Below, piece by piece: positions 1-64,000 of a stretch of 64,000 nt of DNA. A program made the position numbers and the translations under genes. The stretch is from Blastococcus sp. MG754426 (GTDB lineage Bacteria; Actinomycetota; Actinomycetes; Mycobacteriales; Geodermatophilaceae), in assembly GCF_021699055.1 (NCBI RefSeq), contig NZ_SSXC01000001.1, forward strand, positions 124,001-188,000, written 5' to 3'. The stretch's first letter is position 1; the number at the start of each line of letters is the position of its first letter. Below the pieces are notes generated by a model that worked only from the letters and a program-made list of their open reading frames with translations, searched no databases and was not told where the DNA came from.

Positions 1-575
<575 letters not shown>

Positions 576-582
576 CGACGGA

Positions 583-628
583 GTGCGCCGAGGCCGGGTT
601 CCCCGGTCGGGGCCCGGCCTCAGCGCAC
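583..628. terminator. Bidirectional hairpin terminator between glgX and the FHA gene
   Basis: A 16-bp inverted repeat with one mismatch (arms 583-598 and 613-628, left arm GTGCGCCGAGGCCGGG) lies in the 63-bp gap between two convergent genes. It is placed to end transcription from both sides. There is no clear U-run, which is common for actinobacterial terminators. Confidence 0.75.
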
Positions 629-638
629 GTCGTGGACG

Positions 639-1586
639 TCAGTCCTGCGGCTGCTCGAAGGTGATGACGGTCCAGCCGAGCAGCAGGCGGTCGCCGTCGG
701 AGAGCGGGTGGGCCACCCCCGGCTCGAGCTGGGTCCACTCGGTGGCCTCGGGGCCGGCGACGTGGGTGCCGTTGAGCGAGCCCAGGTCGACCAGCGAGAC
801 CTCGCGGCCGTTGCGGGTCAGCGCCGCGTGGGCCGAGGAGAGCACGTTCTGGGTGTCGGCGATCGGCACCGCGCGGGCCGAGCCGCTGGAGACCATCTCG
901 TGGTTGTCGGGACGCCGCCCGAGCACCAGGTCCTCGTCGATCGTGACGACCATGCCGTCGTCGAACCGCAGGATCGGCGCGGCCTCGTTCGCCTCGGGCC
1001 GCCAGAAGGCGGTCTGCTCGCCCGACTCGGGCCGGTCCGCGGCCGCGGCGGCACCGCGGCCGGCGCCGAAACCGGAGTCCGTGCTCGCCGAGAACGACTG
1101 CGCCGGGGCCGCGGCGGGGGCGGCGGCCGCCGTCCCGGCCAGGTGCAGCGTGGCCCCGCCGCCGGGCACGGTGCCCTCGACCAGGTCGTAGCTCACCCCC
1201 GGCGGGGTGCGCGGGGCGGACTGGCCGGGGCCGACGTACAGCGACTGGCCCAGCGAGAAGCCGGTGGCGAGGCTGCCCCCGTCGATCGACGAGCCGGTGA
1301 CCGGGACGCCGTCGACGGCCGGCTGGCCCTTGCCCGCCCACAGCGCGACGCCGGTGCCGGAGTCGGAGGCGAGGACGAGGGCGAACGAGGCGCCACCGGA
1401 GGCCAGGGAGCTCACCTCACCGGCCACGGCGGCCAGCACGCGGTCGGCCCCGGGACCCGACACGCCCAGGCAGGCGTGCAGGGCCGACACGAGGGCGGGC
1501 GAGCCGGGAGCGTCGACCCACAGCAGGCCGCCGCCACGGCGAGCGACGACGGCATCTCCGGGGAGGACTTCACAGCGGTCGGGCAT
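639..1586 (-). CDS. FHA domain protein
   Basis: A 315-residue protein with a C-terminal forkhead-associated domain (about residues 200-315), a phosphothreonine-recognition module. The FHA signatures are all visible: LVLGRRP, then SSAHAALTRN, then DLGSLNGTHV. The N-terminal ~120 residues (starting MPDRCEVLPGDAVV) are rich in Gly/Ala/Val and I do not recognise the fold; a Pro/Ala/Gly linker follows. The ATG at 1586 is preferred over the in-frame start 25 codons upstream because a TAGGCT hexamer sits 7 nt before it, and the extension has non-coding-like composition. It probably acts as a Ser/Thr-kinase effector, but no kinase is nearby and the partner is unknown. It is convergent with glgX. Confidence 0.85.
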   Translation of the reverse strand: MPDRCEVLPGDAVVARRGGGLLWVDAPGSPALVSALHACLGVSGPGADRVLAAVAGEVSSLASGGASFALVLASDSGTGVALWAGKGQPAVDGVPVTGSSIDGGSLATGFSLGQSLYVGPGQSAPRTPPGVSYDLVEGTVPGGGATLHLAGTAAAAPAAAPAQSFSASTDSGFGAGRGAAAAADRPESGEQTAFWRPEANEAAPILRFDDGMVVTIDEDLVLGRRPDNHEMVSSGSARAVPIADTQNVLSSAHAALTRNGREVSLVDLGSLNGTHVAGPEATEWTQLEPGVAHPLSDGDRLLLGWTVITFEQPQD

Positions 1587-1599
1587 GGCGTCCAGCCTA
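1587..1599 (-). promoter_or_regulatory. -10 element for a leaderless FHA transcript
   Basis: TAGGCT (1594-1599, minus strand) is followed by 7 nt and then the ATG. In actinobacteria this spacing puts the transcription start on the start codon itself. No -35 hexamer is obvious. Inferred from sequence only. Confidence 0.5.
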
Positions 1600-1707
1600 G
1601 TGATGCGCGAGCGTTCTGGCTGGCCGCGGGCCACCGCCACGCCGGGGCGCGACGACGTCACACGAGGTCACTGTGACCGGCGTGGCCCGAGTGCCCGCTG
1701 GTTCCCC

Positions 1708-4257
1708 TCAGGCCGTGCTCACCACACCGAGCTCCGCCGGGTCGGCCAGGTGCTCGGAGTGCGGGAGCACCCGCACCGTGTAGCCGAACGCACCCGTCCG
1801 CTCCAGCGGCAGCGTGGCGGTGAACCAGTGCCGCGAACCGTCGGTCTGCTCGTGGCTCATCGGCACCGTGGTCACCTCGTGCAGGCCGTCGGCGTCGTCG
1901 ACCCGGCCGTAGGCCGCCTGCACCTCGACGTCGTCGGGCTGCAGCCCGGGCAGCTGCACCTCCGCGCGCAGGGCCAGGGTCGAGCCGATCTCCGGCGTGT
2001 CGCCGCCCCCGGTGGCCTCCACGTGCGCAACCCGGACGTCGTGCCAGTGGGCCAGCAGGTGCGCCCGCCAGGAGGCCTCGGTGCGCGCCGGCGCGTACCC
2101 CTCGGCCGCCATCGCCCGGGCCGAGCCCGCGGCCGGCACGTACAGGTTGCGGACGTAGTCGCGCACCATGCGGGTGGCGAGCACCCGCGGGCCGGTCTCC
2201 CGGAGCGTGTGCCGCACCATCTCGACCCACCGGCCGGGGATGCCGTCGTGGTCGGTCTCGTAGAAGCGGGGCAGCACCTGGGTCTCGAGCAGGTCGTAGA
2301 TCGCCCGGGCCTCGACCTCGTCACGGCGGTCGGGGTCGGCGACGCCGTCCGCCGTCGGGATCGCCCAGCCGTTCTGGCCGTCGAACCACTCGTCCCACCA
2401 CCCGTCGCGGATGGAGAGGTTCAGCCCGCCGTTGAGCGCCGCCTTCATGCCCGAGGTGCCGCACGCCTCCAGCGGGCGCAGCGGGTTGTTCAGCCAGACG
2501 TCGCAGCCCCAGTAGAGGTAGCGGGCCATGCCGATGTCGTAGCCCGGCAGGAAGGCGATGCGGTGCCGGATCTCCGGGTCGTCGGCGAAGGCGACCATCT
2601 GCTGGATGAGCTTCTTGCCGCCGTCGTCGGCCGGGTGGCTCTTGCCGGCGATGACGAGCTGGACCGGTCGCTCGGGGTCCAGCAGGAGCGCCTTGAGCCG
2701 TGCGGGGTCGCGCAGCATCAGCGTGAGCCGCTTGTAGGAGGGCACCCGCCGGGCGAAGCCGATGGTGAGCACGTCGGGGTCGAGGACCTGGTCGGTCCAG
2801 CCGACCTCGGCCGCGGTGGCCCCCCGCGAGAGCGCGGTGTCCCGGACGCGCCGGCGCACCTCGTCGACGAGGCGGGCGCGCAGCATGCGCCGGGTGCCCC
2901 ACAGCTCGGCGGCCGGGATGCGGTCGACCCCGTCGAAGTGCACCTCGCCGTCGACCTCCACCGGGTCGCCCTGGCTGGAGGTCTGCGTGCCCATCTCGAC
3001 CAGCTCGCGCGCGGTCCAGGTGGGGGCGTGCACCCCGTTGGTGATCGAGCCGATGGGCACGTCGCCCTCGTCGAAGCCGGGCCACAGGTCGTTGAACATG
3101 CCCCGGCTGACGTGCCCGTGCAGCCGGCTCACGCCGTTGGCCCGCTGCCCCAGGCGCAGCCCCATGTGGGCCATGTTGAACTTCGCCGGGTCGTCCTCCG
3201 CGCCCAGCGGCAGCAGCTGGTCCATCGGCACGCCGAACCCGGCGAAGTAGCGCTCGATCAGCGCCTTGGGGAACCGGTCGATGCCCGCCGGCACCGGGGT
3301 GTGCGTCGTGAACACCGTGCCCGCGCGGACGGCCTGCAGCGCCTCGGCGAAGCTCAGGCCGTGCGCCTCGCTGAGCTCGCGGATGCGCTCGACGCCCTGG
3401 AAGCCGGCGTGACCCTCGTTGGCGTGGAAGACCTCCGGCTGCGGGGTGCCGGTCGAGGAGCAGTGGGCGCGCACCGCCCGCACCCCGCCGATGCCCAGCA
3501 GCATCTCCTGCCGCAGGCGGTGGTCCTCGTCGCCGCCGTAGAGCCGGTCGGTGACCAGCCGCTCGGCGGGTGCGTTCTCCTCGATGTCGCTGTCGAGCAG
3601 GAGCAGCGAGACCCGGCCCACCTGGGCGCGCCAGACGTGGGCGTGCAGCGTGCGCCCCTCGGGCAGCGGCACGGTGATGACCACGGCCGAGCCGTCCGCC
3701 TGGCGGACCAGCTTGATCGGCAGGCCGTGCGGGTCCAGCGACGGGTAGTGCTCGAGCTGCCAGCCGTCGGCGGACAGCCCCTGGCTGAAGTAGCCGGCCC
3801 GGTAGAGCAGGCCCACCCCGATCAGCGGGACGCCGAGGTCCGAGGCCGCCTTGAGGTGGTCGCCGGCGAGGATGCCGAGCCCACCGGAGTACTGCGGCAG
3901 CACCTCCGTGATGCCGAACTCGGCGGAGAAGTAGGCGATGCTGCGCGGCGCCTCGTCGCCCAGCGACTGGTACCAGCGGGGCGTGCTGAGGTACTCCTCC
4001 AGGTCGTCGACGGCGTCGGTGAGCCGGCGGACGAAGCGGCGGTCCTTGGCCAGCGTGGCCAGCCGCTCGGCCGAGACCTCGCCGAGCACCTTGACCGGGT
4101 CGCCGCCGCAGCGGCGCCACAGGTCGGGGTCCAGCGCCTCGAAGAGATCACGGGACTCGGCGTGCCAGGACCAGCGGAGGTTCATCACCAGCTGGGACAG
4201 GGGCAGGAGCGGCTCCGGCAGAGCCGCGCGGACGGTGAACCGGCGGAGTGCTCGCAC
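1708..4257 (-). CDS. glgP: Alpha-glucan (glycogen/maltodextrin) phosphorylase
   Basis: An 849-residue GT35 phosphorylase that releases glucose 1-phosphate from the non-reducing ends of alpha-1,4-glucans. The N-terminal MNLRWSWHAESRDLF block and the length match the actinobacterial/archaeal-type alpha-glucan phosphorylase group rather than E. coli GlgP. The pyridoxal-phosphate lysine lies in CGTSGMKAALNGGLN near residue 600, with RDGWWDEWF after it. Other conserved blocks include AYFSAEFGITEVLPQYSGGLG near the N-terminus and HANEGHAGF. Translation starts at GTG 4257. It is divergent from glgE across 146 bp, an arrangement also found in mycobacteria (glgP beside glgE/glgB). It opposes the GlgE route by consuming the polymer. 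Confidence 0.96.
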   Translation of the reverse strand: MRALRRFTVRAALPEPLLPLSQLVMNLRWSWHAESRDLFEALDPDLWRRCGGDPVKVLGEVSAERLATLAKDRRFVRRLTDAVDDLEEYLSTPRWYQSLGDEAPRSIAYFSAEFGITEVLPQYSGGLGILAGDHLKAASDLGVPLIGVGLLYRAGYFSQGLSADGWQLEHYPSLDPHGLPIKLVRQADGSAVVITVPLPEGRTLHAHVWRAQVGRVSLLLLDSDIEENAPAERLVTDRLYGGDEDHRLRQEMLLGIGGVRAVRAHCSSTGTPQPEVFHANEGHAGFQGVERIRELSEAHGLSFAEALQAVRAGTVFTTHTPVPAGIDRFPKALIERYFAGFGVPMDQLLPLGAEDDPAKFNMAHMGLRLGQRANGVSRLHGHVSRGMFNDLWPGFDEGDVPIGSITNGVHAPTWTARELVEMGTQTSSQGDPVEVDGEVHFDGVDRIPAAELWGTRRMLRARLVDEVRRRVRDTALSRGATAAEVGWTDQVLDPDVLTIGFARRVPSYKRLTLMLRDPARLKALLLDPERPVQLVIAGKSHPADDGGKKLIQQMVAFADDPEIRHRIAFLPGYDIGMARYLYWGCDVWLNNPLRPLEACGTSGMKAALNGGLNLSIRDGWWDEWFDGQNGWAIPTADGVADPDRRDEVEARAIYDLLETQVLPRFYETDHDGIPGRWVEMVRHTLRETGPRVLATRMVRDYVRNLYVPAAGSARAMAAEGYAPARTEASWRAHLLAHWHDVRVAHVEATGGGDTPEIGSTLALRAEVQLPGLQPDDVEVQAAYGRVDDADGLHEVTTVPMSHEQTDGSRHWFTATLPLERTGAFGYTVRVLPHSEHLADPAELGVVSTA

Positions 4258-4269
4258 CGGGCGAGCCTA
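4258..4269 (-). promoter_or_regulatory. Leaderless -10 for glgP
   Basis: TAGGCT (4264-4269, minus strand) lies exactly 6 nt before the GTG start of glgP. The same hexamer and spacing recur at other genes here. No Shine-Dalgarno is visible. On the other strand TAGCGT (4390-4395) stands 8 nt before glgE, so the 146-bp divergent gap appears to hold two separate promoters. Confidence 0.5.
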
Positions 4270-4403
4270 ACGAGATCCGGGCCCACCGGCAGGTGCGTCG
4301 CGCACCGTCCACGGGGCGCGCCCCAGCCCGGACGGGTGACCCCCGGGAGCCGGATCGGCCGCCGAGATGCTGGTGAGGCGGCAGCTCAGTAGCGTGGTCG
4401 GCG

Positions 4404-6437
4404 ATGACTGGCCGCGCTGATCTCCGCCTCGGCATCACCGATGTCGCCCCCGTCGTGTCCTGCGGGTCCTTCTCCGCCCGCGCCGTGATCGGTGAGCACG
4501 TCCCGATCACGGCCACCGTCTTCCGCGAGGGCCACGACGCCGTCGCGGCCAACGTCGTCTGGACGCCGCCGGGCGGCGACGAGGCGGGCGGACCCTTCCT
4601 CCGCATGGCCAAGCTGCCACCCGAGCCCGACCGGTGGCTGACCACCGTCGTGCCCGACCGCGAGGGGCTGTGGACCTTCCGTGTCGAGGCGTGGAGCGAC
4701 CCTCTCTCCACCTGGCGGCACCACGTCGAGGTGAAGGTCGAGGCGGGGCAGGGCCCCGACGAGCTGGCCAACGACCTCGAGGAGGGCGCCCGGCTGCTCG
4801 ACCGGGTGGCCGCCGAGGCCGAGGAGGACTGGCGCGGCCGCGTCGAGGCCGCCGCCGCCGCGCTGCGGGACACCTCGCAGGAGCTCACCGTCCGCATCGC
4901 ACCCGCGCTCGCCGCCGGCCTGCAGCGCTACCTGCACGAGCACCCGGTGCGCGAGCTGGTCACCCGCTCGCAGCCCTACGAGGTGTGGGTGGACCGCAAG
5001 GAGGCGCTGTTCGGCTCCTGGTACGAGTTCTTCCCGCGGTCGGAGGGCCCCGTGGTGGCCGGGGTGCCCACCCACGGCACCTTCACCACGGCCGCCGACC
5101 GGCTGCCCGCCGTCGCCGAGATGGGCTTCGACGTCGTCTACCTGCCGCCGATCCACCCGATCGGCAGGGTGAACCGCAAGGGACCCAACTCCAGCCAGTT
5201 CCCCGGCGGCAACCCGCACGAGGTCGGCCCGGACGACGTGGGCTCGCCGTGGGCGATCGGCAGCGCCGAGGGCGGGCACGACGCGGTCCACCCGCAGCTG
5301 GGCACCATGGACGACTTCACGGCCTTCGTCGCCCGCACCCGCGAGCTGGGCATGGAGGTGGCGCTGGACTTCGCGCTGCAGGCCGCGCCGGACCACCCGT
5401 GGGTGGCCGAGCACCCGGAGTGGTTCACCACCAAGCCCGACGGCACGATCGCCTACGCGGAGAACCCGCCGAAGAAGTACCAGGACATCTACCCGGTCAA
5501 CTTCGACAACGACCCCGAGGGCATCTACGCCGAGTGCCGCCGGGTCATCCAGGTGTGGGTCGACGCCGGGGTCAAGATCTTCCGCGTCGACAACCCGCAC
5601 ACCAAGCCGCTCAACTTCTGGCACTGGCTGATCTGGGACGTCAAGCAGAGCCACCCGGACGTGCTCTTCCTCGCCGAGGCGTTCACCCGGCCGGCGATGA
5701 TGCACCAGCTCGCCCGGCTCGGTTTCACGCAGTCCTACACCTACTTCACCTGGCGCACGGGGCGCCAGGAGCTGGAGGAGTACGGCCGGGAGCTGGCGTC
5801 CAACAGCCACTACATGCGGCCGAACTTCTTCGTGAACACCCCGGACATCCTCCACGAGTCGCTGCAGTTCGGCGGCCCGCCGATGTTCAAGATCCGCGCC
5901 GTGCTCGCCTCGATGATGAGCCCGACCTGGGGCGTCTACTCCGGCTTCGAGCTGTTCGAGCACGTGGCCGTGAAGCCCGGCAGCGAGGAGTACCTCGACA
6001 GCGAGAAGTACGTGCTCCGGCCGCGCGACTGGGCCGGCGCCGAGGCCTCGGGGCGGAGCCTCGCCCCCTACCTGCGGCGGCTGAACGAGGTGCGCCGGGC
6101 CCACCCCGCGCTGCAGCAGCTGCGCACGCTGCGGTTCCACCAGGTCGACAACCCCAACCTGCTCTGCTTCTCCAAGACCGACCCGGCGTCCGACGACGCC
6201 GTCCTGGTCGTCGTGAACCTGTCCAGCCGGGACACGCAGATCGGGACGACGGCGCTGGACCTCCCGGCGCTCGGCCTGGACTGGCACGAGCGCTTCGGGG
6301 TCACCGACGAGCTGACCGGCGCCCGGTACGACTGGGGCCAGTTCAACTACGTGGAGCTCGACCCCTACCGGGAGCCGGCGCACGTCTTCGCGCTGAGCTT
6401 CCCGCGCTCCGTCCAGTTCCCCCCGCCCGTCGCCTAG
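4404..6437 (+). CDS. glgE: Alpha-1,4-glucan:maltose-1-phosphate maltosyltransferase GlgE
   Basis: A 677-residue GH13_3 enzyme that transfers maltosyl units from maltose 1-phosphate onto linear alpha-glucan. The family order is present: an N-terminal beta domain, a helical segment (~residues 120-200), then the TIM barrel with [11 protein letters not shown]. The nucleophile Asp is in [12 protein letters not shown] and the acid/base Glu is in FLAEAFTRP, as in characterised Streptomyces and Mycobacterium GlgE. The length is normal for the family. treS, mak and glgB follow on the same strand, so substrate supply and product branching are encoded together. In mycobacteria glgE is essential because maltose 1-phosphate accumulation is toxic; whether that holds here is unknown. 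Confidence 0.97.
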
Positions 6438-6530
6438 CGAGATCGATCTCCGGCCCCGTCCCGGGTCCCACCCCGAGCCAGCGAGGGTGGGCCGGCGGGG
6501 TCCTCCCACCGAGAGGGGAACCCGCTCCCG

Positions 6531-8344
<1,814 letters not shown>

Positions 8345-8348
<4 letters not shown>

Positions 8349-9727
8349 GCGCCGATCCCCGAACCGCGCTGACCGACCTCTTCCGCGACTGGATCCCGCA
8401 CCAGCGGTGGTTCGGCGGGAAGGGCCGCGAGTGGGCCGAGGTCACCGAGGACGGGTTCTTCCTCGACCGCGGCAACCCGGTGCTCTCGGTGCACCGCGTG
8501 CGCATCCGGTACACCGACGACGTCGTCGAGACCTACCTGGTGCCGCTGTCCTGGCGCGACCACCCGGCCGAGGACCTGGAGACCGCGCTGGTCGGGGCGG
8601 TGTCCAACGAGGGCACCGAGACCTACGCCTACGACGCGATGCGCGACCGGGAGTCCACCGCGCCGTGGCTGATCCACCTGGCCCAGGGCTCGACCATCGG
8701 GCCGATGCGCTTCACCCCGGCCGGGGAGGGCGACATCCCCGAGGGGCTGCCGGGCGACATCGTCTCCACCGAGCAGAGCAACACCTCGCTGGTCTACGGC
8801 CAGGAGGCGATCCTGAAGCTCTTCCGCCGGCTGGAGCCGGGGCTCAACCCCGACGTCGAGATCCACGACGCCCTCCGCCGGGCGGACAACCCGCACATCG
8901 CCGCGCTGCTGGGCCACGTCGAGATCGACGACGCGCAGGGCGGCGACCCGGCGACGGTCGCCATGCTGCAGACCTTCGTCCCGAACGCCAGCGACGGCTG
9001 GCGGCTGGCCACCGCCAGCGTCCGGGACCTCTACGCCGAGGGCGACCTGCACGCCGACGAGGTCGGCGGGGACTTCGCCGCCGACAGCGAGCGGCTCGGC
9101 GCCGCGACGGCCTCGGTGCACGCCGACCTGGCGCAGGTCCTGCCCACCGAGCAGGCCGAGCCCGGCTGGCTGGCTACCGTCGCCCAGCAGATGTCGGACC
9201 GGCTGGACGCCGCCACGGAGATCGTGCCGCAGCTGCGGGAGCACGCCGAGGCGCTGCGGCAGGTGTACGCCGCCGTCGCCGGCAGCGCGGAGCCGGTGGT
9301 GCGCCAGCGGGTGCACGGCGACCTCCACCTGGGGCAGGTGCTGCGCACCGCCACGGGCTGGATCATCCTCGACTTCGAGGGCGAGCCGGCCCGCCCGCTG
9401 GCCGCCCGCCGCGAGCTCGACAGCCCGCTGCGCGACGTCGCCGGGATGCTCCGCAGCTTCGACTACGCCGCCCGGCACCTGCTCGTCGAGCTGCCGGAGG
9501 ACTCCCAGCGGGAGTACCGCGCCCAGGAGTGGGCGGCCCGCAACCGGGCCGCGTTCTGCGCGGGGTACTCCGAGGCCAGCGGCATGGACCCCTGCGGTGA
9601 GTCACCACTCCTCCGGGCGTTCGAGGCGGACAAGGCGGTTTACGAATGCGTCTACGAGGCGAGGAACCGTCCGCACTGGCTGATGATCCCGCTCCAGTCG
9701 ATCGCCCGGCTCGCCGGCCGCGACTGA
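8345..9727 (+). CDS. mak: Maltokinase (Pep2/Mak)
   Basis: A 460-residue ATP-dependent maltokinase making maltose 1-phosphate, the GlgE donor. The N-terminus [21 protein letters not shown] is the hallmark cap of the family. The C-lobe has the aminoglycoside-phosphotransferase-like catalytic loop [11 protein letters not shown] and the metal-binding segment ILDFEGEP. The ATG at 8345 overlaps the treS stop; the open frame upstream is out-of-frame treS sequence. This tight coupling supports channelling of TreS-made maltose into phosphorylation. Confidence 0.96.
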
Positions 9728-9779
9728 GCCCCCGAACCGACGGACCAGAGCACCGAGAACGGACGAGGACGGCGAGACG

Positions 9780-12620
9780 ATGACGACCGACGACCGAGGC
9801 GACAGCCCCGTGGCCGGCAAGGACGATCTGCAGCGCGCCGTGGAGGAGAAGGTGGCGCAGGCGGAGGCGGCCGCGGGCAGCGAGCCACCGGTGAACGCCG
9901 AGCCGGCCAAGAAGACGACGAAGCGCGCCGCCGCCAAGAAGGCGGCGCCGGCGAAGAAGGCCGCAGCCGCCAAGAAGGCGGCCCCGGCCAAGAAGACGGC
10001 CCCGGCCAAGAAGGCGGCCACGGCCGACGCGGCCACCGGCACCAGGGCGACGGCGGCCAAGCGGTCCACGGCCAAGAAGGCCGCCGCCGCACCCACCGCC
10101 ACCGAGGCCACCCCGGAGCCCGGCAGCGAGGACACCGAGGTCACCGCCAACCCGGTGGTCGCGCCGGCGCCGATCGCCGAGCCCGGTGACGGTACCGGCG
10201 CCCCGGCCGGCCAGCCGGTCGCCCCCGACCCCGACCCGGCGACGCCGCCCACCCCGCAGGCGCCGGACGAGGACCGGGCCGGCTCCGCCGAACCCGCCGC
10301 GCCGGTCGTCCCCGCCGACGTCTCCCCTGCCGACGCCGCCGCGCCCGCCGGTGGCACCACCGCCGGCGCGGCCGGGGACACCGGCGTCGAGGAGTTCGGC
10401 GAGGAGGACCTGCGGGCGATCGTCGAGGGCTGGTCGCGCGACCCCCACCGCATCCTCGGCGCCCACCGCACCGCCGAGGGCTGGGCGGTGCGCACGCTGC
10501 GCCCCGACGCGGTGAGCGTCGCCGTCCTCGACGAGGACGGCAGCCGCCACGAGGCCGGGCAGCTGCACGGGGGCGGCATCTACGAGGCGACCCTCCCCCG
10601 CCAGCCCGGGGACTACCGGATCGAGGTCGTCTACGGCGACGGCCAGGGCGGGACGACGACGCACACGGTCGACGACCCCTTCCGCTGGCTGCCCACCCTG
10701 GGGCCGGTCGACGAGCACCTCATCCGCGAGGGGCGCCACGAGCGGCTGTGGGAGGTGCTCGGCGCGCACGTGCGGCGCTACGAGACCCCGCGCGGCACCG
10801 TCGAGGGCGTCTCCTTCGCCGTCTGGGCGCCCAGCGCGCAGGGCGTCAAGGTCACCGGCGACTTCGACTACTGGCAGGCCCGCGCCTACCCCATGCGGAT
10901 GCTCGGCTCCTCCGGCGTCTGGGAGATCTTCGTCCCGGGCGTGCAGGTGGGCACCCGGTACCGCTACCACGTCCTGGGCGCCGACGGCACGTGGCGGGAG
11001 AAGGCCGACCCGCTCGCGTTCGCCACGGAGGTGCCGCCGCTGAACGCCTCCGTCGTCACCGAGTCCACCTACGAGTGGGCCGACGACGCCTGGCTCGAGC
11101 AGCGCGCCGAGGCCGGGTGGCACCAGCGCCCGATGAGCGTCTACGAGGTGCACGCCGGTTCGTGGCGCCAGGGCCTGTCCTACCGCGAGATGGCCGACCA
11201 GCTCGTCGACTACGTCCGCGACGCAGGGTTCACCCACATCGAGTTCATGCCGCTCGCGGAGCACCCGTTCGGCGGCTCCTGGGGCTACCAGGTCACCTCC
11301 TACTACGCGCCGACGTCCCGCTACGGCACCCCGGACGACCTGCGCTACCTGATCGACCGGGCGCACCAGGCCGGCATCGGCGTCATCGTGGACTGGGTGC
11401 CCGCCCACTTCCCCAAGGACGAGTGGGCGCTGGCCCGCTTCGACGGCACCTCGCTCTACGAGCACGGCGACCCGCGCCGGGGCGAGCAGCTGGACTGGGG
11501 CACCTACGTCTTCGACTTCGGCCGCTCCGAGGTCCGCAACTTCCTCGTCGCCAACGCGCTGTACTGGTGCAAGGAGTTCCACGTCGACGGCATCCGCGTC
11601 GACGCGGTCGCCTCGATGCTCTACCTGGACTACTCCCGCAGCGAGTGGGTGCCCAACCAGTACGGCGGGCGGGAGAACCTGGAGGCGGTCGCCTTCCTCC
11701 AGGAGTTCAACGCGACCGTCTACCGCGAGGTCCCCGGCGTCGTGACGATCGCCGAGGAGTCCACCGCCTGGCCGGGCGTCACCCGGCCCACCCACCTGGG
11801 CGGCCTGGGCTTCGGCTTCAAGTGGAACATGGGCTGGATGCACGACTCGCTCTCCTACGTGGAGCGCGAGCCGATCTACCGCAGCTACCACCACGGCCAG
11901 CTCACGTTCTCGATGCACTACGCGTACAGCGAGAACTACGTCCTGCCGATCAGCCACGACGAGGTCGTGTACGGCAAGGGCTCCATGCTGCGGAAGATGC
12001 CCGGGGACCGGTGGCAGCAGCTGGCCAACCTGCGCGCCTACCTGGCCTACATGTGGGCCCACCCGGGCAAGCAGCTGCTGTTCATGGGGTCGGAGTTCGC
12101 CCAGGACTCGGAGTGGGCGGAGAGCCGCTCGCTGGACTGGTGGCACCTCGACGACCCCGCGCACCGCGGCATGCTGCAGCTGGTCACCGACCTCAACGGC
12201 CGCTACAAGGAGTGCGACGCCCTCTGGTCGCAGGACGTCGACCCGGCCGGGTTCCAGTGGATCGACGCCAACGACGCCTCGGGCAACGTGCTGTCCTTCC
12301 TGCGCTACGGCGCCGCGCCGCAGAACGCGTCCCCCGCCGCCGCGGCGGAGGGTGAGGAGCAGACCGGGGCCGCGGAGGGCTCGGTGCTGGCCTGCGTCGT
12401 CAACTTCTCCGGCGCCCCGCACCACGAGTACCGGATCGGGCTGCCCCGCCCCGGCCAGTGGCGCGAGGTGCTCAACACCGACGCCGAGGGGTACGGCGGC
12501 TCCGGCGTCGGCAACTACGGCGGCATCGAGGCCGAGCCGGAGCCCTGGCACGGCCAGCCGTACTCGGCGACGATCTCCGCCCCGCCGCTGGGCACCGTCT
12601 GGTTCCTGCACGAGGGCTGA
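9780..12620 (+). CDS. glgB: 1,4-alpha-glucan branching enzyme GlgB with a Lys/Ala-rich histone-like N-terminal extension
   Basis: A 946-residue GH13_9 branching enzyme that introduces alpha-1,6 branches into the GlgE product. The core (from ~residue 208, [20 protein letters not shown]) holds N1, CBM48 and catalytic domains. Nucleophile Asp is in [17 protein letters not shown], acid Glu in [12 protein letters not shown], and [14 protein letters not shown] is intact. Unusually, residues ~43-100 are KKAAPAKKA-type repeats like the tails of actinobacterial HU or histone H1, followed by ~100 Pro/Ala/acidic residues. Bacterial GlgB proteins are typically ~630-760 residues. A second small Ala/Glu-rich insert lies near residue 850. 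The start (ATG 9780) is the only plausible one before the repeats. Two hairpins follow the stop. Confidence 0.95.
9906..10080 (+). repeat. Degenerate AAGAAGGC-rich repeats coding the Glg[10 protein letters not shown] tail
   Basis: This stretch repeats variants of GCCAAGAAGGCG and codes alternating Lys-Lys/Ala/Pro blocks. It is in frame with glgB and continuous with it. It is the most A-rich coding stretch in this part of the window because of the AAG codons. Confidence 0.8.
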
Positions 12621-12633
12621 TCCCCGATCCGAC

Positions 12634-12695
12634 CCACCCCGACCGCGCCGCTCCGGTGCGGCCGGGGTGGTGCCCGGTCCGCCGGAGCACCGGGC
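12634..12695 (+). terminator. Two consecutive hairpins after glgB
   Basis: First hairpin: CCACCCCGACCGC (12634-12646) pairs with 12658-12670 with one mismatch. Second: GCCCGGT (12672-12678) pairs perfectly with ACCGGGC (12689-12695). They lie just after the glgB stop and before the next gene, so they probably end the glycogen operon. Confidence 0.65.
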
Positions 12696-12740
12696 ATGCT
12701 GTGCGGCGCACGCCCGCCCGCCCGTGGAGGAACGCCCCCG

Positions 12741-14132
12741 ATGAGATCCCTGCTGCGCCGGGTGGCCCCCGCGGTCGTCGCGGGGCTGCTGCTCACCGGC
12801 TGCGCCACCGGCGCGGTGCGGGGCCAGGCGACCCCGCCCGACGGCGGACCGGTCGACGTGCCCGCCGACGAGTTCCCCGTCACCGGGGCGGGCGACGAAC
12901 CGATCGACCAGTTCGCCCGCAACGCCCTCGCCGACCTCGTCGTCTTCTGGACCGACGCCTACCCCGAGCACTTCGGCGAGGAGTTCACCCCGCTGCGGGG
13001 CGGCTACTTCTCGGTCGACTCCGAGGGCCTCGACGAGAGCGCCTACCCGGAGACGGGGATCGGCTGCCAGGGCTCCTGGACGGCACCGGAGGACGTCGCC
13101 GGCAACGCGTTCTACGACCCCGCCTGCGACGTGATCGCCTACGACCGCGCCCTGCTGCAGGAGCTCTCCGACGACTACGGCCGCTTCCTGGTGCCCGTGG
13201 TGATGGCGCACGAGTTCGGCCACGCCATGCAGGGGCGCTTCGGGTTCGCCGAGTCCGGCCGCAGCATCCTGGACGAGACCCAGGCCGACTGCCTGGCCGG
13301 CGCGTGGACGCGCTGGGTCGCCGACGGGCAGGCCACCCACGTCTCGCTGCGCGAGCCGGAGCTCGACGACGTGGTGCGCGGGTACCTCCTGCTCCGCGAC
13401 GACGTGGGCAGCGACCCCGACGACGTCGAGGCGCACGGCTCCTACTTCGACCGGGTCTCCGCGTTCTACGACGGGTTCGAGCGTGGCCTGGACACCTGCC
13501 GCGACGCGTTCGGCGAGGACCGGCTGTTCACCGCCGCGGAGTTCACCCCCTACGACCTCGACCAGGGGAACGCCGCGTTCGACGACATCGTCGACTGGGT
13601 CGGCACCACGCTGCAGGCCTTCTGGGGCGAGGTCTTCCCGGCCGCGTTCGGCGGGGAGTTCGACGAACCGGAGGTCGCCGGGTTCACCGGGCGCGCGCCG
13701 GGCTGCGACGGGCTCGACGGCCGGGACCTGGGCTACTGCGCCGAGGACGGCACCGTCTACATCGACGAGGCCGACCTGGCGGTGCCCGCCTACGACGAGA
13801 TCGGGGACTTCGCGCTCGCCACCGCCATGGCCCTGCCCTACGCACTGGCGGTGCGCGACCAGGCCGGCCTGTCGGTGGACGACGGCGAGGCGATCCGCTC
13901 GGCGGTCTGCCTCACCGGCTGGTACCAGGCGCAGTGGTACGACGGCGAGTTCGCCGACGTCGTCGGGGCGGAGATCAGCCCGGGCGACCTCGACGAGGCC
14001 GTCCAGTTCCTGCTGCGGTACGGCGTCGAGGAGGACGTCTTCCCGGGGACCGACGCCTCGGGCTTCGAGCTGGTCGGCGCCTTCCGGAACGGGTTCCTGG
14101 ACGGCGGGGAGGCCTGCGGGATCGGCGGCTGA
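12741..14132 (+). CDS. Secreted lipoprotein with neutral zinc metallopeptidase motif
   Basis: A 463-residue predicted lipoprotein: basic n-region (MRSLLRRVAP), hydrophobic core and lipobox LLTGCAT, so it is probably anchored outside the membrane through Cys near residue 20. About residue 155 has VVMAHEFGHAMQGR, an HExGH zinc-binding motif like that of the YpfJ-type neutral zinc metallopeptidases, followed by DETQADCLAGAW whose Glu/Asp may complete the site. Several Cys occur in the mature part (GCQGSW, ACDV, CRDAF, GCDG, YCAED, CGIGG), consistent with disulfides. The ATG at 12741 has GGAGG upstream. Its substrate is unknown. It converges with the next gene with only 7 bp between stops. Confidence 0.8.
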   Translation: MRSLLRRVAPAVVAGLLLTGCATGAVRGQATPPDGGPVDVPADEFPVTGAGDEPIDQFARNALADLVVFWTDAYPEHFGEEFTPLRGGYFSVDSEGLDESAYPETGIGCQGSWTAPEDVAGNAFYDPACDVIAYDRALLQELSDDYGRFLVPVVMAHEFGHAMQGRFGFAESGRSILDETQADCLAGAWTRWVADGQATHVSLREPELDDVVRGYLLLRDDVGSDPDDVEAHGSYFDRVSAFYDGFERGLDTCRDAFGEDRLFTAAEFTPYDLDQGNAAFDDIVDWVGTTLQAFWGEVFPAAFGGEFDEPEVAGFTGRAPGCDGLDGRDLGYCAEDGTVYIDEADLAVPAYDEIGDFALATAMALPYALAVRDQAGLSVDDGEAIRSAVCLTGWYQAQWYDGEFADVVGAEISPGDLDEAVQFLLRYGVEEDVFPGTDASGFELVGAFRNGFLDGGEACGIGG

Positions 14133-14139
14133 CCCCCGC

Positions 14140-15102
14140 CTAGAAGAGCGCGGCGGTGAGCTGGCGGCGCGCGGACGCGACGCGGGGGTCGGCGTCGCCG
14201 ACGACCGCGAAGAGCTCCACGAGGTGCTTGCGGGCCGCGTCCCGGTCCTCTCCCCCGGTGCGGCGGACCACGTCGAGCAGCCGGTCGAAGGCCCCCTCGA
14301 TGTCGCCGGTGCCCAGGAGGAAGTCGGCCGCCCGGGTCTGCGCGGCGACGTCGTCGGGCGCGGCGTCCGCGGCGGCCAGCGCGTCGGGGCCGGCCTCCTC
14401 GGCCCGCCGGAACAGCTGCACCTGGCGCAGCGCGATACCGGCGTCGGGGTGGTCGGGCTCCTCGGCGAGGATCGCCTCGTAGGCGGCCTCGGCCGCGGCC
14501 AGGTCACCCCGCTCGAGCGCTGCCTCGGCGGCGTCCAGCCGCGGGTCCTCCACGTCGGCCTGCGGCTCGGCGCCGGGGACCGCCCCACCGGTGGTGGCCT
14601 GCACCAGCTCGGTGACGAACTGGCGGGCCTGCTCCTCGGGGATCGCGCCGGTGAACTCGGCGACCAGCTGCCCCTGCCACACCGCCTTGACGGCGGGGAT
14701 GCCCTGGACGCGCAGCCCCTGGGCCAGCGCCGGGTTCGCCTCCACGTCGACCTTCGCCAGCACCCAGGAGCCGCCGCCCTCGACCGCCAGCCGCTCGAGC
14801 ACCGGGGAGAGCTGCTTGCACGGCCCGCACCACTCGGCCCACAGGTCGAGCACGACCGGCACCTGGAACGACCGGTCCAGCACCTCGGCCTGGAAGGTCG
14901 CCTCGGTGACGTCGACGACCGCGCCACCGGGGGCGCCCGCCGGCGCGGTGGCGCTCGGCGGCGGCGCGGCCTGGGCGCGCGCTGCGGCCTCCGAGCGCGC
15001 CTTGACGGCGGCGAGGTCGACGGCGCCGGCCATGGCGGCGGCCATCTGCGCCTGCTGTGCCTGCGCGCGCGGGTCGGGACGTCCGGGGCGGGTGGGCTGC
15101 AT
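14140..15102 (-). CDS. Tetratricopeptide-repeat thioredoxin (CnoX/YbbN-like)
   Basis: A 320-residue cytoplasmic protein. Residues ~60-165 form a thioredoxin domain with VVLDLWAEWCGPCKQLSPVLE (active-site CGPC) and the cis-proline region GIPAVKAV. Residues ~185-320 are helical TPR-like repeats (AAEAALERGDLAAAEAAYEAIL). The ~55-residue N-terminus is Gln/Ala-rich. In E. coli the TPR-thioredoxin CnoX lacks redox activity but acts as a chaperedoxin; here both Cys are present, so redox activity is possible. The gene neighbours icmA, as its counterparts do in Streptomyces and (near fadA4) in M. tuberculosis. Confidence 0.88.
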   Translation of the reverse strand: MQPTRPGRPDPRAQAQQAQMAAAMAGAVDLAAVKARSEAAARAQAAPPPSATAPAGAPGGAVVDVTEATFQAEVLDRSFQVPVVLDLWAEWCGPCKQLSPVLERLAVEGGGSWVLAKVDVEANPALAQGLRVQGIPAVKAVWQGQLVAEFTGAIPEEQARQFVTELVQATTGGAVPGAEPQADVEDPRLDAAEAALERGDLAAAEAAYEAILAEEPDHPDAGIALRQVQLFRRAEEAGPDALAAADAAPDDVAAQTRAADFLLGTGDIEGAFDRLLDVVRRTGGEDRDAARKHLVELFAVVGDADPRVASARRQLTAALF

Positions 15103-15165
15103 GGGACCGATGATCCCACCGGTGGTTCCGGCACGGGCCCGTAGGGTCCTGCCGGAGACACCGGG

Positions 15166-15194
15166 GTGCCGCCCGTCGGCACAGGGGGCGGCAC
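15166..15194 (-). terminator. Hairpin terminator after icmA
   Basis: Perfect 9-bp arms, GTGCCGCCC at 15166-15174 and GGGCGGCAC at 15186-15194, lie between the icmA stop and the thioredoxin start, both on the minus strand. This suggests the two are not one transcript. Confidence 0.6.
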
Positions 15195-15266
15195 TCGCCG
15201 GAACGGCTCAGCGCAGCTCGGGAACGCCTCCTGGCCGCGGTCGGAGCGCGGAGCGCGACAGTGCGC

Positions 15267-16946
15267 TCAGAAGCGGGCCGGTTCGGTGTAGCCGCCCCAC
15301 TCGGCGCGGAGTGCGTCGCAGATCTCGCCCAGGGATGCCTCGGCGCGCACGGCGTCGAGCATCGCCGGGACCATGTTGGCCTCGGTCCGCGCGACCTCGA
15401 CGAGGCGTGCGACCGCCGCGCGGGCGGCGTCGTCGTCCCGCTGCTGCCGGCGCACGGCGAGCTCCGCCTTCTGCTCGACCTCCACCTCGTGGCTCACGCG
15501 GAGGATGTCCAGCTTGTCGTGCGCGTCCACCGAGCCGACCAGCGTGTTCACGCCGACGACCTTCTTGTCGCCCTTCTCCAGCGCCCGCTGGTAGGTGAAC
15601 GCCGCCTCGGCGATCTCGCCGGTGAACCAGCCGTCCTCGATCCCGCGCAGGATGCCGCTGGTCATCGTCCCGTCGGTGCCCATGTCCTTGATGCGGGTGA
15701 AGATCTCCTCCGCCTGGCGCTCGAGCTCGTCGGTGAGCGCCTCGACGTACCAGGAGCCGCCGAGCGGGTCGGCGACGTTCATGACCCCGGTCTCCTCGGC
15801 GATGACCTGCTGGGTGCGCAGCGCGATCTGCGCGGCCTTGGCGCTGGGCAGCGCCAGTACCTCGTCCAGGGCGTTGGTGTGCAGCGACTGGGTGCCGCCG
15901 AGGACCGCGGCCAGCGCCTCCACCGCCGTCCGGGTGATGTTGTTGTCGGGCTGCTGGGCGGTGAGGCTGACGCCGGCGGTCTGGGTGTGGAAGCGCAGCT
16001 GCTGCGCCTTCTCGGTCGTGGCGCCGTAGACGTCGCGGAGCCAGCGGGCCCAGATGCGGCGCGCGGCGCGGAACTTGGCGATCTCCTCGAAGAAGTCGAT
16101 GTGCGCGTCGAAGAAGAACGACAGCCCGGGGGCGAACTGCTCGACGTCCAGGCCGCGGGAGAGCCCGAGCTCCACGTAGGCGAAGCCGTCGGCCAGCGTG
16201 TACGCGAGCTCCTGCGCGGCCGTCGAGCCGGCCTCACGGATGTGGTAGCCGGAGACGCTGATCGGCTTGTACGCCGGGATGTTCTCGGCGCAGTACTCCA
16301 TGAGGTCGCCGATCAGGCGCAGGTGCGGCTCCGGCGGGAAGAGCCACTCCTTCTGCGCGATGTACTCCTTGAAGATGTCGGTCTGCAGCGTGCCGTTGAG
16401 CCGGCCGGTGTCGGCGCCCTGGCGCTCGGCGGCGACCAGGTACATGCAGAACACCGGGACGGCCGGGCCGCTGATCGTCATCGACGTCGTGGTGGCCTCG
16501 AGGTCGATGCCGTCGAAGAGCTCGTCCATGTCGACGGCGGTGTCCACGGCCACGCCGCAGTGCCCGACCTCCCCGAGGCTGCGCGGGTCGTCGGAGTCGC
16601 GGCCCATGAGCGTGGGCATGTCGAAGGCGACGCTCAGCCCGCCGCCGCCCTCGGCCAGGATCATCTTGTAGCGCTCGTTGGTCTGCCGGGCGTTGCCGAA
16701 GCCGGCGAACTGCCGGATCGTCCAGGCCCGGCCGCGGTAGCCGGTGGCGTGCAGACCCCGGGTGAACGGGAACTCGCCGGGGTAGCCGATCCGGTCGAAC
16801 CCCTCGACGGCGCCCTCGTCGGCCGGGCCGTACACCGGGTCGACCTCCACCCCCGACAGCGTGGTGAAGTCCGCGTCGCGGACCCGCCCGGCGGCCAGCG
16901 CCGCGTCGTACCGCTGCTGCCACCGCTGCCGGGCGTCGTCGCTCAT
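15267..16946 (-). CDS. icmA: Isobutyryl-CoA mutase large subunit (IcmA)
   Basis: A 559-residue acyl-CoA mutase large subunit with the TIM-barrel substrate domain ([39 protein letters not shown]) but no C-terminal B12-binding domain. Two residues define specificity: methylmalonyl-CoA mutase has Tyr89 and Arg207, whereas isobutyryl-CoA mutase has Phe80 and Gln198. Here residue 80 is Phe (TIRQF) and residue 198 is Gln (YIAQK), matching the ICM pattern even in numbering. It should interconvert isobutyryl- and n-butyryl-CoA, linking valine catabolism to butyrate metabolism. Function needs a separate B12-binding small subunit (IcmB), not found in the window. A MarR gene lies just upstream; MeaB, a mutase chaperone, is 2 kb further. 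Confidence 0.9.
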
Positions 16947-16951
16947 GACGA

Positions 16952-16973
16952 GATGCTAGGACGTCCAACTATC
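16952..16973. promoter_or_regulatory. Imperfect palindrome over the icmA -10: candidate MarR operator
   Basis: A 22-bp imperfect palindrome centred on GGACGTCC (16959-16966) covers the spacer and the TAGCAT -10 hexamer (16953-16958, minus strand). It is built as GAT..T.GGACGTCC.A..ATC. It lies in the 39-bp gap between the MarR stop and the icmA start. MarR proteins typically bind such palindromes over promoters; that this MarR binds here is inference. Confidence 0.6.
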
Positions 16974-16982
16974 GTGTGTCGA
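16953..16982 (-). promoter_or_regulatory. Leaderless icmA promoter
   Basis: TCGACA (16977-16982) as -35, an 18-nt spacer, TAGCAT (16953-16958) as -10, then 6 nt to the icmA ATG, all on the minus strand. No Shine-Dalgarno precedes the ATG, in line with a leaderless transcript. Confidence 0.55.
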
Positions 16983-16985
16983 GCG

Positions 16986-17501
16986 TCACGGCGAGTCGCC
17001 GGCGACGTCGCCCGCACCCAGCCGCACGCGGCGCAGCGTCGTGAACAGCGCCTCCTGCTCGTCCTCCGCCAGGTCCGCCAGGCCGAAGTCGATCGCGGTC
17101 AGCGCCCGGGTCCCCTCGTCCACGACGGCACGGCCGCGCTCGGTGATCGCGGCCAGGACGCCGCGGCCGTCGGCCGGGTTCGGGCGGCGGTCGACGTACC
17201 CGGCGGCGGCCAGCCGGTCGATGGCGTTCGTGACGCTCGTCGGGTGCACCATGAGCCGGCTGCCGATCACCTTCAGCGGCAGCTCCCCCGACCGGCTGAA
17301 GGTGAGCAGCACCAGCACCTCGTAGCGGGCGAAGGTCAGCTCCAGCGGGCGCAGCACCCCGTCGAAGCGGGCCAGCAGGATCTGCTGCACGCGGAAGACC
17401 GACGTCGCCGCCCGCATCGCCGACGACGGGCCGAAGTGCGTCTCCCACTTCTCCCCGGCGCGCTCGATCGGGTCGAACGGCAGCCCCAGCGGTCGGACCA
17501 T
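16986..17501 (-). CDS. MarR family transcriptional regulator
   Basis: A 171-residue winged-helix regulator. After a long N-terminal helix (SSAMRAATSVFRVQQILLARFDGVL) comes the MarR DNA-binding core: ARYEVLVLLTFSRSGELPLKVIG, recognition helix HPTSVTNAIDRLAAAG, and wing with DGRG. The start is taken at ATG 17501 (MVRPLGLPFDPIERAGEKW), since the upstream in-frame extension is Arg/Pro-rich antisense-like sequence. It is directly upstream of icmA on the same strand, and the only gap between them holds a good palindrome. It probably represses icmA and is relieved by an acyl-CoA or related ligand, by analogy with other MarR proteins; the ligand is unknown. Confidence 0.88.
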   Translation of the reverse strand: MVRPLGLPFDPIERAGEKWETHFGPSSAMRAATSVFRVQQILLARFDGVLRPLELTFARYEVLVLLTFSRSGELPLKVIGSRLMVHPTSVTNAIDRLAAAGYVDRRPNPADGRGVLAAITERGRAVVDEGTRALTAIDFGLADLAEDEQEALFTTLRRVRLGAGDVAGDSP

Positions 17502-17559
17502 GCGCGGCACGGTACCTGCGCGCCCCGGACGCCCCGGATCACCGCGGGACGCACGCGGG

Positions 17560-19029
17560 TCAGCGCAGCGGCGGCCGGAGCGGGGGGACGTGCCGCACGC
17601 CGAACACCTCGCGCAGGGCGACGCGCGCGGCCTGGTCGCCGCAGGCGCCGTGGACGGCCGGACCGGGCGGGGTCGCCGAGGACGCGAGGTACACCCCCGG
17701 GACCGGCGTCTTGTAGGTGTTCCAGCGCGGGACCGGCCGGGCGAGCATCTGCCGGAGGGTGGTCTGCCCGTTGGAGATGTCACCGCCCAGGTAGGTGGGG
17801 TTCCACTGCTCCATCTGGACGGCGCTCTTCGTGTGGCGGTCGACGACCGTGTCGCGGAAGCCGGGTGCGAACCGCTCGACCTGCCGCTCGATCGCCTCGG
17901 TCATGTCGACGTCGGAGCCGTGCGGGACGTGCACGTAGGCCCAGAAGATGTGCCCGCCGTCCGGCGCCCGGCTGGGGTCGGGCACCGTCGGCTGCACGGC
18001 GAGCACGTAGGGCCGGTCGGTGAGGCGGCCCTCGTTGGGCGCCCGCTCCCCCTCGATCGTCTCCTCCAGGGTGCCGGCGACGTGGACCGTGCCGGCACGG
18101 CGGACGTCGGCGTTCGCCCAGGGCACCGGCTCGGAGAGGATCCAGTCGATCTTGAAGACGCCGGCGCCGTGCCGGTAGCGCCGGACCCAGCGGCGGTAGC
18201 CCTCGTGCACCCGGTCGCCGGCCATCGCCACGAACGCGTCGGGCGTGGTGTCGAGCAGGACCGCGGGCACCCCCTCGAACTCCCGCAGATCGGTGACCAG
18301 GTGCCCGGTGACCACCTCGCCCCCCTGCTCCTCGAGGGCGGTCACCATGGCGTCGGCAAGCTGCTGCGACCCGCCCTCGACCAGCGGCCACCCGACGTGG
18401 TGGGACAGCATCGCGAGCAGCATGCCCAGCGCCGAGGTCAGCGGCCGGCGGAGGTCGAGCATCCCGTGGGCCGCGGCACCACCCAGCAGCGCGCGCCCCT
18501 CGGCGGTGTCGAAGTACCGGTGCGCCAGCCAGCGGACGTCGGGCAGGCCGGTGAGCCCGAACCGGGCGATCTGCACGGGGCTGCGCGTCGGCAGGCTGCG
18601 CAGCCGGCTGGTGAGGAAGAAGTCGACGATGTCGCCGCCGTGCTCCACGAGCGGCCTGAACAGCCGGCGGTAGGCGTCGGCGTCCGCGCCCAGCCCGGCC
18701 GCGGTTCGCTCCAGGGAGCGGTGGGAGACCGCCGCGCGGCCGCCGTCCAGCGGGTGCGCGAAGCTGACGTCCGGGTGGACGAGCCGGACCCCGCGCGACG
18801 GCAGGTCGAACTCGCGGAAGAAGGGTGCCGCGGCGGCCAGCGGCTGCACCGTCGAGCAGACGTCGTGGTGGAACCCGGCGCGGATGAGCTCCTCGGTGCG
18901 CATCCCGCCGCCGGGTCGCCCGGCCGCCTCGACCACCTGCACCCGCAGGCCCGCGGCGGCGAGCCGGAGTGCGGCGGCCAGCCCGTTGGGGCCCGCGCCG
19001 ACGACGACGGCGTCCGGCTTGCCGTTCAC
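17560..19029 (-). CDS. NAD(P)/FAD-dependent oxidoreductase, phytoene-desaturase-like
   Basis: A 489-residue flavoprotein of the phytoene dehydrogenase/amine oxidase superfamily (COG1233 type). It opens with a Rossmann FAD site, DAVVVGAGPNGLAAALRLAAAG, then EAAGRPGGGMRTEE. The C-terminal FAD block is GVYLASSATPPGPAVHGACGDQAA. The GTG at 19029 places the Rossmann motif at residue ~6, which is normal. The upstream frame is low-complexity Arg/Gly and rejected. Proteins of this type are widespread in actinobacteria with unknown substrates; no carotenoid genes are nearby, so a carotenoid role should not be assumed. Confidence 0.85.
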   Translation of the reverse strand: MNGKPDAVVVGAGPNGLAAALRLAAAGLRVQVVEAAGRPGGGMRTEELIRAGFHHDVCSTVQPLAAAAPFFREFDLPSRGVRLVHPDVSFAHPLDGGRAAVSHRSLERTAAGLGADADAYRRLFRPLVEHGGDIVDFFLTSRLRSLPTRSPVQIARFGLTGLPDVRWLAHRYFDTAEGRALLGGAAAHGMLDLRRPLTSALGMLLAMLSHHVGWPLVEGGSQQLADAMVTALEEQGGEVVTGHLVTDLREFEGVPAVLLDTTPDAFVAMAGDRVHEGYRRWVRRYRHGAGVFKIDWILSEPVPWANADVRRAGTVHVAGTLEETIEGERAPNEGRLTDRPYVLAVQPTVPDPSRAPDGGHIFWAYVHVPHGSDVDMTEAIERQVERFAPGFRDTVVDRHTKSAVQMEQWNPTYLGGDISNGQTTLRQMLARPVPRWNTYKTPVPGVYLASSATPPGPAVHGACGDQAARVALREVFGVRHVPPLRPPLR

Positions 19030-19091
19030 TGCCGCAGTCCGTTCACCCGCCCCATCCTGGCGGGTGGGCGACCGACCTGCTCGGTCAGAGG

Positions 19092-20114
19092 CTAGAGCTG
19101 GCCGAGCAGTTCGTCGGCGGCGCGGTAGGGGTCGGTCCCGCCGCCCACCACGGCGTCGGCCAGCGCACCGAGCGCCGCGGACCCGCGCACGTCGCCCATG
19201 CGCTCGCGCAGCGTGGCCAGCGCGATCGCCTCGATCTCGCGCGCGGCCCGCTCGCTGCGCCGGCGGTGCCGCTCGCCCGAGGACTCCAGCCACTGCCGGT
19301 GCTCCTCGATCCGGGCCAGCACCTCGTCGACGCCGTTGTCGGTGTCGCGGGCGGCGACCGTGCGGCAGATCGGCGGGCGCCAGTGCCCGGCCTCGGAGTG
19401 CCGGCCGCCGAGGGAGAGCATGTAGCGGAGGTCGCGGACCGTCTGGTCGGCACCGTCCCGGTCGGCCTTGTTCACCACGAAGACGTCGGCGACCTCGAGG
19501 ATCCCGGCCTTGGCCGCCTGGATGCCGTCACCCATGCCGGGGGCGACCAGCACGAGCGTGGTGTCGGCGAGCGAGGCGATCTCCAGCTCCGACTGCCCCA
19601 CCCCGACGGTCTCGATGAGCACGACGTCGCAGCCGGCCGCGTCGAGCACGCGCAGCGCCTGCGGGGTGGCCCACGAGAGCCCGCCGAGGTGCCCGCGGGA
19701 GGCCATCGAGCGGATGAAGACGCCGCTGTCGCCGGCGTGGTCCTGCATGCGCACGCGGTCGCCCAGCAGCGCGCCCCCGGAGAACGGCGACGACGGGTCG
19801 ACGGCGAGCACCCCGACCCGCTTGCCGGCCTGCCGCAACGCGCGCACCAGCGCCGTCGTCGACGTCGACTTGCCCACGCCGGGCGAGCCGGTGAGGCCGA
19901 TCACCTGGGCGTGGCCGGTGTGCGGCGCCAGCGCGGCGGCCACCTCGCGCAGCGCGGGGCTGGCGTCCTCCACCAGCGAGATCAGCCGGGCCACCGACCG
20001 GGCGTCGCCCTCGCGGGCGCGCTCGACCAAGGTCGGGACGTCGACGGCCCGGCGCCCCCGCCGGCCGCGCGGGCCGGTGGGGGCGTCGGGCTGGACGGCG
20101 AGGCCGTCCGTCAC
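19092..20114 (-). CDS. meaB: Methylmalonyl-CoA mutase-associated G-protein chaperone MeaB
   Basis: A 340-residue G3E-family GTPase that gates adenosylcobalamin loading and protects B12-dependent acyl-CoA mutases. Walker A is [18 protein letters not shown]; other blocks are [33 protein letters not shown] and [12 protein letters not shown], all family signatures. The GTG at 20114 overlaps the thiolase stop by 4 nt (GTGA), so the genes are coupled. Clients in this window are icmA and ecm; a separate methylmalonyl-CoA mutase may be elsewhere. The N-terminal ~20 residues are Arg/Gly/Pro-rich and poorly conserved in type. Confidence 0.94.
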
Positions 20115-21301
20115 GCCTTCGCGGGCACGTGCAGGATGAGGGCGTCGCCCTGACCGCCGCCGCCGCAGAGCGCCGCGGCGCCGACGCCGCCGCCGCGGCG
20201 GCGGAGCTCGAGCGCCAGGTCCAGGACGATCCGCGCCCCGCTCATGCCGACCGGGTGCCCCAGGGCGATGGCGCCACCGTTGGGGTTCACCTTCTCCGGG
20301 TCGATGCCGAGCTCGCGGGTGGAGACGATGCCGACCGCGGCGAAGGCCTCGTTCAGCTCGACCAGGTCCAGCGACCTCGGGTCGATGCCCTCGCGCTCGC
20401 AAGCCTTCTGGATCGCCCGCGACGGCTGGCTCTGCAGCGTCGCGTCCGGGCCGGCGACGACGCCGTGCGCGCCGATCTCGGCGATGACGGTGCAGCCGAG
20501 CTCCGCGGCCTTCTCGGCGCTCATGACCACGACCGCGCAGGCGCCGTCGGAGATCTGCGAGGCGGTGCCGGCGGTGATCGTGCCGTCCTTGGCGAAGGCC
20601 GGCTTCAGCTTCGCCAGGCTCTCCGCGGTGGTGTCGGGGCGGATGCCCTCGTCCTCGCGGAACTCGATGGGGTCGCCCTTGCGCTGGGGGATGAGGACGG
20701 GGGTGATCTCCTCGTCGAAGATCCCGTCCTTGGCGGCGCGCGCGGCCTTCTGGTGGCTGGCGGCGGCGAACTCGTCCTGCTCCTCGCGGGTCAGGTCGTA
20801 CCGGCTGTTGGCCTGCTCGGTGAGCGCGCCCATCGCCACCTGGTCGAAGGTGTCCGAGAGGCCGTCGTGGGCCATCGAGTCGATGAGCTTGGTGTCCCCG
20901 TACTTGGTGCCGGTGCGGGAGCCCGCCAGCAGGTGCGGCGCCTGGGTCATGGACTCCATGCCCCCGGCGACGACGACGTCGTACTCGCCGGCGCGGATGA
21001 GCTGGTCGGCCAGCGCGATGGCGTTCAGGCCGGAGAGGCAGACCTTGTTGATGGTCAGCGAGGGCACCGACATCGGGATGCCGCCGGCCACCGCGGCCGG
21101 GCGGGCGGGGTTCTGGCCGGCGCCGGCCTGGATGACCTGGCCCATGATCACGTAGTCGACCTGGTCGCCGGAGATGCCGGCCCGCTCGAGCGCGGCCTTG
21201 ATGGCGACGCCGCCGAGGTCGGCCGCCGAGAAGTCCTTCAGCGAGCCGAGCAGCCGGCCCATCGGGGTCCGGGCGCCGCTGACGATGACCGAGCGGGACA
21301 T
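20111..21301 (-). CDS. atoB: Acetyl-CoA acetyltransferase (thiolase)
   Basis: A 396-residue biosynthetic-type thiolase condensing two acetyl-CoA to acetoacetyl-CoA, the entry step of the ethylmalonyl-CoA pathway (and of polyhydroxybutyrate synthesis). The nucleophilic Cys is in [12 protein letters not shown] near residue 90, with VELNEAFA, the catalytic His in [13 protein letters not shown] and the second Cys in [11 protein letters not shown]. The ATG at 21301 has an excellent Shine-Dalgarno (GGAGG, 4 nt spacing). It is coupled to meaB downstream and divergent from the epimerase across 211 bp. M. tuberculosis fadA4 and the Streptomyces homologue sit in the same place. Confidence 0.95.
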
Positions 21302-21383
21302 GCTGCCTCCAGTGCCGGGCCGCCGCCGGTGGCGACCTCGTTGTCGGGACGCACCGCGACGGTGGTGCCGGCGCGGCGTCGGG

Positions 21384-21421
21384 CCTTCCGGGAAGGATAG
21401 GACGGCCGCCCGACGGGCGGC
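21384..21421. promoter_or_regulatory. Two short perfect palindromes in the thiolase/epimerase intergenic region
   Basis: CCTTCC-G-GGAAGG (21384-21396) and GCCGCCCG-A-CGGGCGGC (21405-21421) are both exact inverted repeats within the 211-bp divergent gap. They could be operators or a hairpin. No regulator gene adjoins this gap. Confidence 0.35.
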
Positions 21422-21500
21422 AGGGCCGATCGAGTGGCCCGGGTCACGGCACCGGCGTGAGGCCCACCACACCGACCTGTCGTCTCAGACGTCTTGACGG

Positions 21501-21512
21501 CACTATGCCTGC
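21501..21512 (+). promoter_or_regulatory. Possible leaderless -10 for the epimerase gene
   Basis: CACTAT (21501-21506) is followed by 6 nt and the GTG start, the same geometry as other leaderless promoters here. The palindromic core AGACGTCT lies at 21488-21495, where the -10/-35 spacer would be. Confidence 0.4.
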
Positions 21513-21974
21513 GTGAGCACCGACGCCGAGCGCCCCGGGCTGCCCGAGGGCCTGCTGACGACCATCGACCACGTGGGCATCGCCGTCCCGGACCTGGACG
21601 AGGCGATCGCCTTCTACGCCCGAGCCTTCGGGGTCCACTCGGTGCACGAGGAGACCAACGAGGAGCAAGGGGTCCGCGAGGCCATGCTCGCCGTCGGCAC
21701 CGGCGAGACGCGGATCCAGCTGCTCGCGCCGCTGACCCCGGAGTCCACCATCGCCAAGTTCATCGGCCGCTCCGGGCCGGGGCTGCAGCAGCTCGCCTTC
21801 CGGGTCGACGACGTCGAGGCGGTGAGCGCCACGCTGCGCGAGCGCGGGCTGCGGCTGCTCTACGACACGCCCAAGCGCGGCACGTCGGACAGCCGGGTGA
21901 ACTTCGTCCACCCCAAGGACGCCGGCGGCGTCCTGGTCGAGCTCGTCGAGCCGGCCGCGACGAGCTCGCACTGA
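21513..21974 (+). CDS. mce: Methylmalonyl-CoA/ethylmalonyl-CoA epimerase
   Basis: A 153-residue VOC-superfamily metal-dependent epimerase. The metal-ligand motifs are TIDHVGIAVPDLDEAI near the N-terminus, QQLAFRVDDVEA in the middle, and VNFVHPKDAGGVLVELVEP at the C-terminus. It inverts C2 of methylmalonyl-CoA and, in the ethylmalonyl-CoA pathway, of ethylmalonyl-CoA, which suits its position 112 bp before ccr and beside the thiolase. The GTG at 21513 has no clear Shine-Dalgarno and probably starts a leaderless mRNA. Confidence 0.94.
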   Translation: MSTDAERPGLPEGLLTTIDHVGIAVPDLDEAIAFYARAFGVHSVHEETNEEQGVREAMLAVGTGETRIQLLAPLTPESTIAKFIGRSGPGLQQLAFRVDDVEAVSATLRERGLRLLYDTPKRGTSDSRVNFVHPKDAGGVLVELVEPAATSSH

Positions 21975-22004
21975 CCACCGCGCACCGACCACCCCGGAGC
22001 CAGC

Positions 22005-22022
22005 GGTTACCCATCGGTAACC
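22005..22022. promoter_or_regulatory. Operator-like palindrome before ccr (GGTTACC-N4-GGTAACC)
   Basis: GGTTACCCATCGGTAACC is a perfect 7-bp inverted repeat around 4 nt. It overlaps a -10-like TAACCT (22018-22023). A near copy (14 of 18 identical) lies in the ecm promoter at 35920-35937. TTAC/GTAA palindromes of this sort are used by TetR/GntR-type acyl-CoA regulators; the cognate regulator is not evident in the window. Confidence 0.65.
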
Positions 22023-22086
22023 TCTCCGCACCCGCACCGCCCTCCGAGCCCGGCCGACCACGGCCACCGATGACCCGGGAGAACGC

Positions 22087-23418
22087 GTGAACGAGATCAG
22101 GGACGCCATCCTCGCCGACCAGCTGGACGCCCTCGGCGGCCTGGCCGTGCCGGAGTCCTACCGCGCCGTGCTGGTCCGCAAGGACGAGCAGGACATGTTC
22201 GTGGGCCTGCCCACCAAGGAGAAGGACCCGCGCAAGTCCCTCCACGTCGAGGAGGTCCCGACGCCGGAGCTCGGCCCGGGCGAGGCGATCGTGGCCGTCA
22301 TGGCGTCGTCGGTGAACTACAACACCGTCTGGACGTCGATCTTCGAACCGGTCTCCACCTTCGGCTTCCTCGAGCGCTACGGCCGCGTCTCCGAGCTCAC
22401 CAAGCGGCACGACCTGCCCTACCACGTGGTGGGCTCGGACCTGGCCGGCGTCGTCCTGCGCGTGGGCCCCGGGGTCAACAAGTGGAAGCCGGGCGACGAG
22501 GTCGTCGCGCACTGCCTCTCGGTGGAGCTCGAGGACCCGGCCGGGCACGACGACACGATGATGGACCCGCAGCAGCGCATCTGGGGCTTCGAGACCAACT
22601 TCGGCGGCCTCGCGGAGCTGGCGCTGGTCAAGAGCAACCAGCTCATGCCCAAGCCCGCGCACCTGTCGTGGGAGGAGGCGGCGAGCCCCGGGCTGGTCAA
22701 CTCGACCGCCTACCGCCAGCTGGTGAGCAAGAACGGCGCCAACATGAAGCAGGGCGACGTCGTGCTCATCTGGGGCGCCTCGGGCGGCCTGGGCTCCTAC
22801 GCCACCCAGATGGCGCTCAACGGCGGCGCCATCCCGGTGTGCGTGGTGAGCAGCCCGGAGAAGGCCGAGATCGTCCGCCGGATGGGCGCCGAGCTGGTCA
22901 TCGACCGCTCCGCCGAGGGCTACCAGTTCTGGAAGGACGAGGACACCCAGGACCCGAAGGAGTGGCAGCGCTTCGGGAAGAAGATCCGCGAGCTGACCGG
23001 TGGCGAGGACGTCGACATCGTCTTCGAGCACCCCGGCCGGGAGACCTTCGGGGCCAGCGTCTACGTGGCCAAGAAGGGCGGCACGATCATCACCTGCGCG
23101 TCCACCACCGGTTACATGCACGAGTACGACAACCGGTACCTCTGGATGAACCTCAAGAAGATCCTGAGCTCGCACTTCGCCAACTACAAGGAGGCGTGGG
23201 AGGCCAACCGGCTCATCGACAAGGGCCTCATCCACCCGACCCTGTCGAAGGTCTACCCGATGGAGCAGGTCGGCCAGGCCGCCCTCGACGTCCACCGCAA
23301 CGCCCACCAGGGCAAGGTCGGCGTCCTGACCCTCGCCCCCGAGGAGGGGCTGGGCGTCAAGGACGCCGAGAAGCGCGCGAAGCACATCGAGGCGATCAAC
23401 CGCTTCCGCGGCATCTGA
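22087..23418 (+). CDS. ccr: Crotonyl-CoA carboxylase/reductase
   Basis: A 443-residue zinc-independent medium-chain dehydrogenase that reductively carboxylates crotonyl-CoA to ethylmalonyl-CoA with NADPH and CO2, the signature step of the ethylmalonyl-CoA pathway. The NADPH site is LIWGASGGLGSYATQMALNGG. The four CO2-pocket residues defined in Kitasatospora setae CCR (Asn81, Phe170, Glu171, His365) are found here as Asn79 (NYN), Phe168-Glu169 (GFETNFGG) and His363 (SSHFANY), so it should carboxylate rather than only reduce. GTG start with GGGAG 5 nt upstream. A perfect hairpin follows the stop. Confidence 0.97.
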   Translation: MNEIRDAILADQLDALGGLAVPESYRAVLVRKDEQDMFVGLPTKEKDPRKSLHVEEVPTPELGPGEAIVAVMASSVNYNTVWTSIFEPVSTFGFLERYGRVSELTKRHDLPYHVVGSDLAGVVLRVGPGVNKWKPGDEVVAHCLSVELEDPAGHDDTMMDPQQRIWGFETNFGGLAELALVKSNQLMPKPAHLSWEEAASPGLVNSTAYRQLVSKNGANMKQGDVVLIWGASGGLGSYATQMALNGGAIPVCVVSSPEKAEIVRRMGAELVIDRSAEGYQFWKDEDTQDPKEWQRFGKKIRELTGGEDVDIVFEHPGRETFGASVYVAKKGGTIITCASTTGYMHEYDNRYLWMNLKKILSSHFANYKEAWEANRLIDKGLIHPTLSKVYPMEQVGQAALDVHRNAHQGKVGVLTLAPEEGLGVKDAEKRAKHIEAINRFRGI

Positions 23419-23440
23419 GGACCCCGTCCAGAGGCTCACC

Positions 23441-23472
23441 GGGGGCCGGGCCGCGCTCGCGATCCGGCCCCC
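23441..23472 (+). terminator. Hairpin terminator after ccr
   Basis: GGGGGCCGG (23441-23449) pairs perfectly with CCGGCCCCC (23464-23472), 23 bp after the ccr stop. It probably separates ccr from the DivIVA-like gene. Confidence 0.65.
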
Positions 23473-23574
23473 TGCGCGCACCGCCCGGCGTGTCGGCCGG
23501 GACGCCCGGGACATCTGGGACCGACCCCGCCCGGGACGGTGACGAGCCCCTGCCCTTCTGCGAGGATGGCGACC

Positions 23575-24816
23575 ATGAACGACCCCCGCCGCGACATGCC
23601 GGTGCACGAGGCCCAGCACTCGTTCGACGTGGTCCTGCGGGGGTACGACCGCAGCCAGGTCGCCGACACGATCGAACGGCTCGAGGCGGACTTCCGCATC
23701 GCGCTCGCCGACCGCGACGCCGCCGTCGCGCGCTCCTCCGACCTGGCCAGCCAGCTGTCGGCGCTCCACGGCGAGATCGAGACGCTGCGCCGCAAGGCGG
23801 CGAACGCCGCGGCCCCCACCTTCGAGAACATCAGCGAGCGCATCCAGCACATGCTGCAGCTCGCCGAGGAGGAGGCCGCGGAGATCCGCCGCGCCGCCGA
23901 GGCCGACGCCATGGCCGTGCGCGAGCAGACGGCCGCCGAGGAGCGGGCACTCCTGGAACGCCACGCCGCCGGCCAGGCGGAGGTGGAGCGGATGATCGCC
24001 GAGGCGCGGCAGAGCGCCGAGCAGATCGCGCAGAAGGCGCAGCAGCGGGCCGACGAGCTGGTCGCCAAGGCGCAGGAGCGGGTCGCCCGGCTGGACGCCG
24101 AGTCCCAGGCCCGTCGCGCCAAGGTCGAGGAGGACTTCGACATCGCCCAGCGCGCCCGCCGCGCCGAGGCCGCCCGGGCCGAGGAGGAGCGCGAGCGCGT
24201 CTCCACGCAGGCCGCCCGCCAGCGCATCGCCGCCGCGGAGCAGCATGCCGCCCAGCTCGTGGCCGACGCCGAGGCCCGCGCCGAGGCCATCCGCGAGGTC
24301 CGCGACGAGCTCACCAGCCGGCTGGTCCAGGCCCGCCGCCTGCTGGACGACCTGCCCGACCTCGGGGACCGCCCGCAGGGCCCCCGCGACGATGCGCGTG
24401 CCGACGCCGGCACCGAGCGCCGCCCGCAGCCGACCGCCCGCACCCCCGAGGCCGCCCCCCAGCAGCCCGCTCGCCCGCAGACCGCTCCCCAGCAGGCGGC
24501 TCCCCAGCAGCCCGCGGCGCAGCCGGCCACCGCACCCCAGCCGGTCCGGGCCGCGGAGCCCGAGCGTCCGGAGGCACCGGCCCCGGCCGGCGGGCCGCAG
24601 ACGGGGCAGCAGCCCGCGGTGCAGGTCCCTCAGGGCGAGGCTGCCGCGGCCCGCCAGCCCACCCGCTCCGATCCGGTGACCGCCACCTTCCCGGCCGTCC
24701 AGCGGGCCGAGCCGACGACGCGCGCGCTCCCCCTGCCCCCGCGACCGACCGCCGGAACGGCCCCTGCCGGGCAGGAGTCGGAGGAGTCGGTCGACGAGCC
24801 GGTCGGCCGCTCCTGA
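23575..24816 (+). CDS. DivIVA-like coiled-coil protein with Pro/Gln-rich tail
   Basis: A 413-residue cytoplasmic protein. Residues ~10-40 (HSFDVVLRGYDRSQVADTIERLEADF) resemble the DivIVA N-terminal motif that recognises curved membrane. Residues ~20-270 are a nearly continuous coiled coil rich in Ala, Glu, Arg and Gln. Residues ~275-413 are a disordered Pro/Gln/Ala tail. Starts at ATG 23575 (GAGG 9 nt upstream) or, less likely, ATG 23566. Related proteins act in polar growth or septum placement, or as cytoskeletal scaffolds; the role here is inferred from architecture. Its stop overlaps the apparent start of the sortase gene. Confidence 0.75.
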   Translation: MNDPRRDMPVHEAQHSFDVVLRGYDRSQVADTIERLEADFRIALADRDAAVARSSDLASQLSALHGEIETLRRKAANAAAPTFENISERIQHMLQLAEEEAAEIRRAAEADAMAVREQTAAEERALLERHAAGQAEVERMIAEARQSAEQIAQKAQQRADELVAKAQERVARLDAESQARRAKVEEDFDIAQRARRAEAARAEEERERVSTQAARQRIAAAEQHAAQLVADAEARAEAIREVRDELTSRLVQARRLLDDLPDLGDRPQGPRDDARADAGTERRPQPTARTPEAAPQQPARPQTAPQQAAPQQPAAQPATAPQPVRAAEPERPEAPAPAGGPQTGQQPAVQVPQGEAAAARQPTRSDPVTATFPAVQRAEPTTRALPLPPRPTAGTAPAGQESEESVDEPVGRS

Positions 24817-26108
24817 CGCAGGTCGGCTCCCCGCGCACCCGGCGCCGCTCCCCGGTCCGCGCCGGCCTCCTCGCGCTCGCGCTGGCGGTCCTGCTGGGCG
24901 GCCTGGCCGCACCGGCGAGCGCTGCGGCCGGGGAGACCGGTACCGCGCTCCTGCGGGTCGCCCACCTCTCCCCCGACACCCCGGCGGTCGACGTCTCGCT
25001 GACGCCCGCGGCACCGCCCGGTGAGTTGCTCACCGATCCCGGCCCCGATCTCGCCACCGGGATGGGGTACGGCGGGGTGAGCGCCTTCGCCGAGCTGCCC
25101 GCGGGTGCGTACGCGGTCAGCGTCCGGGCCGCCGGCTCACCCGCCACGACGCCGCCGGTGCTCTCGGCCCGGCTCGAGCTCTCCGCCGGGCAGGCCCGCA
25201 CGGTGACGCTCGCGGGCGCCTTCGCCGACCTCGCCCTCCAGCCGCTGGACGACGACCTCAGCGCCCCGCCCGCCGGCGCGGCGCGGGTGCGCGTGCTCGG
25301 GGCGGCGCCCGGCACCGGCCCCCTCGACGTCGTGCTCGACGGTGGGCCGCCGCTCGCCGAGGAGTTGCGCTCCCCGGGCGCCGCGACCCCCGTGACGGTG
25401 CCCGGCGGCCGGTACCGCGCCCGCCTGCCCTCGACCGGCGACGACGCCGAGGTCGACCTGCCCGCGGGCTCGGTGCGGACGGTGCTGGTCCTGGCACGAC
25501 CCGGGGGTGGTATCGAGCTGCGGGTCGTGGCCGACGCCACCGGTCCCGCGGTGCGACCCGCGGGCGGGGTCGATGCAGGAGGCGGCCCGGCGGGCCCGCT
25601 CGCCGGCCGGCTGCTCCGCGCCGTCTCCGCCGCGGTCGGGGGACCCGCGGCGGCGCGGCCGGTGCCGGCAGCGCCGGTGCGGCTGCGCGTCCCGGCCGCC
25701 GGGATCGACGCGTCGGTGGTCGGCGCCGGGCTGGACGGTGGCGGCGCGCTTTCCCCGCCGGCGGACCCCGCCCTCGTCGGCTGGTTCACCGGGAGCCCCC
25801 GGCCCGGCGCCACCGGCCCCGCGGTGCTCACCGGGCACGTCGACTGGGCGGGACGCCCCGGGGCGCTCGGCCGGCTCGACCGGGTAGCCCCTGGTGACGA
25901 GGTGCTGGTCGAAGGAGCCGACGGCGGCGTCGCCCGGTTCCGGGTGACCGCCGTGGAGCGGTACGCGAAGGACGCGTTCCCCGGCGACGCCGTCTACGCC
26001 CCGACCCCGGCCGCGGAGCTCCGCGTGATCACCTGCGGCGGGGCGTTCGACGCGGCGACGGGCAGCTACCGGGACAACGTGGTGGTCTCGGCCCGGCTGG
26101 CCGGCTGA
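24813..26108 (+). CDS. Exported DUF4397-sortase (class F-like) fusion with apparent CTG start
   Basis: A 431-residue protein. It has a signal peptide (RTRRRSPVRAGLLALALAVLLGG, ending APASA), a DUF4397-like Ig-fold (ALLRVAHLSPDTPAVDVSL), a linker, and a C-terminal sortase domain. The sortase triad is visible: His342 in TGHVD, Cys408 in LRVITCGG and Arg420 in SYRDN. The Ser/Thr-free VITC and the short form fit the actinobacterial class F group. No ATG, GTG or TTG lies in frame upstream of the signal peptide, so the best start is CTG 24813, overlapping the preceding TGA as CTGA. No sorting-signal substrate is encoded nearby. Confidence 0.78.
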   Translation: MTQVGSPRTRRRSPVRAGLLALALAVLLGGLAAPASAAAGETGTALLRVAHLSPDTPAVDVSLTPAAPPGELLTDPGPDLATGMGYGGVSAFAELPAGAYAVSVRAAGSPATTPPVLSARLELSAGQARTVTLAGAFADLALQPLDDDLSAPPAGAARVRVLGAAPGTGPLDVVLDGGPPLAEELRSPGAATPVTVPGGRYRARLPSTGDDAEVDLPAGSVRTVLVLARPGGGIELRVVADATGPAVRPAGGVDAGGGPAGPLAGRLLRAVSAAVGGPAAARPVPAAPVRLRVPAAGIDASVVGAGLDGGGALSPPADPALVGWFTGSPRPGATGPAVLTGHVDWAGRPGALGRLDRVAPGDEVLVEGADGGVARFRVTAVERYAKDAFPGDAVYAPTPAAELRVITCGGAFDAATGSYRDNVVVSARLAG

Positions 26109-26117
26109 GCGCGGCCG

Positions 26118-26423
26118 CTACCTGCGCCGCTGCCGCGAGCGCCAGCAGCCGGTGTGCCAGTGCCGCCGGCGGTCGGCCGCCGAGTCGACGTCCCACGGGT
26201 CCAGGTCGGAGTCGCGGACGTAGGCCGGCCAGGTCACCACGTGCGGCGTGCCCGGGCGGATCTCCTGGTCGCAGCCCGGGCAGCGGTAGGTCTTGCCGGT
26301 GGCGGCACCGGTGATCGGCCGGACGACCCAGTCGCCGTCGCCGGCCTCCTCGACCGGGTCGACGCGCCGGGCCGGTCCCCGGCCAGCAGGTCGGGGACCG
26401 GCCCGGGGACGGCGACGGGGCAC
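26118..26423 (-). CDS. Small Cys/His zinc-ribbon-like protein of unknown function
   Basis: A 101-residue protein with TYRCPGCDQEI (CxxC) in the middle and HWHTGC (HxxC) near the end, spaced like a treble-clef or zinc-ribbon site. The N-terminus is Arg/Pro-rich and the C-terminus strongly basic (RSRQRRR). Similar short actinobacterial proteins are often labelled ATP/GTP-binding protein without experimental support; I see no P-loop. It begins 3 bp after the 3-hydroxyacyl-CoA dehydrogenase stop, so it is probably co-transcribed with it. It converges with the sortase gene. Confidence 0.7.
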   Translation of the reverse strand: MPRRRPRAGPRPAGRGPARRVDPVEEAGDGDWVVRPITGAATGKTYRCPGCDQEIRPGTPHVVTWPAYVRDSDLDPWDVDSAADRRRHWHTGCWRSRQRRR

Positions 26424-26426
26424 CCG

Positions 26427-28208
26427 TCAGCGACCGGCGTAGTCCCGGAACCCGCGGCCGGTCTTGCGGCCGAGGTAGCCGGCCGTCACCAGGTGCTCCA
26501 GCAGCGGGGCCGGCGCGAAGCCCGGCTCCCGGAACTCCGTGTAGAGCTCCTTCTCGATCGCGAGCGAGACGTCGAGACCCACGACGTCCAGCAGCTCGAA
26601 GGGCCCCATCGGGTAGCCGCAGCCGACCTTCATCGCGGCGTCGATGTCGTCGGCGGTGGCGTAGTGCGCCTCCAGCATCTTCACCGCGTCGTTCAGGTAG
26701 GGGAAGAGCAGCGCGTTGACGATGAAGCCGGCGCGGTCGGTGCAGGAGACGGCGTGCTTGCCCAGCTGCGCCGAGACGGCGTGGATGGTGGCGGCGACGT
26801 CGGGTGCGGTGGAGATCGTGGAGACGACCTCGACGAGCTTCATCACCTGCGCGGGGTTGAAGAAGTGCATGCCCACGACGTCGGCCGGGCGGCCGCTGGC
26901 CTTCGCGCACTCGATGACCGGGAGGCTCGAGGTGGTGGTGGCCAGCACCGCGCCCGGCTTGGCGATCTCGCCGAGGTTCGCGAACAGGGCCTCCTTGACC
27001 GGCAGCGACTCGACGACGGCCTCGATGACCAGGTCGCGGTCGGCGAGGTCGTCCAGCGACGTCGTCCCCGAGACCCGGCCCAGGATCTCCGCCTTCGCCG
27101 CCTCCTCGAGGCGACCGCGCACGACCTGCTTGTCCAGCGACTTGCCGAGCGCCGTGGTGACGGCCTCCACCTTCTCGGGCGAGCGCGCGACGAACCGCAC
27201 GTCGTACCCGCCCTTGGCGACGACCTCGATGATCCCCGTGGCCATCGTGCCCGAGCCGACGACGCCGACGGTCCGCACGTCGCGGGCACCGGCCGCGGCA
27301 CCACCCGGGGTGGGCGTCCGGTCGTCCGGGACGACCTCGGCCGAGCCGGGCTCGGCGTAGGTGTAGAAGCCGCGGCCTGACTTCCGGCCCAGCAGGCCGG
27401 CGGTCATCATCTGCTTGATCACCGGGCTGGGGGCGTGCAGCCGGTTCCGCGACTGCTTGTACATCGTGTCGAGGATCTCGTAGGCGGTGTCGATGCCGAT
27501 GAGGTCCATGAGCGACAGCGGGCCCATGGGCAGGCCGCAGCCCAGGCGCATGGCGGCGTCGATGTCCTCGCGCGAGGCGTAGCGGTTCTCGTACATCGAC
27601 ACCGCGTGGTTGAGGTAGCCGAACAGCAGCGCGTTGGCGATGAACCCGGCCTTGTCGCCGATCGTCACGTCCACCTTGCCCAGGCGGTCGGCGAGCGCCT
27701 CGACGGTCTCGACGACCTCGGGCTCGGTGACGACGGTGCGGACCACCTCGACGAGCTTCATGACCGGCGCCGGGTTGAAGAAGTGCATCCCGATGACCTT
27801 GCTCGGGCGGCCGGTGACCACCGAGAGCTCGGTGACCGAGAGGCTGGAGGTGTTGGTCGCCAGGATCGTGTCCGGCGGGCAGATCTTGTCCAGCTTGGCG
27901 AAGACGTCGGCCTTGAGCTCCATCCGCTCCGGGATGGCCTCGATCACCAGCTCCGCGTCGGCCAGGTCCTCCAGCGAGGTGGAGAAGCGGATCCGCTCGA
28001 AGATGGCGTCCCGGTCGGCGGGGTCGAGCTTGCCGCGGGCGACCGCCCGGTCGGTGGACTGCTCGACGTGGCCGCGGCCGCGGGCCAGCGCCTCGTCACC
28101 GGTCTCGACGGCGGTGACCGACAGCCCCGCCCGCGCGAGCACCTCCGTGATGCCGGCACCCATGGTGCCCAGCCCCACGACGCCGACCTCGTTCAGTTCC
28201 CTGGCCAC
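26427..28208 (-). CDS. Tandem (double) 3-hydroxyacyl-CoA dehydrogenase
   Basis: A 593-residue protein made of two consecutive full-length 3-hydroxybutyryl-CoA dehydrogenase-like units (~residues 1-285 and 310-593). Each has an NAD site (VGVVGLGTMGAGI and VGVVGSGTMATGI), a catalytic His motif GMHFFNPA, KLVEVV, and the C-terminal ALLF..YLN and GYLGRKTGRGF-type blocks. Family Ser-His-Glu-Asn residues appear in both; the Asn of TNTSS is Thr in unit 2 (TTTSS). It would reduce acetoacetyl-CoA to 3-hydroxybutyryl-CoA for the ccr branch, or act in beta-oxidation. The GTG at 28208 is chosen for its GGGAG 8 nt upstream; ATG 28223 is the alternative. Confidence 0.9.
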   Translation of the reverse strand: MARELNEVGVVGLGTMGAGITEVLARAGLSVTAVETGDEALARGRGHVEQSTDRAVARGKLDPADRDAIFERIRFSTSLEDLADAELVIEAIPERMELKADVFAKLDKICPPDTILATNTSSLSVTELSVVTGRPSKVIGMHFFNPAPVMKLVEVVRTVVTEPEVVETVEALADRLGKVDVTIGDKAGFIANALLFGYLNHAVSMYENRYASREDIDAAMRLGCGLPMGPLSLMDLIGIDTAYEILDTMYKQSRNRLHAPSPVIKQMMTAGLLGRKSGRGFYTYAEPGSAEVVPDDRTPTPGGAAAGARDVRTVGVVGSGTMATGIIEVVAKGGYDVRFVARSPEKVEAVTTALGKSLDKQVVRGRLEEAAKAEILGRVSGTTSLDDLADRDLVIEAVVESLPVKEALFANLGEIAKPGAVLATTTSSLPVIECAKASGRPADVVGMHFFNPAQVMKLVEVVSTISTAPDVAATIHAVSAQLGKHAVSCTDRAGFIVNALLFPYLNDAVKMLEAHYATADDIDAAMKVGCGYPMGPFELLDVVGLDVSLAIEKELYTEFREPGFAPAPLLEHLVTAGYLGRKTGRGFRDYAGR

Positions 28209-28292
28209 GTTGCCGTCTCCCATCGCCGGTGATGGCGGGAAGTCTCTCATCACGGCGGACGGCGGTCCCCGGCCCCTCTGCGGGCGGCCCGC

Positions 28293-28964
28293 TCAGAACA
28301 GGCGCTGGGACGGGTCGTCGGTGCCCTTGAGCACGGCGTAGTCGACGGTGACGCAGTCGATGCCGCGGTCCTGGGCGAGCACCCGCGCCTGCGGCTTGAT
28401 CTCCTGCGCGGCGAACACGCCCTTGACCGGGGCCAGCAGCGGGTCGCGGTTGAGCAGCTCCAGGTAGCGGGTGAGCTGCTCGACGCCGTCGATCTCGCCC
28501 CGGCGCTTGATCTCGACGGCGACGGTCCCCCCGTCGGCGTCCCGGCAGAGCAGGTCGACCGGGCCGATGGCGGTCGGGTACTCGCGGCGCACCAGCGACC
28601 ACCCCTGCCCGAAGGTCTCCACGTGCAGCGCGAGCAGCCGCTGCAGCTCCGCCTCGACGCCGTCCTTCTGCAGCCCCGGGTCGACGCCGAGATCGTGCGC
28701 GTGGTCGTGCTCGACGGCCTCGATCGTGATGATCAGCTGCTCGCCGGCCTTGTTGGTGACCGTCCAGGTGCCGCTGCCGTCGACGAGCTCGTCCTTCAGC
28801 GTGCAGGGCGGTGTCATCCAGTTGAGCGGCTTGTAGGCGCGGTCGTCGGCGTGGATGGACACCGAGCCGTCGGCCTTGACCAGCAGGAGGCGGGTCGCCA
28901 TGGGCAGGTGGGCGGTGAGCCGACCGACGTAGTCGACCGAGCAGCGGGCGATGACCAGGCGCAC
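28293..28964 (-). CDS. nucS: Endonuclease NucS (non-canonical mismatch repair)
   Basis: A 223-residue RecB-like nuclease that cuts both strands at certain mismatches and replaces MutS/MutL in most actinobacteria. The PD-(D/E)xK site is visible: Asp in [11 protein letters not shown] and Glu-x-Lys in [13 protein letters not shown]. The N-terminal beta domain contains [10 protein letters not shown]. The protein ends SQRLF, a compact beta-clamp-binding tail of the type shown to stimulate NucS. GTG start at 28964 with TAGCGT 8 nt upstream. It matches Rv1321 of M. tuberculosis in both family and position. Confidence 0.96.
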
Positions 28965-29077
28965 GGGCGCCGACGCTACCCGCGCCGCGGCGGGTGGCCG
29001 GACCCGGTGCCGAGTTCCGGAAAGACGCCGGTGCGGAAGCGTGGTCCTCCGGGCCCCCGGCGTCCCAGAATGGGGGC

Positions 29078-30295
29078 GTGAGCGCAGCGGCGGCGACCGG
29101 CACCCCTCAGACGGACCGGCCGGCCGGCGACTGGGTGCACTGGCTGCTCGACGCCGCCCGCACGCGGCTGGGCATGGAGGTCGCCTGGGTGTCGCTCTTC
29201 ACCGAGGGCAGCCAGCTCATCACCGCCGCGACCGGTGACCTCGACGCCATGAACGTCCAGGAGGGCATGCGGGCGCCGCTGGAGGGCTCCTACTGCGTGC
29301 GGGTGCTCAGCGGCCAGCTGCCCGCCGTCGTCACCGGGGCCGGGCGCGACCCCCGGACGCGCGACCTGGAGGTGACCGGCGAGCTGGGCATCGGCTCCTA
29401 CGTCGGCGCCCCGGTCCGGGGGCCCGACGCGCGCCCCATCGGGATGCTCTGCTGCCTCAGCCGGGACGCCGGCGCGCAGCTGGACGGCGAGTCCGTCCGC
29501 ACCGTCGAGCTGCTGGCCGACCTGATCAGCGACCACTTCCGGCAGGCCGGTGCCGGCACCGCGCCCGACCTCGCCGCCCGCCGCGCCCGGGTGCGCGCCT
29601 TCCTGGCGCAGGGTGCGGTCGAGGTCCACCTCCAGCCGGTGGTCGAGCTGACGACCGGGCGCACCGCCGGGTACGAGGCGCTCAGCCGCTTCCCCGGCTG
29701 GGGTGGCGACGGGCCCGCGGCGCTGTTCGCCGAGGCCGCCGCGGTCGGGGTCGGCGTCGAGCTCGAGGAGGCGGCGCTGCGCGCGACGCTGGCCGGGGCC
29801 GGCCGGCTGCCCGATGGGCTGACGCTGGCGGTCAACCTCTCACCGGACGCCCTGCTCTGCCCGACCGTCGTCGACGCGCTGCTGGAGCACGCCGGCTGCC
29901 CGCTGGCCGTGGAGATCACCGAGCACAGCCGCGTCGACGACTACGAGGCGGTCGTCGCGGTCACCCGGGGGCTCCGCCGCGCCGGCGTCGCGGTGAGCGT
30001 GGACGACGCGGGCGCCGGCTACGCCAGCCTCCGGCACATCCTGCGGCTGGACCCCGACGTCATCAAGCTCGACATCGGGCTGGTCGTGGGGCTGCACACC
30101 GACCCCGCCCGGCAGGCCATGACCTCGGCGATGGTGGCGTTCGCCGACGAGACCGGCGCGCGGCTGGTGGCCGAGGGCGTCGAGCACACCGAGGAGCGCA
30201 ACGTCCTCGTCGCCCGCGGGGTCCGCTACGGGCAGGGGTACCTGCTCGGCCGCCCGCGGCCGGCGGCCGAGGTGCTCGGCGGATCGCCCGCCTGA
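29078..30295 (+). CDS. GAF-EAL c-di-GMP phosphodiesterase-like protein
   Basis: A 405-residue cytoplasmic protein. Residues ~20-155 are a GAF sensor ([43 protein letters not shown]). Residues ~175-405 form an EAL domain with the catalytic and metal residues apparently intact: [35 protein letters not shown] and EGVEH. The DDFGTG loop is DDAGAG, a conservative variation. It therefore probably hydrolyses c-di-GMP in response to a ligand or redox cue sensed by GAF. The GTG at 29078 is preferred; the upstream 28 codons have shadow-like composition. It is divergent from nucS. Confidence 0.88.
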
Positions 30296-30340
30296 GCTCC
30301 CCGGGGAACCTCCCGGCCACCCCGGCCCGTCGTCAGGGGT

Positions 30341-31222
30341 ATGAGCACCCGCCCCCTGCGCATCGCCGGCCTGCTGGCCCTGGCCCTGCTCCTGACCGCC
30401 TGCGCCGACACCGGCGGTGGTGCCGGCGGGTCCCCGGCGGAGCCGTCGTCCCCCGCCGGCGACGACGCCACCGTCGTGCTCCAGGTCAGCGAGGTCGGCG
30501 GCTTCACCACCCCGGCGATGCTCGCCGCACGGGTGCCCTCCGCCACGCTGTACGCCGACGGCCGGCTGATCACCGACGGCCCGGTGATCGCCATCTGGCC
30601 GGCCCCCGCGCTGCCGAACCTGCAGGTGCACCGGCTGGGCGACGGTGGCGTGCGCGACCTGGTCGACCGCGCGATCGCCGCCGGGGTGACCGAGACCGGC
30701 GACCTCGGCACCCCGCCGGTCGCCGACGTGACCAGCACCCGCTTCACCGTCCGCACCGGCGGGGAGACGGTCACCCGGGAGGTGTACGCCCTGGGCATGG
30801 GCGCCGGACCCCGAGGGGAGCTCGACCCCGGGATCACCGAGGAGCAGGCGGCCGCCCGCGCCCGGCTCTCGGAGCTGGCCGAGGCGCTGCGCGACCCGGT
30901 CGCCGCGCTGGGCGCCGACCGGGTGAGCGGCCCCGAGCCCTACCAGCCGGAGGCCGTGGCCGCGGTGGTGAGCCCCTACGTCGAGGTGGATCCCCCGCAG
31001 GCCGAGCTGCCGTGGCCGGGCCCGGCGCTGCCGGGTGAGCCGATCGCGCCCGGGACCACGTGCGTGACGGCCACCGGCGAGCAGGCGCAGGCGGTGCTGC
31101 GGGCGGCCGCGGAGGGCAACGCGGCCACCCCGTGGGTCGGCGAGGACGGGTCACGCTGGTCGGTGGTGCTGCGGCCGCTGCTGCCGCACGAGTCCGGCTG
31201 CGCGGACCTGACCGACCGATGA
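30341..31222 (+). CDS. Conserved lipoprotein of unknown function
   Basis: A 293-residue predicted lipoprotein: MSTRPLRIAGLLALALLLTACAD gives a clear lipobox (LTAC) with Cys ~22, followed by a Gly/Ser/Pro linker. The body begins TVVLQVSEVGGF and has LYADGRLI and a mixed beta pattern; I do not recognise a family. Two Cys (TTCVT and SGCAD) could form a disulfide outside the membrane. It lies 45 bp after the EAL gene and could share its transcript. A strong hairpin follows the stop. Confidence 0.75.
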   Translation: MSTRPLRIAGLLALALLLTACADTGGGAGGSPAEPSSPAGDDATVVLQVSEVGGFTTPAMLAARVPSATLYADGRLITDGPVIAIWPAPALPNLQVHRLGDGGVRDLVDRAIAAGVTETGDLGTPPVADVTSTRFTVRTGGETVTREVYALGMGAGPRGELDPGITEEQAAARARLSELAEALRDPVAALGADRVSGPEPYQPEAVAAVVSPYVEVDPPQAELPWPGPALPGEPIAPGTTCVTATGEQAQAVLRAAAEGNAATPWVGEDGSRWSVVLRPLLPHESGCADLTDR

Positions 31223-31224
31223 GC

Positions 31225-31261
31225 GACGGGCCCGGATCTCGTGCCGAGGTCCGGGCCCGTC
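31225..31261. terminator. Bidirectional terminator between lipoprotein and symporter genes
   Basis: Perfect 12-bp arms, GACGGGCCCGGA (31225-31236) and TCCGGGCCCGTC (31250-31261), with a 13-nt loop, lie in the 52-bp convergent gap. Confidence 0.8.
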
Positions 31262-31274
31262 GGAGACCCGCCGC

Positions 31275-32621
31275 CTACGCGGTGGCGGGCTGCCGCAGGT
31301 CGGCGTCCACGCCGGCGCGCTCCTCGGCCGGGGCGAGCGGGTCGACCGTCCGCGTCGACCGGTAGCGCTCGAGGTCGAGGATGCCCTCGCGCTTGGCCAC
31401 GATCGTCGGCACCAGCGCCTGGCCGGCCACGTTCACCGCGGTGCGCCCCATGTCGAGGATCGGGTCGACCGCCAGCAGCAGGCCCACGCCGGCCAGCGGC
31501 AGGCCGAGGGTGGACAGCGTGAGGGTCAGCATGACCACCGCGCCGGTGACGCCGGCGGTGGCCGCGGAGCCGACGACCGACACCAGGGCGATGAGCAGGT
31601 AGTCGGTCAGGCCCAGGTCCACCCCGAAGAACTGGGCGACGAAGATGGCCGCCAGCGCCGGGTAGATCGCCGCGCAGCCGTCCATCTTCGTCGTCGCGCC
31701 CAGCGGGACGGCGAAGGAGGCGTAGGACCGCGGGACGCCCAGGTTCTGCTCGGTCACCCGCTCGGTCACCGGCAGCGTGCCGATCGACGAGCGCGAGACG
31801 AAGGCGAGCTGGATGGCGGGCCAGGCGCCGGCGAACCACCGCAGCGGCGAGATGCCGTGCAGCCCGAGCAGCACCGGGTAGACGACGAACAGCACCAGGG
31901 CCAGACCGGCGTAGACGGCGCCGGCGAAGACGCCGAGCGAGCCCAGGGACTCCCAGCCGTAGCTGGCGACGGCGTTGCCGATCAGGCCGACCGTGCCCAG
32001 CGGCGCGAGCAGGATGACCCACCACAGCACCTTCTGGACGACCGCCAGCGCGGAGCGGACGACGCCCAGGAAGGGCTCCGCCGCCTCGCCGACCTTGAGC
32101 ACCGCGACGCCGATGGCGACGGCGATGACGATCAGCTGGAGCACGTTGAACGACAGCGCACCCTCGGCCGAGCCCTGCAGGCCGAGGACGTTGCCGGGCA
32201 CGATGCCGCCCAGGAAGTCGAACCAGGAGCCGGTGCGGGTGGGGTCCTGCTGCGCCGCGGCGTCGACCGAGCTGTTGCGGCCGGGCTCGGTGAGCAGGCC
32301 GAGCCCGATGCCGATGCCGACGGCGATGAGCGCCGTGACGGCGAACCACAGCAGCGTCTGCCCGGCCAGCCGCGCGGCGTTGGAGACCTGCTTGAGGTTG
32401 GCGATGCTGACGATCACCGCGGTGACGACCAGCGGCGGGACCAGCGTCTTCAGCAGCGTGACGAAGGTGCTGCCGATGGTCTGGAGGGTGGTGGTGAGCC
32501 AGTTGGGCGAGCCGTCGGCGACGGGGCCGATCTCCCGGGCGAGGAAGCCGAGGGCCACGCCCACGACCAGGCCGAGGAGCACCTGCGCCGCGAAGGGCAC
32601 ACGGCGGGGACGAGCGAGCAC
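31275..32621 (-). CDS. dctA: Dicarboxylate/amino acid:cation symporter (SDF/DAACS family)
   Basis: A 448-residue membrane transporter with about eight hydrophobic helices and two re-entrant loops. It shows the family motifs FVSRSSIGTLPVT (serine-rich hairpin), GATTKMDGCAAIYPA in TM7 and GVTGAVVMLTLTLSTLGLP (second hairpin). It should take up C4-dicarboxylates or glutamate/aspartate with Na+ or H+. C4 acids are products of the ethylmalonyl-CoA route encoded around it, so co-location may be meaningful but is not proof. GTG start at 32621. The upstream gap has three TCAGYCCCC elements. Confidence 0.88.
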   Translation of the reverse strand: MLARPRRVPFAAQVLLGLVVGVALGFLAREIGPVADGSPNWLTTTLQTIGSTFVTLLKTLVPPLVVTAVIVSIANLKQVSNAARLAGQTLLWFAVTALIAVGIGIGLGLLTEPGRNSSVDAAAQQDPTRTGSWFDFLGGIVPGNVLGLQGSAEGALSFNVLQLIVIAVAIGVAVLKVGEAAEPFLGVVRSALAVVQKVLWWVILLAPLGTVGLIGNAVASYGWESLGSLGVFAGAVYAGLALVLFVVYPVLLGLHGISPLRWFAGAWPAIQLAFVSRSSIGTLPVTERVTEQNLGVPRSYASFAVPLGATTKMDGCAAIYPALAAIFVAQFFGVDLGLTDYLLIALVSVVGSAATAGVTGAVVMLTLTLSTLGLPLAGVGLLLAVDPILDMGRTAVNVAGQALVPTIVAKREGILDLERYRSTRTVDPLAPAEERAGVDADLRQPATA

Positions 32622-32660
32622 GAGGTTTCCGTTCAGAGGGGGTGGAGGAGCGGGTGGGGG

Positions 32661-32760
32661 CGCGTCAGCCCCGACAGCGCTCCACCGTCACGCGGCCGAA
32701 GTCGACGGTGCGCCGCCGCGTCAGCCCCCAGATGTTCTGCACGCGTGTGTCAGTCCCCCA
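32661..32760 (-). repeat. Three iterated TCAGYCCCC motifs upstream of the symporter
   Basis: The motif occurs at about 32665, 32721 and 32750 on the plus strand (minus: GGGGCTGACGCG, GGGGGCTGACGCG, GGGGGACTGACAC). They lie 40-140 bp upstream of the symporter start and could be activator or repressor sites. Nothing else was recognised in this 233-bp gap. Confidence 0.35.
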
Positions 32761-32854
32761 GCACCTCCGGGCATTCCGCCCTGTGGCCGGCTTCACCGCG
32801 GCCCCGTCCGGAGGCTCGCCCCGGGCCTGCGGAGAACGAAGGAACGGGGTCCCG

Positions 32855-33625
32855 TCAGTCGGGCCAGACGGGGCGCCGCTTCTCCAGGAAGGCGGACATC
32901 CCCTCGACCGCGCCGGGGAGCCGGCTCGCCGCCGCCATGACCTCGATCGCGGTGGTGTAGGCGTCCCGCTCGGGCCGGTCCAGCTGGGCGTACATCGTCT
33001 GCTTGCCCCAGGCCTTGCTGGCCCGCGAGCCCCGGGTGGCCCGCGCGACGAGGTCGTCGACGGCGGCGTCGAGCTCGGCGTCGGGCACCACCCGGTTGAC
33101 CAACCCCCAGTCCAGCGCCGTCGCCGCGTCGATGACGTCACCGGTCAGCGCCAGCTCCATCGCCCGCTTGCGGCCGACGTTGCGGGCGATCGCCACCATC
33201 GGCGTGTGGCAGAACCAGCCGCCCTTGCCGCCGGGCGCGGCGAACCCCGCGGACTCCGCCGCCACCGCCAGGTCGCAGGACGCCACCAGCTGGCAGCCGG
33301 CGGCGGTGGCGAGGGCGTGCACACGCGCCACGACGACCTGCGGCACGTCCTGCACGGTCTGCATCAGCTCGGTGCACAGCTGCAGCAGGCTGCGCACCTC
33401 GGGCAGCGAGGAGCCGGCGACGTCGGCGAAGTCGTGGCCGGCGCTGAACACCGGCCCCTCCGCACCCAGCACGATCGCCGCGGCGTCGCTCTCCCCCGCC
33501 TCGGTGACGGCGGCGAGCAGCTGCCCCAGGTGCTCGCGGGAGAGCGCGTTGCGCTTCGCCGCGCGCGTCATCGTGATGCGGACGACGTCACCGTCGCGCT
33601 CGACCCGGGGTGCACCGTCAGCCAT
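32855..33625 (-). CDS. Enoyl-CoA hydratase/isomerase family protein
   Basis: A 256-residue crotonase-fold protein. Oxyanion-hole segments are AAKRNALS and GPVFSAGHDFADV at the N-terminus and LATAAGCQLVASCDLAVAAES in the middle. The next segment, FAAPGGKGGWFCHTPMVAI, lacks the Glu usually found at the second catalytic position of hydratases (it reads GGWF), more like the ECHDC3-type subgroup of uncertain reaction. It might hydrate crotonyl-CoA-type substrates of the adjacent ecm/ccr pathway, but with the catalytic Glu in doubt, a hydratase role should be treated cautiously. Upstream (33626-33882) no gene is seen. Confidence 0.83.
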   Translation of the reverse strand: MADGAPRVERDGDVVRITMTRAAKRNALSREHLGQLLAAVTEAGESDAAAIVLGAEGPVFSAGHDFADVAGSSLPEVRSLLQLCTELMQTVQDVPQVVVARVHALATAAGCQLVASCDLAVAAESAGFAAPGGKGGWFCHTPMVAIARNVGRKRAMELALTGDVIDAATALDWGLVNRVVPDAELDAAVDDLVARATRGSRASKAWGKQTMYAQLDRPERDAYTTAIEVMAAASRLPGAVEGMSAFLEKRRPVWPD

Positions 33626-33882
33626 GCCCCGACCCCACCACGCCCGGCCGCGGTCGGCAATGACGATCAGCGGCGGGAGCGGGAAGCTGGGTGGGTGCCC
33701 GGTGCGCGCAGCCGGCGCACGCTCCGGGGGGCGACCGGCTGCCCGAGCCGGATCGGCTGGACCACTCCCTGACCACCCGCTGGGGCCTGCACCGGCCCGG
33801 ACGGCCGGGCTGGGCGATGTGCCCGGCCCGCCCGACCGCGTGCGCTTCTCCCCCGGCGTCGACGTCCGGTTCGGCCCGGCGG

Positions 33883-35901
33883 TCAGACCGGGGCGGGAAC
33901 CCGGTCCTGGAGGCCGTTGGCCTCGCGGACGACGTCGACCACCTGGCCCATGATGTCGTTCAGCCCGAAGTCCTTGGGCGTGAACACCCGGGCGACCCCC
34001 TGCTCGCGCAGCCGGCGGGCGTCGCTGTCGGGGATGATCCCGCCGACGACCACGGGGACGTCGTCCAGACCGGCCTCCCTGAGCCCCTGCAGGACCGCCG
34101 GCACCACCTGCAGGTGGGAACCGGAGAGCACCGACAGGCCGACCACGTGCACGTCCTCCTCGACGGCGGCGCTCACGATCTGCGAGGGCGTCAGCCGGAT
34201 GCCCTGGTAGATGACCTCGAAGCCGGCGTCACGGGCCCGCACCGCGATCTGCTCGGCGCCGTTGGAGTGGCCGTCGAGCCCGGGCTTGCCGACCAGGAAC
34301 CGCAGCCGGCCGCCGAGCTCCTCGCCGGTGGCGCTGACCCGCTCGCGGACCGCGGTGAGGGTCTCGTCGGCCTCCCCGCCACCGGCGGCGGCGGCGACGC
34401 CGGTGGGCGCCCGGTACTCGCCGAACACCTCCCGCAGCACGCCGGCCCACTCCCCCGTCGTCACCCCCGCGCGAGCGCAGTCGAGCGTGGCGGGCATCAG
34501 GTTCACATCGCCGGCCGCCGCCTCGCGGAGCGCGTCGAGGGCCTTGCCGGCCGCCTCCTGGTCCCGGCCCGCACGCCACCTCCGGACGGCCTCCTGGGCG
34601 GCGGCCTCGACGGCCGGGTCGACGACCATGATCGCGGTGTCGAGATCCGCGGTGAGCGGGTTGGGCTCGGTGGTGTCGAACCTGTTGACCCCGACGACGA
34701 CGTCCTCGCCGCTCTCCATCCGGCGCCGGCGCTCGGCCAGCGAGGCGACCAGCTCGCCCTTCATGTAGCCCGACTCGACCGCGGCCACCGCGCCGCCCAT
34801 CTCCTGCACCCGGGCGATCTCGGCCCGGGCGCCCTCGACGAGCTCGGCGACCTTCTTCTCCACCACGACCGAGCCGGTGAACAGGTCGTCGTACTCGAGC
34901 AGGTCGGTCTCGTAGGCGAGCACCTGCTGGAGGCGCAGCGACCACTGCTGGTCCCAGGGCCGCGGCAGGCCCAGGGCCTCGTTCCACGCCGGCAGCTGCA
35001 CGGCGCGGGCGCGGGCGTCCTTGGACAGGGTGACCGCCAGCATCTCCAGCACGATGCGCTGGACGTTGTTCTCCGGCTGCGCCTCGGTGAGGCCGAGGGA
35101 GTTGACCTGCACGCCGTAGCGGAAGCGGCGGTGCTTGGGGTCCTCGACGCCGTAGCGCTCCTTCGTCAGCTCGTCCCAGAGCTGGGTGAAGGCCCGCATC
35201 TTGCACATCTCCTCGACGAACCGGACCCCGGCGTTGACGAAGAAGGAGATGCGCGCGACCACCTCGCCGAAGCGCTCCTGCGGCACCTGCCCGGAATCGC
35301 GGACCGAGTCCAGGACCGCGATCGCGGTGCTCATCGCGTAGGCGATCTCCTGCACCGGTGTGGCACCGGCCTCCTGCAGGTGGTAGCTGCAGATGTTGAT
35401 CGGGTTCCACTTCGGCATCGCCGTCACCGTGTAGGCGACCATGTCGGTGATCAGCCGCATCGAGGGCGCCGGCGGGAAGACGTACGTCCCCCGCGACAGG
35501 TACTCCTTGATGATGTCGTTCTGCGTCGTCCCGGCGAGCTTGCTGACGTCGTGGCCGTGCTCCTCGGCGACCGCCTGGTAGAGCGCCAGCAGCCACATCG
35601 CCGTGGCGTTGATGGTCATGGACGTGTTCATCTCGTCCAGCGGGATGCCGTCGAAGAGCGCGCGCATGTCACCGATGTGGGACACCGGCACGCCGACCTT
35701 CCCGACCTCCCCGCGGGCGAGCTCGTCGTCGGGGTCGTAGCCGGTCTGCGTGGGCAGGTCGAAGGCGACCGAGAGACCGGTCTGCCCCTTCGCCAGGTTG
35801 CGGCGGTAGAGGGCGTTGGACTCGGCCGGCGAGGAGTGGCCGGCGTAGGTGCGCATGACCCAGGGGCGGTCACGCTCCTCCGGCTTCTGCGGGAACGGCA
35901 T
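33883..35901 (-). CDS. ecm: Ethylmalonyl-CoA mutase (MeaA/Ecm)
   Basis: A 672-residue single-chain B12-dependent mutase. The substrate barrel opens RPWVMRTYAGHSSPAESNALY and contains LSVAFDLPTQTGYD and NICSYHLQEAGATP; the C-terminal B12-binding domain has Asp543-x-His545-x-x-Gly (LDGHSNG), SVLSGSH and VVVGGIIP. Unlike methylmalonyl-CoA mutase, the large and small domains are fused at ~670 residues, the length typical of MeaA-type ethylmalonyl-CoA mutases. It isomerises ethylmalonyl-CoA to methylsuccinyl-CoA right after CCR and epimerase. ATG 35901 is chosen because the family starts with the PEERDRPWVMRTYAGHS region; 110 upstream codons are rejected. Confidence 0.95.
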   Translation of the reverse strand: MPFPQKPEERDRPWVMRTYAGHSSPAESNALYRRNLAKGQTGLSVAFDLPTQTGYDPDDELARGEVGKVGVPVSHIGDMRALFDGIPLDEMNTSMTINATAMWLLALYQAVAEEHGHDVSKLAGTTQNDIIKEYLSRGTYVFPPAPSMRLITDMVAYTVTAMPKWNPINICSYHLQEAGATPVQEIAYAMSTAIAVLDSVRDSGQVPQERFGEVVARISFFVNAGVRFVEEMCKMRAFTQLWDELTKERYGVEDPKHRRFRYGVQVNSLGLTEAQPENNVQRIVLEMLAVTLSKDARARAVQLPAWNEALGLPRPWDQQWSLRLQQVLAYETDLLEYDDLFTGSVVVEKKVAELVEGARAEIARVQEMGGAVAAVESGYMKGELVASLAERRRRMESGEDVVVGVNRFDTTEPNPLTADLDTAIMVVDPAVEAAAQEAVRRWRAGRDQEAAGKALDALREAAAGDVNLMPATLDCARAGVTTGEWAGVLREVFGEYRAPTGVAAAAGGGEADETLTAVRERVSATGEELGGRLRFLVGKPGLDGHSNGAEQIAVRARDAGFEVIYQGIRLTPSQIVSAAVEEDVHVVGLSVLSGSHLQVVPAVLQGLREAGLDDVPVVVGGIIPDSDARRLREQGVARVFTPKDFGLNDIMGQVVDVVREANGLQDRVPAPV

Positions 35902-35909
35902 ACCGGCGG

Positions 35910-35937
35910 AGTGTAGGGCGGTTACCCGCCGGTAGCA
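35910..35937 (-). promoter_or_regulatory. ecm promoter with operator-like motif shared with ccr
   Basis: TACACT (35910-35915, minus strand) lies 8 nt before the ecm ATG as a -10. GGTTACCCGCCGGTAGCA (35920-35937, plus strand) covers the spacer and -35 area and matches the ccr upstream palindrome at 14 of 18 positions. Within it GGCGG-TTAC-CCGCC (35917-35930) is also palindromic. Confidence 0.6.
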
Positions 35938-35951
35938 GCCCCGCCCGGCGA

Positions 35952-35967
35952 TGTGTGCGGTGGCACA
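35952..35967. promoter_or_regulatory. Palindrome GTGTGC-GGTG-GCACAC in the ecm/DUF gene divergent gap
   Basis: A perfect 6-bp inverted repeat lies between the ecm promoter and the divergent gene at 36002. It may be an operator for the latter. No further support. Confidence 0.3.
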
Positions 35968-36001
35968 CTCGCTGACGGGTGCACCCGGGAGGAGGAGGGC
36001 C

Positions 36002-36331
36002 GTGGCGGTCGCGGACAGCCTGCTGCACGCCGGGGGGCCGGTCATCGCCCTGACGGCGTTCGCGCTGCTGGCGCTGTTCACCCGGTGGGCCTTCGGCAGC
36101 GACCTCGCCCGCGACCGCCGGCACCGCGAGCCGGCCGACGACGGGCTGCTCACCCACATCGCCACGCTGAGCCAGCGCGAATCGGCACTGGCGCTGCGGG
36201 CGGTGCTCTCCGACGCGGGCATCCGCTCCACCGTGCGGTTCCCCGCGGCCCACCGCGCCGAGGTCCTGGTGTTCCCGGAGGACGCCGACCGCGCGCGGCA
36301 GCTGGCCGCCTCGTTCGGCGGCGGTTCCTAG
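36002..36331 (+). CDS. Small membrane protein with DUF2007-like cytoplasmic domain
   Basis: A 109-residue protein starting at GTG 36002 after a strong Shine-Dalgarno (GGAGGAGG). One transmembrane helix ([18 protein letters not shown]) is followed by a soluble domain: [54 protein letters not shown]. That pattern (separate switch of a short beta-alpha-beta with [11 protein letters not shown]) resembles DUF2007 signal-transducing proteins. Function unknown. Its 3' end overlaps the convergent murA stop by 4 bp. It is divergent from ecm. Confidence 0.75.
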
Positions 36332-37608
36332 CCCGGGCGCTCGGTGCGCCGCACCACCGCGCCCAGACCCGCCAGCTGGTCGACGAAGTCGGGGTAGCCG
36401 CGGTCGACGTGGTGCACGTCCTGCACCTCGGTGACGCCGTCGGAGCACAGGCCCGCCAGCACCAGCCCGGCACCGGCGCGGATGTCGGTCGCGAGCACCG
36501 GGGCGCTGGAGAAGCGCTCGCGGCCCCGGACGACGGCGTGGTGGCCGTCGATGCGGACGTCGGCGCCCAGCCGCACCAGCTCGTTGACGAACATGAACCG
36601 GCCCTCGAACACGTTCTCGGTGATCAGGGCGGTCCCGGTGGAGACGGCGGCCAGCGCCACCGCCATCGGCTGCAGGTCGGTGGGGAACCCGGGGAAGGGC
36701 AGGGTGACGACGTCGACGCAGCGCGGGCGGCCCTCCATGGCCACGCGGATGCCGCCGGGCAGCGCCTCGACGACGGCCCCGGCGTCGGTGAGCTTGTCCA
36801 GGGCGACGGTCAGGTGCTCGGCCACACCCCGCTCGATGACGACGTCGCCGCGTGTCATCACCGCCCCGATCGCCCAGGTGCCGGCCACGATGCGGTCGGG
36901 GACGGTCGTGTACTCGACCGGCTGCAGGGAGTCGACGCCCTCGACGGTGATCGTGGAGGTGCCGGCGCCGTCGATGCGCGCCCCCATCTCGCCGAGCATC
37001 CGGCACAGGTCGACGATCTCGGGCTCGCGCGCGGCGTTGTCGACCACGGTGGTCCCCGCGGCCAGCACCGCGGCCATCACCAGGTTCTCCGTGGCGCCGA
37101 CGGAGGGGAAGTCCAGCCAGATCGAGGTGCCGGTGAGCTGGGGGGCGGTCGCCACGAGGAAGCCGTGCTCGCTGACGATGGTGGCGCCGAGGCGTTCCAG
37201 GCCGGAGATGTGCATGTCCAGCCCGCGGGAGCCGATGGCGTCCCCACCGGGCAGCGCCACCCGCGCGCTGCCGCAGCGGGCGACGAGCGGGCCCAGGACG
37301 CTGATCGAGGCGCGCATCCGGCGGACCAGGTCGTAGTCGGTCTCGGTCGAGGGCGCGTCCGGGACGTCGATGGTCAGCCGGCCGCCGCCGCCGCTGCCGG
37401 GCGTGCGCTCGTAGGAGACGGCGCAGCCCAGCCGGCGGAGCACCTCGCTCATGATCGCCACGTCGAGGATGTCGGGGACCTCGTCGATGGTCGAGCGCCC
37501 GGGCGCGAGCAGCGCCGCCGCCATGAGCTTGAGGGCGCTGTTCTTGGCACCGGTGACCCGCACCCGGCCCGCGAGCCTCGCTCCCCCGGTCACCTCGAAG
37601 CACTGCAC
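36328..37608 (-). CDS. murA: UDP-N-acetylglucosamine 1-carboxyvinyltransferase MurA, Asp active-site variant
   Basis: A 426-residue EPSP-synthase-fold enzyme for the first committed step of peptidoglycan precursor synthesis. Conserved blocks: [16 protein letters not shown] (Lys22-Asn23 equivalents), [16 protein letters not shown], and the active loop [10 protein letters not shown]. The residue that is Cys115 in E. coli is Asp123 here. The same Cys-to-Asp change in M. tuberculosis MurA makes it fosfomycin-insensitive. Start is GTG 37608 with TAGGGT exactly 6 nt upstream, implying a leaderless transcript. Confidence 0.96.
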
Positions 37609-37620
37609 CGGACCACCCTA
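37609..37620 (-). promoter_or_regulatory. Leaderless -10 for murA
   Basis: TAGGGT (37615-37620, minus strand), 6-nt spacer, then the GTG of murA. No Shine-Dalgarno is present. Confidence 0.5.
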
Positions 37621-37654
37621 CGGGGACCCCGCGGCGACGCCCCACCACGTGCTG

Positions 37655-37771
37655 GAACGGCCCTGCTGCAGAGGCCCGCCGCGAGCGTGCGAGCGGTGCA
37701 CGTGTGGAACGACCCTCCTGCAGGGACCCGCGCCGAGCGCCAGCGAGGTGTGGGGGGCAGGAGGGTCCTTC
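37655..37771. repeat. Two tandem copies of a dispersed palindromic repeat
   Basis: Copy 1 (37655-37706) begins GAACGGCCCTGCTGC and copy 2 (37707-37771) GAACGACCCTCCTGC. Copy 2 ends GCAGGAGGGTCCTTC, the inverse of its own start at 14 of 15 positions, so it can form a hairpin. The block CCTGCAGGGACCCGC (37717-37731) recurs exactly at 39281-39295. The right end recurs in related form at 56416-56462. It fills the murA/adenosyltransferase gap. Confidence 0.7.
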
Positions 37772-37774
37772 TCC

Positions 37775-37786
37775 TAGGCTCGCTGC
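37775..37786 (+). promoter_or_regulatory. Leaderless -10 for the cobalamin adenosyltransferase
   Basis: TAGGCT (37775-37780), 6 nt, then ATG. It abuts the right end of the palindromic repeat, whose sequence occupies the -35 region. Confidence 0.5.
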
Positions 37787-38398
37787 ATGACCGTCCGGCT
37801 GACGCGCATCTACACGAAGACCGGCGACGCCGGCCAGACCCACCTGGGCGACATGAGCCGGGTGGCCAAGACCGACCCCCGACTGGTCGCCTACGCCGAC
37901 GTGGACGAGGCCAACAGCGCGATCGGCGTCGCGATCGCCCTCGGCTCCCCGGAGCCGGCCCTCGCCGACCTGCTGCGCAGCATCCAGAACGACCTGTTCG
38001 ACGTCGGGGCCGACCTCTGCACGCCGATCGTCGCGCAGCCGCAGTACCCGCCGCTGCGGGTGACGGCGGCCTACACCGAGCGGCTCGAGGCGGCGTGCGA
38101 CACCTACAACGAGACGCTGCCGAAGCTGGACAGCTTCATCCTGCCCGGGGGCACGCCGCTGGCGGCGCTGCTGCACCAGGTGCGGGTGGTCGTCCGCCGG
38201 GCCGAGCGCAGCGTCTGGGCGCTGCTGGAGAGCGACGCCGAGCGGACCAACCCCGAGACGGCGCGCTACCTCAACCGGCTGTCGGACCTGGTGTTCATCC
38301 TCGGCCGGGTGGCCAACCCCGACGGCGACATCCTCTGGGAGCCCGGTGCGCACAGCGGCGTGCACGCCCAGCGCGCCGCCGCGGCGCCGCAGGAGTAG
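37787..38398 (+). CDS. PduO-type cob(I)alamin adenosyltransferase
   Basis: A 203-residue trimeric ATR-family enzyme making adenosylcobalamin, the cofactor of the acyl-CoA mutases in this window. ATP-binding N-terminal motif TRIYTKTGDAGQTHLGD, then VDEANSAIG, QNDLFDVGADL, and the C-terminal signature VVRRAERSVWAL and YLNRLSDLVFILGR. Length is typical. Its position between murA and atpC matches Rv1314c of M. tuberculosis. ATR and MeaB are usual partners of B12-dependent mutases: ATR makes and delivers the cofactor, MeaB checks it. Confidence 0.95.
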   Translation: MTVRLTRIYTKTGDAGQTHLGDMSRVAKTDPRLVAYADVDEANSAIGVAIALGSPEPALADLLRSIQNDLFDVGADLCTPIVAQPQYPPLRVTAAYTERLEAACDTYNETLPKLDSFILPGGTPLAALLHQVRVVVRRAERSVWALLESDAERTNPETARYLNRLSDLVFILGRVANPDGDILWEPGAHSGVHAQRAAAAPQE

Positions 38399-38405
38399 GG
38401 GCCGG

Positions 38406-38807
38406 TCAGCTGCCCGGCGGGGCCGACTCCAGCCAGGACTGGAAGCCGGTCACCGTCGAACGGTCCATCGCCAGCTCCCGCTGCCCCTGGACGGTGGTGC
38501 ACCGCAGCACGAGGACGTCGGCCGGCAGGGCCAGGTCGTCGCGGTGCGCCGGTCGCTGGGCGAGCACCCGGAAGCCGGCCCGGGTGAGCCGTTGCTGCGG
38601 CCGGACCGACAGCGAGAGCGCCCGGTACCAGAGCAGCGCGTCGTCGCCGTACCAGGCGACACCCACCGACCACCGGGACGCACCTTCGGGGCGCAGCCAC
38701 ATCGTCACCGCACCGAGCCCCGAGAGCAGGAAGCGGCGGCGCAGCAGGAAGACCACGACGACGAGCAGCAGCAGGACGCCGGTCAGCACCCACAGGGCGG
38801 TGGTCAT
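38406..38807 (-). CDS. DUF2550 membrane-anchored protein
   Basis: A 133-residue protein with one N-terminal transmembrane helix (LWVLTGVLLLLVVVVFLLRR) and a compact domain (GAVTMWLRP, RWSVGVAWYGDDALLWYRALSLS). Proteins of this family follow atpC across actinobacteria (Rv1312 in M. tuberculosis), as here, 21 bp after the atpC stop. Function unknown; the conserved synteny hints at membrane energetics or envelope work but is no proof. Confidence 0.85.
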   Translation of the reverse strand: MTTALWVLTGVLLLLVVVVFLLRRRFLLSGLGAVTMWLRPEGASRWSVGVAWYGDDALLWYRALSLSVRPQQRLTRAGFRVLAQRPAHRDDLALPADVLVLRCTTVQGQRELAMDRSTVTGFQSWLESAPPGS

Positions 38808-38828
38808 CCCGCGCGCTCGCCGTCGAGC

Positions 38829-39218
38829 TCAGTCGCTCGCGCCGGCCGCCCTCAGCCGCGACTGGGCGCGGCGCGCGGCGGCGACCGCGTCGGGGTCGTC
38901 GCCCTCGCTCTCGGCACGGCGCAGCGCCTCACGCGCGCGCTCCACGTCGATCTCGCTGGAGATCTCCGCGGTCTCGGCGAGGATCGAGACCCCCTTCTCG
39001 GTGACGGAGAGGAAGCCGCCGTGGGCGGCGATGACCATGTCCTCGCCGGTCTCGGTGCGGATCGTCACGACGCCACCCTCGGCCAGTTGCCCCAGCAGCG
39101 GCGCGTGACCGGGGAGGACACCGAGCTCGCCCTCCGTGGTGCGGGCGATGACGCTGGTCGCCTCGCCGGACCAGATCTTGCGCTCGACGGCCACCAACTC
39201 GACCTGCAGGGTCGCCAC
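38829..39218 (-). CDS. atpC: ATP synthase F1 epsilon subunit
   Basis: A 129-residue epsilon subunit: N-terminal beta sandwich ([42 protein letters not shown]) and C-terminal helices ([11 protein letters not shown]). Starts at GTG 39218 with GAGGAG upstream. It couples rotation to catalysis and inhibits hydrolysis. Unusually, 514 bp separate it from atpD, whereas atpD-atpC are normally adjacent. Confidence 0.95.
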
Positions 39219-39275
39219 GACACTCCTCGGTTGGAACGGACGGGTCACGCTCACTGTAGCGACGTGTGGCTGCCG

Positions 39276-39357
39276 GCCTGCCTGCAGGGACCCGCTCGCG
39301 GCTGGGGGCACCTCCCGCTCGCGGGGGACGGCGAGGTGCGGGGGCAGGAGGAACGGT
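39276..39357. repeat. Copy of the dispersed palindromic repeat, upstream of atpC
   Basis: It shares CCTGCAGGGACCCGC (39281-39295) with the copy at 37717-37731, and a right-hand GCGAGGTG-GGGGCAGGAGG with the same copy. The middle differs in length and sequence. The stop codon of the 62-aa frame lies just beyond its right edge. Confidence 0.6.
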
Positions 39358-39359
39358 CT

Positions 39360-39548
39360 TCAGGCGGCGCGGCGGTAGAGCAGCGTCCAGCGCCCGACGC
39401 GCACCCACGGGCGCCGGACGCACGTCGCGGACGCCCAGCGCTCGGTGTCGAAGTCCGCGGTGCGGACCTCCACGGGCGCGTACGGCGGCCAGGTCCAGTC
39501 GAGCGCCTCCCGGCCCCCGCGCGGCACCACTGCGCTGTCCCGCTCCAC
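39360..39548 (-). CDS. Possible 62-residue hypothetical protein between atpD and atpC
   Basis: GTG start at 39548 with a GGGGGG run 4-5 nt upstream. The sequence is rich in Trp, Tyr and Arg (DWTWPPYAPVEVRTADFDTERW) and lacks the low-complexity Arg/Ala/Pro look of shadow frames in this genome. No family recognised. It may be a real small protein or a chance frame. A homologue search would decide. Confidence 0.35.
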   Translation of the reverse strand: MERDSAVVPRGGREALDWTWPPYAPVEVRTADFDTERWASATCVRRPWVRVGRWTLLYRRAA

Positions 39549-39680
39549 GTCGCCCCCCGTGCCAGCACCCGTCGGCCGGGTGCGCCTGACGGGATCGTCG
39601 GCGGGCCGGCGTGCGCACCGCAGGCCCGGCGGGCGGATTTCACCCCGACGGAGGATGCGCCCAGCCGCCGGGGACGCCGG

Positions 39681-39710
39681 AGGCCGGGCCCCTCCTGGGA
39701 GGGACCCGGC
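39681..39710 (-). terminator. Hairpin after atpD
   Basis: GGCCGGGCCCCTCC (39681-39694) pairs with 39697-39710 with one mismatch. It starts 22 bp past the atpD stop and could attenuate transcription into atpC. Confidence 0.6.
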
Positions 39711-39732
39711 CTCGGGGGTGTCCGACGACGGA

Positions 39733-41223
<1,491 letters not shown>

Positions 41224-42192
41224 TCAGTCGTTCGAGCCGGCCGAGACCAGCGCGTCGGCGCCACCGACGATCTCGCTGATCTCCTGCGTGATCTCCGCCT
41301 GGCGGGCCTGGTTGGCCTGCCGCGAGAGGTTCTTCGCCAGCTCCTCGGCGTTGTCGGAGGCCGACTTCATCGCCCGGCGGCGCGAGGCCGACTCGGAGGC
41401 GGCCGCCTCGAGCATCGCCGCGTAGATGCGCGTGGTGATGTACTTCGGGAGCAACGCGTCGAGCAGCCCCTCGGCCGAGGGCTCGAACTCGTACGACGGC
41501 GCGATCTCGGTGGCGCCGGCGCCCCGCTCCCGCTCCTCCCGCTCGTAGTCGAACTCCTCGACCTCCTCGACCTCCAGCGGAGCCATCCGCTTGGCGACCG
41601 GGACCTGCGAGAGCAGCGACCGGAACTCGGTGTAGACGATGTGCAGCTCGTCCACGCCGGCGATGCCGTCGGCACCCGCACCGCCGTCCTCGTCGTCGAG
41701 GCCGGCGGTGAAGGCGGCGATCAGCTGCTCACCCACGCGCTGGGCGTCGGCGTAGCCGGGCTGCTCGGAGAAGCCCGTGAAGGTCTCGGCCATCTCGCGG
41801 TCGCGGAAGGAGTAGTAGGTCTCCCCCTTCCGGCCGACCACGTAGAGCAGCGGCTCCTTGCCCTCCTGCCGGAGCAAGGAGAGCAGCTCCTCGGTCCGCC
41901 GCAGCACGTTGACGTTGTACGAGCCGGCGAACCCCCGGTCGGAGGTGATCACCAGGACGGCGGCCCGGCGGGGGTTCTCCGGCTCGGTCAGCAGCGGGTG
42001 GTCCAGCGACGCCGAGGACGCCAGCGCCGACAGCACACGGGTGATCTCCCGGGCGTAGGGCTTGGAGGCCTCCACCCGGGCCTGGGCGCGCACGATGCGG
42101 GCGCCGGCGATCAGCTCCTGCGCCGAGAAGATCTTCTTCGTCGACTGGGTGGAGCGGATGCGGCGCCGCAGCGCGCGGAGAGAGGCTGCCAT
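41224..42192 (-). CDS. atpG: ATP synthase F1 gamma subunit
   Basis: A 322-residue rotor shaft protein. N-terminal helix [33 protein letters not shown] and C-terminal helix [37 protein letters not shown] are canonical. An acidic, Glu/Arg-rich insert ([11 protein letters not shown]) around residue 225 makes it longer than E. coli gamma (287); actinobacterial gammas carry an extra loop. 4 bp from atpA. Confidence 0.97.
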
Positions 42193-42196
42193 CGCG

Positions 42197-43834
<1,638 letters not shown>

Positions 43835-43882
43835 GGCTCTGGTCCTCTTCCCTGCGGGGTCGTGATCTGTGGTGGTGGGCGG

Positions 43883-44755
43883 TCAGCCGGCGAGCTGCCG
43901 GCGGGCGGCTTCCAGCCGGTGGGCGATGCTGCCGTCGATGACCTCGTCGCCCACCTGGACGAGGAGGCCCCCGAGGACCGTCGGGTCGACGGTCACCTGC
44001 AACCCGATGGTGCGCCCGTAGATGCGGCCGAGCACCTCGGTCAGCCGCCGCTCCTGCGCCGGGGTGAGGGCCACCGCCGTCGTCACCCGTGCCACGGACT
44101 GGCCGCGGCGCCGGCTGGCGATGTCGGAGAGCCGCTCGACCGCGACCCCGGCGGTGCCGGCGTGCGAGGTCGTGAGCACGTTCCGCAGCAGGAGCTCGGT
44201 CACCGGGCTGACCCGGCCGGAGAGCAGCTGGTCGAGCAGGGCCGCCTTGCCCGCCGCCGGGGCCTTGCGGTCGCTGAGGATCCGGGACAGCTCCCGGTCA
44301 CCCTCGACGATCCGGCCGAAGCGGAAGAGCTCGTCCTCCACGCCGTCCAGCTCGCCGCGGGCACCGGCCGCGTCGAACGCCGCCTCGGTGGCCAGGGACG
44401 TCGCGCCCTCGATGAGGTCCGACGGCCGCGACCAGCGCTGCCGGACGCTGAACTCGACGACGTCGAGGGCGACCGGGGAGAGCCGGCTGCTGAAGAGCCG
44501 CTGCACCAGCGCCGCCCGCTCCTCGGGCTTGCCCGAGGGGTCGGTGAGCGCCCGGCGCAGCGACGGCTGCGCGTCCAGCAGCCGCGCCACCGAGAACAGC
44601 TCCTCGGCCAGCGCGAGCTGCTCCTCGGCGCCGGTGGCGCGGGCCTGGCCGGTGAGCCGGTCCTTGGCCTTCCCGAGGAACCCCGAGGGATCCCGGGTCA
44701 GCTCGTCCAGCCGGTCCCGGGCGGCGAGGAGCGCCGCACGGCTCGAGGCGTCCAT
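43883..44755 (-). CDS. atpH: ATP synthase delta subunit (long actinobacterial type)
   Basis: A 290-residue OSCP/delta subunit linking F1 to the peripheral stalk. The canonical C-terminal half is recognisable (RILSDRKAPAAGKAALLDQLL, ...GRTIGLQVTVDPTVLGGLLVQVGDEVIDGSIAHRLEAARRQL). E. coli delta is ~177 residues; actinobacteria have longer ones, and in mycobacteria it is fused to a b-like subunit. Here b is separate. ATG 44755 overlaps the atpF stop (TGATG), indicating coupling. Confidence 0.93.
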   Translation of the reverse strand: MDASSRAALLAARDRLDELTRDPSGFLGKAKDRLTGQARATGAEEQLALAEELFSVARLLDAQPSLRRALTDPSGKPEERAALVQRLFSSRLSPVALDVVEFSVRQRWSRPSDLIEGATSLATEAAFDAAGARGELDGVEDELFRFGRIVEGDRELSRILSDRKAPAAGKAALLDQLLSGRVSPVTELLLRNVLTTSHAGTAGVAVERLSDIASRRRGQSVARVTTAVALTPAQERRLTEVLGRIYGRTIGLQVTVDPTVLGGLLVQVGDEVIDGSIAHRLEAARRQLAG

Positions 44756-45327
44756 CAGCGGGTGCCCCCGGCGACGGTGCTGCCGCTGCGGCCGTCGGGG
44801 CTGCCGGCGACCATCCCGTCGAGCTGATCGAGGAAGCGGTCCACCGTGCCCTGCCGGCGCGCCTCGTCGGCGAGGGACTCGCCGACGACCCGGCCGGCGA
44901 GCTCGACGGCGAGGCCGCCGACCTGGCCGCGGAGCTCGTTGACCACCTGCTGGCGGGCAGCAGCGATCTGCTCCTCGCCGCGGGCGACGATCCGCGCCGA
45001 CTCCTCCTGCGCCTGCGCCCGCAGCTCCTCGAGGATCTGCTGGCCCTCGGCGCGGGCCTGGTCGCGGATCTGCGCGGCCTCGTTGCGGGCCTCGGCCAGC
45101 TGCGCGCGGTACTGCTCCAGCGCGGCCTTGGCCTCGGCCTGCATGGCCTCGGCGCGCTCGATGCCGCCCTCGATCGCCGCGCGACGCGCCTGGTAGGCCT
45201 TCTCGAAGCCGGGCGCGACGAACTTCCACATCACGAAGAGGAGGACCGCGAATGCGATCGTCCCGATGATGATCTCGCCGACCACCGGGATGAGCGGGTT
45301 CGGGCTCTCCGCTGCCAGGATGCTCAT
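44755..45327 (-). CDS. atpF: ATP synthase Fo b subunit
   Basis: A 190-residue peripheral-stalk subunit. One N-terminal membrane helix (VGEIIIGTIAFAVLLFVMWKFVAPGFEKAY) and a long Ala/Glu/Arg/Gln coiled coil typical of b. It is followed by the overlapping atpH. Confidence 0.95.
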   Translation of the reverse strand: MSILAAESPNPLIPVVGEIIIGTIAFAVLLFVMWKFVAPGFEKAYQARRAAIEGGIERAEAMQAEAKAALEQYRAQLAEARNEAAQIRDQARAEGQQILEELRAQAQEESARIVARGEEQIAAARQQVVNELRGQVGGLAVELAGRVVGESLADEARRQGTVDRFLDQLDGMVAGSPDGRSGSTVAGGTR

Positions 45328-45379
45328 GCTCTCAACGTCCCTGTCTGGAATGGGTGACCGTACGCGGGCGGCGTACGGA

Positions 45380-45607
45380 TCAGGTGCCGTAGACGAGGGG
45401 GGCGACGAAGCCGATGAGCGCCAGCGCCTCGGCGAGCGCGAAGCCCAGGAAGGCGTAGGTACGGGTGAGGCCGGCCGACTCGGGCTGGCGGGCGGTCGCC
45501 TGGATGTAGGCGGCCCAGACCAGACCCACGCCGATGCCCGGGCCGATCGTGGCGATGCCGTAGCCGATGGACCCGACGCTGCCGGTGACCTGTGCCAGAA
45601 GATCCAT
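45380..45607 (-). CDS. atpE: ATP synthase Fo c subunit
   Basis: A 75-residue two-helix ring protein. Helix 1 has [21 protein letters not shown]; helix 2, [22 protein letters not shown], carries the proton-carrying Glu in LAEALAL. The loop is TARQPES. Length is slightly under the 81 of M. tuberculosis. Confidence 0.97.
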
Positions 45608-45721
45608 TGCGGGTGTTTCCTCCTGTGTCGTCGCCCAGCGGGTGCCGGGCGGCTTGCGGGGTGGTGCGGGAAGCGGTGGTGCGCTTGCGGAGGGCCGGCG
45701 TACCGGCCACCACGAAGCTGA

Positions 45722-46549
45722 TCAGTGCGCGGCCTCGACGGAACCGTTGAGGTAGGTGCCCATCAGCATCGTGAAGACGTAGGCCTGCAGGAAGATGATC
45801 AGCAGCTCGAAGAACGTCATCACGATGGCCATGAGCGCCGACAGCGGGAAGAAGACCGCGGAGAAGTTGCCGACCTGGAACAGGTAGACCGCACCCAGCG
45901 CGAACGTCACCAGGAGCATGTGGCCGGCGAACAGGTTGGCGAAGAGTCGGATCGCCAGGGTGAAGGGCCGCACGATGAAGTTCTGCAGCAGCTCCAGCGG
46001 CGTCACCAGGATGTAGGCCGCTTTCGGCACGCCCGGCAGGAACATGATGTCGCGGAAGTAGGGCCACAGGCCCTGGTTCTTGATCCCCACGCCGATGTAG
46101 ACGAACCAGCAGATCGCCGCCAGGACCAGCGGGAAGGAGAACCGCGCCATCGGCGAGATCTGGATGCCGGGGATGATCGCCAGCGCGTTGTTGGCGAGGA
46201 TGAAGAAGAACAGCGACGCCAGGAACGGCGCGAAGGGCAGACCTCTGGGGCCGACCACGTCGCGGGCGATGCCGTCGCGCACCAGGGAGTAGCCCGACTC
46301 GCCGACGAACTGCAGGCGGCCCGGGACGATCTCCGCCTTCCGCGCGGCCATCACCAGGAAGACCAGGATCGCCGCGGTCGCGAGCCACAGCGCCAGGATG
46401 ATCCGGTCGATGTCGAACTGGATGCCGAGGACCGAGAAGCCGAACAGCGTCTCGGGGAAGAACTCCCCGACGCCAGGGGCCACGAAGCCGCCGCCGGGGT
46501 CGCTCTCCACAGCGAGCACGCCGTCGAGCGCGAGGGCGCTGGAGGTCAC
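45722..46549 (-). CDS. atpB: ATP synthase Fo a subunit
   Basis: A 275-residue membrane stator with the proton half-channels. The essential Arg is in FTLAIRLFANLFAGHMLL. GTG 46549 overlaps the upstream gene's stop by 4 nt (GTGA). About six hydrophobic helices are visible. Start choice excludes an out-of-frame extension. Confidence 0.95.
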   Translation of the reverse strand: MTSSALALDGVLAVESDPGGGFVAPGVGEFFPETLFGFSVLGIQFDIDRIILALWLATAAILVFLVMAARKAEIVPGRLQFVGESGYSLVRDGIARDVVGPRGLPFAPFLASLFFFILANNALAIIPGIQISPMARFSFPLVLAAICWFVYIGVGIKNQGLWPYFRDIMFLPGVPKAAYILVTPLELLQNFIVRPFTLAIRLFANLFAGHMLLVTFALGAVYLFQVGNFSAVFFPLSALMAIVMTFFELLIIFLQAYVFTMLMGTYLNGSVEAAH

Positions 46550-46872
46550 CGTTGTCCCTTCTGCGTCCTGGGCCGGCTCCGTCGCCGGCCCGCGGTGGCG
46601 CTGTTCGCCGTCCCCCCGGTGGTCGGGGGGACGGTGCCGTACTTGACGACCACCACGTAGATGGCCACTGCTGCACCGAGGATGATCCCGACCGGGAAGA
46701 ACACGCGCGTGTCCAGCCACTGGTCGAGCAGCCACCCGGCCCCGCCCCACACGGCCATCCCGGACAGCAAGGTCCCGGTGACCCCCCAGGCCATGTCGGC
46801 CCCGCTGGGCTGACGAGCGTGAGGTGCAGGGCGCGGCCGGGCACCCCCGGTCCTGGAGGTGTCCTCGGCCAT
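46546..46872 (-). CDS. AtpZ/AtpI-like small membrane protein (F1Fo gene 1 family)
   Basis: A 108-residue protein with two predicted helices (MAWGVTGTLLSGMAVWGGAGWLLDQWL and VFFPVGIILGAAVAIYVVVVKYG), the AtpZ-like two-helix hairpin (F0F1-ATPase gene1 family). The C-terminus is Thr/Arg-rich. ATG 46872 or GTG 46884 are both possible starts; neither has a clear Shine-Dalgarno. AtpZ with AtpI has been proposed to aid c-ring assembly or ion transport in other bacteria. It overlaps atpB by 4 nt. Confidence 0.78.
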   Translation of the reverse strand: MAEDTSRTGGARPRPAPHARQPSGADMAWGVTGTLLSGMAVWGGAGWLLDQWLDTRVFFPVGIILGAAVAIYVVVVKYGTVPPTTGGTANSATAGRRRSRPRTQKGQR

Positions 46873-46886
46873 CGACGTGGACACTA

Positions 46887-47369
46887 TCAGCCGCGTCCCG
46901 AGGGGTGTTCCTGGTCCGCCCGACCGGGGGACCCGGCCGCCGGCCGCGGCGGCGCGGGGGGCGGGACGTAGTAGAGCTGCCGGGTCCAGACCCAGCGCAT
47001 CTGGAAGGCGCTCCAGGCCAGCGCGCCCACCACGACGGTCCACGCGAGCGCACGCCGGTCGACCCACCCGTCCTCGGGCAGCGCGTTGAGCACGCCGAAC
47101 AGCACCATCGCCTTGAGCCCGAAGACCAGCAGCGCCACGGGGAGGGTGAGGGTGTCCCCGATGCGGCCGGCCCAGGCCACCGCGGCCGAGGACGCCGCGA
47201 AGAACGCCATCACGAGCACCGCCCCCAGCAGCACCCCCCAGACGGCGTCCCACCCGGCCAGGGCTCCCGCGACGGGCGCGGCGACGGCGGCCAGGCCGGC
47301 GGTGACGAGGACGCCCGGCCGGAGGAAGGAGATGTCCCACGGGACGTCGGCGGGGTCGGGCTGGCTCAT
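46887..47369 (-). CDS. AtpI-like membrane protein
   Basis: A 160-residue protein with four hydrophobic helices (VLVTAGLAAVAAPVAG, AVWGVLLGAVLVMAFFAASSA, LTLPVALLVFGLKAMVLFGVL, ALAWTVVVGALAWSAFQM). Position between wecA and atpB matches Rv1303 and Streptomyces atpI. AtpI proteins assist c-ring assembly. The ATG overlaps the wecA stop by 4 nt (ATGA). Confidence 0.82.
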   Translation of the reverse strand: MSQPDPADVPWDISFLRPGVLVTAGLAAVAAPVAGALAGWDAVWGVLLGAVLVMAFFAASSAAVAWAGRIGDTLTLPVALLVFGLKAMVLFGVLNALPEDGWVDRRALAWTVVVGALAWSAFQMRWVWTRQLYYVPPPAPPRPAAGSPGRADQEHPSGRG

Positions 47370-48625
47370 CGGGCTCCCTGGCCGGCCCGGACCGCCGCCT
47401 GCGCGGCCGGCCCGGTGGTCTGGTCGGTGGATCGGTCCGCGGCGGCGCGGGCGCCGCGGGCGGTGGGGTGGTCGGCGCGGCTGCGCTCCCGCTGCGCCGC
47501 CAGTTCCGCGGCGCGCGCCTCCCGGGCGGCTCTGCGGGCCCGCGGGCTGAGCACCACGACGACGCCCACGACCAGCAGGACCGCGACGGCGACGACGAGC
47601 TCGACCCGCCCTCCGGTGATCGACATCCCGACCGCCCCGAAGGAGAGCAGGGCTGCCCAGAAGTACATCACCAGCACCGCCCGCTTGTGCGAGTGGCCGA
47701 TGGACAGCAGCCGGTGGTGCAGGTGCATCTTGTCCGGCGAGAACGGCGACCGGCCCTTGCGCGTGCGCCGGACGACGGCCAGCACCAGGTCGGTGAAGGG
47801 GATGAAGAGGATCGCGATCGGCACGAGCAGCGGCAGGGTCAGCGGCAGCAGGCTGGCCGCCGAGTCGAACGTCTGCGCGTCCACCCCGCCGGTGGCGGTC
47901 ACCGCGGCGGCCGAGAGCATGAGCCCGACGAGCATCGAGCCCGAGTCGCCCATGAAGATCCGCGCCGGGCTGAAGTTGTGCGGGAGGAAGCCCAGGCACG
48001 CCCCGGCGAGCACCGCGGTGATCAGCGCCGGGGCGCTCGCGGTCGCCACGTAGCCGGTCAGCCCCAGGTGGAAGCTGTAGGCGAAGAACGCCAGCGCGGC
48101 GATCGCCGAGACGCCCGCGGCCAGCCCGTCCAGGCCGTCGATGAAGTTCAGCGCGTTGACGGCGAACACGGTCAGCAGGATGGTCAGGGGAACCCCGACG
48201 TCCGGTCCCAGCGACACCGTCCCGATGTCGGCCACGGGCAGGAACAGGAACGCCAGCTGGACGCCGAGCAGGACCATGACGCCGGCCGCGGCGATCTGCC
48301 CGGTGAGCTTCGTCAGCGCGTCCAGGCCCCACTTGTCGTCGAGCACGCCCAGCAGGCAGATCAGCCCGCCGGCGACGAGGACCGCGTAGACCTGGGTGTC
48401 GTCGAACGTGCGCTGGAGGGCGGGCAGCCGGGAGGCCACCAGCACCGCGGCCACCACGCCGAGGTACATGGCCACCCCCCCGCCCCGCGGGGTCGGGATG
48501 ACGTGCACGTCCCGCTCGCGCGGAGCGGCCATCATCCGCAGCCGGATCGCCACCATCCGCACCACGGGCGTGGCCAGGAAGGTGACCAGCGCCGCGGTGA
48601 GCAGGACGACGACGTACTCGCGCAC
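47366..48625 (-). CDS. wecA: Undecaprenyl/decaprenyl-phosphate GlcNAc-1-phosphate transferase
   Basis: A 419-residue polytopic PNPT-family transferase that starts cell-wall linkage or polysaccharide synthesis by moving GlcNAc-1-P to a polyprenyl phosphate. Motifs: GVLDDKWGLD, VNALNFIDGLDGLAAG, FMGDSGSMLVG and KMHLHHRLLSIGHSH. The C-terminal ~55 residues are Ala/Arg-rich and cytoplasmic. GTG start at 48625, 4 bp from glyA. In M. tuberculosis the homologue (Rv1302) initiates arabinogalactan. Confidence 0.92.
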   Translation of the reverse strand: MREYVVVLLTAALVTFLATPVVRMVAIRLRMMAAPRERDVHVIPTPRGGGVAMYLGVVAAVLVASRLPALQRTFDDTQVYAVLVAGGLICLLGVLDDKWGLDALTKLTGQIAAAGVMVLLGVQLAFLFLPVADIGTVSLGPDVGVPLTILLTVFAVNALNFIDGLDGLAAGVSAIAALAFFAYSFHLGLTGYVATASAPALITAVLAGACLGFLPHNFSPARIFMGDSGSMLVGLMLSAAAVTATGGVDAQTFDSAASLLPLTLPLLVPIAILFIPFTDLVLAVVRRTRKGRSPFSPDKMHLHHRLLSIGHSHKRAVLVMYFWAALLSFGAVGMSITGGRVELVVAVAVLLVVGVVVVLSPRARRAAREARAAELAAQRERSRADHPTARGARAAADRSTDQTTGPAAQAAVRAGQGAR

Positions 48626-48629
48626 GGGC

Positions 48630-49907
48630 TCAGGCGGTCCGCGCCGGCTCGGGGTACGCGGGATGGGCGCCGACGAGCTCGCGGACGCCCGCGGCGACCT
48701 CGGCGGTCCGGCTGCCGTCGGCGTCGCGGATGGCGGCACCGATGAGGGAGGCGATCGCCTTCATGTCCGGCTCGGTCATCCCCTGGGTGGTGACGGCGGG
48801 GCTGCCGACCCGGATACCCGAGGCCACGGAGGCCGGCTGCGGGTCGAAGGGGATCGCGTTCTTGTTCAGCACGATGCCCGCGGCATCGCACCGCTGCTCG
48901 GCCTCGGCGCCGGTCACGCCCGTCTCCCGCAGGTCGAGCAGGGCCAGGTGGGTGTCCGTGCCCCCGGCGACCGGCCGCAGCCCCTCGGCGGCCAGCCCCT
49001 CGGTCAGCGCCTGCGCGTTGGCCACCACCTGGCGCGCGTAGGCCTGGTACGCGGGCTGCAGGCACTCCTTGAAGTTTACCGCCTTGGCGGCGACGGCGTG
49101 CATGAGGGGACCGCCCTGCATCATCGGGAAGGCGGCCTTGTCGATCGCCTTGGCGTGCTCGGCACGGCAGACGATCGCGCCGCCCCGGGGTCCGCGCAGC
49201 ACCTTGTGCGTGGTGAAGGTCACCACGTCGGCGTACGGCACCGGGCTCGGGATGGCCTTGCCGGCGACCAGGCCGATGAAGTGCGCGGCGTCGACCATGA
49301 AGATCGCGCCCACCTCGTCGGCGATCTGCCGGAAGGCGGCGAAGTCGATCAGCCGCGGGATCGCCGACCCGCCGGCGACGATGAGCTTGGGGCGGTGCTC
49401 GCGGGCCAGGTCGCGCACCTGGTCGTAGTCGATGTGCTCGGTCGCCGGGTCGACGCCGTACTGGACCGCGTGGAACCACCTGCCGCTGAAGCTGACCTTC
49501 GTGCCGTGCGTCAGGTGACCGCCGTGCGGCAGCGCCATGCCCAGGAAGGTGTCCCCCGGCGAGAGGAAGGCGCCGTAGGCCGCGAGGTTGGCGTTGGCGC
49601 CCGAGTGCGGCTGCAGGTTGGCGTGCTCGGCGCCGAAGAGCTCCTTCGCACGCTCGATGCCGATCTCCTCGGCACGGTCGACGACCTCGCAGCCGCCGTA
49701 GTACCGCCGCCCCGGGTACCCCTCGGCGTACTTGTTCGACAGCGTGCTGCCCAGCGCGGCGAGGACGGCGGGACTGGTGAAGTTCTCGCTGGCGATCAGC
49801 TGCAGCCCGCTGCGCAACCGGTCCAGCTCCCCGGTGACCACGCCGGCGATGTCGGGGTCGGCGGCGGCGAGGGCCTCGAAGTCCGGTCCCCAGTAGGGCG
49901 TGCTCAT
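48630..49907 (-). CDS. glyA: Serine hydroxymethyltransferase
   Basis: A 425-residue PLP enzyme converting serine and tetrahydrofolate to glycine and methylene-tetrahydrofolate. The PLP Lys is in [17 protein letters not shown]; other blocks are [33 protein letters not shown] and [14 protein letters not shown]. The start at ATG 49907 fits family length. In the matching mycobacterial block there is no glyA here, so this is an addition to that order. Confidence 0.97.
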
Positions 49908-50046
49908 CTCGGTCGCGCTCCTGGGCGTGGGTGCGGGCGCCCGCGCTCCCCGGCTCCGGGTCCCGCGGCGGTCAGTGCTCCACGGTATCGCTCCGGCCCG
50001 TGCGCGCAGGGGACGCGAGCAGCGGCCGGGGCCGGAGGCGCCTCCG

Positions 50047-50688
50047 TCAGTCGCTGAGCTCGGGCACGACCTCGCGCAGCCGCTCGACCGGCACGGCACC
50101 GACGCGCAGCACCCGCGGCGCGGGACCCGTGCAGTCGACGATGGTGCTCGCCGCCGAACTCGTGCGCGCCCCCCCGTCCAGCACGACCGCGGCGTGCAGC
50201 CCGAGCTGCTGCACCGCCTGCTGGGCGTCGGTCGCCGCCGGCCGGCCCGAACGGTTGGCGCTGGAGACCGCCAGCGGCCCGGTGCGGCGCAGCAGGTCGC
50301 GGGTGAGCTCGTCGTCGGGGAGCCGCACGGCCACCGTCCCGTCGGCGTCGCCCAGGTCCCACGCCAGCGACGGGGCGTGCTCGACCACGAGGGTGAGCCC
50401 GCCGGGCCAGAACTCCTGGGCGAGCCGGGTGGCCACCGCGGGGGTCTGCAGCACCAGCCCGGCCAGGGTGGAGGCCTCGCCGACGAGCACGGGGACGGGC
50501 ATGGTCCGGCCCCGGTTCTTCGCCTCCAGCAGCCGGCGCACCGCGGCCGGGGAGAAGGCGTCGGCGGCCACGCCGTACACGGTGTCGGTCGGGAGGAGGA
50601 CCAGGTCGCCCCGGCCGATCGCCGCCGCCGCGGCGTCCAGGCCGGCGGCGCGCGCCTCCGGGTCGGAGCAGTCGTAGAAGTCGGCCAC
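50047..50688 (-). CDS. tsaC: L-threonylcarbamoyladenylate synthase (TsaC/Sua5 short form)
   Basis: A 213-residue YrdC-domain protein making the activated intermediate for t6A37 in tRNA. Motifs: [50 protein letters not shown] and AVSSANRSG. It has no C-terminal Sua5 domain. Start GTG 50688. It follows prmC by 23 bp on the same strand. Confidence 0.95.
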
Positions 50689-50711
50689 GGACGTGCAGTC
50701 TTCCGCAGGCC

Positions 50712-51569
50712 TCAGCCGGAGCGGCGGGCGGTGGTGTAGCGGGGCCGGCCGGCGAGGTCGGGGTGGTCGTCGACGTCGGTGAACGCCCCGTGGGAGCGGA
50801 CGACGGCGGGCAGGGACTCACCCTGCTGGTCGGCGTGCTCGATGCCCAGCCAGCCGCCGGGGCGCAGCAGCCGCGCCGCGGTGACCAGCAGGCCGCGCAC
50901 GACGTCCAGACCGTCGGGCCCACCCCAGAGCGCGAGCGGCGGGTCGTGGTCGGCGACCTCGCGCGGCACCCGGGCACCGTCGGGCACGTAGGGCGGGTTG
51001 CTCACCACCAGGTCGGCGCGCCCGTCGAGCTCGCGCAGCAGCCCTGGGTCGGTCATGTCACCGGCGAGGACGTCCACCGGGGTGTCCCCCGCCGCCGCGC
51101 GCGCGCCGGCGTTGTGCCGCGTCCACGCGATCGCCCCGGGATCGCGCTCCACCGCCGTCACCTGCGCGCCGGGGTGCTCGTGCGCCAGCGAGAGCGCGAT
51201 CGCACCGGACCCCGACCCGAGGTCGACGACGACGGGCTCCGCGATGCCGGCCAGCCGCTCCAGGGCCCAGCCCACGAGCTGCTCGGTCTCGGGCCGGGGC
51301 ACGAACACCCCGGGGCCGACCGCGAGCTCCAGGTAGCGGAAGGGGGCCCGGCCGGTGAGGTGCTGCAGCGGCACCCGGTCGGCGCGCTGGGCCACGAGCG
51401 CCTCGAAACGGGTGGCGGCCGCGTCGTCGACCTCGTCGAGCACGAGCAGCCGGGCGCGCGGCACCCCCAGGGCGTGCGCCAGCAGCAGCTCGGCGTCCAC
51501 CCGGGGGCTCTCGACGCCTGCCTCGGCGAGGCGTGCGGCCGCCCCGCCCAGCAGCGACCGCGCGGTCAG
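50712..51569 (-). CDS. prmC: Peptide chain release factor N5-glutamine methyltransferase PrmC (apparent CTG start)
   Basis: A 285-residue SAM-dependent methyltransferase for the GGQ Gln of release factors. SAM motif [16 protein letters not shown] and catalytic NPPY in [13 protein letters not shown]. The usual N-terminal helix bundle ([32 protein letters not shown]) extends upstream of the first in-frame GTG (51500). In frame with it, no ATG, GTG or TTG precedes; the best start is CTG 51569, overlapping the prfA stop as CTGA. It acts on the product of prfA just upstream. Confidence 0.9.
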
Positions 51570-52645
51570 GAGCCGGCCGCCAGCAGCTCGGCGGTGTGCG
51601 CGGCGACCAGCGCGTCGATCACGCCGTCGAGGTCTCCGTCGAGCACCTGGTCGAGGTTGTGCGACTTGTAGCCGACGCGGTGGTCGGAGATCCGGTTCTC
51701 CGGGAAGTTGTACGTGCGCACCCGCTCGCTGCGGTCGACGGTGCGCACCTGGCTGCGCCGCTGGTCGCTGGCCGCGGCGGCGGCCTCCTCGCGAGCGGCG
51801 GCCAGCAGGCGGGAGCGGAGCACGCGCAGCGCGGACTCCCGGTTCTGCAGCTGGCTCTTCTCGTTCTGGGAGCTGACCACGATGCCGGTGGGCAGGTGGG
51901 TGATCCGCACCGCCGAATCGGTGGTGTTCACGCTCTGGCCGCCGGGGCCCGACGAGCGGAAGACGTCGATGCGCAGGTCGTTCGGGTCGACGCTGACGTC
52001 GACCTCCTCGGCCTCGGGCAGCACCAGGACGCCGGCCGCCGACGTGTGGATGCGCCCCTGGCTCTCCGTGGCGGGCACCCGCTGAACCCGGTGCACGCCG
52101 CCCTCGAACTTCAGCCGCGACCAGATGCCCTCGTCCGTGCGGGACTTCACCGCGATCGCGACGTCCTTGTAGCCGCCGAGCTCGGCGTCGACGGCGTCGA
52201 GGACCTCGGTGGCCCAGCCACGCCGCTCGGCGTACCGGAGGTACATGCGCAACAGATCGCCGGCGAAGAGCGCGGACTCCGCGCCGCCCTCCCCCGCCTT
52301 GATCTCGAGGATGACGTCCTTGTCGTCGTCGGGGTCCTTGGGCAGCAGCTGCTCGCGCAGCCGGTCGGTCAGCTCGGCGATCCGCTGCTCCAGCGCCGTC
52401 GCCTCGGCGGCGAACGACGCGTCCTCGGCGGCCAGCTCCCGGGCGGCGCTCAGGTCGTCACGGGCCTGCTCCAGCCCGCGCGCGGTCTCGACCAGCGGCG
52501 CCAGCTGGGCGTACCGGCGGCCCATCCGGCGGGCGCGCGCCTGGTCGGCGTGGACGGCCGGATCGGCGAGTTCCTGCTCCAGGCGGGCGTGCTCGGCGAG
52601 CAACCCGGCCAGCCGGTCGGGCGCCGACGTCTCGGTGCTGCTCAT
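51566..52645 (-). CDS. prfA: Peptide chain release factor 1
   Basis: A 359-residue class I release factor for UAA/UAG. Stop-codon recognition PAT is in [16 protein letters not shown], and the catalytic loop [20 protein letters not shown] carries GGQ. Excellent Shine-Dalgarno (AGGAGGG, 5 nt). Two perfect palindromes lie just upstream. Its stop is shared with the CTG start of prmC. Confidence 0.97.
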
Positions 52646-52658
52646 CTGTCCCTCCTGA

Positions 52659-52682
52659 GGGCGGTTCGTGCACGAACCGCCC
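52659..52682. repeat. Perfect 24-bp palindrome upstream of prfA (copy 1)
   Basis: Half-site GGGCGGTTCGTG followed by its exact inverse, centred between 52670 and 52671 on a GTGCAC core. It ends 14 bp before the prfA start, just before the Shine-Dalgarno. Confidence 0.85.
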
Positions 52683-52683
52683 C

Positions 52684-52705
52684 GGCGTTATGTGCACATA
52701 ACGCC
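52684..52705. repeat. Perfect 22-bp palindrome upstream of prfA (copy 2)
   Basis: Half-site GGCGTTATGTG followed by its exact inverse, centred between 52694 and 52695, 24 bp from the first centre. It has the same GGCG ends and GTGCAC core as copy 1, and the positions that differ change in matched pairs so both stay perfect. Confidence 0.85.
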
Positions 52706-52729
52706 ACGGGGGTCCGGGCCGGACATGAC

Positions 52730-52771
52730 GACGGCGCCCGCCCCACCGCGGAGGGTGGGACGGGCGCCGTC
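52730..52771 (-). terminator. Hairpin terminator after rpmE
   Basis: GACGGCGCCCG (52730-52740) pairs with CGGGCGCCGTC (52761-52771), extended inward by seven more pairs with one mismatch. It ends 7 bp before the rpmE stop codon in plus-strand terms. Confidence 0.75.
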
Positions 52772-52778
52772 GGGGGTG

Positions 52779-53006
52779 CTACTTGGCGTCGGCCGAGGTG
52801 CCGCGCTTGCCGAACCGCTTCTCGAAGCGGGCCACGCGGCCGCCGGTGTCGAGGATGCGCTGCTTGCCGGTGTAGAAGGGGTGGCAGGCGGAGCAGGTCT
52901 CGACGGTCAGCTGACCGGTCGGGGAGGTGCTGCGGGTCGTGAAGGTGTTGCCGCAGCCGCAGGTCACGGTGGTGACGTTGTAGGCCGGGTGGATGTCGGG
53001 CTTCAT
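52779..53006 (-). CDS. rpmE: 50S ribosomal protein L31 (zinc-binding form)
   Basis: A 75-residue ribosomal protein. Zinc-type Cys residues are in VTCGCGNTF and [13 protein letters not shown], so it is the C+ form that is swapped out under zinc limitation in bacteria having both paralogues. Start ATG 53006 with GAAGAGG upstream. A strong terminator follows. Confidence 0.96.
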
Positions 53007-53144
53007 GGCTGCTGCCTCTTCTACGAAGTCTGTGTCGTTCGGTCGGTCAGAACGCCGGGGACCGGAGGGCTATTTCCGGCCGCGCCGACGGGGCTCGGTC
53101 GACCAGTCTCCCAGATCGGGAGACCGGCCGACCGGTGACCCCCG

Positions 53145-55214
53145 CTACTCCTGGCCGGGGCCCAGCGTCGTCTTCTGGATCTGCATGAGGAACTCGACGT
53201 TGTTGCGCGTCTTCTTCAGCTTGTCGATCAGCAGTTCCAGGGCCTGCTGCGGCTCCAGCGCGGCCAGCACCCGGCGCAGCTTGATGACGATGGCCAGCTC
53301 GTCGGGCGACATGAGGATCTCCTCCTTGCGGGTGCCCGACGCGTTGACGTCGACCGCCGGGAAGACCCGCTTGTCCGCCAGCCGGCGGTCCAGCTTGATC
53401 TCCGCGTTCCCGGTGCCCTTGAACTCCTCGAAGATCACCGTGTCCATCGTCGAGCCCGTCTCGACCAGCGCCGAGGCGATGATCGTCAGCGAGCCGCCGT
53501 TCTCGATGTTGCGGGCCGCGCCGAGGAAGCGCTTGGGCGGGTACAGCGCCGTGGAGTCGACACCGCCGGAGAGGATGCGCCCGCTGGCGGGAGCGGCCAG
53601 GTTGTAGGCGCGGCCGAGGCGGGTGATCGAGTCCAGCAGGACGACGACGTCGTGGCCCATCTCGACCAGGCGCTTGGCCCGCTCGATGGACAGCTCCGCG
53701 ACCGTGGTGTGGTCCGCCGGCGGCCGGTCGAAGGTCGAGGCGATGACCTCGCCCTTCACCGAGCGCTGCATGTCGGTGACCTCCTCGGGACGCTCGTCGA
53801 CGAGGACGACCATCAGGTGGCACTCGGGGTTGTTCGTCGTGATCGCGTTGGCGATCGACTGCAGCACCATCGTCTTGCCGGCCTTGGGCGGGCTGACGAT
53901 GAGCGCGCGCTGCCCCTTGCCGATCGGCATGACGAGGTCGATGACCCGGGTGGTCAGCAGGTGCGACTCGGTCTCCAGCCGCAGGCGGTCCTGCGGGTAG
54001 AGCGGGGTCAGCTTGGTGAACTCCGGCCGGTTGCGTGCCTGCTCGGGGTCCAGGCCGTTGACCGTGTCGAGGCGGACGAGCGCGTTGTACTTGTCCTTGC
54101 GCTCCCCCTCCCGCGGCTGGCGGACGGCGCCGGTGATGGCGTCACCGCGGCGCAGGCCGTAGCGGCGCACCTGCGACAGCGAGACGTAGACGTCGTTCGG
54201 CCCGGTCAGGTAGCCCGAGGTGCGGACGAAGGCGTAGTTGTCCAGCACGTCCAGGATGCCGGCGACCGGCAGCAGGACGTCGTCCTCGCTGACCGTCGGC
54301 TCGCCCTGCTCGAAGCGGTCGCGGCCACCTCGCTTGTTGCGGTCGCGGTAGCGACGGCCGCGGCGGCCGCGGCCGCCCTCGAAGTCGTCGTCCTCGTCGT
54401 CGGCGGGGCGGTCGTTGCGGCCGCCGTCGGCGCGGCCGCCGTCGGTCCGGTTGTCGCTCCGGTTGTCCGGCCGGCCGCCCCGGTCGTTGCGCCCGTCGGG
54501 GCCGCGGTTGCCGTCGCGGTTGCCGCGCTCGGCCCGGTCACCGCCGTCACGGTTGCCGCGCTCGGCCCGGTCACCGCCGTCACGGTTGCCGCGCTCCGTG
54601 CGCTCGCCGCCGTCACGGTTGCCGCCGTCCCGCTCGCCGCGGTTGCGACCGCGGGTGCGCTGCGGTCGCTCGCCGTCGCGCTGCTCGTCCTCGCGCGGCT
54701 CGGCGGGGGCCGTGTCCTGCGCGGGGGCGGCGTCCGCGGCGGGGGCCTCGGCGGAGACGGCCTCCACCGCCGGGGCCTCGGCCGACGAGGTCGGCGCCCC
54801 GGCCGGGCGGCTGGCCGAGCGGCGGGTGCGCGCGGGCGCCTCGCCGGTCACCGGGCCGCCGTTGGCGCCACCGCTGACGGGCGCCTCGAGGGGCGCGGCC
54901 GACGCGGCGGCACCACGCGCGGCCTCGGCGCCGCCGGTGGAGCCGCTCTCCGTGCGCGGCGCGGGCGCGGTGGCCTCGGAGCCGGCGCCCACCTGGCGGG
55001 CGGAGATGGCGGCGACCAGGTCGCTCTTGCGCATCCGGCCGGTGCCCGGGATGCCGAGTTCACCGGCCAGGCGCTGGAGTTCGGGCAGGAGCATGCCCGA
55101 CAAGCCGTTGCCGCGGCGGCGGGGACGCCCGGCCGACCCAGAAGCGGCAGTGCCCTCGGCAGAGGCGGCGGCATCGGGCGCGCCGGTCGTGCCGAGGTCG
55201 GTGGTTTCGCTCAC
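53145..55214 (-). CDS. rho: Transcription termination factor Rho with long disordered insert
   Basis: A 689-residue RNA-dependent hexameric ATPase; E. coli Rho has 419 residues. An N-terminal SAP-like helix (LPELQRLAGELGI, RMRKSDLVAAI) is followed by ~250 residues of Ala/Pro and then Arg/Asp/Gly/Asn-rich sequence (~150-310) before the OSB fold (GILDVLDNYAFVRTSGYLTG). P-loop is SPPKAGKTMVLQS, Walker B VVLLDSITRLGRAYN, Q/R loop region LYPPKRFLGAARNIENGGS. Actinobacterial Rho proteins have N-terminal inserts that aid termination on structured GC-rich RNA. A promoter ~190 bp upstream gives a long leader. Confidence 0.97.
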   Translation of the reverse strand: MSETTDLGTTGAPDAAASAEGTAASGSAGRPRRRGNGLSGMLLPELQRLAGELGIPGTGRMRKSDLVAAISARQVGAGSEATAPAPRTESGSTGGAEAARGAAASAAPLEAPVSGGANGGPVTGEAPARTRRSASRPAGAPTSSAEAPAVEAVSAEAPAADAAPAQDTAPAEPREDEQRDGERPQRTRGRNRGERDGGNRDGGERTERGNRDGGDRAERGNRDGGDRAERGNRDGNRGPDGRNDRGGRPDNRSDNRTDGGRADGGRNDRPADDEDDDFEGGRGRRGRRYRDRNKRGGRDRFEQGEPTVSEDDVLLPVAGILDVLDNYAFVRTSGYLTGPNDVYVSLSQVRRYGLRRGDAITGAVRQPREGERKDKYNALVRLDTVNGLDPEQARNRPEFTKLTPLYPQDRLRLETESHLLTTRVIDLVMPIGKGQRALIVSPPKAGKTMVLQSIANAITTNNPECHLMVVLVDERPEEVTDMQRSVKGEVIASTFDRPPADHTTVAELSIERAKRLVEMGHDVVVLLDSITRLGRAYNLAAPASGRILSGGVDSTALYPPKRFLGAARNIENGGSLTIIASALVETGSTMDTVIFEEFKGTGNAEIKLDRRLADKRVFPAVDVNASGTRKEEILMSPDELAIVIKLRRVLAALEPQQALELLIDKLKKTRNNVEFLMQIQKTTLGPGQE
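54517..54625. repeat. 33-bp in-frame tandem repeat in rho
   Basis: Units begin at 54517, 54550, 54583 and 54616. The first two are identical over 33 bp, the third diverges in its middle, and the fourth is partial. Each encodes GGDRAERGNRD-like 11-residue repeats in the Rho insert. Because the unit is a multiple of 3, copy-number change keeps the frame. Confidence 0.9.
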
Positions 55215-55404
55215 GTACAGGTCCTTCCCTGCGGTGACCTGCGCGTCTCAGCGCAGGGGGTGCCCGGTCCCCGGCGGACCGGCCCGGTGGGCGGGTGCGC
55301 GTCAGGAGACAGGTCGAGAGGTGCGGGGCGGATCAGCGGCGAAGAGGTTCGGACAACTGCTTCGGCCCCGCGCGAGGCTCGCCCGAGTGGGCGGCTACGC
55401 CGTG
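55215..55404 (-). other. Long rho leader region
   Basis: About 190 nt lie between the proposed promoter and the rho start. Several Gly/Cys-rich inverted segments occur (for example around 55246-55300), but no known riboswitch is recognised. In E. coli rho is autoregulated by termination in its leader; a parallel role is inference. Confidence 0.4.
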
Positions 55405-55433
55405 AGCCTAGTCGCGGCCCACGGGCAGGACAA
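55405..55433 (-). promoter_or_regulatory. Promoter of rho
   Basis: TTGTCC (55428-55433) as -35 and TAGGCT (55405-55410) as -10 with a 17-nt spacer, on the minus strand between thrB and rho. This is the best sigma-A-like promoter seen in the window. Confidence 0.6.
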
Positions 55434-55460
55434 CACCGGATGATCTCGGCGTGTTCCCCG

Positions 55461-56462
55461 TTACCGAGACGAGACCTGGGGACCAGGGCGGTCGACCCGC
55501 GCGCCGGTCGGGTCGACGGCCAGCGGCAGCACCGACCAGGCCCGGCCGGCCAGGGCGGTGATCTCCCCGACCTCCTCCGCGCCGGGCTCGCGGTCGGCGC
55601 TGCGCACGGTGCGCCGGGCGAGCACCAGGACCGACGGCCCCGCGCCCGAGACGACGGCCGCGTGCCCGGCGGCGCGCAGCCGTCCGACCAGGTCGAGCGA
55701 CGCCGGCATGGCCGCGCGGCGCTGCTGCTGGTGCAGCCGGTCCTCGGTGGCCTCCAGCAGCAGACCGCCGGAGGTCAGGGCGTGCACGAGCAGCGCCGAG
55801 CGCCCCGCGTTGAAGGCCGCGTCGGCGTGCGGGACGACCTCGGGCAGCAGCCCCCGGGCCACCTCGGTCGACAGCGTGGCGTCGGGCACGAGCACCACCG
55901 GCAGCACGTCCTCGTGCACCGGCAGGCTGTCGGCGCCCACACCCCCCTCCCCCGTCCAGGACAGGGTCAGCCCGCCGAGCAGGCAGGCCGCCACGTTGTC
56001 GGGGTGCCCCTCCATCTCGGTGGTGAGCCGGAGGACGGCGTCGCCGTCGATGCTCTCGACCCCGGGGCACAGCGCCCACGCCGCCAGGACACCGGCGACG
56101 ACGGCGGCGGCGGAGGAGCCCATCCCCCGCCCCTGCGGGATGGCGTTCTCCGCGACCACCCGCAGCCCGGGCGGCGCCCAGCCGAGCTCGTCGCAGGCGG
56201 CCCGGAAGGCGCGGACCACGAGATGGGACTCGTCGGTGGGCAGCTCGCCGGCGCCCACGCCCCGTATCTCGACGGTGAGGCCCGCCGGCTCCACCGAGAA
56301 GTCCAGGACGTCGTGCCGCGCGAGCGCCAGGCCGGCGCAGTCGAAGGCCGGCCCCAGGTTGGCGCTGGTGGCGGGGACGCGCACCCGCACCCGGTCGGTC
56401 GCGGCCGCGCCCGGGGCACCGCCGCGAGCGCGCGAGCGGTGGGGAGGACGGGGTCCTTCCAT
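55461..56462 (-). CDS. thrB: Homoserine kinase
   Basis: A 333-residue GHMP kinase forming O-phosphohomoserine. GHMP motif PQGRGMGSSAAAVVAGVLAAW, substrate site VPATSANLGPAFDCAGLAL, and TEMEGHPDNVAA. ATG 56462 overlaps the thrC stop (TGATG). The first ~25 residues ([15 protein letters not shown]...) are encoded by a dispersed-repeat copy and are unlikely to be conserved; GTG codons at residues ~25-27 just before the VRVPATSANLG core are alternative starts. Confidence 0.94.
   Translation of the reverse strand: MEGPRPPHRSRARGGAPGAAATDRVRVRVPATSANLGPAFDCAGLALARHDVLDFSVEPAGLTVEIRGVGAGELPTDESHLVVRAFRAACDELGWAPPGLRVVAENAIPQGRGMGSSAAAVVAGVLAAWALCPGVESIDGDAVLRLTTEMEGHPDNVAACLLGGLTLSWTGEGGVGADSLPVHEDVLPVVLVPDATLSTEVARGLLPEVVPHADAAFNAGRSALLVHALTSGGLLLEATEDRLHQQQRRAAMPASLDLVGRLRAAGHAAVVSGAGPSVLVLARRTVRSADREPGAEEVGEITALAGRAWSVLPLAVDPTGARVDRPGPQVSSR
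56416..56462. repeat. Half copy of the dispersed repeat forming the thrB start
   Basis: This segment has the right-hand features seen elsewhere (GCGAGCG, GAGCGGTGGGG, GGGGTCCTTCC). It ends on the CAT complementary to the thrB ATG, so the start codon and about 15 codons lie within it. It is the only copy seen inside a gene. Confidence 0.55.
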
Positions 56463-57535
56463 CACAGGCCGAGCTGGGCGGCGGCAGCGGCGGCGTCGAC
56501 CGGGATCGTCACCGGCGCCGGCGCCCCGGAGATGGCCCACTCCGGGTCCTTGAGCCCGTTCCCGGTGACCGTGCAGACGATCCGCTGGCCGGGCTCGAGC
56601 TCGCCGGCCTCGGCCACCTGCAGCAGCCCGGCGACCGAGGCGGCCGAGGCCGGCTCGACGAAGACGGCCTCGCTGCGGGCCAGCAGCCGGTAGGCGGCGA
56701 GGATCGCCCGGTCGGTCACGGCGTCGATGCGCCCACCGGACTCGTCGCGGGCGGCCAGCGCCTTGGTCCAGGACGCCGGGTTGCCGATGCGGATCGCGGT
56801 GGCGATCGTGCTCGGGTTCTCCACCACCTGGCCGTTCACGATCGGGGCGGCACCGGCGGCCTGGAAGCCGAACATGCGGGGGGTGCGCGAGGCGGTGCCG
56901 TCCGCGGCGTACTCGCGGTAGCCCTGCCAGTAGGCGGTGATGTTGCCCGCGTTGCCCACCGGCAGGCAGTGGACGTCGGGGGCGTCGCCGAGCACGTCGA
57001 CGATCTCGAACGAGGCGGTCTTCTGCCCCTCGATGCGGAACTGGTTGACGCTGTTGACCAGGCTGACCGGGTAGTCGATCGCCAGCTTGCTGGCCAGGGC
57101 CAGGCAGTCGTCGAAGTTGCCGTCGACCTGCAGCAGCTTGGCGCCGTGCACCAGCGCCTGGGCCAGCTTGCCCATCGCGATCTTGCCCTGCGGCACGAGG
57201 ACGGCGCAGGTCATGCCGGCGCGGGCGGCGTACGCGGCGGCGCTGGCGCTGGTGTTGCCGGTGGAGGCGCAGATGACCGCCTGCGCGCCCTCCTCCAGCG
57301 CCTTGGTGATCGCCATCGTCATGCCGCGGTCCTTGAACGACCCGGTCGGGTTGGCGCCCTCGACCTTGAGGTAGACCTCGCAGCCGGTCCGCCGGGAGAG
57401 CTCGCGGGCGGGCACCAGCGGGGTGGCACCCTCCTGCAGGGTCACCACCGGGGTGGTGTCCGACACCGGCAGGCGCGACCGGTAGGCCTCGATGAGGCCC
57501 GGCCAGCCCGGGGACACGACCGACGAGACCGTCAT
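56462..57535 (-). CDS. thrC: Threonine synthase
   Basis: A 357-residue PLP enzyme (short, type II form). PLP Lys is in [15 protein letters not shown]; phosphate loop [19 protein letters not shown]. It catalyses the last step of threonine synthesis. ATG overlaps the hom stop by 4 nt (ATGA). Confidence 0.97.
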
Positions 57536-58827
57536 TGCAGACCCTCCACGCGCAGCACGCTGGTGACGCCCCGGACCGCGGGCATCTCCCGCAGTGCCGC
57601 AATGGTGGCCGACAGCGCCGCGTCCGGGGCGCTGTGGGTCACGATGACCAGGGTGGCGGCGTCGCCGCGGCCGGTCTGGCGCACGGTGGAGATGCTCACG
57701 CCGTGCTGGGCGAACTCCTGCGCGACGGCGGCCAGCACGCCCGGCTTGTCGGCGACGTCGAGGCTCACGTGGTACCGCGTCGGCGTCTCGGCCATGGGCC
57801 GGACGGCGAGGTCGGCGTAGCCGGAGGGCCCCTGCCCGGCGGCCCCGGCCAGCCGGTTGCGGCCGACCGCCACCAGGTCGCCCAGGACGGCGCTCGCGGT
57901 GGGCTCCCCCCCGGCGCCCTGCCCGTAGAACATCAGCTGCCCGGCGGCCTCCGCCTCGACGAACACGGCGTTGAACGCGCCGCCGACCGATGCCAGCGGG
58001 TGGGTGGTCGGGATCATCGCCGGGTGCACCCGCACGGAGACCGAGTCGCCGTCCCCGTTCCCGTCCACCCGCTCGCAGATGGCCAGCAGCTTGACCGTGC
58101 AGCCGATCTCCGCGGCCCGGGCCACGTCGGTGGCGGTCACCGTCGAGATGCCCTCGCGGTGCACGTCGGCGGCCGACACCGGGGTGTGGAACGCCAGCGA
58201 GGCGAGGATCGCGGCCTTGGCGGCGGCGTCGAAGCCGTCGACGTCGGCGGTGGGGTCGGCCTCGGCGTAGCCGAGCTCGGTGGCCTCCGCCAGCGCCTCG
58301 CCGAAGCCGGCGCCGGTCTCGGCCATCCGCGACAGGATGTAGTTCGTGGTGCCGTTGACGATGCCCACGATGCGGGACAGCTGGTCGCCCACCAGCGATT
58401 CCCGCAGCGGGCGCAGGATCGGGATCGCCCCCGCGACGGCCGCCTCGTAGTACAGGTCGACGCCGGCCTTGGCCGCCGCCGCGTGGAGGGCCACGCCGTC
58501 CTCGGCGAGCAGCGCCTTGTTGGCGCTGACCACCGACTTGCCCGCCTCGAAGGCGGCGAGCATGAGCGAGCGCGCCGGCTCGATGCCGCCGATCACCTCG
58601 ACGACGAGGTCGACGTCGTCCCTGGTGACGAGCGCGTGGGCGTCGGTGGTCAGCAGGTCCGCGGGCACGTCCGGGTGGTGGTCCGGGCGGCGCACGGCGA
58701 CGCCGGCCACCTCCACGGCGCGGCCGACGCGGGCGCCGAGGTCGTCGGCCTGCTCCTGCAGCGCGCGCAGCACCGCGCCGCCGACCGTGCCGCAGCCGAG
58801 CAGCGCCACCTTGAGGGGTCGGTTCAC
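57532..58827 (-). CDS. hom: Homoserine dehydrogenase
   Basis: A 431-residue enzyme with an NAD(P) site [17 protein letters not shown], substrate blocks [10 protein letters not shown] and [13 protein letters not shown], the catalytic-region [28 protein letters not shown], and a C-terminal ACT domain ([29 protein letters not shown]) for threonine feedback. GTG overlaps the lysA stop (GTGA). No aspartokinase is in the window. Confidence 0.97.
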
Positions 58828-60317
58828 GAGGTCGCTCCCGCGGGGTGCTCGGGCGCCGGCTGGTCGATCGCCGGCGAGGGGGCGGGGCGGTCGGCGAGGA
58901 CCGCGTCCAGGGCGAACACGTCCGCCAGCGTCTGGCGGCGGACGATCTCCCGGGCGGCGCCGTCGCGGACGGCGACCACCGGGGGCTTGAGCAGGTAGTT
59001 GTAGTTGCTCGCCATCGACCAGCAGTAGGCCCCGGTGGCGGCGACGGCGAGCAGGTCGCCGGGCTGGACGTCCGAGGGCAGCCAGAGGTCGCGGACCAGG
59101 ATGTCGCCGCTCTCGCAGTGCTTCCCGACGACCCGGCACAGCGCGGGCGGGGCCTCGGAGACCCGGTTGGCGAGCACGCAGGTGTAGGCCGCGTCGTAGA
59201 GAGCGGTGCGGATGTTGTCGCTCATCCCGCCGTCGACCGACACGTAGTTGCGCACCAGCGGGGCGCCCGGGGCGCCGCTGGCCCCGAGCCGCACCGGCTT
59301 GATGGTGCCGATCTCGTACAGCGTGACCGTGCCCGGACCGGCGATCGCGCGGCCGGGCTCGACCGCGAGCCGCGGCACCGGCAGGCCGAGCTGGGCGCAC
59401 TCGGCGGCGACGACGGCGCGCAACCGCGTCGCGACGTCCGCCGGGGTGACCGGGTCGTCCTCGGACAGGTAGGCGATGCCGAAGCCGCCGCCGAGGTTGA
59501 GCTCCGGCAGCACCTCCCCGGTGGCCTGGTGCACCTGGCCGAGCAGGCCGACCACGCGGTGCGCGGCCGCCTCGAACCCGGCGGTGTCGAAGATCTGCGA
59601 GCCGATGTGGCTGTGCAGCCCGGTCAGCCGCAGCGCCGGCTCGCGGATCACCCGTACCGCGGCGGTCAGCGCGTCGCCGGTGGCCAGCGAGAAGCCGAAC
59701 TTCTGGTCCTCGTGCGCGGTGGCGATGAACTCGTGGGTGTGCGCCTCGATGCCGACGGTCGCGCGGATGAGCACGGGCACCGGCGCCCCGCCGTCGGCGA
59801 CCCGCTTCTCGGCCATCGGGACCAGCCGCTCGATCTCGTCGAAGGAGTCGAGGACGACGTGGCCGATGCCGGAGTCGACCGCCAGCTGCAGCTCGACCAG
59901 CGACTTGTTGTTGCCGTGCAGCGCGATCCGCTCCGCGGGGAACCCGGCGGCCAGGGCCAGCGCCAGCTCGTTGCCGCTGCAGGCGTCCAGGTGCAGGCCG
60001 TCGTCGGCGATCCACCGGGCCACCTGGCCGCAGAGGAAGGCCTTGGACGCGTAGTGCACGTCGGCGTCGTCGAAGGCGCCGGCGAACTCCGCGGCGCGAC
60101 CGCGGAAGTCCTCCTCGTCCAGCACGAACAGCGGGGTCCCGTGCGCGCGGGCCAGGTCGGTGACGGCCCGGCCGCCCAGGTGCAGCTCGCCGTCGACACG
60201 GGTGGCCGAGCGCGGCCAGACGTGCGGGTCGAGCGCGCCGAGCTCCTCCGGCGGGGCGCCGGCGGCCGTGGGCGGGGTGATGTTCCCGTGCAGGGGCCCC
60301 GCGGGGTGCGCCCTCAC
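58824..60317 (-). CDS. lysA: Diaminopimelate decarboxylase
   Basis: A 497-residue alanine-racemase-fold PLP enzyme making L-lysine from meso-diaminopimelate. The PLP Lys is in [44 protein letters not shown], the Cys motif [11 protein letters not shown] and [14 protein letters not shown] complete the site. GTG overlaps the argS stop (GTGA). The C-terminus has a ~25-residue Pro-rich tail. Confidence 0.96.
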
Positions 60318-61975
60318 ATCCGCTCCGGGGCGGTCACGCCGAGGACACCGAGCCCGTTGCGCAGCACCACCGCGGTGGCGGCGCACAGCCACAGCCGGGC
60401 GGTGGTGAGCGGCGTGGCTTCCTCGTCGCCGCGGGGCAGCACCCGGCAGGCGTCGTAGAAGCGGTGGTACGTACCGGCCAGCTCCTCGAGGTAGCGGGCC
60501 ACCCGGTGCGGGGCCCGCAGCTCGGCCGCCGTGGTGAGCACCCGCGGGAACTCCCCGAGGGCCCGCAGCAGGTCGTTCTCCCGGTCGTGCACCAGTTCGG
60601 CGACGTCGACGGCGCCCGCCTCGCCGAGCGCGATGCCCAGGTCGGCGGCGTTGCGCAGCACCGAGGAGATGCGGGCGTGCGCGTACTGGACGTAGAAGAC
60701 CGGGTTGTCGTTGGTCCTCCGGCTCCACAGCTCGACGTCGATGTCGATCTGCTGGTCGACCGACGCCCGGGCCAGCGCGTACCGGGCGGCGTCCACGCCG
60801 ATGGCGTCGACGAGGTCCTCGAGGACGACGATGGTCCCGGCGCGCTTGCTCATCCGCACCGGCTCGCCGTCGCGGAGCAGGTTGACCAGCTGCCCGAGCA
60901 GGATCTGCAGGTGCTCGGCCGGGTCGTCGCCGGTGGCCGCGACCAGCGCCTTGTACCGGCCGACGTAGCCGGAGTGGTCGGCGCCGAGCATGATCACCAC
61001 GCGGTCGAAGCCGCGGGCGCGCTTGTCCAGGTAGTAGGCGCAGTCCGAGGCGAAGTAGGTGGTCTCGCCGTCGGCCTTGACCAGCACGCGGTCCTTGTCG
61101 TCGCCGAAGTCGGTGGTGCGCAGCCAGACCGCCCCCTCGGACTCGTAGACGTGCCCCTGCTCCCGCAGCGTGGCCAGCGCCTTGTCGACGGCCCCGCTGT
61201 CGTAGAGGGACTTCTCGCTGAACCAGACGTCGAAGTCCACGCCGAAGCCCTGCATCGACCGGCGGATCTCGTCGAGCATCAGCGCCACCCCGCGGTCGCG
61301 GAAGACCCGCTCCTGCTCGGCGTCGTCCCGACCCAGCAGGTCGGGCTCGAGCGCGACGACCGACGCGGCGATGTCGGCGATGTACGTGCCGCCGTAGCCG
61401 CCCTCGGGCACGGGCCGGCCGTTGGCCGCGGCCTGGAGGCTGCGGGCGAACCGGTCGATCTGCGCGCCGGCGTCGTTGATGTAGTACTCGCGGGTGACGT
61501 CCGCGCCGCTGGCCTCGAGCAGCCGCCCGATGGCGTCGCCGACCGCGGCCCACCGGCTGCCCCCGATGTGCACCGGGCCCGTCGGGTTGGCGGAGACGAA
61601 CTCCAGGTTGAGCTTCTGCCCGGCCAGGGCCGCGGTGCGGCCGTAGGCCTCCCCCGCCGTCACGGCGTCGACGGCGATCTTGCCGAGCGCGCCCTGCGCG
61701 AGGGTGATGTTGAGGAAACCGGGTCCGGCGACGTCGACGCCGGCGACGCCCGGGTGGGCGCGCAGCTCCTCGGCGAGCAGTCCGGCCACCTCGCGCGGCG
61801 GCCGGCCCGCGGGCTTGGCCAGGCGCAGGGCGACGTTGGTGGCGTAGTCGCCGTGCTCGGGGTTCTTCGGCCGCTCGACGACGACCTCCGCGGGGACGTC
61901 GACGGGCAGCGCGCCGCGCCCGACGACCGCGGCGACGGCGGTGCGGACGACGTCCTGGAGCTGCTCCGGTGTCAC
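60314..61975 (-). CDS. argS: Arginyl-tRNA synthetase
   Basis: A 553-residue class I synthetase. Catalytic HIGH-equivalent is in [25 protein letters not shown] replaces KMSKS (an accepted ArgRS variation). N-terminal Add-1 domain and C-terminal anticodon domain are present. GTG 61975 is the start. It heads the argS-lysA-hom-thrC-thrB operon, the order seen in mycobacteria. The matching tRNA-Arg(CCG) lies 1.6 kb away. Confidence 0.97.
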
Positions 61976-62131
61976 CCGGCGAGCGTACTGATGGCGGCGA
62001 CGGCGCCCCGCCGCCCCCGCCCGGCTCCCAGCCGACGCACAGGGAGCCGACCTAGACTCGCCGCCGGTGAGCCGGGCCCGTCCGGCCCCCGCCGCACCGG
62101 CGCGGACGCGCCCCGTGAACGAGGAGAGGCC

Positions 62132-62848
62132 TTGGCCAAGGACCGCACGCCCGACAAGAGCCGCGCCACCGGTGGCGGGGCCACCCGGTCCGGCGGGCGC
62201 GCAGGAGGCCGCACCCGGCCGCCGACGCAGGTCGTGGCGCAGCAGCGGCCGTGGGGGCTGATCGCCGCGGCGATCGCCGTCGTCGTCTTCGCCGCGGCCG
62301 TCATCACCTACGCCGTCGTGCAGGTGCGCGAGGCCGACGCGCTGCGGGTCGACTCCATCGACGAGATCGACGGCGCCCAGGTCTTCGACTACGAGGGGGG
62401 CCTGCACGACGACGGCCCCATCGAGTACACCGAGTCGCCGCCGGTCGGCGGGGAGCACGCCAACCTCTGGGCCGACTGCACGGGCACGGTCTACGACGTC
62501 GACATCCGGCACGAGAACGCGGTGCACAGCCTGGAGCACGGCGCGGTGTGGATCACCTACAACCCCGACGAGGTCTCCGACGCCGACGTCGAGACCCTCG
62601 CCGGGCTGGTCGAGGGCGTCTCCGGCCGGATGCTCTCGCCGTACGAGGGGCTGGACTCACCGATCAGCCTCCAGTCGTGGGGCCACCAGCTGAAGGTCGA
62701 CAGCGCCGACGACGAGCGGATCCAGCAGTTCGCCGACCTGATGACGTACAAGGCCGACAGCTTCCCCGAGCCGGGCGCGACCTGCGAGAGCCCCACCTTC
62801 CTGGCCGACCCGCTGCTGGAGAGCGACGACGCCCCGGCCACGCAGTGA
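62132..62848 (+). CDS. DUF3105 membrane-anchored protein (TTG start)
   Basis: A 238-residue protein. A basic N-terminus ([19 protein letters not shown]) leads to one helix ([24 protein letters not shown]) and an extracytoplasmic DUF3105 domain with [37 protein letters not shown] and [13 protein letters not shown]. His residues in these motifs suggest a metal site. Start is TTG 62132 after GAGGAG. It lies 28 bp before the DUF305 gene, and the two families often occur together in actinobacteria. Confidence 0.85.
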
Positions 62849-62876
62849 CGACCCCGTCCCCCAGGAGGTCGATCCC

Positions 62877-63548
62877 GTGAGCGCAGGAGATCCCGGCCGG
62901 CGCGGCCCTCTGCGGATCGCCCTCCTCGCCGTCATCGGCGTCGGCCTGCTCCTCCTCGGCGGGGGGCTGGCCGTCGCACTGGGCATCGGCCGGGATGGCC
63001 CGCCCGCGGCCGACTCGGTCGACGCCGGCTTCGCCCGCGACATGTCCCGGCACCACCTGCAGGGCGTCGAGATGGCCAACCTCGTCGCCGATCGCAGCGA
63101 CGACCCCGAGGTCGAGCAGCTCGCCTTCGACATCTCGGCCACGCAGACCAACCAGGCCGGGCGCATGCAGGGCTGGCTGTCCCTCTGGGGCGTCCCGCCC
63201 ACCGGCGGCGACACCATGGCCTGGATGCCCGCGGGCGAGGGGCACGCCGGCCACGACATGGCGGGCACGGAGACGGGCGCGGGCGCGCTGATGCCGGGCA
63301 TGGCCACCGAGGAGGAGCTCGCCGAGCTGCGCAGCCTGTCCGGCACCGCGTTCGACGTGCAGTTCCTCCGGCTGATGATCCGCCACCACCAGGGCGGTTT
63401 CGACATGGCGGCCCACGCCGCCGACGACGCCGAGGTGCAGGCCGTGCGGGACCTCGCCCGGTCGATGGTCCGGTCGCAGGGCGCCGAGGTCGAGACGATG
63501 ACCCGCATGCTCGCGGCCCGGGGCGGGACCCCCCTCCCGGAGCCGTGA
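62877..63548 (+). CDS. DUF305 family His/Met-rich exported protein
   Basis: A 223-residue protein with an N-terminal membrane anchor (LRIALLAVIGVGLLLLGGGLAVALGIG) and two DUF305 helical repeats, DAGFARDMSRHHLQGVEMA and DVQFLRLMIRHHQGGFDMAAHA. His-His and Met-rich segments (EGHAGHDMAG, LMPGMA) suggest copper binding; related proteins are linked to copper handling. GTG 62877 has CAGGAGG 9 nt upstream. Confidence 0.87.
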   Translation: MSAGDPGRRGPLRIALLAVIGVGLLLLGGGLAVALGIGRDGPPAADSVDAGFARDMSRHHLQGVEMANLVADRSDDPEVEQLAFDISATQTNQAGRMQGWLSLWGVPPTGGDTMAWMPAGEGHAGHDMAGTETGAGALMPGMATEEELAELRSLSGTAFDVQFLRLMIRHHQGGFDMAAHAADDAEVQAVRDLARSMVRSQGAEVETMTRMLAARGGTPLPEP

Positions 63549-63618
63549 CCGGCGCCGCGGGAGGCGCCGCACGGGCGTCGACCGCGGGCTGGTAACTTCT
63601 CCTCTGCCCCACCACCGA

Positions 63619-63690
63619 GCCCCCGTAGCTCAGGGGATAGAGCACCGCCCTCCGGAGGCGGGTGCGCAGGTTCGAATCCTGCCGGGGGCA
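63619..63690 (+). tRNA. tRNA-Arg (anticodon CCG)
   Basis: All stems pair: acceptor GCCCCCG/CGGGGGC, D stem GCTC/GAGC, anticodon stem CCGCC/GGCGG with loop CTCCGGA (anticodon CCG at 63652-63654), and T arm GCAGG-TTCGAAT-CCTGC. It reads CGG codons, frequent in this genome. The 3' CCA is not encoded. TAACTT at 63593-63598 could be its -10. Confidence 0.97.
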
Positions 63691-63744
63691 CCCACGCGAG
63701 CCGGACCGGGATGCCCCGGGAGCCGGCCGGCAGCAGCGAGCAGC

Positions 63745-63785
63745 CAGGCCCCGCGGGCACCCGACCAGGGTGCCGGCGGGGCCTG
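63745..63785 (+). terminator. Strong hairpin after tRNA-Arg
   Basis: A 17-18-bp stem with a single interruption (CAGGCCCCGC... paired with ...GCGGGGCCTG) and a 5-nt loop, followed by a T-rich GTTCTC. It lies 55 bp past the tRNA end. Confidence 0.75.
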
Positions 63786-63922
63786 TTCTCGTCGTGGGTG
63801 GGCAGCGGCACGGCTCGGGGTGTTCGGGGACGGCGGCGGGTGTTTGATGAGGTCCGGGCGCCGGTACCGCCCGGTGCCCGAGGTGCCCGCAGGCCGGCCG
63901 CAACCACCACGCAGGAGGTCCG

Positions 63923-64000
63923 ATGAGCTCGACAGCGGGCGCCGCTGCCCAGCAGGAGCGCCGGCGCGGCGCCTTCAGCTCCCGGCGGGTCTTCATCCTC
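63923..64000 (+). CDS. 5' end of a gene, possibly a sodium-dependent (NSS) transporter
   Basis: ATG 63923 follows an ideal Shine-Dalgarno (GCAGGAGG). The 26 visible residues include RRRGAFSSRRVFIL, which resembles the N-terminus of actinobacterial neurotransmitter:sodium symporter-family proteins just before their first helix. Too little is in the window to be certain of family. Between 63691 and 63922 only the hairpin described was recognised. Confidence 0.45.
   Translation, partial: MSSTAGAAAQQERRRGAFSSRRVFIL

Follow-up and report, generated by a model that had tools for sequence, protein, structure and literature searches.

Acyl-CoA responsive regulators in actinobacteria

Regulons controlled by acyl-CoA responsive TetR proteins are already known, and the related mycobacterial regulon is that of FdmR. 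In brief, FdmR (Rv0238) is described, in the parts of two papers accessible to us, as a TetR-family protein that responds to long-chain acyl-CoA and represses mycobacterial fatty acid degradation (PMC12403877), with fadE5 among its targets (PMC9262360); the papers cite Dong et al. 2021. FasR (Rv3208) of Mycobacterium tuberculosis has been co-crystallised with a 25-mer DNA, the sequence of which is given in the accessible text (PMC7382501).

In the limited open-access literature we found neither a regulon of this kind that takes in the ethylmalonyl-CoA pathway, nor FasR as regulator of that pathway, nor a description of what switches the pathway on in actinobacteria. Neither FasR nor FdmR is mentioned among the ethylmalonyl-CoA literature matches listed.

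Sites upstream of ccr and ecm

The window, the whole 64-kb stretch of Blastococcus DNA analysed here, contains ccr and ecm, for which an earlier note had proposed a shared operator-like motif. We found GGTTACCCATCGGTAACC before ccr and GGTTACCCGCCGGTAGCA before ecm exactly where the note had placed them, and the two sites are identical at 14 of 18 positions as it claimed. It had also said that each overlaps a likely promoter, and this agrees with TAACCT at 22018-22023 for ccr and with an ecm site that spans the spacer/-35 side of TACACT at 35910-35915 on the minus strand. No other exact copy of the full motif exists in the window (the note had said this of the intergenic DNA), and no regulator gene adjoins either site; a MarR-family ORF, with no link to the motif, is about 4 kb distant from that of ccr. 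The features are as follows.

16986..17783, minus strand: ORF of a MarR-family regulator (Pfam PF01047)
22005..22022, no strand: operator-like palindrome before ccr, core GTTACCCATCGGTAAC (sequence, genome-wide rarity, conservation, footprint alignment)
22018..22023, plus strand: putative -10 box TAACCT overlapping the ccr operator (sequence; predicted promoter)
22087..23418, plus strand: ccr, crotonyl-CoA carboxylase/reductase (NCBIfam TIGR01751, 607.7 bits, cut-off 378.55)
26427..28253, minus strand: tandem-domain 3-hydroxybutyryl-CoA dehydrogenase, a 608-aa ORF with two units (NCBIfam, Pfam)
32855..33625, minus strand: enoyl-CoA hydratase-family gene downstream of ecm (NCBIfam family matches)
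33883..35901, minus strand: ecm, cobalamin acyl-CoA mutase with MM_CoA_mutase and B12-binding domains (Pfam, NCBIfam domain models)
35910..35915, minus strand: putative -10 box TACACT of ecm (sequence and relatives; predicted promoter)
35920..35937, no strand: operator-like palindrome before ecm, core GTTACCCGCCGGTAGC (sequence; present in four compared relatives)

The ccr gene starts with GTG at 22087, 64 bp downstream of its palindrome. We corrected the start codon of ecm to the ATG at 35901 (minus strand), which puts the palindrome 18 bp upstream. The ecm product matches the NCBIfam domain models above cut-off and falls below the cut-off of the full-length methylmalonyl-CoA mutase equivalog model; the gene name Ecm rests on context. 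The enoyl-CoA hydratase-family gene at 32855..33625 is possibly co-transcribed with ecm.

A better notation for the motif is GYTACYNNNNRGTARC, in which the four central bases are free. Allowing up to three mismatches, the window holds 4 matches where 2.26 are expected, a count attained by 17 of 100 shuffles. These window-only statistics are modest; the genome-wide scan is the decisive test.

A second inverted repeat, GTGTGCGGTGGCACAC, lies at 35953-35968 between ecm and a divergent small ORF. It is kept in four aligned relatives, with one change in one of them, and is possibly the site of another regulator.

Conservation of the sites

The ccr site was sought in 79 named ccr loci with upstream DNA, grouped by record title. 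Within 200 bp upstream of the gene the motif is present exactly in 47 of the 79 loci and with at most one mismatch in 70, against a background of 45 exact matches and 131 with at most one mismatch among 7610 windows. At the latter threshold the site is found in 43/45 loci of Geodermatophilaceae (one mislabelled Bacillus included), 7/7 of Pseudonocardia and 9/10 of Aeromicrobium. It is found in none of five Streptomyces loci and is missing in two loci of Geodermatophilaceae (L041 and L059) and, at one mismatch or less, in L073 and L079.

We aligned the window with 31 upstream regions of Geodermatophilaceae, from which L031, L041, L051 and L053 had been excluded beforehand. The half-sites belong to the best conserved blocks of this alignment, while the four bases between them vary. 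The right half is overlapped by a TAACNT box, and the T in the TAACNT register recurs. Conserved half-sites, a variable centre and an overlapping TAACNT box are what one would expect of an operator placed on a -10 box.

Upstream of ecm the half-sites are kept in the four compared relatives, while the centres differ. The TACACT box just downstream of the site is kept in three of the four and reads TAGACT in the fourth. The comparison with relatives, proposed in the earlier note as a check, thus came out in favour of both sites, with the central bases free.

The same motif precedes fadE5. In all seven genomes examined from six other families, the best FadE5 homologue has at least one exact site, and in six of the seven a second site, exact or with one mismatch, lies 23-27 bp away. 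Genomes G030 and G055 have the motif in their fadE5 promoters. No exact site was found at the second FadE5-type copies of these two genomes or at three more distant homologues.

Taken together the operator has the form GYTACY-N4-RGTARC with a free centre, a TetR-type inverted repeat in the promoter region, and in the set of loci compared it stands 34-186 bp before the start of the recognised targets. Judged by sequence, both window sites are conserved control sites.

Genome-wide distribution and target genes

In the 4.71-Mb genome GTTACCN4GGTAAC occurs exactly at two places, before ccr and before fadAB (contig 112), and with one mismatch at two more, the ecm site and a site before an aldehyde dehydrogenase-like gene. 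Allowing up to two mismatches raises the number of places to 49, compared with 6 when the motif is reversed. Of the relaxed palindrome YTACYNNNNRGTAR the genome holds 14 sites, 12 of them before fatty acid or CoA genes; its reversed pattern yields 3.

The targets are ccr, ecm, fadAB, the gene of ETF-beta (etfB), an EtfD-like reductase, an MceG/MlaF-type ATPase, a FadD-type ligase, an acyl-CoA dehydrogenase pair (fadE), FabG1, a FadE5-like dehydrogenase with two sites 23 bp apart, and a CitE/HpcH-type lyase (mcl1-like). At the contig-112 site a FadA-type thiolase lies downstream, followed by a multifunctional protein that we read as FadB-like from its translation. The EtfD-like target is a membrane Fe-S reductase for which Pfam gives 4Fe-4S domains only, and which we take to be EtfD-like. 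The family matches of the other targets are computed, and the labels MceG, FadE5 and Mcl1 are our own assignments. Two of the 14 sites have no lipid link: L134, at an ABC ATPase, and L136, at a glycosyltransferase/Dabb pair.

The genome scan proposed in the earlier note therefore shows matches enriched before acyl-CoA genes, the mcl1-like lyase among them, and the operator-like motif shared by ccr and ecm is real and extends to 12 fatty acid/acyl-CoA sites. The note's single regulator for both sites is consistent with the shared motif, with a changed scope: it would control a genome-wide degradation regulon and not act as a switch specific to the ethylmalonyl-CoA pathway. Of that pathway, ccr, ecm and the mcl1-like gene carry the motif in this genome. 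The 3-hydroxybutyryl-CoA dehydrogenase gene carries it in four relatives, and there is no copy before its counterpart in the window (26427-28253).

Sites in Blastococcus and in the order

All 74 distinct sites of YTACYNNNNRGTARC in six Blastococcus genomes were counted. Orthologues (at least 70% identity) of 11 lipid genes of our genome follow within 250 bp at 51 of these sites. Another 9 stand before 3-hydroxybutyryl-CoA dehydrogenase (4), an acyl-CoA dehydrogenase after purE (4; two of these loci were assigned by reading, their matches to our own genes being distant, 28-29%) and acetyl-CoA synthetase (1), so that 60 of 74 sites precede fatty acid/acyl-CoA genes. For the reversed motif the figure is 0 of 30 loci, representing 27 distinct places out of 31 listed, in eight Blastococcus genomes that overlap with, and are not equal to, the six; one locus precedes another TetR gene. 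The remaining 14 of the 74 sites comprise eleven with no recognised neighbour among the queries, two before pyruvate kinase and one before a glycosyltransferase-like gene.

The two pyruvate kinase sites (L241 and L314) come from two Blastococcus genomes and stand directly before the gene; they would connect the glycolytic exit with a fatty acid signal. In four Blastococcus genomes (L256, L260, L309 and L331) the motif is flanked by an endonuclease IV-like gene on one side and, on the other, by a divergent gene for a secreted protein, both assigned by reading. There is no obvious link between these loci and fatty acids.

Across the order, 32 of 40 genomes (ours included) have one to three perfect sites each, and the reversed control has none except in one genome. 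Within the family we examined one perfect-site locus per genome, 22 of the 37 such sites; 12 stand before CCR and 8 before FadA, and of the remaining two, one retains a remnant of FadA and the other lacks it. In the other families, 11 of 28 palindrome loci precede CCR, FadA, EtfB, EtfD, FadE5 or FabG1, and 17 of the 28 have no recognised target among the queries used.

At L105 (G020) and L122 (G017) the perfect palindrome adjoins the same sugar-binding-protein gene as at our own fadA locus. At L105 fadA was not found, and at L122 the match to it covers only a short stretch. The palindrome may be an orphaned or re-used operator there.

The candidate regulator

At the search threshold TetR_N has 30 matches in our genome. 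The orthologue of M. tuberculosis FasR is among these, at C25:1213-1854 (6o6p_A, E 8e-57); 98 of 199 residues are identical (49%), and so is the recognition helix, VSKPVLYQHF. The FasR tunnel residues are partly kept: L98 is L in our protein, L106 is replaced by M and F123 by Y. Close orthologues of FasR are present in 58 of 60 genomes.

FasR genes are themselves preceded by motif-like copies. In 29 of 30 Geodermatophilaceae loci the called start is preceded, at 27-42 bp, by a copy that departs from the 16-mer at three positions or fewer; within this family the mismatch count alone barely separates FasR genes from other TetR genes. Among 27 further FasR loci, five from the same family and 22 from other families, 13 have a copy of the 14-mer with at most one mismatch and five of these are exact, against 16 and 1, respectively, among 191 background windows. 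The best copy at our own FasR gene has three mismatches to the 16-mer. In the strict matrix the two copies there score 0.4 and -4.0, the best one thus near zero, so the promoter link rests on position and on the other families and not on the matrix. No TetR gene of our genome, the FasR orthologue with its two mismatches included, has a copy with at most one mismatch in the 320 bp upstream; the comparison within this genome thus decides nothing. The earlier note had suggested a search for a TetR gene preceded by the motif, and this leads to the FasR orthologue, with the reservation that the copy in our own genome is degenerate.

In the 25-mer of the FasR co-crystal, as given in the accessible text of that study, the core TACYN4RGTA occurs twice, each time with one mismatch. 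Scored with a matrix of 71 sites, the 25-mer is equalled or surpassed by only 58 of 20000 shuffles. There is no clean co-occurrence of FasR with motif abundance over 18 genomes: G043 has sites and no detectable close FasR orthologue (in a 79% complete assembly), and G058 has FasR and no enrichment of the motif. We regard the FasR orthologue as the best candidate for the regulator, and it probably autoregulates.

Proposed mechanism

We think it probable that one and the same TetR-family dimer has its operators before both ccr and ecm; it would repress a degradation regulon and be released by acyl-CoA, and the FasR orthologue is the likeliest protein. The motif, its distribution, its conservation and its occurrence before FasR orthologues are observations; that the protein binds, which ligand it takes up and whether it represses are inferences. 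In brief, the dimer would read the half-sites GYTAC/GTARC, leaving the four central bases free, and on the palindrome it would block RNA polymerase. As the site lies on the likely promoter at both ccr and ecm, repression is the most likely mode. Long-chain acyl-CoA would bind the dimer and release it from the DNA. The import ATPase, acyl-CoA ligase, acyl-CoA dehydrogenases, ETF with its membrane reductase, and thiolase/FadB would then rise together. Ccr, Ecm and the mcl1-like lyase would be co-induced, allowing growth on the acetyl-CoA from beta-oxidation. One fatty-acid-sensing protein would thus probably turn on fat breakdown together with the use of its end product.

We further speculate, with doubts that slightly outweigh our confidence, that an ancestral FasR-type acyl-CoA sensor was the master switch throughout the Mycobacteriales, using one palindrome to govern import, beta-oxidation, ETF and the ethylmalonyl-CoA pathway. 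Its paralogue FdmR would have taken over the degradation genes in mycobacteria, where FasR would have kept synthesis. The model predicts a shared DNA specificity of FasR and FdmR. A single operator that unites fat breakdown, the electron-transfer chain and acetyl-CoA assimilation is a testable rule with a named candidate regulator, and the operator could be used to steer acyl-CoA supply in polyketide or lipid producers.

Alternative explanations

That the motif is a chance resemblance or a non-regulatory repeat has a negligible chance of being true. Within the window alone the count at up to three mismatches is unremarkable, but this reading is already contradicted by the counts at the Blastococcus sites (60/74 against 0/30 for the reversed motif) and at the ccr loci (70/79 against 131/7610 windows), and half-sites are conserved where the centre varies. 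Control of both sites by the MarR-family regulator of the window would draw on its MarR domain (PF01047) and its position next to a mutase gene. We consider this highly improbable and have rejected the ORF at 16986-17783 as the regulator, as no motif copy lies near it and the targets are scattered over the genome and over the order. The adjoining mutase gene (15267-16946) matches the N-terminal mutase domain model and not the B12-binding C-terminal model. The operator and regulator may also be as proposed and the mode different, namely activation, or both modes depending on site position. FasR of M. tuberculosis activates fas-acpS according to the accessible text (PMC7382501), and at EtfD the distance from site to start is 183-186 bp, long for repression of a gene-proximal promoter. 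At the other recognised targets of that set of loci, however, the site is 34-145 bp before the start codon, and in the window it overlaps the likely -10 box of ccr and covers the spacer/-35 side of the ecm promoter, so we hold this to be unlikely.

The regulon may be real and its regulator another TetR protein: L168 (C189) upstream of fadE5, L173 (C185), or an unrecognised counterpart of FdmR. We judge this fairly unlikely, with L168 as a serious local rival. L168 was attractive at first because it is kept near fadE5 within the genus; its position is two genes ahead of fadE5, it occurs at the upstream edge of the fadE5 loci in 5 of 7 relatives examined, and it is present in 15/15 same-family genomes searched. 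We downgraded it, since close homologues were found only within the family and the regulon reaches further: in 17 genomes of other families its best match has at most 48% identity (G039) and is mostly far weaker, several of these genomes have the motif and its targets without a close L168, and the 400 bp preceding the L168 HTH contain no copy within two mismatches. We rejected L173, whose gene diverges from that of a thiolase: none of 30 orthologous upstream regions of L173-type genes has a copy with at most one mismatch, and the intergenic region holds a different palindrome. This one consists of CGGTACC repeats (L173 1830-1860, C185). The L173 TetR has homologues with at least 69% identity in most same-family genomes searched and may be another lipid regulator. 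As for a counterpart of FdmR, genome G030 has the motif before fadE5 and an FdmR-like TetR gene about 7 kb away, and is rich in acyl-CoA dehydrogenase matches. We take this gene to be FdmR from its position and from gene order. Its protein shares an SKPxLY recognition helix with our FasR orthologue, which is also its best match among our 30 TetR proteins (26% over 201 residues, E 1.5e-16; the next has 2e-9). FdmR is the reported regulator of mycobacterial fadE5, in the available part of that paper (PMC9262360), and the motif stands at fadE5 there too, which implies that another TetR protein can serve such sites. For our own genome a FasR/FdmR-type protein would remain the best reading.

Comparison with known systems

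CcrR of Methylobacterium extorquens, likened here by title alone, is a TetR protein acting on an ethylmalonyl-CoA pathway gene, but it is alphaproteobacterial and is named as activator of one pathway gene (PMC10370305). RamB/PccR of the ScfR family resemble the proposed system in that CoA-ester signals are tied to acetyl-CoA/propionyl-CoA assimilation. They belong to another protein family, however, and their motif is two near-identical boxes with an 18-bp spacer (PMC10370305, accessible parts). For fasO of Corynebacterium, the published text passages available to us did not contain the letters of the motif.

FasR of M. tuberculosis is closer. It is orthologous to our candidate, has the identical recognition helix, was crystallised with DNA that contains near-copies of the motif, and senses acyl-CoA; yet in the accessible text it is an activator of the fas-acpS synthesis genes and not a regulator of degradation or of the ethylmalonyl-CoA pathway (PMC7382501). 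With FdmR, as known here from citing descriptions, the system would share the TetR type, the response to long-chain acyl-CoA and the fadE5 target. The motif stands before fadE5 in our own genome, in relatives and in 7/7 further genomes, and is the same at fadE5 of G030 and G055. The two differ in that none of our 30 TetR genes is a close FdmR orthologue, and in that our putative regulon includes ccr, ecm and the mcl1-like gene.
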